Assembly: GCA_025455065.1 (NCBI GenBank) | Contig: JALONG010000063.1 | Coordinates: 1-33,102, forward strand | Direction: 5' to 3' | DNA length: 33,102 nucleotides | Source: Candidatus Kapaibacterium sp. | GTDB taxonomy: Bacteria; Bacteroidota; Ignavibacteria; Kapaibacteriales; UBA4661 | In this document: piece by piece, positions 1-33,102 of the stretch | Numbering within the stretch: the first letter of the stretch is position 1 | Layout: each line of letters opens with the position of its first letter | Notes under the pieces: model-generated | What the model saw: only the letters and a program-made list of their open reading frames with translations | Database searches by the model: none | Told to the model about the DNA's origin: nothing | Position numbers and translations under genes: made by a program

Positions 1-1
1 C

Positions 2-667
2 TTCGATACCAAGGATGCCACAACGTGGAGAATGCCCGATGATGATTGTCAATTCAGTCACAAACGCTATGGACTTGTCCATCTGCAACGCTGGAACGGG
101 CTGCTGATGAGACCACCCAAGAACAATGCTACGACCGAAAAGCATCGCCGACAAGCACCCTTGCCCCTGGATGTGATGCGGTGTACCATTCACGGAGAAC
201 ACGACAAACCGACGACGATTTGGCTCGTCTTTCAAGCCAATGCGCTGCCAGCAAGTATCGCAGAGAATACCATTGCCATATGGCACACTTTTAGCGCCCG
301 CAGTGGCATTGAGGCCAGCATCAAAGTATCCAAGCAGGAATTGTCCTGGACAATGCCACAAACGCTTACTGCCGAGGCGGCTGACCGATGGACGCATATC
401 ACCGACATCGCCTTCTGGCATTTGTTCTTGGCGCGAAACAGTTCAAGGCTCATACGCCATCCTTGGCAGAAAACAGAAGCCCCCGTTACCCCCAGAAGGG
501 TCAAGCAGAGCATGGCGGCGATTTTGTTGGCAGTCGGCACACCTGCGGGCGAGCCTCGACGACGAGGTAAATCCCAAGGATGGCAGCGTGGACGACCAAG
601 AATCAAAAAAAAGCCGATTCCCGTCATCTACAAAGGGCAGAAAAGGACTGACAACGATTCATCCTGA
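2..667 (+). CDS. IS transposase, C-terminal part (cut by window edge)
   Basis: The frame is open from the left edge of the window to a TGA at 665-667, so the true start lies outside. About 220 residues are visible. The stretch 'SWTMPQTLTAEAADRWTHI' followed by 'AFWHLFLAR' and 'HPWQ' matches, from memory, the C-terminal part of DDE transposases of the IS701-like/NF041680 type, where a Trp-rich helix follows the last catalytic Glu. The tail is Arg/Lys-rich, as is common in this family. The acidic residue in 'SARSGIEASIKVSKQEL' is a candidate for the DDE glutamate. No terminal inverted repeat could be assigned with confidence downstream. Whether the complete gene is intact cannot be judged from this window. 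Confidence 0.75.
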   Translation, partial: FDTKDATTWRMPDDDCQFSHKRYGLVHLQRWNGLLMRPPKNNATTEKHRRQAPLPLDVMRCTIHGEHDKPTTIWLVFQANALPASIAENTIAIWHTFSARSGIEASIKVSKQELSWTMPQTLTAEAADRWTHITDIAFWHLFLARNSSRLIRHPWQKTEAPVTPRRVKQSMAAILLAVGTPAGEPRRRGKSQGWQRGRPRIKKKPIPVIYKGQKRTDNDSS

Positions 668-1064
668 CAGTTCTCTACCCCTGCAATGACGGTTTTTGCT
701 ATCCCGCACCAGACGGGACGGGTGTACAATTTTTTTTAGCTATTTTTCAGAATGTGAACAAAAAGGAGAAAAATTTTGTATTTTATGCTTTAAGTGATTC
801 AGCATCCATTCATTCATTTCGGACGATGCGACGTTGTTGAGAATGAGATTGTCGTTGAGAATGAAGAATGAGATTGTCATAGTTGTTCAGAGAGTATTGG
901 TCGTTGAGAATACCCTGATTTTAAGCGCACTTTAGGGTAAGTGTTTGACTGTTTGTTGTGTGTTTCTTCCCCGTTTTTTTTGCGGCTGTCCTTTCGTAGC
1001 CGTACCAAATCTTGATTCTTCTTCACTTTATTTGTTCCGTGTTGGAACGACGGAGGTTTTTGCT
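668..1064. other. Intergenic stretch with short direct repeats
   Basis: No convincing gene is seen between the transposase and the leucine-rich-repeat gene. The stretch holds GTTGAGAAT three times (836-844, 854-862, 903-911) and GAATGAGATTGTC twice (841-853, 866-878). A small inverted repeat (TCCCG/CGGGA) lies near 704-720, just after the transposase stop. The promoter of the next gene must lie here, but I could not fix its position. Confidence 0.5.
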
Positions 1065-1532
1065 ATGAGAAGTCGTGTACATTTGCTGCTCCTTGTTATT
1101 TGCAGCGCTGCGTTATTGATGGTGTTTTCAGGTGCGATGTTCGCACAAGAGGCTTCATTACTTGATGATGTGACACTTTCTAAGGAAAAAGAATTTACTT
1201 CGCTGGAAGAAGCACTGAAAAATCCCGCAAAAGTTTACAAACTCGACCTCAGCCATAACGGACTTGCGGAGTTTCCTATTGATATTTTGAAACTGCCGAA
1301 CCTGCAAAGCCTAAATCTAAGCAACAACGGCATAGAAGCGATTCCGGGCGATATTGGCAAATTACCCAAATTGCAACGGCTGAATTTGGCAACCAACGGA
1401 CTAAAAAAACTCCCGGCAGAAATTGCCTCGCTGAAGCACTTAAAAGCGCTGGATTTGTCGCAAAATCAATTTTTAACAAGCGAGCTGAATCGTGTAAAAA
1501 CCTCATTGCCACAAGTTTCTGTGCATGATTGA
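1065..1532 (+). CDS. Secreted leucine-rich-repeat protein
   Basis: The 155-residue product starts with a signal peptide: a basic MRSR, then a hydrophobic run ending at 'SGAMFAQEA', with signal peptidase I cleavage likely after AMFA. About four LRR units of roughly 23 residues follow, with the LxxLxLSxNxLxxLPxxI pattern ('LDLSHNGLAEFPIDILKL', 'LNLSNNGIEAIPGDIGKL', 'LNLATNGLKKLPAEIASL', 'LDLSQNQF'). The ATG at 1065 is chosen because CGGAGG sits nine bases upstream. The frame is open back to a TTG at 945, but that extension would bury the signal peptide. The protein is probably periplasmic or surface-exposed and used for protein binding. Its partner is unknown. The gene stands alone and is followed by a terminator. 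Confidence 0.85.
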   Translation: MRSRVHLLLLVICSAALLMVFSGAMFAQEASLLDDVTLSKEKEFTSLEEALKNPAKVYKLDLSHNGLAEFPIDILKLPNLQSLNLSNNGIEAIPGDIGKLPKLQRLNLATNGLKKLPAEIASLKHLKALDLSQNQFLTSELNRVKTSLPQVSVHD

Positions 1533-1608
1533 TAGTGCTGTTTTTGCATTTTCATTCTGCTTAACGATATGGAAACGTATCGCCGTTGAACGCACCGTTG
1601 AACCAAAA

Positions 1609-1655
1609 AATCCTGTATGCAGCATGATGTCTTGCGTACAGGGTTTTTGCTTTTT
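1609..1655 (+). terminator. Rho-independent terminator after the LRR gene
   Basis: CCTGTATGC (1612-1620) pairs with GCGTACAGG (1634-1642) through nine pairs including one G-U, flanked by an A-run on the left and T5 on the right. It lies about 80 bases after the LRR stop and reads in the same direction. Confidence 0.75.
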
Positions 1656-1937
1656 GAAGGGCAGTGTGTGAAAAAATGCCCTCGCAGCACGATAGAATCT
1701 GGACTGGAGAGCAATAAAAGTATGCGGATGCTCCTTAAACACCTCCAAATCAAGTCTCTATGAGATGGGGAGGCATTTCTCTTTTGGAAAGGTAAGGATT
1801 TTTGTAGATTGCACAATCCTTATAAAGTTACCATGCTACTGCGTATGGAAACAGAAAGAAACAAATCTTGTCAATACTTTCACCGCATCACTGATACCGA
1901 CGAACATTGCCGTCATCTTTCATTTTTCCCACACATT
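1656..1937 (+). other. Upstream region of trpC
   Basis: No gene is supported here. AGGGCA (1659-1664) can pair with TGCCCT (1677-1682), and CCTCC near 1743 can pair with GGAGG near 1768. A 13-codon frame starting at the ATG at 1676 holds a single Trp codon, too weak to call a leader peptide. The trpC promoter is presumably in this stretch, since the preceding gene ends in a terminator. Confidence 0.3.
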
Positions 1938-2774
1938 ATGATGAACATTCTCGACGAAATCATTGCTTTTAAGCGCACTGAAGTCCAAGAACGCAAAGAA
2001 CTCTATCCTACCAAACTCCTCGAAAAGTCGCTCTACTTCTCGTCCCCTACGGTTTCTCTAAAAAAATATCTCCTGCGCCCCGACAAAAGCGGTGTGATTG
2101 CTGAGATTAAACGCGCTTCGCCGTCTAAAGGCGTAATCAATAAGTATGTTTCGATTGAGCGCACAAGCATTGGATATATGCAGGCAGGCGCGTCAGCACT
2201 ATCAGTTTTGACCGACACGAAGTTTTTTCATGGTACAAACGACGACCTGAAAGCCGCACGGAAATTCAATTACTGCCCAATTTTGCGGAAAGACTTTACG
2301 GTGGACGAGTACCAAATTTTGGAAGCACGGTCAATCGGTGCGGACGCAATTTTGCTCATAGCCGCAGCCCTCACACCCGATGAAATCAAGCGTTTTGCCG
2401 AATACGCACATTCACTCGGTTTAGAAGTGCTGTTGGAAGTGCATAACAGCGAAGAATTGAAGCGGAGCTATTGTGATGCCATTGATATTGTCGGCGTGAA
2501 TAACCGCGATTTGCAGAGTTTTTCCGTTTCGTTGGAAACGTCGGAGCAGCTTTCGCACGAGATTCCCTCCAATGTCGTCAAAATCTCTGAAAGTGGCATC
2601 AAATCTGCTCAGGACGTGCATCGTCTCCGAAGCGCTGGGTATCAGGGTTTTCTTATCGGTGAACAGTTTATGCAACACAGTCGCCCCGAAGAAGCCTGCG
2701 CACAGTTCATCAAGGAAGTCCGCGCTTTTCATGCGACCGTGAAGTCTTTGGGATATGCCGAAATGCCTGCGTAG
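1938..2774 (+). CDS. trpC: Indole-3-glycerol-phosphate synthase
   Basis: This enzyme closes the indole ring from carboxyphenylamino-deoxyribulose phosphate, the step before tryptophan synthase. The 278-residue product is a single TIM barrel of normal length. Visible motifs are 'AEIKRASPSKG' (E56, K58), 'PILRKDF' (catalytic Lys 118), 'LLEVHN' (E167), 'GVNNRDL' and 'ISESGI'. The ATG pair at 1938/1941 gives the canonical N-terminus 'MNILDEIIAFKR'. The frame is open 43 codons further upstream, but that extension has no family counterpart. No Shine-Dalgarno sequence is visible. It is the first gene of a discontinuous trp segment. TrpE, TrpG and TrpD are not in this window. Confidence 0.95.
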   Translation: MMNILDEIIAFKRTEVQERKELYPTKLLEKSLYFSSPTVSLKKYLLRPDKSGVIAEIKRASPSKGVINKYVSIERTSIGYMQAGASALSVLTDTKFFHGTNDDLKAARKFNYCPILRKDFTVDEYQILEARSIGADAILLIAAALTPDEIKRFAEYAHSLGLEVLLEVHNSEELKRSYCDAIDIVGVNNRDLQSFSVSLETSEQLSHEIPSNVVKISESGIKSAQDVHRLRSAGYQGFLIGEQFMQHSRPEEACAQFIKEVRAFHATVKSLGYAEMPA

Positions 2775-2809
2775 GCGGGCTGTTGTTGGTTTTTCGTTTT
2801 CGGTTATTC

Positions 2810-2865
2810 GTTTTTGGTATTTTGTTTTTGGTATTTTGTTTTTGGTATTTTGTTTTTGGTTTTTG
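2810..2865. repeat. 14-bp tandem repeat downstream of trpC
   Basis: The unit GTTTTTGGTATTTT is repeated in tandem at 2810-2823, 2824-2837 and 2838-2851, with a partial fourth copy and T/G-rich degenerate sequence on both sides. It fills much of the gap between trpC and the next gene. A transcript of this stretch would be G/U-rich and weakly structured. Confidence 0.85.
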
Positions 2866-2976
2866 ATTCTTGCCGTGCTAATTTAGCTTCACGCATTTAG
2901 GCACAAGCAATGAAGAGCCTTACAGACTATAATAACAATCAATAGCAATTTTTACTTGTAATTTTTCGGAGCAGCA

Positions 2977-3435
2977 ATGGCACACATTGACGAAATGTTG
3001 GATGTAGAACACTACCTCAAAAATGCTGAATTTATAGCATTTTTGAAGCAATCGGCGCTTGAAGCAATCAATCAGGTCAGCGCAGAAGAATTGGCGGAAT
3101 TTGTGTTCGGTGGCTTGGACGAAAGTATTGAAGCCTTCGACGCAGAACTTGGTAGCCCTGTCGGAACAGTCCGCATGGGTGCTAAGGAGGATGATGACGA
3201 TGAAGATTTTGATGAAGACGAATACGAAGAAGACGATTTTGATGAAGATGACGACGAAGAATATGATGATGAGGACTTAGAAGACCTCGAAGAATTTGAC
3301 CCCGAAGAGGACGATGAGGAAGACGAGGACGACGATGAAGAAGATGATGAGCAAGACGAGGACGACGATATTGAATTTGAAGAATTCGACGAAGAAAAAT
3401 TCGACGATTTTGACGATGACGATGATTACCTCTAA
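2977..3435 (+). CDS. Small protein with long Asp/Glu tail
   Basis: The 152-residue product has two parts. Residues 1 to about 68 look like a small folded helical domain ('MAHIDEMLDVEHYLKN', 'SAEELAEFVFGGLDES'). Residues 69-152 are almost entirely Asp, Glu, Tyr and Phe. The whole protein would be very acidic, and such tails occur in nucleic-acid mimics, histone-like chaperones and RNA polymerase delta-type factors, but none of these is specifically recognised here. The frame ends at TAA 3433-3435, inside the start region of trpF, so the two genes overlap by 14 bases and are probably translationally coupled. I recognise no family for the N-terminal domain. Confidence 0.75.
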   Translation: MAHIDEMLDVEHYLKNAEFIAFLKQSALEAINQVSAEELAEFVFGGLDESIEAFDAELGSPVGTVRMGAKEDDDDEDFDEDEYEEDDFDEDDDEEYDDEDLEDLEEFDPEEDDEEDEDDDEEDDEQDEDDDIEFEEFDEEKFDDFDDDDDYL

Positions 3436-4150
3436 GAACGCTGCTCTTCTTCCTGATTCCGCACCTCATCGTATCTTGGTTAAAGTTTGTGGAATGTCTG
3501 AGGAAGCCAATATCGAAGAGGTACTGGGGCAACAGAATCAACCTGATTATTTGGGATTTATTTTTTACCCGACATCGCCGCGTTTTGTAGGAAATCATAC
3601 TCTTTCACCAGATTTTATGCGCTCTCTGGCTTCCCGAGTCAGCACTGTCGGTGTGTTTGTCAATGCGCCGATTGATGACATCGTGCAAGCGGTAGAGCGC
3701 TTTGATTTTCATGCTGTGCAGTTGCATGGTGCGGAAACTCCGGCTTTTTGTACGGATTTGGGCATACATCTTACAAAGCCGATACAATCAGGTTTTCGGG
3801 TACAAGTCTGGAAAGCCTTTAGCATTGCAACGAAAGAAGATATTGAGGCTATTGCGGCATACAACGACGTTGTTGATTTGGCGCTCTTAGACACCAAAGG
3901 CGCGGCGCACGGCGGCAACGGAACACGATTCGATTGGTCGCTGCTACGGTATTACAGTGCTTCGGTACCGTTTTTTCTGAGCGGCGGTATTGCTCCCGAA
4001 CATGGTGAAGAAATTCGCCAAATCTACGAACAGCGTTTATCCAATCGCTTACGAGGCGTTGATGTGAATAGTCGGTTTGAAATTTCTCCTGCGTTGAAAG
4101 ATGCACAAAAAGTGCATAGCTTCCTTGATGCACTTTGGAAGAGCGCTTGA
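3422..4150 (+). CDS. trpF: Phosphoribosylanthranilate isomerase
   Basis: This TIM-barrel enzyme converts phosphoribosylanthranilate to carboxyphenylamino-deoxyribulose phosphate, the substrate of TrpC. The catalytic Cys is in 'ILVKVCGM' (C23) and the catalytic Asp in 'LALLDTKG' (D157). The phosphate-binding segment reads '[10 protein letters not shown]', with Asn where Thr or Ser is more usual. The product has 242 residues against about 200-220 for the family. The extra length is a short N-terminal lead ('[10 protein letters not shown]') before the first strand. The ATG at 3422 overlaps the 3' end of the acidic-protein gene, and an ATG at 3416 is also possible. The frame continues far upstream only because it runs in another frame through the repetitive Asp/Glu codons. 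Confidence 0.93.
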
Positions 4151-4221
4151 AATCTTGTAACAATCCCACAAAAAACAGGGCTTTCGCCCCAACAAATCAC
4201 CACTTTACGAGAATCGTTATT

Positions 4222-5442
4222 ATGACTACACTCAGCATCACTACTGCTTCGCAGCGTTTCGGCGTGTCTGAGCGCGGGTATTACGGTACATTCGGCGGCG
4301 CGTTTATTCCGGAAATGCTGTATCCGAATGTGGAGCATTTACGCTCGGTTTATCTCGACATCATCAGCGAGGCAAGTTTCCAAGAGGAATTTGTGGCGCT
4401 GCTGCGGGATTACGTCGGTCGCCCCACGCCACTGTACTTCGCAAAACGTCTGTCGGATTTCTACAAAACCCGTATTTACTTGAAGCGCGAAGATTTGAAC
4501 CACACCGGAGCGCATAAAATCAACAACACGCTGGGGCAGATTCTTCTGGCAAAGCGATTGGGCAAAAAGCGCATCATTGCTGAGACGGGAGCAGGACAGC
4601 ATGGCGTGGCAACGGCAACTGTCTGTGCGCTCATGGGCTTGGAATGTGTTGTCTATATGGGCGCAGTGGACATTGAGCGCCAAAAACCGAATGTTGAACG
4701 GATGAAATTGCTTGGAGCGCAGGTGGTAGCAGCAAAATCGGGCAGCCAAACGCTTAAAGATGCTACAAACGAAGCAATGCGTGATTGGATTACCAACCCC
4801 GAAAACACGCATTACATCATCGGTTCAGTAGTCGGTCCGCACCCCTATCCCGACATGGTTTCTCGCTTTCAATCGGTCATCAGCGAAGAAATTATGCGGC
4901 AGTTGGAGGAAAAAGAAGGCAGACCGAACCCCGACTACGTTTTGGCTTGTGTTGGCGGCGGTTCTAATGCGGTCGGCGCGTTTTATCATTTTTTGGATGA
5001 TGAGCGTGTTCGCCTTATCGCATTGGAAGCAGCCGGCAAGGGCGTAAACACTGGGTTTTCTGCGGCAACGACAGCACTCGGTAAATCCGGCGTACTGCAC
5101 GGCAGCAAAACGCTCCTCATGCAAACTCCCGACGGGCAAGTTGTAGAGCCGTTTTCCATTTCGGCGGGATTGGATTACCCGGGTATTGGTCCGATTCACG
5201 CTCATTTATTTGCTTCAGGACGTGCAGAATTTCACGCCGTAACCGACGACGAAGCAATGCAAGCGGGGAAATTCCTCGCTCGAACAGAGGGCATCATTCC
5301 TGCATTGGAAACAGCACACGCTTTAGCATATCTCGAAAAACTTGCCGCAAAGCCTGATGAAATCGTCGTTGTGAACCTTTCCGGTCGCGGCGACAAGGAT
5401 TTGCAAACCTATATCAACGGCGCTCAAGAGCGTCCGCATTGA
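4222..5442 (+). CDS. trpB: Tryptophan synthase beta chain
   Basis: TrpB condenses indole with serine through pyridoxal phosphate, in an alpha2-beta2 complex with TrpA. The 406-residue length is normal for TrpB1. The PLP lysine is K99 in 'HTGAHKINN', preceded by the N-terminal '[13 protein letters not shown]'. The phosphate-binding loop is '[10 protein letters not shown]', and the segment 'GLDYPGIGP' and the C-terminal 'NLSGRGDKD' are canonical. The ATG at 4222 gives the family N-terminus. The 29 upstream in-frame codons overlap trpF and are unlikely to be used. It follows trpF by 71 bases, and two unrelated genes separate it from its partner trpA. Confidence 0.96.
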
Positions 5443-5510
5443 AACGCTGTTTGAAAACGCCAGAAACACTGCATTTATTCAACATCCTGACTTTTGAGGA
5501 GCAATACCCC

Positions 5511-5747
5511 ATGACAGACGGCGAAGAAAAAATGATTGAACTCATGCCGCTCATGCTTGATGAATTGCGCGGCGTGAAACAGGAGGTACGAGGCGTAAAA
5601 CAAGAATTGAAGGATTTGAAACAGGAGCAGTCCTTAGCAAATATGCGGCTTGGTGCGATTGAGTATATTTTGGGGCATGAAAACCCTGAATTTCGCAACC
5701 GAATTGAGTTACTGGAAAACCGTGTAGGGCGCTTAGAATCACGCTAA
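5511..5747 (+). CDS. Small coiled-coil protein
   Basis: The product has 78 residues. The ATG at 5511 is preceded by GAGGAG at 5496-5501 with nine bases of spacing, one of the clearer ribosome sites in this window. A longer TTG-initiated frame would overlap the trpB stop. The centre carries a tandem heptad-like repeat, 'RGVKQEVRGVKQELKDLKQE', and the C-terminus 'NRIELLENRVGRLESR' is a second predicted coiled coil. No enzyme motif is seen. It could be an oligomerising or scaffold peptide. Small proteins of this style often lie beside unrelated genes, so its place between trpB and trpA need not imply a role in tryptophan synthesis. Confidence 0.7.
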   Translation: MTDGEEKMIELMPLMLDELRGVKQEVRGVKQELKDLKQEQSLANMRLGAIEYILGHENPEFRNRIELLENRVGRLESR

Positions 5748-5789
5748 TAAGAACAATTACCACATTTTTTACCATTCCATACGTTTACC

Positions 5790-6206
5790 ATGAGTTTACT
5801 TGATTTAGTTGGACAAGTTGCCGGAGCAGCGCTCGGCGGCAATGCAGGCGGCGGCGATACACAATCGGCGCTGATGAGTGCAGTCGGCGGTATGCTGACG
5901 CAACAAGGCGGCATCGAAGGTTTGATGCAGCAATTTCAAAACGGCGGCGCGGGAGACCTGATGCAATCTTGGGTTGGCACAGGTCAGAATCTTCCCATTT
6001 CTCCCGAAATGCTTACGAGCGTTTTGGGCGGTGAACAAGTTGCAGCACTGGCGCAGCAAGTCGGTATTCCGCCCGAAATGGCGACAACAGCGCTTACACA
6101 GGTGCTGCCGATGGTCATTGACCAACTTACGCCTAACGGTACTGCCCCGACGGGCGATGCTCTGCAATCGGGATTGGGAGCGCTTTTGGGTGGCTTTTTG
6201 AAATAA
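5790..6206 (+). CDS. YidB-like (DUF937-type) protein
   Basis: The 138-residue product is rich in Gly, Ala and Gln. It has the N-terminal 'MSLLDLVGQVAGAALGG' and the pattern of the YidB/DUF937 family, in which residues 25-125 form a repeated helical domain ('LGGEQVAALAQQVGIPPE', then 'VLPMVIDQLTPNG') ending in 'GLGALLGGFLK'. The function of this family is not established. It lies 42 bases after the coiled-coil gene and is followed at once by a strong terminator, so it probably ends the transcript that begins at trpC. Its place between trpB and trpA is unusual. Confidence 0.8.
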   Translation: MSLLDLVGQVAGAALGGNAGGGDTQSALMSAVGGMLTQQGGIEGLMQQFQNGGAGDLMQSWVGTGQNLPISPEMLTSVLGGEQVAALAQQVGIPPEMATTALTQVLPMVIDQLTPNGTAPTGDALQSGLGALLGGFLK

Positions 6207-6218
6207 ATTTTTCTTCTA

Positions 6219-6266
6219 AACGCCATGATTGCTTGTGTTATAGGCACTCGTGGCGTTTTTCTTTTT
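6219..6266 (+). terminator. Intrinsic terminator just upstream of trpA
   Basis: AACGCCATGA (6219-6228) pairs with TCGTGGCGTT (6248-6257) through ten pairs with one G-U, followed by TTT-C-TTTTT. It lies 13 bases after the YidB-like gene and ends about nine bases before the trpA start codon. Transcription of trpA must therefore read through it or start within it. Confidence 0.75.
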
Positions 6267-6274
6267 CTTCGATT

Positions 6275-7093
6275 ATGACAGCAAATACGACGCAAAACCG
6301 CATCAATACTCTTTTCTCTGAACGCACTACTCCTGTTCTTTCGGTGTATTTTACAGCAGGATTTCCCAATCTCCATGACACAAGTACGATTTTAAGCGCC
6401 TTGCAAGCCAACGACGTGGATATGATTGAAATTGGTATGCCGTTTTCTGACCCCGTAGCCGACGGAGAAATTATTCAAGAAAGCAGCAGTCAAGCGCTGA
6501 AAAACGGCATGACGACGGAACTTCTTTTTGCACAACTGCGCGACGTGCGAACACGTGCTGAAAACCCAATAACGATGCCGCTTGTGCTGATGGGCTATGT
6601 GAATCCCGTTATTCAATACGGCGTAGAGCGTTTTTGTGCGGATTGTGCGGAAGTTGGCATTGACGGCGTGATTTTGCCGGATTTACCGCCGGAGGTTTTT
6701 GAAGAAGAGTGGAAGCCACTTTTTGAGCGCTACAAGCTGCATCACATCTTGCTTATCACTCCGCAAACACCCGAAGAGCGCATTCGGCGGATTGACGAGA
6801 TTTCAAGCGGTTTTCTTTACGCTGTGTCGTCGTCGGGAACAACGGGTGGTGCGTTGGCAATGGATGACGCACGAACCGCATATTTTCAACGTTTGAAGCG
6901 GTTGAAGGAATCCAGTAAGATTCAAAACCCTGTGATAATTGGCTTTGGCATACGCGACAAAGCAAGTTTTGATGCGGCTTCTGAGTATGCTGCGGGAGCG
7001 ATTATCGGCAGTGCTTTTATCAAAGAACTCGGCGAAGCAAGCAATGAAGCGCTTCCGGAAACAATTCGCCGATTTGTTGCGAAGGTTCGTTAA
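6275..7093 (+). CDS. trpA: Tryptophan synthase alpha chain
   Basis: TrpA cleaves indole-glycerol phosphate to indole and glyceraldehyde 3-phosphate and channels indole to TrpB. The 272-residue product is a full TIM barrel. The catalytic pair is E52 in 'IEIGMPFSDP' and D63 in 'VADGE'. Other family motifs are 'LMGYVNPVIQYG', 'GVILPDLPPEE'-like sequence near residue 130, 'YAVSSSGTTGG' and the phosphate-binding 'GFGIRDK'. The ATG at 6275 is the first plausible start. The 14 in-frame codons upstream run through the terminator hairpin. No Shine-Dalgarno sequence is visible. Confidence 0.95.
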   Translation: MTANTTQNRINTLFSERTTPVLSVYFTAGFPNLHDTSTILSALQANDVDMIEIGMPFSDPVADGEIIQESSSQALKNGMTTELLFAQLRDVRTRAENPITMPLVLMGYVNPVIQYGVERFCADCAEVGIDGVILPDLPPEVFEEEWKPLFERYKLHHILLITPQTPEERIRRIDEISSGFLYAVSSSGTTGGALAMDDARTAYFQRLKRLKESSKIQNPVIIGFGIRDKASFDAASEYAAGAIIGSAFIKELGEASNEALPETIRRFVAKVR

Positions 7094-7248
7094 GCTAAAA
7101 ATATGACGTGGAGAACGCTTGGAAGGGGTGAAATTTCCTCCGCATTAACACCTTTTAACAGTCTTACCGCAACAAATTTGAGCTATCAGCGTCTTTGGGG
7201 GAATAGAAAATTTCGGTTATTGTTGTTTGATGCTATACCTCTGAATTT

Positions 7249-9657
7249 ATGCGCTTTCTACGACCTTTTTCACTACAACAACCACACTCCGCATCACGTC
7301 AATTCATCTTGATTCCGTTGTGGTGCGCCCTTGCGTTGGCTTTAACAGCTTGCCCGCACCACATCGAACAAATGGTGGAAAAACTTGCTCCGCCCAAGAA
7401 TTACAAACCTTCCTACACCACATCCAGCACGTCGCTTAAAAAGATGCTGGAGCAGAATAAATCGGCGCTACCAAACTCCACTAAACCCACAACTGGGGCG
7501 AAAACGCAAGCAAATACGCCATCCTTCGACCCTTCAATTCTTTCGTCATTTCCCTACGCTTCCGAACTCGGCAAAATGGACATCGGAAAAGCACTTGCCC
7601 GTGTAACATCGGGAACGCTTGGAGGCTTGGATTCAAGCGTCTTTGCGGGAAAAATACCGAATATGGGTGCGCTTTCCAGCACGGCGACAAGGACGATATT
7701 TTCGGGGGATTCTGTGAGAAGCGCAATTTCAAACAATGGTATTCCAAATGGCTTCCCAAGCGGTTTACCCGATATTGGTGGAATGATGCAAGGAATGTTG
7801 AACGATTCCACACTAAGGCAAACACTCGCTTCGGGGCAGATGGACAGCCTTGTGAATCAGTTCAAAAATTTCGGTGATTTGGGCGATAATACGGCGCGTG
7901 ACGGTATGTCTTCACAGCAAGCAATGGAGCGCTTTTTGAAAGATTCCTCGTTCAAAAAAATGCTTGCGAGTATTCCTACCGGATTGCCAGATGAAGTCTT
8001 GGAAAATTTAACTGAACAAGCAGCCGATGTGCTTTCTGCACCCGGCTCTGACGACGAAATAAACGAAAAGAAATCCTCTTCAAAACCACAAACAAAGTCT
8101 AAAACATCTGATAAAACCAAGCCGCAAGAGCAATCTTCAACGAAAAAATCTCCTGCGAAAAATTCTTCAAAAACGCAGCAGTCAAACAAAACAGATAGCC
8201 CAAGTAACGCACAAAATCAAGGCTTTGGGGGAATGACCGAAAAACTTGCGCAAATGCTTCCGCAGATGACCGCTATGAAGCAAGACTACGAGCGGGCTGC
8301 GAAGCAATATGCTGAACGTGAGGCGCAAGCGGGGTTTGAGAAAATTGCCGAGGCAGAAGAGCGCGAGGCGCAGCGAATAGCCGCCGAGCCAAGTATTGCG
8401 CCGCTTGCCGTCCACATCCGCAGCATCAACGACGAGCGTTATCCGCGAGAAGTAGAGTTAAACGTAACGGTTACTGACACCACAGGGCGCTTTATTTCAG
8501 GGCTTGCGCCGCCAAATTTTCAAGGTAAAGGCAATTATCGCGAGTATTGGCGGGCGCTAACGGATTCGTGTCCGCAAATGACTTCCCAAGCGGAAACCCG
8601 TGTGCGCAGTTTTGAGGTGGAAGAAGTCAGCGAAGGCAGCTTGGACACACACGCAGTGGCGTTTGTACTTGACCATTCGCCGTCAATGGGCAATACACGT
8701 GCCTTGCGCTTGCAAGAAGCCGTTGCGCGGACAATGGGCATCGTCAAAAAACAAGATTACATCACGGCTATCAAGTTCACCAGCAAAATCAAAGTCGAAG
8801 TGCCGCTCACTAACGACACAAATGCTTATCGCAACGGCTTTTTGATTGACGGTTTGGAGGGCTACGGCGGCGGTACTGCCATTTACGATGGCGTGTTGGC
8901 GGCGGTCAATGAACTCAAAAAAGCCCCGAAAGGCGCATCAAAAGTGATTATTCTTTTCACCGACGGCGAGGACAACGGCTCAAAAAGCAGGATTAGTGCG
9001 GCATACAAAGCTGCAAAGGAAAATAATGTCCGCATTTTTTCGATTTCTTACGGCGTAACCGACGAGAGACCGCTTCAGAACTTGTCGCAATACACGGGTG
9101 GCGTGATGTATCGCCTGTATTCCGTGAAAGAATTTCCGCTTGCCTTTGCTGACCTTTACAAAGCGCTGAAAAACTACTACCGTGTGCGGTATCGTCCGCC
9201 GGAATGTGCTTCGGTGCATGATGTACGCTTGCGTCTGGTCGTGCCGGAATTTGTGAGCGTTTCCACCGGAACGGCGGAATATGACCGTTCTGTCTTCACG
9301 CCGCTTGATACGGTCGGTTCGGTGCAGTTGGTGAATATCGAATTTGAGACAGGCAAAGCAACGATTCGGCAAGAATCTCTGCCGCTTTTGCGGGACATTG
9401 CGGCGTACATCAAGCGAACACCCAAAACGATGATGGAAATTCGCGGTCATACGGATAATCGCGGCGGCACCGAAGCTAATCAAAAACTTTCCGAAGCCCG
9501 TGCTACTGCGGTTTTGACGGCGCTTCTCGGTATGGGCGTTCCGAAATCACAAATTCGTGCCGTTGGCTTTGGCGAAGCACAACCGCTTGCGGGGAATGAT
9601 ACCGAAGAAAATCGTCGCCGCAATCGTCGCACTGAATTTGCTATTGTGGAGAAATAA
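7249..9657 (+). CDS. Lipoprotein with VWA and OmpA domains
   Basis: The 802-residue product opens with a signal sequence and lipobox 'LALALTACPHH', so it is probably lipid-anchored. Residues about 50-460 are low complexity with a Lys/Ser-rich stretch (about 275-330) and a charged helical part before residue 390. A von Willebrand A domain spans about 468-640. Its MIDAS motif is D475-H-S-P-S, with G-G-T near 545 and 'FTDGED' (D572) completing the metal site. The last 110 residues are an OmpA-like peptidoglycan-binding domain ('IRGHTDNRGG', 'LSEARATAVLTALL', 'GFGEAQPLAGND', 'RRRNRRTEF'). It likely links an envelope complex to the cell wall. The next gene begins two bases after its stop, which points to an operon. 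Confidence 0.88.
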   Translation: MRFLRPFSLQQPHSASRQFILIPLWCALALALTACPHHIEQMVEKLAPPKNYKPSYTTSSTSLKKMLEQNKSALPNSTKPTTGAKTQANTPSFDPSILSSFPYASELGKMDIGKALARVTSGTLGGLDSSVFAGKIPNMGALSSTATRTIFSGDSVRSAISNNGIPNGFPSGLPDIGGMMQGMLNDSTLRQTLASGQMDSLVNQFKNFGDLGDNTARDGMSSQQAMERFLKDSSFKKMLASIPTGLPDEVLENLTEQAADVLSAPGSDDEINEKKSSSKPQTKSKTSDKTKPQEQSSTKKSPAKNSSKTQQSNKTDSPSNAQNQGFGGMTEKLAQMLPQMTAMKQDYERAAKQYAEREAQAGFEKIAEAEEREAQRIAAEPSIAPLAVHIRSINDERYPREVELNVTVTDTTGRFISGLAPPNFQGKGNYREYWRALTDSCPQMTSQAETRVRSFEVEEVSEGSLDTHAVAFVLDHSPSMGNTRALRLQEAVARTMGIVKKQDYITAIKFTSKIKVEVPLTNDTNAYRNGFLIDGLEGYGGGTAIYDGVLAAVNELKKAPKGASKVIILFTDGEDNGSKSRISAAYKAAKENNVRIFSISYGVTDERPLQNLSQYTGGVMYRLYSVKEFPLAFADLYKALKNYYRVRYRPPECASVHDVRLRLVVPEFVSVSTGTAEYDRSVFTPLDTVGSVQLVNIEFETGKATIRQESLPLLRDIAAYIKRTPKTMMEIRGHTDNRGGTEANQKLSEARATAVLTALLGMGVPKSQIRAVGFGEAQPLAGNDTEENRRRNRRTEFAIVEK

Positions 9658-9658
9658 G

Positions 9659-10540
9659 ATGAAACAGCATTATCAATTTTCACGCCCCAAACCTCGCATA
9701 CCATCAGGCTTCCGTAGCACAGACGGAGCGCCGCGCTCACTTGTCTGTGCAAAGTTCAAAAGCATGATTCTTGTGATTATTGGCATTTTTGTTTTTTCTC
9801 AAACCCTCCAAGCCCAGCAACCAAGCGCTTCGCCGATATTCCTCCAAACAACACGCGGAACAGTTGGCGCGATGCACGATGTGTGGCTCATGGCGCAGCA
9901 AGGCGCACCGAACTTGCAACCGATTAGCGCGAGCGGTGAGGTAACGTTGGAAGGGCGTATCTTTTTGTCGAACCCGACCGTATTTTTTCCGCGTGAATGG
10001 TTGAGTGGAACGCGAACTATGCTCGCAGAACGTGTGCTGACACGCCTTAGCGATTCGACGTACTCATTTGTTGTACGTTTCCGTTGTACGTCTGCTCAAC
10101 ATTGTGATACGCTTTTTCGCTTGCGTGGTGAGATTTTAGCCCCTTCGGATTCTGTTAGTACAATTCGTTTGTACAACGTGCGTTTGACGGATTCTCGCGG
10201 AAGCCGCATAATTCCTGCTACCTCGGCGTTGCTAACGGTGGAATCCATCGGCGCTCCTTTTCCGATAATTCGCGTTCCCAGCTTGTCACAAAATGCACCA
10301 AATCCTGTCATGCGCGGCGGCAGCACATCGTGGGGATATAGGATTGATGAGGCTTCGGACGTAACATTTTCGATTTTTACCGCAACGGGACAGGAAGTGG
10401 AGCGCATTGAGCGAAAAAATCAACCGCGCGGCGCACACGTCGAAACATGGACTCCGATTGGCTACAACTCCGGTGGCGTGTATTACGTGCGTTTTACGTG
10501 TAGCACGGGCGAGATTTGGCAGCGTTGTGTTGTGTATTAG
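9659..10540 (+). CDS. Secreted protein with type IX sorting domain
   Basis: The product has 293 residues from the ATG at 9659, which lies one base after the previous stop and is preceded by GTGGAG. The hydrophobic signal core 'MILVIIGIFVFSQTLQAQQ' begins only at residue 36, so an ATG at 9764 is an alternative start. The last 80 or so residues fit a type IX secretion C-terminal domain (type A): 'LSQNAPNPVMRGGSTSWGY', then beta-rich sequence, then 'SGGVYYVRFTCSTGE' and the short final strand 'IWQRCVVY'. The middle is beta-rich with no recognised enzyme motif. It is probably exported by the T9SS and anchored or released at the surface. A palindromic repeat lies inside the long N-terminal extension. 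Confidence 0.75.
   Translation: MKQHYQFSRPKPRIPSGFRSTDGAPRSLVCAKFKSMILVIIGIFVFSQTLQAQQPSASPIFLQTTRGTVGAMHDVWLMAQQGAPNLQPISASGEVTLEGRIFLSNPTVFFPREWLSGTRTMLAERVLTRLSDSTYSFVVRFRCTSAQHCDTLFRLRGEILAPSDSVSTIRLYNVRLTDSRGSRIIPATSALLTVESIGAPFPIIRVPSLSQNAPNPVMRGGSTSWGYRIDEASDVTFSIFTATGQEVERIERKNQPRGAHVETWTPIGYNSGGVYYVRFTCSTGEIWQRCVVY
9706..9750. repeat. Dispersed palindromic element, copy A
   Basis: GCACAGAC (9717-9724) is the exact reverse complement of GTCTGTGC (9743-9750), with an 18-base loop. The left flank GGCTTC and the right CTTGTCTGTGC are shared with a second copy at 13232-13263. It lies inside the 5' end of the type IX substrate gene and codes for part of its unusually long N-terminal extension. 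Confidence 0.6.
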
Positions 10541-10576
10541 TGCCGGGTAATTCTGCAACAATTTTCTTTTTCGATT

Positions 10577-11707
10577 ATGAACTCTTTGCTTCTCAAACGT
10601 GCATCAAAGATTGCTTTGTGTGTTTCAGTGTTGCTCATGGCAACGCTGGAAACTTTCGCGCAGTTGAATATCCCCTTGCCGAATTTTCCTTCGCGTTCCC
10701 GCACAGGAGCAGCCAAGCCTAAGCCAAAATCGGCGGCAGATTTGCTCAAAGAAGAAGCAAATAAACCGCCCGAAAAGCAAATCAATCCCGAAAACGAGAC
10801 GGAATCAATGCTGAACGATTTTTTGGGGTATTATTCGCACGGCTGGCTTCCCACGCCGTTTTCGACACAAAGTCTGTATTTCTTGTCATCCGGTGCATGG
10901 ATAATTAACGATGCAAACAGCATTAGTTTCCCGTCGTTACCCCGCATCAATGGGCGCTTTTCGCCCGTAAATCCCTATTCCAGTGACGACGACCGCAAGC
11001 CGCGACCGCGCCTGAGCAGTAATTCTGCCGATACGAGCCGTTCAGGAGATTATTACAATTCCGAATACGACGACATCATGCTTGTTTACGAACTTGGCTT
11101 GCCTGTGCCGCTTATGTTGCGTTTGGGCATTGGGTATGCTTATCAGCGCGGGGTGTTGTTTGCAAAAGACCGCTCGTTTAATGGCTTATCGGGAGATAAT
11201 TCGGGGCGATTGATTCCGCTTCAGGAATTTCATACGTTGGATATGCAGGAGCATTACGTGATGGGCATTGCGGGGGTGAAAATCCCGATTTACGGTGCAT
11301 TTGCTGACCTTTTCGACCAACGCATTTCGTCATATTATTATCTCTATTTAGGCGCTCAGGCGCAGTATAACGTGTTTAATCGCGCTATTCACCATTCACA
11401 ACTCATTCAGCCCGGCTCGGAATTTCGCTATGGAACGCGGAATGGCATTCCCAATGGCACGGACACGCTTCAACTCTGGAACGCTCCCATGACGACGCTT
11501 CCACAGTGGCGTATTCAGCCGGAAATTGCGTTTGGGTGGGGTTTAAGCGGGGAAGCGAGTATTTTCGGGAATCAATTCGGCGCGGCTGCTTTGATGGAAG
11601 TGTTTGGTGTGCTGCCCATGCAGACCGTAACGACCGATGCGGCTTGGCGGCAGTATATTGTGGGTTTTCGCTTTGCTATTGGGTGGCATAGGAGAATTGG
11701 GAAGTAA
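10577..11707 (+). CDS. Putative outer-membrane beta-barrel protein
   Basis: The 376-residue product has a clear signal peptide ('ALCVSVLLMATLETFAQLN', cleavage likely after FAQ or TFA). A Pro/Lys-rich linker leads to a long region of alternating polar and aromatic strands, such as 'IMLVYELGLPVPLMLRLGIGYAY', here split by charged loops, with 'SSYYYLYLGAQAQYNVF' and a terminal 'YIVGFRFAIGWHRRIGK'. Those features suit an outer-membrane barrel, but no named family is recognised. It follows the type IX substrate gene by 36 bases and is the third gene of what looks like an envelope operon. Confidence 0.6.
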   Translation: MNSLLLKRASKIALCVSVLLMATLETFAQLNIPLPNFPSRSRTGAAKPKPKSAADLLKEEANKPPEKQINPENETESMLNDFLGYYSHGWLPTPFSTQSLYFLSSGAWIINDANSISFPSLPRINGRFSPVNPYSSDDDRKPRPRLSSNSADTSRSGDYYNSEYDDIMLVYELGLPVPLMLRLGIGYAYQRGVLFAKDRSFNGLSGDNSGRLIPLQEFHTLDMQEHYVMGIAGVKIPIYGAFADLFDQRISSYYYLYLGAQAQYNVFNRAIHHSQLIQPGSEFRYGTRNGIPNGTDTLQLWNAPMTTLPQWRIQPEIAFGWGLSGEASIFGNQFGAAALMEVFGVLPMQTVTTDAAWRQYIVGFRFAIGWHRRIGK

Positions 11708-11828
11708 GGTTTGATGAGGCTTTGAGCAATGTATGTTTGAAATTGGTATTTCGGTAAAAAAAACGTAGTTTTGAAGTCTTTGTAATTCAAAATTTTACGT
11801 TCAATTTGTGCGATTTCGCCAATTCACC

Positions 11829-13196
11829 ATGCACACCAAAACCAAGCAACCACGCGCTAAGAGCGCTCCCGCACTTCCCCCGAAAACCGATATTTCCACC
11901 GTATCGGTCATCACGCTCGGATGCAGTAAAAACACGACCGATTCGGAAATTTTAATGGGTATGATTCAGGCACACGGCATGAATTTCGTACCTGCACGCG
12001 AAGCGGATGCTGTTATCATCAATACCTGCGGTTTTATTGACCGTGCTAAAGAAGAAAGCATCGAAACGATTTTCGAGGCGATTCGCCAAAAAGAAGAACT
12101 CGCTGCCGAAGGGAAGGCGCAAAAGCTGATAGTTGCGGGATGTTTGTCGCAGAGGTACGGGGAAGATTTGCGGAAAGAAATGCCGCAAGTGGATAATTTT
12201 TTTGGGGAGTCTGATTTTGAAAATGTGGTCAAATCGCTTACACCGAATTTTAAGTATTCCCTGCTTGGAGAGCGTGTCATTACTACGTCGCCGCATTATT
12301 CCTATCTCAAAATTTCCGAAGGCTGCGATAACCCGTGTTCCTTTTGTGCAATTCCGCTTATTCGCGGTGGACACCGTTCGCGTCCTGTGGAAAAACTCGT
12401 GGAAGAAGCGCAGTTTCTTGTGTCGAAGGGTGTCAAAGAAATTGTCTTGATTGCCCAAGACCTCACCGATTATGGGCGCGACCTGACGGGAAAGCGCACT
12501 CTTGCTGACCTTCTGACGAATCTTTCCGATGTGCAAGGCTTAGAATGGCTGCGGCTTATGTATGCTTTTCCGTCGAAGTTTCCCCGCGATATTTTGCCGG
12601 TGATTGCGGAACGTCCGAACATCTGCAAGTATCTGGATATGCCGCTCCAACACGCTTCCACGAATGTTTTGAAGTCCATGCGGCGTGGTATTACGCGCAA
12701 TACGACGGAAAATCTTTTGCGAGACATCCGCGAGGCAGTTCCCGGAATAGCGCTTCGTACCACGTTTATTGTGGGCTATCCAAGTGAGACGGAGGCGGAT
12801 TTTCAGGAATTATGTGATTTTGTGCAGGAGCAGCGTTTTGACCGTGTTGGCTGTTTCGAGTATTCGCAGGAAGACGACACGTATTCCTACATTCTCGGCG
12901 ACCCAATTCCTGCCGAAGTCAAGCAGGAACGCGCTGCGCGGCTGATGGCAATTCAACGCGAAATTTCACAGGAGAAAAATGAGGCAAAAGTCGGGAAACG
13001 GCTGAAAATTTTGATTGACCAGACTTTCACCGATGAAAACGGGAACATTGAGTATCAAGGACGCTGCGAAGCCGACGCGCCGGAAGTGGATAACGAAGTG
13101 TTTATCAAGTCCCGAAAGCCGCTTCAAACAGGCGATTTCGTTATGGCAGACATTTATGATGCAGCGGAGTATGATTTGTTTGGGGAAGTGGTGTAA
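11829..13196 (+). CDS. rimO: Ribosomal protein S12 methylthiotransferase
   Basis: RimO adds a methylthio group to an Asp of ribosomal protein S12, using two iron-sulfur clusters. The N-terminal UPF0004 domain supplies three cluster cysteines ('TLGCSKN', 'INTCGF', 'VAGCLSQ'). The radical SAM motif CxxxCxxC is 'SEGCDNPCSFCAIP' (C166, C170, C173), and a TRAM-like domain ends the 455-residue protein. The sequence 'GGHRSRPVE' and 'LIAQDLTDYG' favour RimO over MiaB. The ATG at 11829 is preferred over a GTG at 11808. The gene converges on glmS. Confidence 0.93.
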   Translation: MHTKTKQPRAKSAPALPPKTDISTVSVITLGCSKNTTDSEILMGMIQAHGMNFVPAREADAVIINTCGFIDRAKEESIETIFEAIRQKEELAAEGKAQKLIVAGCLSQRYGEDLRKEMPQVDNFFGESDFENVVKSLTPNFKYSLLGERVITTSPHYSYLKISEGCDNPCSFCAIPLIRGGHRSRPVEKLVEEAQFLVSKGVKEIVLIAQDLTDYGRDLTGKRTLADLLTNLSDVQGLEWLRLMYAFPSKFPRDILPVIAERPNICKYLDMPLQHASTNVLKSMRRGITRNTTENLLRDIREAVPGIALRTTFIVGYPSETEADFQELCDFVQEQRFDRVGCFEYSQEDDTYSYILGDPIPAEVKQERAARLMAIQREISQEKNEAKVGKRLKILIDQTFTDENGNIEYQGRCEADAPEVDNEVFIKSRKPLQTGDFVMADIYDAAEYDLFGEVV

Positions 13197-13221
13197 TACC
13201 AATTTGAGTTGATAACTGTGC
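13196..13221. repeat. 26-bp dispersed repeat, copy 1
   Basis: This 26-base sequence begins at the last base of the rimO stop codon. It matches the sequence at 33007-33032 at 23 of 26 positions, and all three differences are transitions. A terminal repeat of a mobile element or a MITE end is possible. Confidence 0.55.
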
Positions 13222-13231
13222 AAAAAAATCC

Positions 13232-13263
13232 GGCTTCAGTGGCACAGACATTCTTGTCTGTGC
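13232..13263. repeat. Dispersed palindromic element, copy B
   Basis: GCACAGACA (13242-13250) pairs perfectly with TGTCTGTGC (13255-13263) around a TTCT loop, preceded by GGCTTC. It lies between the convergent genes rimO and glmS. No T-run follows on either strand, so it is unlikely to be a conventional terminator. It shares both arms and its left flank with the copy at 9706-9750. Confidence 0.65.
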
Positions 13264-13340
13264 GAGTATTTATGCTGTTTCCAGAGAAAAGCGGACGTTT
13301 TACTTGAAATATTCTCGAACTCACGTAATGCGTACAATCT

Positions 13341-15185
13341 CTACTCCACCGTAACACTTTTCGCCAAATTACGCGGCATATCCACATTACAACCGCGCTC
13401 GACGGCAATGTAATACGCCAAAAGTTGAAGCGGAATCACCGACAAGACAGGCGTAAGCATCGGGTGTGTATTGGGAATGTAAATCACGTGTTCGGCAAAC
13501 TCTGCAATGCGTGTATCGCCTTCATTGGCAATAGCGATAATACGACCGTTCCGAGCGCGTACTTCCTGAATGTTCGAGAGAACTTTGTCGTAAATTTCGT
13601 CTTGTGTCGCAATGCAGACAACCGGCATATTTTCGTCAATAAGCGCAATCGGTCCGTGCTTCATTTCTGCCGCCGGATAACCTTCGGCGTGGATATACGA
13701 AATTTCTTTCAGCTTTAATGCGCCTTCCAGAGCAACGGGGAAATTATAGCCGCGGCCCAAGTACAAGAAATTTTTCGCAGCAGCATATTCCAACGCGATT
13801 TTTTTGATGGATTCGGCGCGAGTGAGAATGTACTGAATTTGTTCGGGAACGCGCTCTATTGCTTGTGCAATTTCCATGCCTTCGCGTTGGGACAAGCGGC
13901 GTGTGCGCCCCAAATAGAGCGCAACGAGCATAATTGCTGCCAACTGCGACGTAAAGGCTTTCGTGGAAGCAACACCAATTTCCGGTCCGGCGTGGAGATA
14001 AATGCCTGCATCGGTTTCCCGTGCAATCGAACTGCCCACAACATTGACTAAACCTATTGCCGTCGCACCTTTCATTTTTGCTTCGCGTATTGCCGCAAGA
14101 GTGTCGGCAGTTTCACCGCTTTGGGAAATAGCGATAACGACATCATCCGGCGTGATGACGGGGTTGCGATAGCGAAATTCCGACGCATATTCTACTTCCA
14201 CGGGAATACCCGCCAACTGCTCAATCATGTACTCGCCGACAAGCGCCGAATGCCATGATGTGCCGCACGCCGTGAAGATGATGCGTTGCGCACGGCGAAG
14301 TTTGTCCAAGACAGGGTTTAAGCCGCCAAGCCGCACATTTCCTTCGTGCGCAAGCAATCGCCCGCGAAAACAATCTTGGAAGGTGCGAGATTGTTCGTGG
14401 ATTTCTTTCAACATAAAATGCTCGAAGCCGCCTTTTTCAATGCTTTCGAGGTCGAATTCCACTTCGTGAATGATGCTGTCGGTGGTTTCGTTGTCAATCG
14501 TTTTGGTGATGTAGCCTTCGCGCGAAAGGATGACCATTTCATCTTCTTGCAGATAAATCACATGGCGCGTGTGCTGGATAATCGCAGAAGCATCGGACGC
14601 AAGGAAATTTTCATGCTCGCCAATGCCCACCAAAAGGGGACTGCCGCGACGCGCACCAATGAGCTTGTCCGGCTCAAGCGTGGAGACAACGGCAATACCA
14701 AACGTACCTTCTACTTCGCACAGTGCAAGGCGCACTGCTTCTGTGAGGTCTTGTGTTTTTTCGTAAAAGGAGTGAATGAACATCGTCAAAACTTCCGTAT
14801 CGGTCTCGGAGCGGAAGGTGTAGCCTTGCTTTTGAAGGCGTTGTTTAATGGCAGCGTAATTTTCAATAATGCCGTTGTGAACAAGCGCAATGGTGTTTGC
14901 CATGTCCGTATGCGGGTGCGCATTAGCATCATTTGGAGCGCCGTGTGTTGCCCATCGCGTATGCCCGATGCCCAACGAACCTCGTAATTGCTGCTGTTTG
15001 ACGGCTTTGTCTAATTCGGAAACTTTTCCTGCTTTTTTGCAAATATCCAAGTGCATACTACCATTCACGCCATTTGCAAGTGCGATTCCGGCGGAATCAT
15101 ACCCGCGATATTCCAAGCGTTTCAGCCCTGTGAGGATAATAGGCGTTGCATTTTTTGAGCCGATATACCCAACGATTCCACACAT
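13341..15185 (-). CDS. glmS: Glucosamine-6-phosphate synthase
   Basis: GlmS makes glucosamine 6-phosphate from fructose 6-phosphate and glutamine, the entry to peptidoglycan and lipopolysaccharide amino sugars. The 614-residue product begins 'MCGIVGYIG', where Cys2 becomes the N-terminal nucleophile of the glutaminase domain. 'LEYRGYDSAG' and 'HTRWATHG' follow. Two SIS domains occupy about residues 290-600 ('TACGTSWHS', 'SQSGETADT', 'GRGYNFPVALEGALKLKE'). The C-terminus 'NLAKSVTVE' is the conserved end of the family. No glmS ribozyme is seen upstream. Confidence 0.97.
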   Translation of the reverse strand: MCGIVGYIGSKNATPIILTGLKRLEYRGYDSAGIALANGVNGSMHLDICKKAGKVSELDKAVKQQQLRGSLGIGHTRWATHGAPNDANAHPHTDMANTIALVHNGIIENYAAIKQRLQKQGYTFRSETDTEVLTMFIHSFYEKTQDLTEAVRLALCEVEGTFGIAVVSTLEPDKLIGARRGSPLLVGIGEHENFLASDASAIIQHTRHVIYLQEDEMVILSREGYITKTIDNETTDSIIHEVEFDLESIEKGGFEHFMLKEIHEQSRTFQDCFRGRLLAHEGNVRLGGLNPVLDKLRRAQRIIFTACGTSWHSALVGEYMIEQLAGIPVEVEYASEFRYRNPVITPDDVVIAISQSGETADTLAAIREAKMKGATAIGLVNVVGSSIARETDAGIYLHAGPEIGVASTKAFTSQLAAIMLVALYLGRTRRLSQREGMEIAQAIERVPEQIQYILTRAESIKKIALEYAAAKNFLYLGRGYNFPVALEGALKLKEISYIHAEGYPAAEMKHGPIALIDENMPVVCIATQDEIYDKVLSNIQEVRARNGRIIAIANEGDTRIAEFAEHVIYIPNTHPMLTPVLSVIPLQLLAYYIAVERGCNVDMPRNLAKSVTVE

Positions 15186-15348
15186 AGAAACAACCTTCGT
15201 AATTGATTGAAAGAAGGGGAGTTACAACATTTCGGCGAACTGCCCCGCAGAACACCGAAAAGATTTGTAAGTTACGGTTTTTTGGTGGAATAACCGATGA
15301 TTTTTTGCGCAAATTACAGGGTAGGAGTCTTGACACGGAAAACACGGA

Positions 15349-15412
15349 TTTCAGGAATGTCGGACATTATCCTGAAAGGAGAAAAATGAACGTTTCATGG
15401 TCTCCCATGAAA
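15349..15412 (-). other. Two adjacent hairpins between the chemoreceptor gene and glmS
   Basis: TTTCAGGA (15349-15356) with ATGT pairs with ACAT and TCCTGAAA (15370-15377), leaving a two-base bulge. A second perfect stem pairs TTTCATGG (15393-15400) with CCATGAAA (15405-15412) around a TCTC loop. On the - strand the second hairpin is followed by a short T-rich run, so it may end the chemoreceptor transcript about 40 bases after its stop. Confidence 0.45.
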
Positions 15413-15453
15413 ATCTCTTGTACCCAAGTTTTCCCCATCCGAACATGTCGTGG

Positions 15454-17358
15454 TTATCGTAAAAGGTGTAGTTTCTTTAAGCCCGCAGGCACAGTAAACT
15501 GTTCCATTGTGTGTTCTAAGTGTTCCGTTAAATCATTCAGTTCGCCGATTGCCATAGCAATGCGTTCCGAATCTTCTGCCGACGAGCGCGTAACATCACT
15601 CATTACAGCCAGATTACGGCGTATCTGTTCACTTCCGGCGGTTTGTTCGTTGCTGATTGCGGCGACATCGGCGATTGCTTCGGTAACGTTGTTGGTTTTG
15701 CCAATCAAGGTTTTAAGGGCGTTTCCGGCATTACTCGCTAATTCTTTTCCCGAATTTGCTTGTTCTGTGCCTTTGTTGATGGCTTTGACGGCTGCGCTTG
15801 TGTCGTTACGCACTTGGTCAATCGTGCGCACGATTTCTTTGGTGGCAGTGGAAGTTTTTTCGGCAAGTTTCCGCACTTCGTCGGCAACAACGGCAAAACC
15901 TCGCCCCGCGTCCCCTGCACGAGCCGCTTCAATAGCTGCGTTCAAAGCGAGAAGATTTGTTTGGTCGGCAATTTCCTGAATCACCTGCACAATTTCCGTA
16001 ATGCGGGAACTGCTCTCATTCAGTGCCTGAATGTTCGCCGCAGACGAAAGCACTACGGCGACAATTTCTTGAATACTGTCCAAGGTCTGTTGCACAACAC
16101 GCTCGCCATTCCTTGCCGCATCACCGGCTTCCCGCGCAATCGCTGATGCACGCTCAATCCGCGCCGAACTTGCGCTGATACTTTCGGCAATTTCACTCAC
16201 CGACGAGGTAACATCTTTCGCACGGTCGGTTTGTTTTCGGGCATTCGCAGACATCGCTCCAATGCTGGACGAAATCTCGTTTGTAGCGCTGACCGTCGAA
16301 AGCACTGCTTCTTTGATACGTTCCAGCATAATGCAAATGTTATCCAGTGCTTCGTTGAAACCGCGATACAAACGCCCGATGTCGTCATCACTGGTGATTT
16401 GAAGCCGCACGGTAAGATTTCCCTGAGAAAAACTTTCCATTTCGTGGAGAATTTTTTCAACACTGTCGGCAAGGTACTGTTTCTGGCTTTCAGCAGCAGC
16501 ACGGGCTTCGGTGGCGTTTTGTGCTTCAATGGCACTTTCCAAACTTTTTTTGCGTGTTTCTTTGAGAAGTGTGTCAATGTTTACAACCATAGCATTGAAG
16601 CCGTTTGCAAGCGAGCCAAGTTCATCACGTGAAGAAATATCAACGTGAACATCTGTTTCTCCTGCGGCAACTCGCGTCGCGGCTGCTTCCAAACGTCTGA
16701 CAGGCAAAGCAATAAGCCTTGCAAGCAAAAATCCAAGCCCTATTGCGACCAGAAGCGCACCAATGGTAATAATGACAAGTTGGCGTTGAAGTGCGGCGAA
16801 CTGCGTTACGCTTGCGTCTTTGGCTTGTTCGGTTTGTCTGGTTTTGGCAGCAATTAAGCCGTTGAGTGCGAAATACATCCCCCGTGCGGCAGGCTCACCC
16901 GGACCTTTGCGGTAATACATTGTTGCTGAATCGCGTAAACCTTCGTTGGAGAGTTTCACAACTTCATCGAACGTGTTCCGAAAGAATGCGAGGCTGTCCA
17001 TAAAGATGTTGAAATGCTTCATCTCCTCTGCATCACCAATACTTGATTTATACAGTGCTGTCAAACTGTCAAAATTATTATTCATCCTGACAACGGTACG
17101 TTTCATCTTTGCCACTTCATTTGGTTCGGTAATGAGCAGAAAATTGAGCGCATACACACGAGTTCTCTGAAAATTTTCGTTGATTCGTAGCAAATATTCC
17201 ATCGGAACAAACTGTTTCTGGTACATTTTATCGGCGTTCTGCGCCATTGTTGCCGTAGCAGTGTAGCCGATATATCCGGCAACCATCACAAAAACACCAA
17301 TGAGTAAAAATGCGGCAATAAGTTTAGTTTGGATAGAGAGGTTCTGTAACCACTTCAT
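15454..17358 (-). CDS. Methyl-accepting chemotaxis protein
   Basis: This 634-residue chemoreceptor has a first membrane segment at about 11-33, a four-helix-bundle periplasmic sensor domain (4HB_MCP type) at about 34-190 and a second membrane segment at about 193-213. A HAMP domain follows, then a second HAMP-like segment at about 300-350 ('SQGNLTVRLQITSDDDIG'). The signalling domain carries the conserved hairpin tip 'IADQTNLLALNAAIEAARAG' and 'GRGFAVVADEVRKLAEKT'. It should relay ligand binding to CheA/CheW, but no che genes are nearby, so it is an orphan receptor here. The ligand cannot be inferred. Confidence 0.93.
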   Translation of the reverse strand: MKWLQNLSIQTKLIAAFLLIGVFVMVAGYIGYTATATMAQNADKMYQKQFVPMEYLLRINENFQRTRVYALNFLLITEPNEVAKMKRTVVRMNNNFDSLTALYKSSIGDAEEMKHFNIFMDSLAFFRNTFDEVVKLSNEGLRDSATMYYRKGPGEPAARGMYFALNGLIAAKTRQTEQAKDASVTQFAALQRQLVIITIGALLVAIGLGFLLARLIALPVRRLEAAATRVAAGETDVHVDISSRDELGSLANGFNAMVVNIDTLLKETRKKSLESAIEAQNATEARAAAESQKQYLADSVEKILHEMESFSQGNLTVRLQITSDDDIGRLYRGFNEALDNICIMLERIKEAVLSTVSATNEISSSIGAMSANARKQTDRAKDVTSSVSEIAESISASSARIERASAIAREAGDAARNGERVVQQTLDSIQEIVAVVLSSAANIQALNESSSRITEIVQVIQEIADQTNLLALNAAIEAARAGDAGRGFAVVADEVRKLAEKTSTATKEIVRTIDQVRNDTSAAVKAINKGTEQANSGKELASNAGNALKTLIGKTNNVTEAIADVAAISNEQTAGSEQIRRNLAVMSDVTRSSAEDSERIAMAIGELNDLTEHLEHTMEQFTVPAGLKKLHLLR

Positions 17359-17588
17359 ACACAGCCTTTTGTGGAAAATGGTAAAAATTAAAGCGTGACA
17401 AGGTAGAGCGTGATTCTTTGATAGCGCAGTTGAAATTTACGAAACAGCGTGAATCGGGAATTTACTTTTTTGTTCATAGACGAACAAACTTGTTTTTCCT
17501 GTATCACCGCAAATTCTTTTGCACGAAATCTTTTGCACAAGACCTCGTGAATTCAAGTTAAAAGCACGATTATTTATTTCAGAAAAGG
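17359..17588. other. Upstream region of the chemoreceptor gene
   Basis: There is no gene in this stretch. TTGTTC (17470-17475) and GAACAA (17482-17487) form an inverted repeat with a six-base spacer and could be an operator for the chemoreceptor gene. A near-tandem TCTTTTGCAC repeat lies at about 17514-17538. Confidence 0.35.
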
Positions 17589-17635
17589 CAAAAAAAAACT
17601 CCTCACCGGCCCCTTAAAAATGCGGATGAGGAGAG
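17589..17635 (-). terminator. Terminator of the TonB-C-like gene
   Basis: On the - strand CTCCTCA pairs with TGAGGAG (plus-strand arms 17627-17633 and 17599-17605) and is followed by a run of nine T (17590-17598). It lies about 120 bases after the stop of the TonB-C-like gene. Confidence 0.8.
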
Positions 17636-17755
17636 TTTGTGTGTTCAGGAGGTTTGCTATGTTTCCATAGCAATGTTCATAACACTTGCAAAATGTCTCA
17701 AGCTAAAGACGCTTGAACTGAAGCGCTGTGCGAGACGAAATTATACTTTGTGGAA

Positions 17756-18292
17756 TTACAAAACAAAATTGAACGGGATGCGAACGGCGCTGCTGATTGA
17801 TTTGTGATTGAGCGTTGCGGGGGTGAAGGTGCTTTTTTTCACCGCTTCGCAAGCAGAGGCAATAATAGCGTTCATTCCGCTATCATCGGTGCGGTCACTC
17901 ACGAAATTCACCGAGTTTACATTGCCATTGCTGTTTACATAGACGATAAGTTCAAATTTGCCGCTTACATTGCGCTTTAATGCTGCTTCGGGATAGATGA
18001 CCGAGCGTTTGAGCGCGTTTATGTCAATCGAAGCCGGAGTAAATTGAACTTCATGTTGAAGAAGTTCGGCTGCGCTGATGAATGATTCAACATTGTGAAT
18101 CACAGATGGGGTTTGCAGAACAGCGTTTTGTGTAGCGGTTGCTTGTGCAGGGTTAGCCTGAGCAGGATTTGTTTGTTCTGCGGATTGTGCCAAAGCCGGA
18201 GCGCTTGCGCTGAGGGCAAGAACAAGACTTGTGGCACTTGTCAAAAGTTTGGTTTTCAAAGAACGGGTAGTGTTGTGCGTGGTATTCATCAT
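17756..18292 (-). CDS. Periplasmic protein with TonB-C-like domain
   Basis: The product has 178 residues (177 if the second ATG at 18289 is used). GAGG lies five bases before that second ATG, so it may be the real start. A typical signal peptide ends at 'SASAPALAQS'. A Gln/Ala/Pro repeat ('NPAQANPAQATATQ') forms a short linker. The last 80 or so residues resemble the TonB C-terminal fold: 'IYPEAALKRNVSGKFELIVY', 'NGNVNSVNF' and 'STFTPATLNHK'. With no N-terminal membrane anchor beyond the signal it is not a classical TonB and may be a stand-alone periplasmic version. It is transcribed alone. Confidence 0.75.
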   Translation of the reverse strand: MMNTTHNTTRSLKTKLLTSATSLVLALSASAPALAQSAEQTNPAQANPAQATATQNAVLQTPSVIHNVESFISAAELLQHEVQFTPASIDINALKRSVIYPEAALKRNVSGKFELIVYVNSNGNVNSVNFVSDRTDDSGMNAIIASACEAVKKSTFTPATLNHKSISSAVRIPFNFVL

Positions 18293-18378
18293 AACCTCAA
18301 GGGTTGTGAAACAGATATAATTTACACTACAAACATAACAGTTCAATTATGAATTTTCAATGATTTTACAATGAACTT

Positions 18379-18411
18379 TTAGCTAATTTTAGCCGTGAGC
18401 GAAATTTCGCT
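18379..18411. promoter_or_regulatory. Two adjacent inverted repeats upstream of the TonB-C-like gene
   Basis: GCTAA/TTAGC (about 18382-18393) lies next to the perfect 14-base palindrome AGCGAAATTTCGCT (18398-18411). Both lie about 100 bases upstream of the TonB-C-like start in an AT-rich stretch and could be binding sites. No regulator is recognised. The rest of the gap to the tRNA (18412-18584) shows no supported gene. Confidence 0.35.
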
Positions 18412-18584
18412 TGTAATGAAATTTTAACTTGACTTGTAAAGCGCTTGATTACTTGTCTTGCAGAAGTGCTTTTGTCTGCGTTGCAACACGCAATCACCCT
18501 ATGTTCAAACTTTTCAGCGTATCGCCCCAAAATCAAAGCGAGAGTTTCGCCCCAAAGACGAGAAGCGAGGCGCTCGTTGGAAGT

Positions 18585-18628
18585 AAAAAAGCCGCACCAG
18601 AATTGGTGCGGCTTTCAAGTTTTTTTTA
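18585..18628 (-). terminator. Bidirectional terminator after tRNA-Pro
   Basis: GCCGCACCA (18591-18599) and TGGTGCGGC (18604-18612) form a perfect nine-pair stem with a GAAT loop. A-runs and T-runs flank it, so it can terminate on both strands. It lies immediately after the tRNA 3' end on the - strand. Confidence 0.85.
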
Positions 18629-18631
18629 GTG

Positions 18632-18705
18632 TCGGGGCGACTAGATTCGAACTAGCGGCTTCCAGCTCCCAAAGCTGGCACTCTACCGGGCTGAGTTACA
18701 CCCCG
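18632..18705 (-). tRNA. tRNA-Pro (anticodon UGG)
   Basis: The 74-nt sequence folds as a complete cloverleaf. The acceptor CGGGGTG pairs with CGCCCCG and the discriminator is A. The D arm is ACTC/GAGT. The anticodon stem CCAGC/GCTGG holds loop TTTGGGA with anticodon TGG. A five-base variable loop and T arm GCTAG-TTCGAAT-CTAGT follow. The CCA end is not encoded. It is followed by a strong terminator and lies about 65 bases downstream of the aminotransferase gene on the same strand. Confidence 0.95.
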
Positions 18706-18770
18706 AACTCGCCAATATTGCAGTACAAAATGTACAAAGCAAAATTGACAAGACTTCAAATATACACGTT

Positions 18771-20021
18771 TTATGCGGGAATTGCAAGTTTTCCGTTTGC
18801 TGCTGTGGAGGCATTTGCCTTCGCGCTAGGTTTTACGCCCTCGCGCTTGAAAAAATCTTTCACATTTTGTGCCGCTTGACGAATACGTTGCTCATTTTCA
18901 ATGAACGCAATACGCACATATTCGTCGCCGTAAGGACCAAAGCCGATGCCCGGACTGACAGCAATCTGCGCTTCGGTAATCAGTTTTTTTGCAAATTCAA
19001 AACTTCCCAAGTGGCGGAACTGTTCGGGAATTTTCGCCCACACGAACATACTTGCTTTCGGCTCTTCCATCTCCCAACCCGCACGGTTAAAGGATTCCAC
19101 CAAAACTTTCATCCGCTTTTCGTAGGTTTGACGAATAAGTTCCACGTCGTTATCGTGATTGTTTAGTGCTTCGATTGCCGCTACTTGCAAGGCTGTGTGT
19201 ACGCCGTAATCGTAGTAACTTTTTATTTTCGCCAGTGCGCCCACAAGCCGCTCATTTCCTACCATAAAGCCAGTGCGCCAACCAGCCATATTGTAACTTT
19301 TGGAAAGCGTAAAGGTCTCGACGGCAACATCTTTCGCACCTTCAATTTGCATGATGGATGGGGTTTTGTAGCCGTTGAAGCAAATATCCGCATACGCGAT
19401 GTCGCTCACAACATAAAACCGTTCTTTTTTCGCCAGCTTGACAAGTTCCTTGTAAAAATCAAGTTCGACGGTGATTGTGGTGGGGTTATTCGGGAAATTC
19501 ACCACCACAAATTTTGGCTTCGGAATGGCTTCACGAATGGCTTTGTGAAGATTCGAGAAAAAATCTTCATCGGGCGAAAGTTTCACGCGGTTCACATTGC
19601 CGCCCGCAATGACAACGCCGTACGTGTGAATCGGATAGCTGGGGTCGGGGACAATCACCAAATCGCCCGGATCTACTGTCGCCAGCATAAAATGGGCGTA
19701 TGCGTCCTTCGAGCCGATGGAGGAAATTGCCTCGCGTTCATAATCCAAGCGCACATCGTAGCGACGTTCATACCATTTGCAAATAGCTTCCCGAAGCCGC
19801 ACAATGCCTTTGGATGCCGAGTAACGATGTGTTTTCGGGCGTTGCAACACTTCAACGGCTTTATTGATTATTTCTGGCGGCGTATCCCCGTCGGGATTGC
19901 CCATACTGAAATCAATCACATCTTTGCCGTCGTGCCGTTCTTTCATTTTTAAGTCATTGATTTGCGCAAAAATATAGGGCGGTAAGCGCTTGATACGGTT
20001 AAATTCAATTTCGCTGAACAT
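18771..20021 (-). CDS. Class I aminotransferase, AlaC type
   Basis: This 416-residue fold-type I PLP aminotransferase most resembles the AlaC (YfdZ) glutamate-pyruvate group and related LL-diaminopimelate-type enzymes. The Schiff-base lysine is K241 in 'TFTLSKSYNMAGWRTGF'. Other motifs are 'DFSMGNPDGDTPP', 'VVNFPNNPTT' and the C-terminal Arg in 'YVRIAFIENEQRI'. Alanine synthesis from pyruvate and glutamate is likely, but assignment within class I from sequence alone is not certain, and a contribution to aromatic or aspartate-family transamination cannot be excluded. A short Ala-rich tail extends past the usual end. Confidence 0.85.
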   Translation of the reverse strand: MFSEIEFNRIKRLPPYIFAQINDLKMKERHDGKDVIDFSMGNPDGDTPPEIINKAVEVLQRPKTHRYSASKGIVRLREAICKWYERRYDVRLDYEREAISSIGSKDAYAHFMLATVDPGDLVIVPDPSYPIHTYGVVIAGGNVNRVKLSPDEDFFSNLHKAIREAIPKPKFVVVNFPNNPTTITVELDFYKELVKLAKKERFYVVSDIAYADICFNGYKTPSIMQIEGAKDVAVETFTLSKSYNMAGWRTGFMVGNERLVGALAKIKSYYDYGVHTALQVAAIEALNNHDNDVELIRQTYEKRMKVLVESFNRAGWEMEEPKASMFVWAKIPEQFRHLGSFEFAKKLITEAQIAVSPGIGFGPYGDEYVRIAFIENEQRIRQAAQNVKDFFKREGVKPSAKANASTAANGKLAIPA

Positions 20022-20129
20022 AGTACAAAGTTCAAAGTGAAAATTTGTGGAAATAATAAGTTTTGAAAGGACTAAAATTCAAGGGAGGAAGATATTGGGA
20101 ATCGCCTGAACATTTTGCGAGTATGCTTT

Positions 20130-21320
20130 TCAAGTCGCCGCAACGCTCATTTCTGCAATCTGTTCATGTGTTGCTGCGGCGACTTCAAGGAAAAAGGTCG
20201 CGCCATTGCCAAGAGTGCTATTGCAGCCGACATCTGCACCCATAGCATCGGCGAGTTTTTTGACAATCGAAAGCCCTAAGCCTGTCGAATGTTCGCCACC
20301 GGTGGGACGAGCAGAAAGACGTTGAAACTTCCCGAACAGCCTGATTTTATCATCTTCGCTTAGCCCGGGACCTTCGTCCTGCACTTCTATCCGAATGACG
20401 GTATGTTCCGGCTGACCATTAGCAGGAAGAAGAACCGTTTTTACCCGCACGGTGACAGTTTTTCCATGCGGTGAGTATTTCAGGGCATTAGAAATAAAAT
20501 TCTCACAAATTTGATGAAGGCTGAACTTGTCTGCAAACGCTATTGCCGTCGGCTCAACCTCAAGTGTAAACTGTAGTTGCTTACTTGCGGCTTGTTTGCT
20601 GTATTGTTGTACAATATCTTGGAACATTTCGCTTAAACTCACAGGCGCACGTTCCTGTGCAAACCCGCCTCGCTCAATCGCATTAACACTGAGCAGTTCG
20701 GCAATCAGTGTGAACATACGGTCGGATGTCGTTAAAATTGTATGCTCAAATTCTTTTCGCGTTGTTTGAGACAGTTCCTCGTCATGTACGAGCGCTTCAG
20801 CGAGTCCGCGAATGGCGCTAAGTGGGCTTTTAAGGTCGTGGGCAACAATCCCCAGCAATTCGTTTTTATCAAGATTGAGTTGGTGCAGTTTTTCGTTGAG
20901 TTCTTGCAATTCTTGATTCCGCTCTTGCATTAAATCTTTCGTGTGCTTTAACTCAAGATGCGTTTTGATACGGGCAAAGAGTTCTTGCGCATTGTAGGGC
21001 TTGGTGATATAATCCACTCCCCCTAAATCAAAGCCCTCAACAACACGCTTCTTATCGGAAAAGGCGGTCAAAAAAAGGACAGGAATATCGCGGGTGATAG
21101 GAGAATGTTTCAATCGGCGCGTAACCTCGAAGCCGTCCATTTCCGGCATCGAAATATCCAGCAAAATAAGGTCGGGAATTTGCTTTTCTATTGCCAAGAG
21201 TGCCTCAGCACCGCTTAAACACTGCGTAACACCAAAGCCACGCCGTTGAAGCATAACTCCCAAGAGATTAACATTTTCCTGCACATCATCAACAATCAGA
21301 ATATGGTTTGATTGTTCCAT
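20130..21320 (-). CDS. Response regulator-histidine kinase hybrid
   Basis: The 396-residue cytosolic protein has an N-terminal receiver domain (residues about 5-120, phospho-acceptor D55 in 'LILLDISMPEMDG', K107 in 'ITKPYN'). A coiled-coil linker at about 128-155 leads to a HisKA domain (H161 in 'IVAHDLKSPLSAI') and an HATPase_c domain with N-box 'ENFISNALKYSP', 'DEGPGLS' and 'STGLGLSIVKKLADAMG'. The receiver comes before the kinase, so the kinase may be controlled by an upstream phosphodonor. The ATG at 21320 is chosen because GGAGG lies five bases upstream. No membrane segment and no partner regulator is seen nearby. Confidence 0.9.
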   Translation of the reverse strand: MEQSNHILIVDDVQENVNLLGVMLQRRGFGVTQCLSGAEALLAIEKQIPDLILLDISMPEMDGFEVTRRLKHSPITRDIPVLFLTAFSDKKRVVEGFDLGGVDYITKPYNAQELFARIKTHLELKHTKDLMQERNQELQELNEKLHQLNLDKNELLGIVAHDLKSPLSAIRGLAEALVHDEELSQTTRKEFEHTILTTSDRMFTLIAELLSVNAIERGGFAQERAPVSLSEMFQDIVQQYSKQAASKQLQFTLEVEPTAIAFADKFSLHQICENFISNALKYSPHGKTVTVRVKTVLLPANGQPEHTVIRIEVQDEGPGLSEDDKIRLFGKFQRLSARPTGGEHSTGLGLSIVKKLADAMGADVGCNSTLGNGATFFLEVAAATHEQIAEMSVAAT

Positions 21321-21744
21321 ATTCGCCTCCAAAATTTGGTGTCAAGATGAGTATAAGTAACGTATTGTTGTCGCGCCATCAAGGGGTAAGTATCTCTTCC
21401 ACAAATACTTAGCGACTACATATAAAACAATATTGGGGTATCAAAACGGAGACCTAAGATACTAAGAAAATCAGAACTTTGGCACAAGAAAGTCGCAGCA
21501 CTAACATTTTTTCTCCAATCTTGCAATGTCCCTCGGATATGGACTTTTGGAGGTGAGCGTACCTATATAACTTTTCGACGCAAATTGGCATGACTACACT
21601 GTTACACTGATTGTCCGGATATTAAACGGCTCCCGGAATAGTTTTCGGGTTGCTGTTTGGATATGAGCAATTCTGAGAATCTGCTGAATCCTGCAAATCT
21701 ACGTCAAACATTTCCGTCCTGAACAGGTATGGGGAGGGCTTCTG
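21321..21744. other. 424-base stretch without a recognised gene
   Basis: No reading frame with codon bias like the neighbours and no known RNA family was recognised. It must contain the promoter of the kinase gene and the 3' end of the TPR transcript. CCCG/CGGG near 21634-21651 can form a weak hairpin, but there is no T-run. Confidence 0.4.
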
Positions 21745-22824
21745 TTATTTTTCGCGTTTCATCTCACGCACTCTTCGTGCGGCATCTTTCCCAAGTTTGC
21801 TTTTCGGGTCGCACTTAACAGCTAAGAGGTAGTATTTGAGAGCCTCAATCTTATTATTTTGTTTGTCGTAAATCCTTGCCAATCCAACTAAGGCAGGAGT
21901 GTGGCGCGGCAGAACGGACAAGGATTTTTGATACTGCACGATTGCTTCCGCATCACGATGTTGCAGCGCAAAGACATCGCCCAAACCTTGCAATACGAAC
22001 ATATTGGTTGAATCAATCGTCATCGCCCTTTCGTAACATTCGACTGCTTCATTGTATCGTTTTTCGTTGATGTAAAAGCCTGCAAACTCACTTAAAACCT
22101 CGATATTTTTACGATCAGTTTCCATAGCGCGGCGGTATTCGTCTTCGGCGGCGGCGGGCTTTTTTTCCGCACGATATACACTTGCCAAAATACGCCTTGC
22201 CGTTACTTCATCAAAACTCATACACTCTTGCGCCAGTTTTTTTGCTTCTTTGAGGCTTCCACCCGCATACTGAGGGGCTTGCAGGTAGTATTGCGCCATT
22301 GCAAAACGAGCGTTGGAATGTTTGGGGTTGATTTTTAATGCTCGTTGAAAAGCATCACGCAAGCGGCTTGCAACTGCAAGTGCATCAATGAGTTCACCAT
22401 TAAGCGCTTGCAAGCCATACACAGCACCAAGCCAATAGTAATAATCCGCATTATTGCTTGTCAGATATACTGCTTTGAGGCAGTAATTTTCCGCTCGTTC
22501 CAAATTCTTGCCCTGAACAATTTCCATCTGACACAAGCGGCAATGCGCTTCGCTGTTGGAGGGGTTGAGTTTGAGAGCTTCTTCAAAAGCATCCTGCGCA
22601 GCTTCATATTTCCTTGTATCCATAAGGCTAATACCGTAACGCACAAGCGAATCCGACGGGGGAACCGACTGCAACGGTGATTGTTGGGGAAAATTGTTGC
22701 GAGGCAATGCCGAATCAGCTTGTGGAGTGGAAGTAGCAGCACAAAGGATATTCGTACTTATCCGGCACAATAACATCATGGCGGAAAAATAATAACAATA
22801 TCTTCGTAGGCGTTGGCAAATCAT
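21745..22824 (-). CDS. TPR-repeat protein, probably exported
   Basis: The 359-residue product has a hydrophobic N-terminus ('CYYFSAMMLLCRISTNILC') that may be an imperfect signal peptide. An internal ATG at 'MMLLCRIS' is an alternative start. Eight or so helical tetratricopeptide units follow, for example 'ISLMDTRKYEAAQDAFEEAL', 'AFQRALKINPKHSNARFAMA', 'AVECYERAMTIDSTNMFVLQ' and 'ALKYYLLAVKCDPKSKL'. TPR arrays mediate protein binding and no catalytic domain is present. It begins 61 bases after the aroA stop on the same strand and may be the last gene of the aro operon, though a functional link is not evident. Confidence 0.85.
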   Translation of the reverse strand: MICQRLRRYCYYFSAMMLLCRISTNILCAATSTPQADSALPRNNFPQQSPLQSVPPSDSLVRYGISLMDTRKYEAAQDAFEEALKLNPSNSEAHCRLCQMEIVQGKNLERAENYCLKAVYLTSNNADYYYWLGAVYGLQALNGELIDALAVASRLRDAFQRALKINPKHSNARFAMAQYYLQAPQYAGGSLKEAKKLAQECMSFDEVTARRILASVYRAEKKPAAAEDEYRRAMETDRKNIEVLSEFAGFYINEKRYNEAVECYERAMTIDSTNMFVLQGLGDVFALQHRDAEAIVQYQKSLSVLPRHTPALVGLARIYDKQNNKIEALKYYLLAVKCDPKSKLGKDAARRVREMKREK

Positions 22825-22885
22825 GGCTTTGACAAAAGGAATTCAACAACGGATAACAGTAACAACCACACAGTTCGGCGATAAT

Positions 22886-24205
22886 TTACACACAAAAAGC
22901 GTCAAAATCACGCCAAAAATCAGGATAGGATTTCGCAACGCACTCAGGATGTTCAATTTCCACACCCTGTACGCGCAGCCCTGCCAAGGCAAAACTCATC
23001 GCCATGCGGTGGTCGTCAAACGTGGGAATTGATGCGCCGTGCAGCACTGAAGCAGGCTCAACAACAAGAGCAGAGCCTTCGGTAAATGCTTTGCCGCCTA
23101 AACGCTCAATATTTTCTATCACCGCTTGAACGCGGTCAGACTCTTTGTAGCGCAGATGCTCAATGTTGCGAAAAATGGAGCGTCCTTCGGCGAATAAAGC
23201 GACAACGGCGACGGTGGGAACAATATCGGGGCAGGAGTTCATATCCCAATCAACACCGCGTAAATGCTTACTTCCCGTCAGATGCAATCCCGCCTCGCTC
23301 CACGAAACTTTTGCGCCAAAATGCTCCAAAATCGGCACAATAGCGCGGTCGCCTTGCGGTGAATCCTGCGTGAGATTCGGAATGTGCATTGTTCCGCCTG
23401 TTATCGTGGCTGCTGCAAGCGGATAGGAGGCAGAGGAATAATCGCCTTCGACGGTGTATTCCGGCATGATGTAGGGCTGCTTTCCTTGAACAATATACCC
23501 CGTCACTGCGCCATTCTCCTGCATTTCTTCTGCGTGAACCCCTGCTTTTGCCATTTGCGCAATCGTCATGTCAGAATAGGATTTCGACGCGATTTCGCTC
23601 ACAATCTCAATTCTCAAACCGTCATCCAAAAGTGGCGCAATCAGAAGCAGCGCGGAGAGAAATTGCGAGGACTTCGACGCATCCACCCGTACAGTTTTTT
23701 GACCGCCGTAATTCGGAATTGGTTTGACGATACGAATCGGCAGAAAGCCGTTTGTGTGCGTGAGGTTTGCCCCAAGCGCCGCAAGTGGCTCAATAAGTTC
23801 CTGCATCGGGCGCTGCCTCATGCGTTCAGAACCGTCAATTTCCAAAAATCGCGTTTCGCCGATAGGCTGCACGGCAGCAACGGCGGTCAAAAGCCGCGCA
23901 CTGGTGCCGGAGTGGTGAATGTTGATGCTCACTGATTCACTCGAAACCGCCCGTTTGCCCGTAAATTCTACAAGCGTGATAGAATCTGCTGTTTCTTCTA
24001 CCCGCACGGGATACCCCATTTGGCGCAGCGCTTCCAGCGTCAGCGTCGTGTCGTCACTGCGAAGCGGGTGGCGGACAATGGCGCTTTTGCCCGATTGATG
24101 TGCTGCAAAGGCAGCAATAATCAGCGCTCTGTGGGTGAGGCTTTTGGAAGTCGGCACCGATAGTGTGCCTTTGACGGATGCAGGCGTGATGAGGCGTTTG
24201 TTCAT
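22886..24205 (-). CDS. aroA: EPSP synthase
   Basis: AroA transfers the enolpyruvyl group of PEP to shikimate 3-phosphate, the sixth shikimate-pathway step. The 439-residue product is full length. Motifs are 'VPTSKSLTHRALI' (binding Lys and Ser), 'HHSGTSARLLTAV' (PEP-binding loop, with His-Ser where many enzymes have Asn-Ala or Asn-Ser), 'DGSERMRQRPM', 'VEGDYSSASYPLAA', 'LRYKESDR' and 'DDHRMAMSFALAG'. It starts 62 bases after the aroB-aroD-aroE fusion stop, on the same strand, so the two are probably cotranscribed. No Shine-Dalgarno sequence is visible. Confidence 0.95.
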   Translation of the reverse strand: MNKRLITPASVKGTLSVPTSKSLTHRALIIAAFAAHQSGKSAIVRHPLRSDDTTLTLEALRQMGYPVRVEETADSITLVEFTGKRAVSSESVSINIHHSGTSARLLTAVAAVQPIGETRFLEIDGSERMRQRPMQELIEPLAALGANLTHTNGFLPIRIVKPIPNYGGQKTVRVDASKSSQFLSALLLIAPLLDDGLRIEIVSEIASKSYSDMTIAQMAKAGVHAEEMQENGAVTGYIVQGKQPYIMPEYTVEGDYSSASYPLAAATITGGTMHIPNLTQDSPQGDRAIVPILEHFGAKVSWSEAGLHLTGSKHLRGVDWDMNSCPDIVPTVAVVALFAEGRSIFRNIEHLRYKESDRVQAVIENIERLGGKAFTEGSALVVEPASVLHGASIPTFDDHRMAMSFALAGLRVQGVEIEHPECVAKSYPDFWRDFDAFCV

Positions 24206-24267
24206 CGAACAACAAAAAATAGGTAATTTGGAACGATAAATAGGTGGCTACGAGAGAAAACAAGCCA

Positions 24268-26868
24268 TTATGACACAATCCCCTTCCACACTTCCCGAAC
24301 CTGCTCCAAGGGCAGTTCTACGCCCGTAAAAAGCCTGAATTGATGCGCTGCTTGGCGGATAAACATTTCGTCGCCTGTAATAGTGGTGCAGCCTTCGTAT
24401 TCGGCGGTTTGGATGTACTTCGTGCGAACAGGATTATAGACCACATCCAGCACGACCATTCCGCGCCGGAAAAGCTCGCTTCCGTAGGGCATTTCGTCCA
24501 CGTGCGGAGTCATGCCGACGGATGTGGTCTGAATAATGCCGCCAATATCCAGCATTTCAAAATCGGATTCGGTAACGGCTTTGACCTTAAATTTCGTCGT
24601 AATTGCCCCGACACGCGCACGGTTACGCCCGATGACGTACATCCGCTTTACACCCATGCGGTTCAGCGCTGCAATCGCGCTTTGTGTTGTCGCGCCTGTA
24701 CCGATAAGCAATACGCCGTAATCAAGTTCCTGTTGGTGTGGTCGGAGGCAGTCCTCTAATGCCAGAACATCCGTATTAAAGCCCTTCCAGCGTCCTTCAA
24801 TCGGAACGGCGGTATTGCACACGCCGGACTGCTTGGCTTCATCAGAAATATCGTCCAAAAGGCGGAAAATGGCTTCTTTGTGCGGTATGGTAACGCTTAC
24901 ACCGGAAAGGCTGTGGCGCCAATCCGCCCAAAACTGCTTCGCTTCGGGTGCAGGAAAATTCAGGTACATAAGAGAGGTGCTGTTTGGAAGCAGCTTGTAG
25001 AGCGCGTTGTGAAGATATTTCCCTTTGCTCTGCCGCGTCGGATAGCCCAAAAGCCCATACAATGCGGTTTGTGGCGTTTTTTCATGGAGAAAATACACAT
25101 TTTTCGCCTCGCCAAGCGTGATTTGCCCCGATGCCGTCGGTGCTTCGCCATCCAATGCGAGGTAAGTCCACGCATTGCCGCGTACAGCGCCGATAATCCG
25201 CGACGGTTCGCCAAATTCGCCCATAGCATGGATGACCACATTCAAAAAGCGCGATTTTGCATATTCAATTAAATTTGTCGCCACAAGCGCATCACTGGGG
25301 CTGTCGGCGGTAAAAACGAGTTTGTAAAGGTGCGCAAAAATTCCCGTCATATCGTCCAGCGTGTCGCGTAATTCCTCGAAAGAAGCGCCTGCGGTCAAAA
25401 TATGCCGTGAAAGAATATACTTCGTGTTTAAGCCGATAGGTAATTGCGGAATAACCTCGTGTGCAATGGCGTGTTCCACATCTACCCAATCAATTCCGGC
25501 AAGCATCGCATCGTTGTAAATCGCAATGCGTTCATCATCCTCGCCGATGAAATAACCACCTTCATCGCGGGAGCGGCACGTAACGATAAGCGGCGTTGTG
25601 GGAACGTGCTGACGGATAAACTCCCAATCAATAAGCCTGATTTCATCGCCCGGAATCATATCCACGCGAATTTCGACCAAATCCGCACCTTGAGCGCGTT
25701 GCACCATCGGCACAATATCGCTGGCGTATTGCGGCATTACGCAAACGCACATTTGTGGTGTTGTTGCACCGACAATACTTGCATCCAGAGCCTTTTCCAG
25801 TGTAGTGCGTTCCACCGACTGACCAAGGACATATTCTTGTGGGGATTTCATCAACACAAAGCGTGGAGCGCCTTCGCGGGATTTTTTATCCATAGCGATA
25901 GCGTGCCAAACGGCATCACGCGAAAAACGGTGCGAATAGTCATTTTTGAGATGAAAGCGTTCCAAAAGACTGTCAAAGCGTTGCACATATTCGTCGGGGT
26001 AGCCAAGCATATCGGCGGAAAGTCGCATGGCAACACGCATCCCGGAGGCAATCGCAAAACCGTGTGCGATTTGATAGTTACTCAATAACTCAAAAGCGTG
26101 TCCTGATGTGTGTCCGAAATTCAGCACCGCCCGCACACCGGATTCTTTCTCGTCTTGAGCGACAATATCCATTTTGAGTTGCGCCGAACGGGCAATAACA
26201 TGGCTCAAAACCTCACGTTTGCGCTGTTTGATGAGCATTTCGTAAGTTTCAAGATATGTCCAGAGCTCCGCATCAAGCGTGGCTGCATACTTAATCACTT
26301 CCGCCATACCGTTGTAAAACTCAAGGTCGGGCAGGGTTTCAAGCGTTGCAATGTCGGCAAAAATGGCTTCGGGTTGATAAAACGCGCCCAAAAGATTTTT
26401 CCCCTCAGCGTGATTGATACCTGTTTTTCCGCCGATGCAACTGTCCACCTGCGCCAAGAGCGTCGTTGGCAAGTGAATAAGCGGCACACCGCGATGAAAC
26501 GTCGCTGCGATGTAACCCGCTAAATCACCCACAACACCACCGCCGACGGCGAGAATTACGGTGTCGCGCCCTAATTTGGCTTCAAACAAGCGGTCTTCGA
26601 TATTGTCTTTGACTTCGCGGGATTTGCTGGCTTCGCCGGCAGGAAAAGTAATAATTCCCGCAAAGCGCGGATGCGTCCCGAAGAGCGCTTCCATGCGGTT
26701 TTGGTAGTGTTCTTGAACGTTGGAATCGGTGATTATTGCCAAATTATGCTTGGGAAAGCGCTCCAGAACAAATTCTGCGGCATCTTGCCAGACATCGGCT
26801 CCGCAAATGTAAGGAATGGTGCGCTCTTGGGCGGGTAAGGTCAGCGAAAGAGTTTTGGTGAAGGGCAT
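24268..26868 (-). CDS. Fused AroB-AroD-AroE (three shikimate enzymes)
   Basis: One 866-residue frame codes for three consecutive enzymes. Residues 1 to about 365 are 3-dehydroquinate synthase ('VGGGVVGDLAGY', 'DSCIGGKTGIN', E190, K193, 'FGHTSGHAFE'). Residues about 372-585 are type I 3-dehydroquinate dehydratase, with E399, H489, Schiff-base K516, R557 and Q582 visible. Residues about 600-866 are shikimate dehydrogenase, with catalytic K664 in 'TIPHKE', N685 and D700 in 'GFNTD' and a Gly-rich nucleotide loop 'LIGTGATTQSA'. The ATG at 26868 lies four bases after the stop of the preceding small gene. A TTG 12 codons upstream is less likely. The order B-D-E resembles fungal AROM without the AroA and shikimate kinase modules. 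The AroE shikimate-binding motif is divergent. Confidence 0.93.
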   Translation of the reverse strand: MPFTKTLSLTLPAQERTIPYICGADVWQDAAEFVLERFPKHNLAIITDSNVQEHYQNRMEALFGTHPRFAGIITFPAGEASKSREVKDNIEDRLFEAKLGRDTVILAVGGGVVGDLAGYIAATFHRGVPLIHLPTTLLAQVDSCIGGKTGINHAEGKNLLGAFYQPEAIFADIATLETLPDLEFYNGMAEVIKYAATLDAELWTYLETYEMLIKQRKREVLSHVIARSAQLKMDIVAQDEKESGVRAVLNFGHTSGHAFELLSNYQIAHGFAIASGMRVAMRLSADMLGYPDEYVQRFDSLLERFHLKNDYSHRFSRDAVWHAIAMDKKSREGAPRFVLMKSPQEYVLGQSVERTTLEKALDASIVGATTPQMCVCVMPQYASDIVPMVQRAQGADLVEIRVDMIPGDEIRLIDWEFIRQHVPTTPLIVTCRSRDEGGYFIGEDDERIAIYNDAMLAGIDWVDVEHAIAHEVIPQLPIGLNTKYILSRHILTAGASFEELRDTLDDMTGIFAHLYKLVFTADSPSDALVATNLIEYAKSRFLNVVIHAMGEFGEPSRIIGAVRGNAWTYLALDGEAPTASGQITLGEAKNVYFLHEKTPQTALYGLLGYPTRQSKGKYLHNALYKLLPNSTSLMYLNFPAPEAKQFWADWRHSLSGVSVTIPHKEAIFRLLDDISDEAKQSGVCNTAVPIEGRWKGFNTDVLALEDCLRPHQQELDYGVLLIGTGATTQSAIAALNRMGVKRMYVIGRNRARVGAITTKFKVKAVTESDFEMLDIGGIIQTTSVGMTPHVDEMPYGSELFRRGMVVLDVVYNPVRTKYIQTAEYEGCTTITGDEMFIRQAAHQFRLFTGVELPLEQVREVWKGIVS

Positions 26869-26872
26869 AAAA

Positions 26873-27193
26873 TCAGGGCTTGTGTGGGGAAGGGGGTTCA
26901 ACAATCATATAAACGCGAAAGTATTGATTTGTAAGGCTGCAAACAACAAGAAATTCTTCCGGTGGCATATTTTCGTCGCGCCGAAAGAACACGGGAATCG
27001 TATGGGTTATATCTCTCCGTGGGTCAGAACTTGCTTGATTATATGCTTCAATAATTAGCACGATAACCAGCATCAAACCTTGTTCATACAGTTCTACAAT
27101 TTTGTGATACGCACTTGCATCAAGAATAACATGAGTTTCTCGTTTGGCAAACGAATTATACATCCGAAAAATTTCAAGCATCGAAGAGGTCAT
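26873..27193 (-). CDS. Small protein of unknown function, second of an overlapping pair
   Basis: The 106-residue product is not recognised. It has a hydrophobic stretch 'GLMLVIVLIIEAYNQ' and an alternation of strands and helices, such as 'EEFLVVCSLTNQYFRVYMIV', that suits a small alpha-beta domain. Its start overlaps the 3' end of the preceding 69-codon gene by 20 bases, and its stop lies four bases before the aroB-aroD-aroE start, so it is very likely cotranscribed and translationally coupled with the shikimate genes. It could be an accessory or regulatory protein, or a passenger pair of toxin-antitoxin size, but nothing specific supports either. Confidence 0.6.
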   Translation of the reverse strand: MTSSMLEIFRMYNSFAKRETHVILDASAYHKIVELYEQGLMLVIVLIIEAYNQASSDPRRDITHTIPVFFRRDENMPPEEFLVVCSLTNQYFRVYMIVEPPSPHKP

Positions 27194-27383
27194 ATCCCCA
27201 GCCTTTCATAAGCATCAGTGCTTCTTCCGTTGTTGTGCACTCTCGGAGTTGTTTTGATTGCTCCGCACTTAAAACGAATGAGCGCCTAATTTTTGTACTC
27301 TCGTTGGGTTTTCCAAACAGTGCTTCAATTTCCGCTTCCGTCGCGGCGGGGCGCGGTGTGATGGAGTGTGGTTGAGTGTTCAT
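27174..27383 (-). CDS. Small protein of unknown function, first of an overlapping pair
   Basis: The 69-residue product starts at the ATG at 27383 ('MNTQPHSITPRPAATEAEI'). A Pro/Thr-rich N-terminus leads to helices 'ATEAEIEALFGKPNEST', 'FVLSAEQSKQLRECTT' and 'TEEALMLMKGWGYDLFDA'. No family is recognised. It is the first gene of the - arm and faces the Phe/Tyr leader across a short promoter region. The frame extends a further 16 codons upstream to 27431, but that part is rich in Phe and Trp and is unlikely to be translated. Confidence 0.6.
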   Translation of the reverse strand: MNTQPHSITPRPAATEAEIEALFGKPNESTKIRRSFVLSAEQSKQLRECTTTEEALMLMKGWGYDLFDA

Positions 27384-27454
27384 AAACCAAGAAGAAAAAT
27401 ACCAAAAGAAGGAAAAATTTGCATCTGCCAAAAAAAATCCTTACATTTTCAGCC

Positions 27455-27469
27455 GTACAAGTTTTGTAC
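27455..27469. promoter_or_regulatory. Inverted repeat between the divergent aromatic arms
   Basis: GTACAA and TTGTAC form a perfect inverted repeat around a three-base GTT spacer. It lies between the small-gene/aroBDE arm and the leader/pheA arm, 72 bases from the - arm start and about 125 bases before the leader peptide. It is placed where a shared operator would be. No regulator is identified. Confidence 0.35.
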
Positions 27470-27581
27470 TCACATTCTGTACGCTCAAATATACACAAAG
27501 TTTTTTCAGATGAAAGCCACAATCAACATATTCCGCAAAAAAGCCGATGCTGCTTTGACAAAAGCACCGAAGAGCGCTGTA

Positions 27582-27665
27582 ATGCAGTCGTCTTACGGTT
27601 TCTTTTTTTATGGCTTTTTTGTCTTTTACTTTTACGGTAAAAGCGCGGGACTGTTGATGCCATAA
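27582..27665 (+). CDS. Phe/Tyr-rich leader peptide
   Basis: This 27-codon frame (ATG 27582, TAA 27663-27665) carries seven Phe and four Tyr codons among the 14 codons from 27594 to 27635, in the order Y-G-F-F-F-Y-G-F-F-V-F-Y-F-Y. Its composition and position are those of an amino acid biosynthetic leader peptide such as enterobacterial PheL. The frame is open to an ATG at 27510, giving a 51-residue alternative. GAAGAG at 27569-27574 is a weak ribosome site for the shorter form. It lies upstream of the fused prephenate dehydratase-DAHP synthase-chorismate mutase gene. Ribosome stalling at these codons should report shortage of charged tRNA-Phe or tRNA-Tyr. Confidence 0.8.
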   Translation: MQSSYGFFFYGFFVFYFYGKSAGLLMP

Positions 27666-27726
27666 ATCGAAACACACGATAAAATCTCAACATCCCGCGC
27701 TCCAAAAGAGTTGCGGGATTTTTTTT
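27594..27726 (+). promoter_or_regulatory. Transcription attenuator of the pheA-aroF operon
   Basis: Three alternative structures can be drawn. The first folds over the Phe/Tyr codons: TTTATGGC (27607-27614) with GCCATAAA (27659-27666), and inside it CTTTTAC (27623-27629) with GTAAAAG (27637-27643). The antiterminator pairs 27642-27657 (AGCGCGGGA, one bulged C, TGTTGA) with 27687-27701 over 15 pairs. The terminator pairs 27692-27702 with 27708-27719 and ends in T8. A ribosome finishing at the TAA at 27663-27665 would cover the antiterminator strand and let the terminator form. One stalled at the Phe/Tyr codons would leave it free. The layout matches the classical attenuation mechanism. It is inferred from sequence only. 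Confidence 0.8.
27692..27726 (+). terminator. Attenuator terminator upstream of pheA-aroF
   Basis: ATCCCGC (27692-27698) pairs with GCGGGAT (27713-27719), extended inward by a G-U pair and CTC/GAG around a CAAAA loop, then T8 at 27719-27726. It lies 27 bases after the leader stop and about 160 bases before the fused gene. Confidence 0.88.
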
Positions 27727-27737
27727 GTATCAAAAGA

Positions 27738-27860
27738 CAACCAAGCAACCAAGTAACGAAGCACCAAGTAACGAAGCACCAAGTAACGAAGCACCAAGTA
27801 ACGAAGCACCAAGTAACCAAGCACCAAGCAACCAAGTAACGAAGTAACTAATCAACCAAA
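27738..27860 (+). repeat. 15-bp tandem repeat in the pheA-aroF 5' UTR
   Basis: The unit ACCAAGTAACGAAGC occurs four times perfectly in tandem (27748-27762, 27763-27777, 27778-27792, 27793-27807), then one copy with a single change and further degenerate copies to about 27860. The sequence continues as an A/C-rich tract to the start codon at 27889. The tract contains in-phase TAA codons and is almost free of self-complementarity, so the mRNA here should be unstructured. Confidence 0.9.
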
Positions 27861-27888
27861 AACTACAAACCACAAACCAAAAACTACC

Positions 27889-29904
27889 ATGGCAACACAC
27901 AAAATCGCTATACAAGGCGTTGCAGGGGCATTTCACGACATTGCAGCGCGTCGGTATTTCGGTGCAACCAAAGGCGACACCGTTGAAATCGTCGAGTGCG
28001 AGACTTTCGACCAAGTTTGCGAAGCCGTAACGAATAACACCGCAACAGCCGGCATGATGGCAATCGAAAACACGATTGCAGGCAGCATTCTTCCCAACTA
28101 CGCGCTTCTGCAAACCTACAATTTATCGGTCATCGGGGAAACATACGTCCGTATTCAGCACAATCTTTTGGCGCTTCCGGGGCAGACCATTCCCGACATC
28201 CACACTGTGCAGGCGCATCCTATGGCGCTCCTCCAATGCCGCGACTTTTTTGCGAAGTACCCGCATATTCACGTGGAAGAGGCGTTTGATACGGCGGGGA
28301 TTGCAAAGAAGATTCGCAACGAGAATTTAAGCGGTCTTGCGGCGATTGCAGGATATTTAGCGGCGGATTTGTACAAATTGGATACGCTTGCAGAGGGCTT
28401 GGAGTCGAATAAGCAGAATTTCACGCGCTTTCTCGCCATTTCCCGCACGGCAAACCACCTTTCCCGCGAGTACAATAAAGCATCTATCGGCTTTCGCGTA
28501 TCGCACACATCGGGAAGCCTCGCCGATGCGCTTTCTATCTTCAAGCGCAACCACATCAACCTCACGAAAATTCAGTCTATTCCCGTAATTGGTGTGCCGT
28601 ATGAATACACGATTCATGTGGATATGCTCTGGGAAGATGTCAGTGATTTCGAGCAGGCGCTCCGCGAATTTAAGCCGGAGGCGCTTGAACTCAAGGTCTA
28701 TGGGGTGTACAAGGAAGGCGAAAAAAATATTGACCTCACAACAAAACACACCATTTCGGTCACGGAACAAGACCCTGAAGACCCGCAAGAAGTCTTGGCA
28801 ACAGCCAAAAAACACGCCGACGGCGAGATGGTCGTTCCCGAATGGCAAAAGTGGATAAAACCTGCACAAAAAACGCCGAAAGAGTATTTGGTGATTTCCG
28901 GTCCGTGCAGTGCCGAAACCGAAGAACAAGTGCTGGAAACCGCACGACGCATAGCCGCAACGGGTAAAGCCAGCGTGTACCGCGCCGGAATTTGGAAACC
29001 TCGCACAAGAGCAGGCGGATTCGAGGGACACGGCATAAAAGCGCTTCCTTGGCTGCAAAAAGCGAAAGAGGAAACAGGCTTGATGATGGCGGTGGAAGTA
29101 GCAACGGCGCAGCACGTGGAGGATTGTTTGAAGCACGGCATTGATATTCTCTGGATTGGCGCTCGCACAACGGGCAACCCTTTTTCGGTGCAGGAAATCG
29201 CTGATGCAGCGCGTGGAACGGACGTTGGGATGATGGTGAAAAACCCGATTAGCCCCGATTTGGAACTCTGGATTGGCGCAATGGAGCGCGTGTACAGGGT
29301 CGGTATTAACAAACTCATCGGTATTCATCGCGGTTTTTCGACGCATGAAAAAAGCAAATTCCGCAATAATCCGACGTGGGCAATCCCGATGCAATTCCGT
29401 GAGCGCCTCCCAAATATGCCGCTTATCAACGACCCAAGCCACATCACCGGCAAACGGGCGCTCTTGGCGGAAGTGGCGCAAAAGGCGCTTGATATTGGCA
29501 TGAACGGCTTTATCATCGAATCACACATTGACCCCGATAACGCATGGACAGACGCTTCGCAGCAAGTTACGCCGGAGGCTCTGCGCGATATGCTGGATGC
29601 GCTTGTGTGGCAGCCCGCTTACGGTGCAGTTACGCACGACGATACGTCAAAACTCGACACGCTCCGCTCGGCGATAGACCGCTTGGATGCTGAGTTTATG
29701 GAACTTCTGGCAGCCAGAATGAACATTGTCCGCGAAATTGGCGAATACAAAAAGCACAACAAAATGGACGTTCTTCAGCCGGCACGCTGGGAAGATATTA
29801 TGCAAAAGCGCCTCGCGCAAGGTGGGAAGCTGGGTTTGGGCGATACGTTTGTGAAAGACCTTTTTGCGGATATTCACAAAGAATCGGTTTCGATTCAGCA
29901 GTAA
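27889..29904 (+). CDS. Fused prephenate dehydratase-DAHP synthase-chorismate mutase
   Basis: This 671-residue protein joins three activities. Residues 1 to about 185 are prephenate dehydratase ('MAIENTIAGSI', 'AHPMALLQCRDFF', catalytic 'NFTRF' with T179). Residues about 198-278 are an ACT domain with the motif Gln-Ser-Ile-Pro (229-232) where Phe-binding dehydratases usually have Glu-Ser-Arg-Pro. A charged linker follows. Residues about 332-575 are DAHP synthase, class I beta/KDO8P-like ('ISGPCSAE', 'GIWKPRTRAG', 'IGARTTGNPF', 'GIHRGFST', 'NDPSHITGKR'). Residues about 585-671 are an AroQ chorismate mutase ('LDTLRSAIDRLDAEF', 'EIGEYKKHN'). It commits carbon into the pathway and makes prephenate and phenylpyruvate. 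An attenuator lies upstream and tyrA downstream. Confidence 0.94.
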   Translation: MATHKIAIQGVAGAFHDIAARRYFGATKGDTVEIVECETFDQVCEAVTNNTATAGMMAIENTIAGSILPNYALLQTYNLSVIGETYVRIQHNLLALPGQTIPDIHTVQAHPMALLQCRDFFAKYPHIHVEEAFDTAGIAKKIRNENLSGLAAIAGYLAADLYKLDTLAEGLESNKQNFTRFLAISRTANHLSREYNKASIGFRVSHTSGSLADALSIFKRNHINLTKIQSIPVIGVPYEYTIHVDMLWEDVSDFEQALREFKPEALELKVYGVYKEGEKNIDLTTKHTISVTEQDPEDPQEVLATAKKHADGEMVVPEWQKWIKPAQKTPKEYLVISGPCSAETEEQVLETARRIAATGKASVYRAGIWKPRTRAGGFEGHGIKALPWLQKAKEETGLMMAVEVATAQHVEDCLKHGIDILWIGARTTGNPFSVQEIADAARGTDVGMMVKNPISPDLELWIGAMERVYRVGINKLIGIHRGFSTHEKSKFRNNPTWAIPMQFRERLPNMPLINDPSHITGKRALLAEVAQKALDIGMNGFIIESHIDPDNAWTDASQQVTPEALRDMLDALVWQPAYGAVTHDDTSKLDTLRSAIDRLDAEFMELLAARMNIVREIGEYKKHNKMDVLQPARWEDIMQKRLAQGGKLGLGDTFVKDLFADIHKESVSIQQ

Positions 29905-29916
29905 TCATGCGGTATT

Positions 29917-29956
29917 GCGAGGCTTTCGCTGTAAAGGCGAAAAGCGATAGCCTCGC
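29917..29956 (+). other. Strong hairpin between pheA-aroF and the NTF2-like gene
   Basis: GCGAGGCT (29917-29924) pairs with AGCCTCGC (29949-29956), and inside it TTCGC (29925-29929) pairs with GCGAA (29937-29941), with a seven-base bulge. No proper T-run follows, so it may act as an RNA processing or stability element, a partial terminator, or a dispersed palindrome. Confidence 0.5.
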
Positions 29957-29993
29957 TCTTTCCGAAGTATAATTCATCGAAAGGAATCGGACA

Positions 29994-30428
29994 ATGACCA
30001 CATCTACCATCGAAACACTTCTTCCTTCGCTCTACGAAAGTATTTGCTTCAGAAAGGGTGAGAACCCAACATTTGAGAGGCTTCGGGAGCATTTTTTGCC
30101 GGAAGCACTGCTCATTAACAACAATAATCCCTCAGCGCCTACGGTAATGACACTTGAAGGCTTTATCCGAACGGTGCAAAACGCGATTTCTTCGGGACAG
30201 GTAGTGGAATTTCACGAGCGGGAAATTGAACGGACGATTAAGATTGTCGGCAATATCGCGCACGTCTTCAGCAAGTACGAAGCGAGGTTTGACGCGGTTG
30301 CACCCGAGCCGTTCAGCGTCGGCACAAATTCGATTCAACTTATTCGCACAGAAGGAAAAAACGGCTCAGAATGGCATATTTCCTCAATGGCGTGGAATGA
30401 CCTCCACGAAAAAAAACATGACCAATGA
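29994..30428 (+). CDS. NTF2/SnoaL-like small protein
   Basis: The 144-residue product begins with a helix pair ('IETLLPSLYESICFRKGEN', then 'FERLREHFLPEALLINN') and continues with strands 'VVEFHEREIERTIKIVGNI', 'AHVFSKYEARFD' and 'SIQLIRTEGKNGSEWHISS', ending in 'MAWNDLHEKK'. This order is typical of the cone-shaped NTF2-like (SnoaL/DUF4440) fold. The catalytic role is unknown and many members are enzymes or ligand binders. It lies between the fused pheA-aroF gene and tyrA and overlaps the tyrA start by four bases (ATGA), so it is translationally coupled to tyrosine synthesis. GAAAGG lies upstream of its ATG. Confidence 0.7.
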   Translation: MTTSTIETLLPSLYESICFRKGENPTFERLREHFLPEALLINNNNPSAPTVMTLEGFIRTVQNAISSGQVVEFHEREIERTIKIVGNIAHVFSKYEARFDAVAPEPFSVGTNSIQLIRTEGKNGSEWHISSMAWNDLHEKKHDQ

Positions 30429-31204
30429 CTAAAAACCAACAACCAACAACTAGAAACCAACAAACCATCGGTATCATCGGCTACGGACGATTCGGAAAGC
30501 TGCTTGCCAGATCGCTTTCGCGGGATTTTGCAATTCGAGTTTTTGAACCCGGATTAGAACAACAAACGCTGGGAGCAAGCATTGATGCGGTCTCATTGCG
30601 TGATGCTGTGTTGGCGGATTACGTATTTGTTTGTGTGCCGATTGTTGCGTTTGAATCTGCAATGCAAGTAATAGAGCCACTTCTACCGGAAGGTACGCCT
30701 GTGCTGGACGTGTGTTCGGTGAAGGTGCATCCGACTGTAATGATGCGAAAATATCTTCGTGCGAAATCACCGATACTGCCCACCCATCCGATGTTTGGAC
30801 CCGTTTCCGCGAAAGACGGTTGGACGAATTTACCATTTGTGCTTTGCCCCGAACCGGACGCAACTCCGCAAGAAATGGCACTGTTGCGCTTTTGGGAAGA
30901 GTACATCATACAAAAGCAAGGCGCACGGGCAATTACGATGAGTGCCGACGAACACGACCGCATCACGGCATATAATTTGTGTTTGACGCAGCTTTTGGGG
31001 CGAGTGTTGGGGAATATCGGTATTCAGTCTTCACCGATTGACGCGCAAAGTTTCAAGCATCTGCTTTCAATGAAAGAAATGTCGTATAGCGATTCGATGG
31101 AATTGCTTATTGGTATGCATCGCTTTAATCCTTATTCCAATGAGATGCGAAGCCGTCTCAGGGCAGAATTGCAGAGCATTGAAACTATTATTGCCGAGTA
31201 TTAG
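30425..31204 (+). CDS. tyrA: Prephenate/arogenate dehydrogenase
   Basis: TyrA oxidatively decarboxylates prephenate to hydroxyphenylpyruvate, or arogenate to tyrosine. Which substrate is used here cannot be told. The 259-residue product has a Rossmann fold with 'IGIIGYGRFGKLLA' (GxGxxG at 19-24). 'LPTHPMFGP' carries the conserved catalytic-region His, and 'MSADEHDRITAYNLCLTQ' is the C-terminal helical signature. It is shorter than E. coli TyrA because it has no chorismate mutase domain, which the upstream fusion supplies. Residues 2-14 are Gln/Asn/Thr-rich and low complexity. The start overlaps the preceding gene as ATGA. Confidence 0.92.
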   Translation: MTKNQQPTTRNQQTIGIIGYGRFGKLLARSLSRDFAIRVFEPGLEQQTLGASIDAVSLRDAVLADYVFVCVPIVAFESAMQVIEPLLPEGTPVLDVCSVKVHPTVMMRKYLRAKSPILPTHPMFGPVSAKDGWTNLPFVLCPEPDATPQEMALLRFWEEYIIQKQGARAITMSADEHDRITAYNLCLTQLLGRVLGNIGIQSSPIDAQSFKHLLSMKEMSYSDSMELLIGMHRFNPYSNEMRSRLRAELQSIETIIAEY

Positions 31205-31206
31205 CG

Positions 31207-31243
31207 AAAAAGCCGCATAAAAACAAGGTTTCGTGCGGCTTTT
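31207..31243 (+). terminator. Terminator of the pheA-aroF/tyrA operon
   Basis: AAAAAGCCGCA (31207-31217) pairs with TGCGGCTTTT (31234-31243) just after the tyrA stop, with a T-rich 3' arm. It reads as a rho-independent terminator ending the + arm of the aromatic locus. Confidence 0.8.
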
Positions 31244-31348
31244 GATTCAACAACATACTTGCTGACTTCGCCTTTATCACCTGTATCTCTCCCGCTCTGC
31301 GGTCATTGAAAAATAACTTGAGAAAGTATGCTCCTGCCGGAGCACAAG

Positions 31349-31477
31349 ATGAAAACACAGCAGTTTAATGAACATTTTGCCGCACGAATATTATCCATCT
31401 ATGGCATCTCGCCAGAATTGATAAAAAATCATCCAGAGTATCACAACATCAGCAAATACGCCATTGCTCAGACTTGA
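31349..31477 (+). CDS. Possible small gene or gene remnant with a hairpin over its ribosome site
   Basis: A 42-codon frame begins with ATG 31349 ('MKTQQFNEHFAARILSIYG'). GGAG at 31339-31342 lies six bases upstream but is inside a perfect stem, TGCTCC (31329-31334) with GGAGCA (31339-31344) around a TGCC loop. No family is recognised. The helical sequence ends abruptly and may be the N-terminal fragment of a larger decayed gene. Composition falls toward AT from here on. Confidence 0.35.
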   Translation: MKTQQFNEHFAARILSIYGISPELIKNHPEYHNISKYAIAQT

Positions 31478-31496
31478 AAATGTCCAGACTATTGAT

Positions 31497-32351
31497 TCAT
31501 CTTTTTAACAGTTTACTTTTTACAATTTTGCCCTCTTTGTGGGCGAGATAATAGAGTGCTATTCCGATAAATACTAGAAAAAAAGCCGTAAAAATTGAAT
31601 TTTCAATGCCAAATGCACCACCTGTTAATAATTCAGGACCAGTAAATGTAGATTGAATAATACTGCCCATATCATCTAGTCCTGTGAGATTGGAACCATA
31701 AAAAGGCTGAGAAAAATTCCAACCTATATGGAAGAAATAAGGTAGCCATATTCTTTTTGTATAGATAAACATCATTGCCATTGTAAACCCCCAAATCAAA
31801 TATAATATTAGATCATATAGTTTGAAATTGGAATTGGTAATGTGTTGTAATTCTACCAACATTGCAATGATAATGGCTATGTGAGTACCTAACCAATTTT
31901 CTAACTCCCTTAGGACTAGTCCTCTATGAAATAAGTCTTCAACTATCCCGGCAAATAGTAATACAGTGAACATTCTTGCTGAGTAGTGAGTAGTTGTAAT
32001 ACTAAGAGCCTGATAGTACCCTAATAAGTATAAAATGAAAATAGATAATGAAATTGTCGAAAAACCAAATAGAAAACCCCCAAACATTTCTTTGGGGAAA
32101 TATTGTAGGGATAGTTCGGTAATTTCTCTTTTATCATAGAAACGGAATAAATAGTAATAGCTAACTACCAATACTATACAAGAAATAAAAATAATAATTG
32201 GGTCAGCAATACTTTTATCTTGAATAATGCCATAAAAAAATGGTTTTAATACAAAGTTTTGAATGACAACAAATAGAGAAAAAGGGGCAACAATTCCAAT
32301 GACAATTTTTGTTATTGGAAAATCCGTGATTTTTTTTAGCAGCGCATTCAT
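31497..32351 (-). CDS. CPBP-family intramembrane protease-like protein
   Basis: The 284-residue product has about eight hydrophobic segments. It fits the CPBP (CAAX protease and bacteriocin-processing, Abi) family. Motif 1 reads 'GIVEDLFHRGLVLRELE', where Glu-Glu-x-x-x-Arg has become Glu-Asp-x-x-x-Arg. The later His-containing segments are 'LVELQHITN' and 'YFFHIGWNFSQP'. Family members cleave membrane peptides or serve in bacteriocin self-immunity. With the altered motif, activity is uncertain. The gene is markedly AT-rich compared with the rest of the window and is divergent from an HxlR regulator, which suggests recent transfer of the pair. GGAAAA lies upstream of the ATG. Confidence 0.8.
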   Translation of the reverse strand: MNALLKKITDFPITKIVIGIVAPFSLFVVIQNFVLKPFFYGIIQDKSIADPIIIFISCIVLVVSYYYLFRFYDKREITELSLQYFPKEMFGGFLFGFSTISLSIFILYLLGYYQALSITTTHYSARMFTVLLFAGIVEDLFHRGLVLRELENWLGTHIAIIIAMLVELQHITNSNFKLYDLILYLIWGFTMAMMFIYTKRIWLPYFFHIGWNFSQPFYGSNLTGLDDMGSIIQSTFTGPELLTGGAFGIENSIFTAFFLVFIGIALYYLAHKEGKIVKSKLLKR

Positions 32352-32427
32352 GAATTATTTTCCTTAATGTGAAATAAATTGTGAAATACATTTTCACAAA
32401 TCTAAATTTTCAATATCTTTGTAGCAA

Positions 32428-32455
32428 GTACATACAAAAAAGTATGGTACATACC
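32428..32455. promoter_or_regulatory. Candidate HxlR operator in the divergent promoter region
   Basis: GTACATAC (32428-32435) and GTATGGTAC (32442-32450) form an inverted repeat with one bulged base, and GTACATAC recurs directly at 32447-32454. The cluster lies between the CPBP gene and the HxlR-type regulator in an AT-rich promoter region, where an autoregulator would bind. Confidence 0.45.
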
Positions 32456-32501
32456 AAAAATATACTAATAATAAAAATCAATGCTTTAAAGCTCAAAAAA
32501 T

Positions 32502-32825
32502 ATGAAAAAAAATATCAAAAAAGCTCATTGTGCTGTTGATTATGCTTTTCAGCGAATAGGCGGAAAGTATAAGGGTCGAATTTTATGGGTGCTACGAGAT
32601 GGTTGCCTTCGGTATGGAGAATTACATAGAGCCATTGTTGGTATTACGCCGAAAATGCTCACCCAAACGCTGAAAGAATTGGAAGTTGATGAGCTGATTA
32701 CAAGAAAAGTTTATGTAGAAGTTCCGCCAAAAGTTGAATACTCACTTACTGATACAGGGAAAGAATTAATTCCGTTTATCAGTCAAATGAGAAGTTGGGG
32801 AGAAAAGCAAATGTCGGGGAAGTAA
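32502..32825 (+). CDS. HxlR-family transcription regulator
   Basis: The 107-residue winged-helix protein matches the HxlR family along its length. The N-terminal Cys is in 'HCAVDYAFQRIGGKYKGRI', the recognition helix region is 'GITPKMLTQTLKELEVDELI', the wing is 'VYVEVPPKVEYSLTDTG', and the C-terminal dimer helix follows. In family members the N-terminal Cys can sense thiol or aldehyde stress, and here C10 occupies that position. The divergent arrangement with the CPBP gene and the repeats between them suggest that it controls that gene and itself. Confidence 0.9.
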   Translation: MKKNIKKAHCAVDYAFQRIGGKYKGRILWVLRDGCLRYGELHRAIVGITPKMLTQTLKELEVDELITRKVYVEVPPKVEYSLTDTGKELIPFISQMRSWGEKQMSGK

Positions 32826-32940
32826 AGATTTGATTTTTTGGGTGTTTTGATGTGCTTGCCACTAACTCGTACATTGACGAAAGTTTTGTCGTAGATTTCG
32901 GATTGTTCGTGTTTTTTTCGTTCTTGTTTCAAAAAACAAA

Positions 32941-32980
32941 AGCCCTGCATACAAGATTCTACCTTGCATACAGGGCTTTT
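32941..32980. terminator. Bidirectional terminator after the HxlR gene
   Basis: AGCCCTG (32941-32947) and CAGGGCT (32971-32977) form the outer stem. The inner arms GCATAC/GCATAC pair with two mismatches on the + strand that become G-U pairs on the - strand. T4 follows on the + side and an A-rich tract precedes, so it can end both the HxlR transcript and a - strand transcript entering from the right. It resembles the hairpin at 1609-1655. No gene is supported in 32826-32940. Confidence 0.65.
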
Positions 32981-33006
32981 CTCATCAAAATTTCACCAAC
33001 CTTCTT

Positions 33007-33032
33007 ATACCAATTTAAGTTAATAATTGTGC
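33007..33032. repeat. 26-bp dispersed repeat, copy 2
   Basis: This copy matches 23 of 26 bases of the one at 13196-13221. It overlaps the 3' end of a short reading frame that enters from the right edge on the - strand. That would suit the end of a mobile element, with its gene running out of the window. Confidence 0.5.
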
Positions 33033-33101
33033 ATTAACAATCTCCATAACCCAATCAGGACTAACAAGAGAGCGTATAATGTCATTGCTGATGCCCTCTA
33101 C
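33015..33101 (-). CDS. Possible C-terminal end of a gene running off the right edge
   Basis: On the - strand one frame is open from the window edge to a TAA at 33015-33017, giving 28 residues ending 'SPDWVMEIVNAQLLT'. The piece is too short to assign. The stop lies inside the 26-bp dispersed repeat, so a transposase whose terminal repeat contains its stop codon is one possibility. Confidence 0.3.
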   Translation of the reverse strand, partial: VEGISNDIIRSLVSPDWVMEIVNAQLLT

Positions 33102-33102
33102 T

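Follow-up and report, generated by a model that had tools for sequence, protein, structure and literature searches.

The window, by which we mean the whole stretch of 33,102 nucleotides that was analysed, is contig C65 of the 5.6 Mb genome of an uncultured, Kapaibacteria-like bacterium. It carries a gene for a fused enzyme of 671 amino acids, in which the ACT-like part scores below the Pfam cut-off for ACT (Table 1). Behind it follow a reading frame of 144 amino acids, with no match in Pfam or NCBIfam, and a tyrA-like gene, for whose product of 259 amino acids the prephenate dehydrogenase models score below their own cut-offs. Judging from their position, both are probably in one operon with the fusion gene. 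The functions that the first-pass annotation had placed here, DAHP synthase, chorismate mutase, prephenate dehydratase and tyrA, were all recovered as Pfam matches (PF00793, PF01817, PF00800 and PF02153). Upstream of the fusion gene there is a short frame rich in Phe and Tyr codons with a putative terminator behind it, and the fusion gene is in all likelihood the one that this putative leader switch controls.

Table 1. Positions in the window of the predicted leader, its candidate promoter and the genes behind it
Feature	Position	Strand	Remarks
Putative -33 box, TTTG	27418..27421	+	Bacteroidota promoter consensus
Putative -7 box, TACATTTT	27442..27449	+	
Predicted leader peptide ORF, 51 codons and stop	27510..27665	+	Peptide MKATINIFRKKADAALTKAPKSAVMQSSYGFFFYGFFVFYFYGKSAGLLMP; N-terminus kept in L031 and L032
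Control codons, YGFFFYGFFVFYFY	27594..27635	+	7 Phe and 4 Tyr in 14 codons
Region 2, antiterminator strand	27642..27657	+	Within the leader ORF; 15 bp with region 3
Region 3, common to antiterminator and terminator	27687..27701	+	
Predicted terminator hairpin (regions 3:4)	27692..27719	+	-15.3 kcal/mol; homologous helix covaries in 70 sequences
T8 run of the putative intrinsic terminator	27719..27726	+	
Fused prephenate dehydratase - ACT-like - DAHP synthase - chorismate mutase	27889..29904	+	671 aa; Pfam PF00800, PF00793, PF01817
ORF between the fusion gene and the tyrA-like gene	29994..30428	+	144 aa
tyrA-like prephenate dehydrogenase	30425..31204	+	259 aa; PF02153

The surroundings of the operon also hold genes of aromatic synthesis. 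The nearest recognisable gene upstream of the leader lies on the other strand, a divergent frame of 878 amino acids (24268-26904) in which 3-dehydroquinate synthase, type I dehydroquinase and shikimate dehydrogenase are fused, and aroA (22886-24205) is found behind it. The untranslated spacer between the terminator and the enzyme gene consists in large part of a tandem repeat (27738-27859), with about seven copies of the 15-nt unit AACGAAGCACCAAGT. The order of the domains in such aromatic enzyme fusions is not always the same: it is prephenate dehydratase, DAHP synthase, chorismate mutase in the window, and chorismate mutase, prephenate dehydratase, DAHP synthase in L180:1030-3222, from a genome of another family in the same class. 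At the related locus L032 (G003:C34) trpE is situated about 1.3 kb downstream of a fusion with the order of the window, on the same strand.

The predicted leader frame is rich in codons for the end products of the Phe/Tyr pathway genes downstream, which is one feature of an attenuator. The count of seven Phe and four Tyr codons given in the first-pass annotation proved correct, and the run is the only stop-free stretch of 14 codons in the window, in all six frames, that reaches 11. When positions 27401-27900 were shuffled 2000 times with the dinucleotides preserved, the best stretch contained eight such codons, and none of the 2000 shuffles reached 11. The limits of the frame had to be corrected. 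It had been thought to begin at 27582, but the ATG at 27510 is the most likely start, because the N-terminus MK..INIF.KKA is conserved in L031 and L032; the in-frame ATG at 27582 is a possible alternative. The stop codon was also said to adjoin the antiterminator strand. It lies at 27663-27665, and the strand sits within the leader frame.

The pairing between regions 2 and 3 is as first described, 15 bp in competition with the terminator, and it is predicted to be the stronger of the two (-24.6 as compared to -15.3 kcal/mol). It contains one bulged C, and none of 100 shuffles gave an equal duplex (z -6.2). The terminator ending in T8 was likewise found where it had been placed, so that a predicted intrinsic terminator (27692-27726) stands between the leader frame and the first gene, as in an attenuator. 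Its stem carries a one-base bulge, and a terminator scan for ungapped stems found no terminator at the leader site, with 0.9 expected in shuffles. The RNA of 27500-27730 as a whole is more stable than all of 200 shuffles (z -4.5).

A third fold, pairing 27607-27614 with 27659-27666 over the control codons, had also been proposed. The 8 bp are present in the window (-8.5 kcal/mol), but on inspection the fold is absent in L031, and we rejected it as a general part of the element, as region 2 has no general pairing with up to 110 nt upstream. Over 70 loci the pairing of region 2 with the upstream leader had a mean z of -0.25, and in only 5/70 were at most 5/100 shuffles as good, so the region 1:2 hairpin of a trp-type, four-strand attenuator was not found. 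As far as hairpins involving region 2 are concerned, the design looks three-strand and not like the textbook four-strand one.

Computing both alternative folds for different ribosome positions showed that the predicted structure switches between them. With the RNA free from 27617 or from 27641, corresponding to a ribosome on 27603-27605 or on 27627-27629, the antiterminator forms, and with the RNA free from 27677, the ribosome being at the stop codon, the terminator alone forms. Thus the antiterminator excludes the terminator and would be left free by a stalled ribosome, a further feature of an attenuator, with a spacing in the window of 7 nt where 12 nt is usual. Once the ribosome stands on the last Tyr codon (RNA free from 27647), folding favours the terminator, because region 2 begins just 7 nt behind that codon. 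One or two control codons at the end of the run may therefore be idle in the window, and perhaps nine of the eleven would be able to act. When no ribosome is placed on the RNA, the two folds differ little in energy and the best one depends on the stretch, being the antiterminator for 27500-27730 and the terminator for 27510-27727.

The promoter is less distinct. A candidate for the Bacteroidota promoter consensus, TTTG and TAnnTTTG, lies upstream of the leader frame, and TTTG-N20-TAnnTTT occurs with the identical spacing of 20 nt in L031 and L032; in that form it is absent from L033, L034 and L035. The bare TTTG/TAnnTTT pattern is found three times in the window against 2.5 expected, which is chance frequency. 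A generic sigma-70 scan gave a single site, within the element and at chance rate, which we rejected.

Like the folding, the comparison with relatives proposed in the first-pass annotation came out in its favour: the codon run and both stems are retained in the upstream regions, and changes in the stems are compensatory. The nearest relatives were sampled by taking the 80 loci that matched the enzyme best in our genome collection, which are those closest to the query and not a random draw; they come from Kapaibacteria, Prevotella, Parabacteroides, other Bacteroidales, Flavobacteriaceae and a few others. A leader was counted when a frame no longer than 70 codons, with six or more Phe/Tyr in 12, lay upstream of the match and was accompanied by a terminator no more than 160 nt away. 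Such a frame and terminator were seen in 69/80 loci, as compared to 1/80 on the opposite strand. Two loci (L036 and L041) end short of the leader site, which makes it 69 of 78 testable loci; the nine testable loci in this sample without a leader by these thresholds include the flavobacterial L062, L101 and L102. The same search with 25 other pairs of residues gave 0-24 of 80, and all five pairs found in at least 17 loci contain Phe or Tyr. Within the genus of the window the leader is present in L031, L033 and L034 and weakened in L032, where the run has just five Phe/Tyr in 12, and within the family it is present in L035. In L033 and L034 the leader precedes the enzyme by about 0.5 and about 1.4 kb, and other ORFs lie in the interval.

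More even samples, which covered about 1.5-3 kb upstream of the prephenate dehydratase gene and left out the second such places of G147 and G186, give another picture of the distribution. In the class of the window, outside its own genome, we scanned 52 loci, one for each genome with a prephenate dehydratase match, at a looser threshold of five Phe, Tyr or Trp in 12. Runs were reported for 5/52, two of them more than 1 kb from the gene and judged spurious, so that a run stands beside the gene in 3/52. The antiterminator was equalled by 4 of 200 shuffles in L175, by 7 in L194 and by 78 in L188, which is not better than shuffled. In the sample drawn evenly from the phylum outside this class, a leader was found in 13/61 loci and on the reverse strand in 0/61. 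The leaders belong to 5/17 families, with 8/8 loci in one family and 0/18 in the largest. The element is patchy across the phylum, and most relatives in the evenly drawn samples are without a leader.

The competing helices are also supported in the relatives. In 59/70 loci no more than 5 of 100 shuffles matched the duplex of the leader with the 5' arm of the terminator, that is, the antiterminator; the mean z was -4.0. We compared two alignments, A1 with 50/70 of the sequences and A2 with all 70; the 20 sequences absent from A1 include nine of the eleven loci with a weak antiterminator, which favoured A1. The result stands in A2 with a slightly weaker antiterminator, with 85.9% standard pairs as compared to 88.2%. 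In A2, 76 cells of the antiterminator helix are changed on both sides, against a mean of 26.7 in shuffled controls and 2-18 in slid controls. The terminator helix has 96.9% standard pairs and 101 such cells, against 27.7 in shuffled and 5-19 in slid controls, and for both helices none of 500 shuffles equalled either measure. Counting pairs instead of cells, the antiterminator has six pairs with double changes (5.4 in shuffles) and 15 pair types (14.8), neither above the shuffles, and the terminator has eight pairs (6.0; 2/500 shuffles) and 22 pair types (18.7; 10/500). The strength of the antiterminator signal lies in the cell counts, which are inflated by related sequences, and in the slid controls, which keep that relatedness. 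One arm thus covaries with two different partners, as is required of a switch.

The geometry points in the same direction. From the last Phe or Tyr codon to the first paired base of region 2 the median distance over the 70 loci is 12 nt, and it lies within 9-14 nt in 65/70 loci and 20/23 sequence clusters, as compared to 6.9% of 2100 shuffles. The exceptions are L035 (2 nt), L031 and the window (7 nt), L037 (15 nt) and L045 (16 nt). The end of the stop codon, measured from the same codon, wanders between 6 and 54 nt. A near-constant distance from the codons to region 2 together with a wandering stop is to be expected of a switch that works by ribosome stalling. About 11-12 nt separate the codon in the A site of a ribosome from its leading edge, so in most loci the antiterminator would begin at the front end of a ribosome that has stalled on the last control codon. 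A weak point is that in L078, L080 and L081 the stop codon is more than 20 nt beyond region 2, and a ribosome at the stop would leave region 2 uncovered; in these loci the passage of the moving ribosome would then have to suffice.

The element is very probably a ribosome-mediated transcription attenuator of the aromatic amino acid operon, working by way of a leader peptide. The parts of such an attenuator had been recognised in their order from the beginning, and for the leader, the control codons, the mutually exclusive helices and the terminator this reading of the sequence is supported by the folding and the covariation. RNA polymerase would start near 27450, presumably trailed by a ribosome that enters the leader frame. 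With charged tRNA-Phe or tRNA-Tyr in short supply, this ribosome would stall within 27594-27635, leaving region 2 free to capture region 3; no terminator would then form, and the fused enzyme gene and tyrA would be transcribed. If both tRNAs are plentiful, the ribosome should reach the stop codon at 27663-27665 and cover region 2, region 3 would fold into the terminator (27692-27719 with T8), and transcription would stop. Termination itself, and the response to each of the amino acids, are predictions made from the sequence.

The composition of the control stretch suggests what would be sensed. Phe and Tyr codons occur together in the control run, as they do in the AroR leader: in 67/69 leaders the stretch of 15 residues holds at least two Phe and at least two Tyr, with means of 4.5 Phe and 3.9 Tyr, and the leader of the window may sense both. 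It is also possible, though on the whole doubtful, that the attenuator answers in practice to Phe alone and that the Tyr codons are filler or weak sensors; this is a sub-case of the attenuator reading, and our confidence in the one overlaps with that in the other. In the Corynebacterium glutamicum AroR leader the codons are Phe-Tyr-Phe, and yet it is reportedly Phe limitation, not Tyr limitation, that gives a response in the expression of the operon (PMC11802643), and the leader of L175, from the same class as the window, has a run of Phe only with one Tyr behind it. Against sensing of Phe alone stand the 67 leaders with both residues, and the last four codons of the window's own run, which are F-Y-F-Y.

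Trp is found in the control stretch of all 23 leaders from Flavobacteriaceae (e.g. NWFYFFF and NFWYFYF), as compared to 4/46 of the others. These 23 lie within L083-L110, and their assignment to the family rests on the names in the records and on the usual placement of the genera; L098 was grouped with Bacteroidales. In family f37 of the phylum sample Trp is common and not universal, being present in 5/8 leaders. Trp beside the Phe/Tyr run suggests that the flavobacterial leaders sense three amino acids, and it would fit if each of the aromatic products had a part in controlling DAHP synthase.

Three readings without attenuation by a leader peptide have to be weighed against this evidence. The frame could encode a functional, hydrophobic small protein with the terminator simply its own, and the aromatic-rich peptide and its N-terminus MK..INIF.KKA, kept in three genomes, would agree with that. 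It is the aromatic run that is kept across the phylum, not a common sequence, and the RNA behind the run stays complementary to the terminator arm though the sequences vary, which makes a small protein very unlikely. The element could also be a ligand-binding riboswitch or a protein-bound terminator, with the codon run as an incidental feature, and a competing antiterminator and terminator would be in keeping with a riboswitch as well. This we consider highly improbable: neither the window nor the 11 loci tested gave an Rfam match at a family's cut-off, A2 shows little conservation in the sequence that separates the two switch helices, and the near-constant distance is counted from the codons. 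That the run is a chance product of T-rich sequence before a plain terminator would fit the T-richness of the region and the empty ungapped-stem scan, but with no shuffle of 2000 reaching the run and the arrangement in 69/80 loci against 1/80 on the other strand, and with the near-constant spacing and the covariation of both helices speaking against it as well, it can practically be dismissed.

Other candidate leaders were observed in the same genome. A frame rich in Ile, Leu and Val, MLISRSYILLVIFVVIVIT, with a terminator precedes ilvD (G000:C89:4786-4845; L182:787-846). Its antiterminator is not equalled by any of 200 shuffles (z -3.8), and the energy folds retained the terminator in all three ribosome states tried. 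The presence of this leader, terminator and antiterminator counts in favour of the attenuator reading of the window. A AACCAAAAACC-rich stretch upstream of ilvD in L182 resembles the tandem-repeat spacer of the window. A Trp-rich frame, MNNAYTHSWLWWWHFSHSRWAA, with a terminator precedes trpE (G000:C81:45130-45198; L184:1631-1699), and there is a similar one in G002; a search that reached about 5 kb upstream gave none in G005 and G006. The antiterminators of these two trpE leaders are not above shuffles, 46 and 33 of 200 being as good, and the trpE leader locus L113 has no Rfam match. No leaders were found in six his and six leu loci, L183 having none on the strand of the gene, and a leu candidate in L147 and an ilv candidate in L130 were judged spurious. 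No pheS leader was seen in nine of the ten pheS places found. The 11 other runs of six Phe/Tyr codons in the genome, near chance when compared to six for the reversed pattern, include none with a short Phe/Tyr frame and a terminator on the strand scanned.

At the leader site, neither the window nor 11 loci of relatives gave an Rfam match that reached the cut-off of its family, the tRNA match of the window being elsewhere. The Phe_leader family RF01859 scores 17.5 bits in the window against a gathering score of 55 (E 2.7), so the element is not a member. The leader peptide of Escherichia coli pheL has Phe codons and is not known to have Tyr codons. The pheL-pheA attenuator of enterobacteria likewise consists of a Phe-rich leader and a terminator before a gene for chorismate mutase/prephenate dehydratase (PMC11802643), and the leader of the window differs from it in its mixed Phe and Tyr codons and in that no 1:2 pairing was detected. 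The AroR leader of the C. glutamicum aroF operon is similar in having mixed Phe/Tyr codons before a DAHP synthase operon; it has just Phe-Tyr-Phe, belongs to another phylum, and Tyr is reportedly without effect (PMC11802643). The uORFC-13-1 motif of Acholeplasma aroF, known from 24 sequences, is from another phylum too and is likened here by its description: an upstream ORF containing one or more Phe codons stands beside a terminator in front of DAHP synthase (PMC8632094).

The first-pass annotation singled out a leader attenuator in an FCB-type genome because such attenuation is best known from proteobacteria; as a kind, it is not new in this phylum. The Bacteroid-trp RNA (RF01692) is a trp leader, and neither the window nor any of 20 loci tested gave a match to it. 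It is listed as a cis-regulatory RNA of Bacteroidetes (PMC2864571). For Flavobacterium psychrophilum one study reports clues of leader peptides upstream of amino acid operons, and an unexplained 5' element upstream of pheA, also found in other genera of Flavobacteriaceae and without Rfam hits (PMC9723704). This pheA element shares its phylum and gene with the leader of the window and is probably the same element, and the section that reports it gives no codons, no mechanism for pheA and no distribution beyond Flavobacteriaceae (PMC9723704). In Bacteroides thetaiotaomicron long 5' UTRs with small ORFs were found reminiscent of attenuation leader peptides; the example in the available part of the text is BT_4401, and no aromatic operon is named there (PMC7366714). 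An account of amino acid attenuators suggested a possible gammaproteobacterial origin with very few transfers (PMC3766115), and the distribution found here would speak against that view for aromatic attenuators.

The kind of element is thus known, and what appears new is the predicted mixed-aromatic, three-strand form with near-fixed spacing across Bacteroidota, which is partly anticipated in Flavobacteriaceae. Lopatovskaya 2010 and Vitreschak 2004 are likely precursors, which may already predict such elements in Bacteroidetes. The passages of the literature consulted give no account of the Phe/Tyr codons of the leader, its competing folds or its spacing. Somewhat tentatively, and at a little less than even confidence, we propose a Bacteroidota-wide but patchy class of aromatic attenuators absent from Rfam, functioning as an OR gate for Phe or Tyr, and in many flavobacteria Trp too, in which three strands and a ruler of 12 nt match the leading edge of the stalled ribosome.

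Ribosome-mediated attenuation needs a ribosome close behind the RNA polymerase. The tightness of the coupling between the two is disputed outside proteobacteria, and Bacteroidota are considered to depend little on Shine-Dalgarno initiation. A recurrent switch geometry that is measured from the last Phe/Tyr codon points indirectly to coupling in Bacteroidota, and the reading as a phylum-wide OR gate would, if true, imply that transcription and translation are tightly coupled there. The leaders found in Parabacteroides, Prevotella and marine flavobacteria could serve as ready reporters of coupling, and the leader offers a test of how one element sums two or three amino acids. In a large phylum, it would also assign a form of regulation to the first step of aromatic synthesis.
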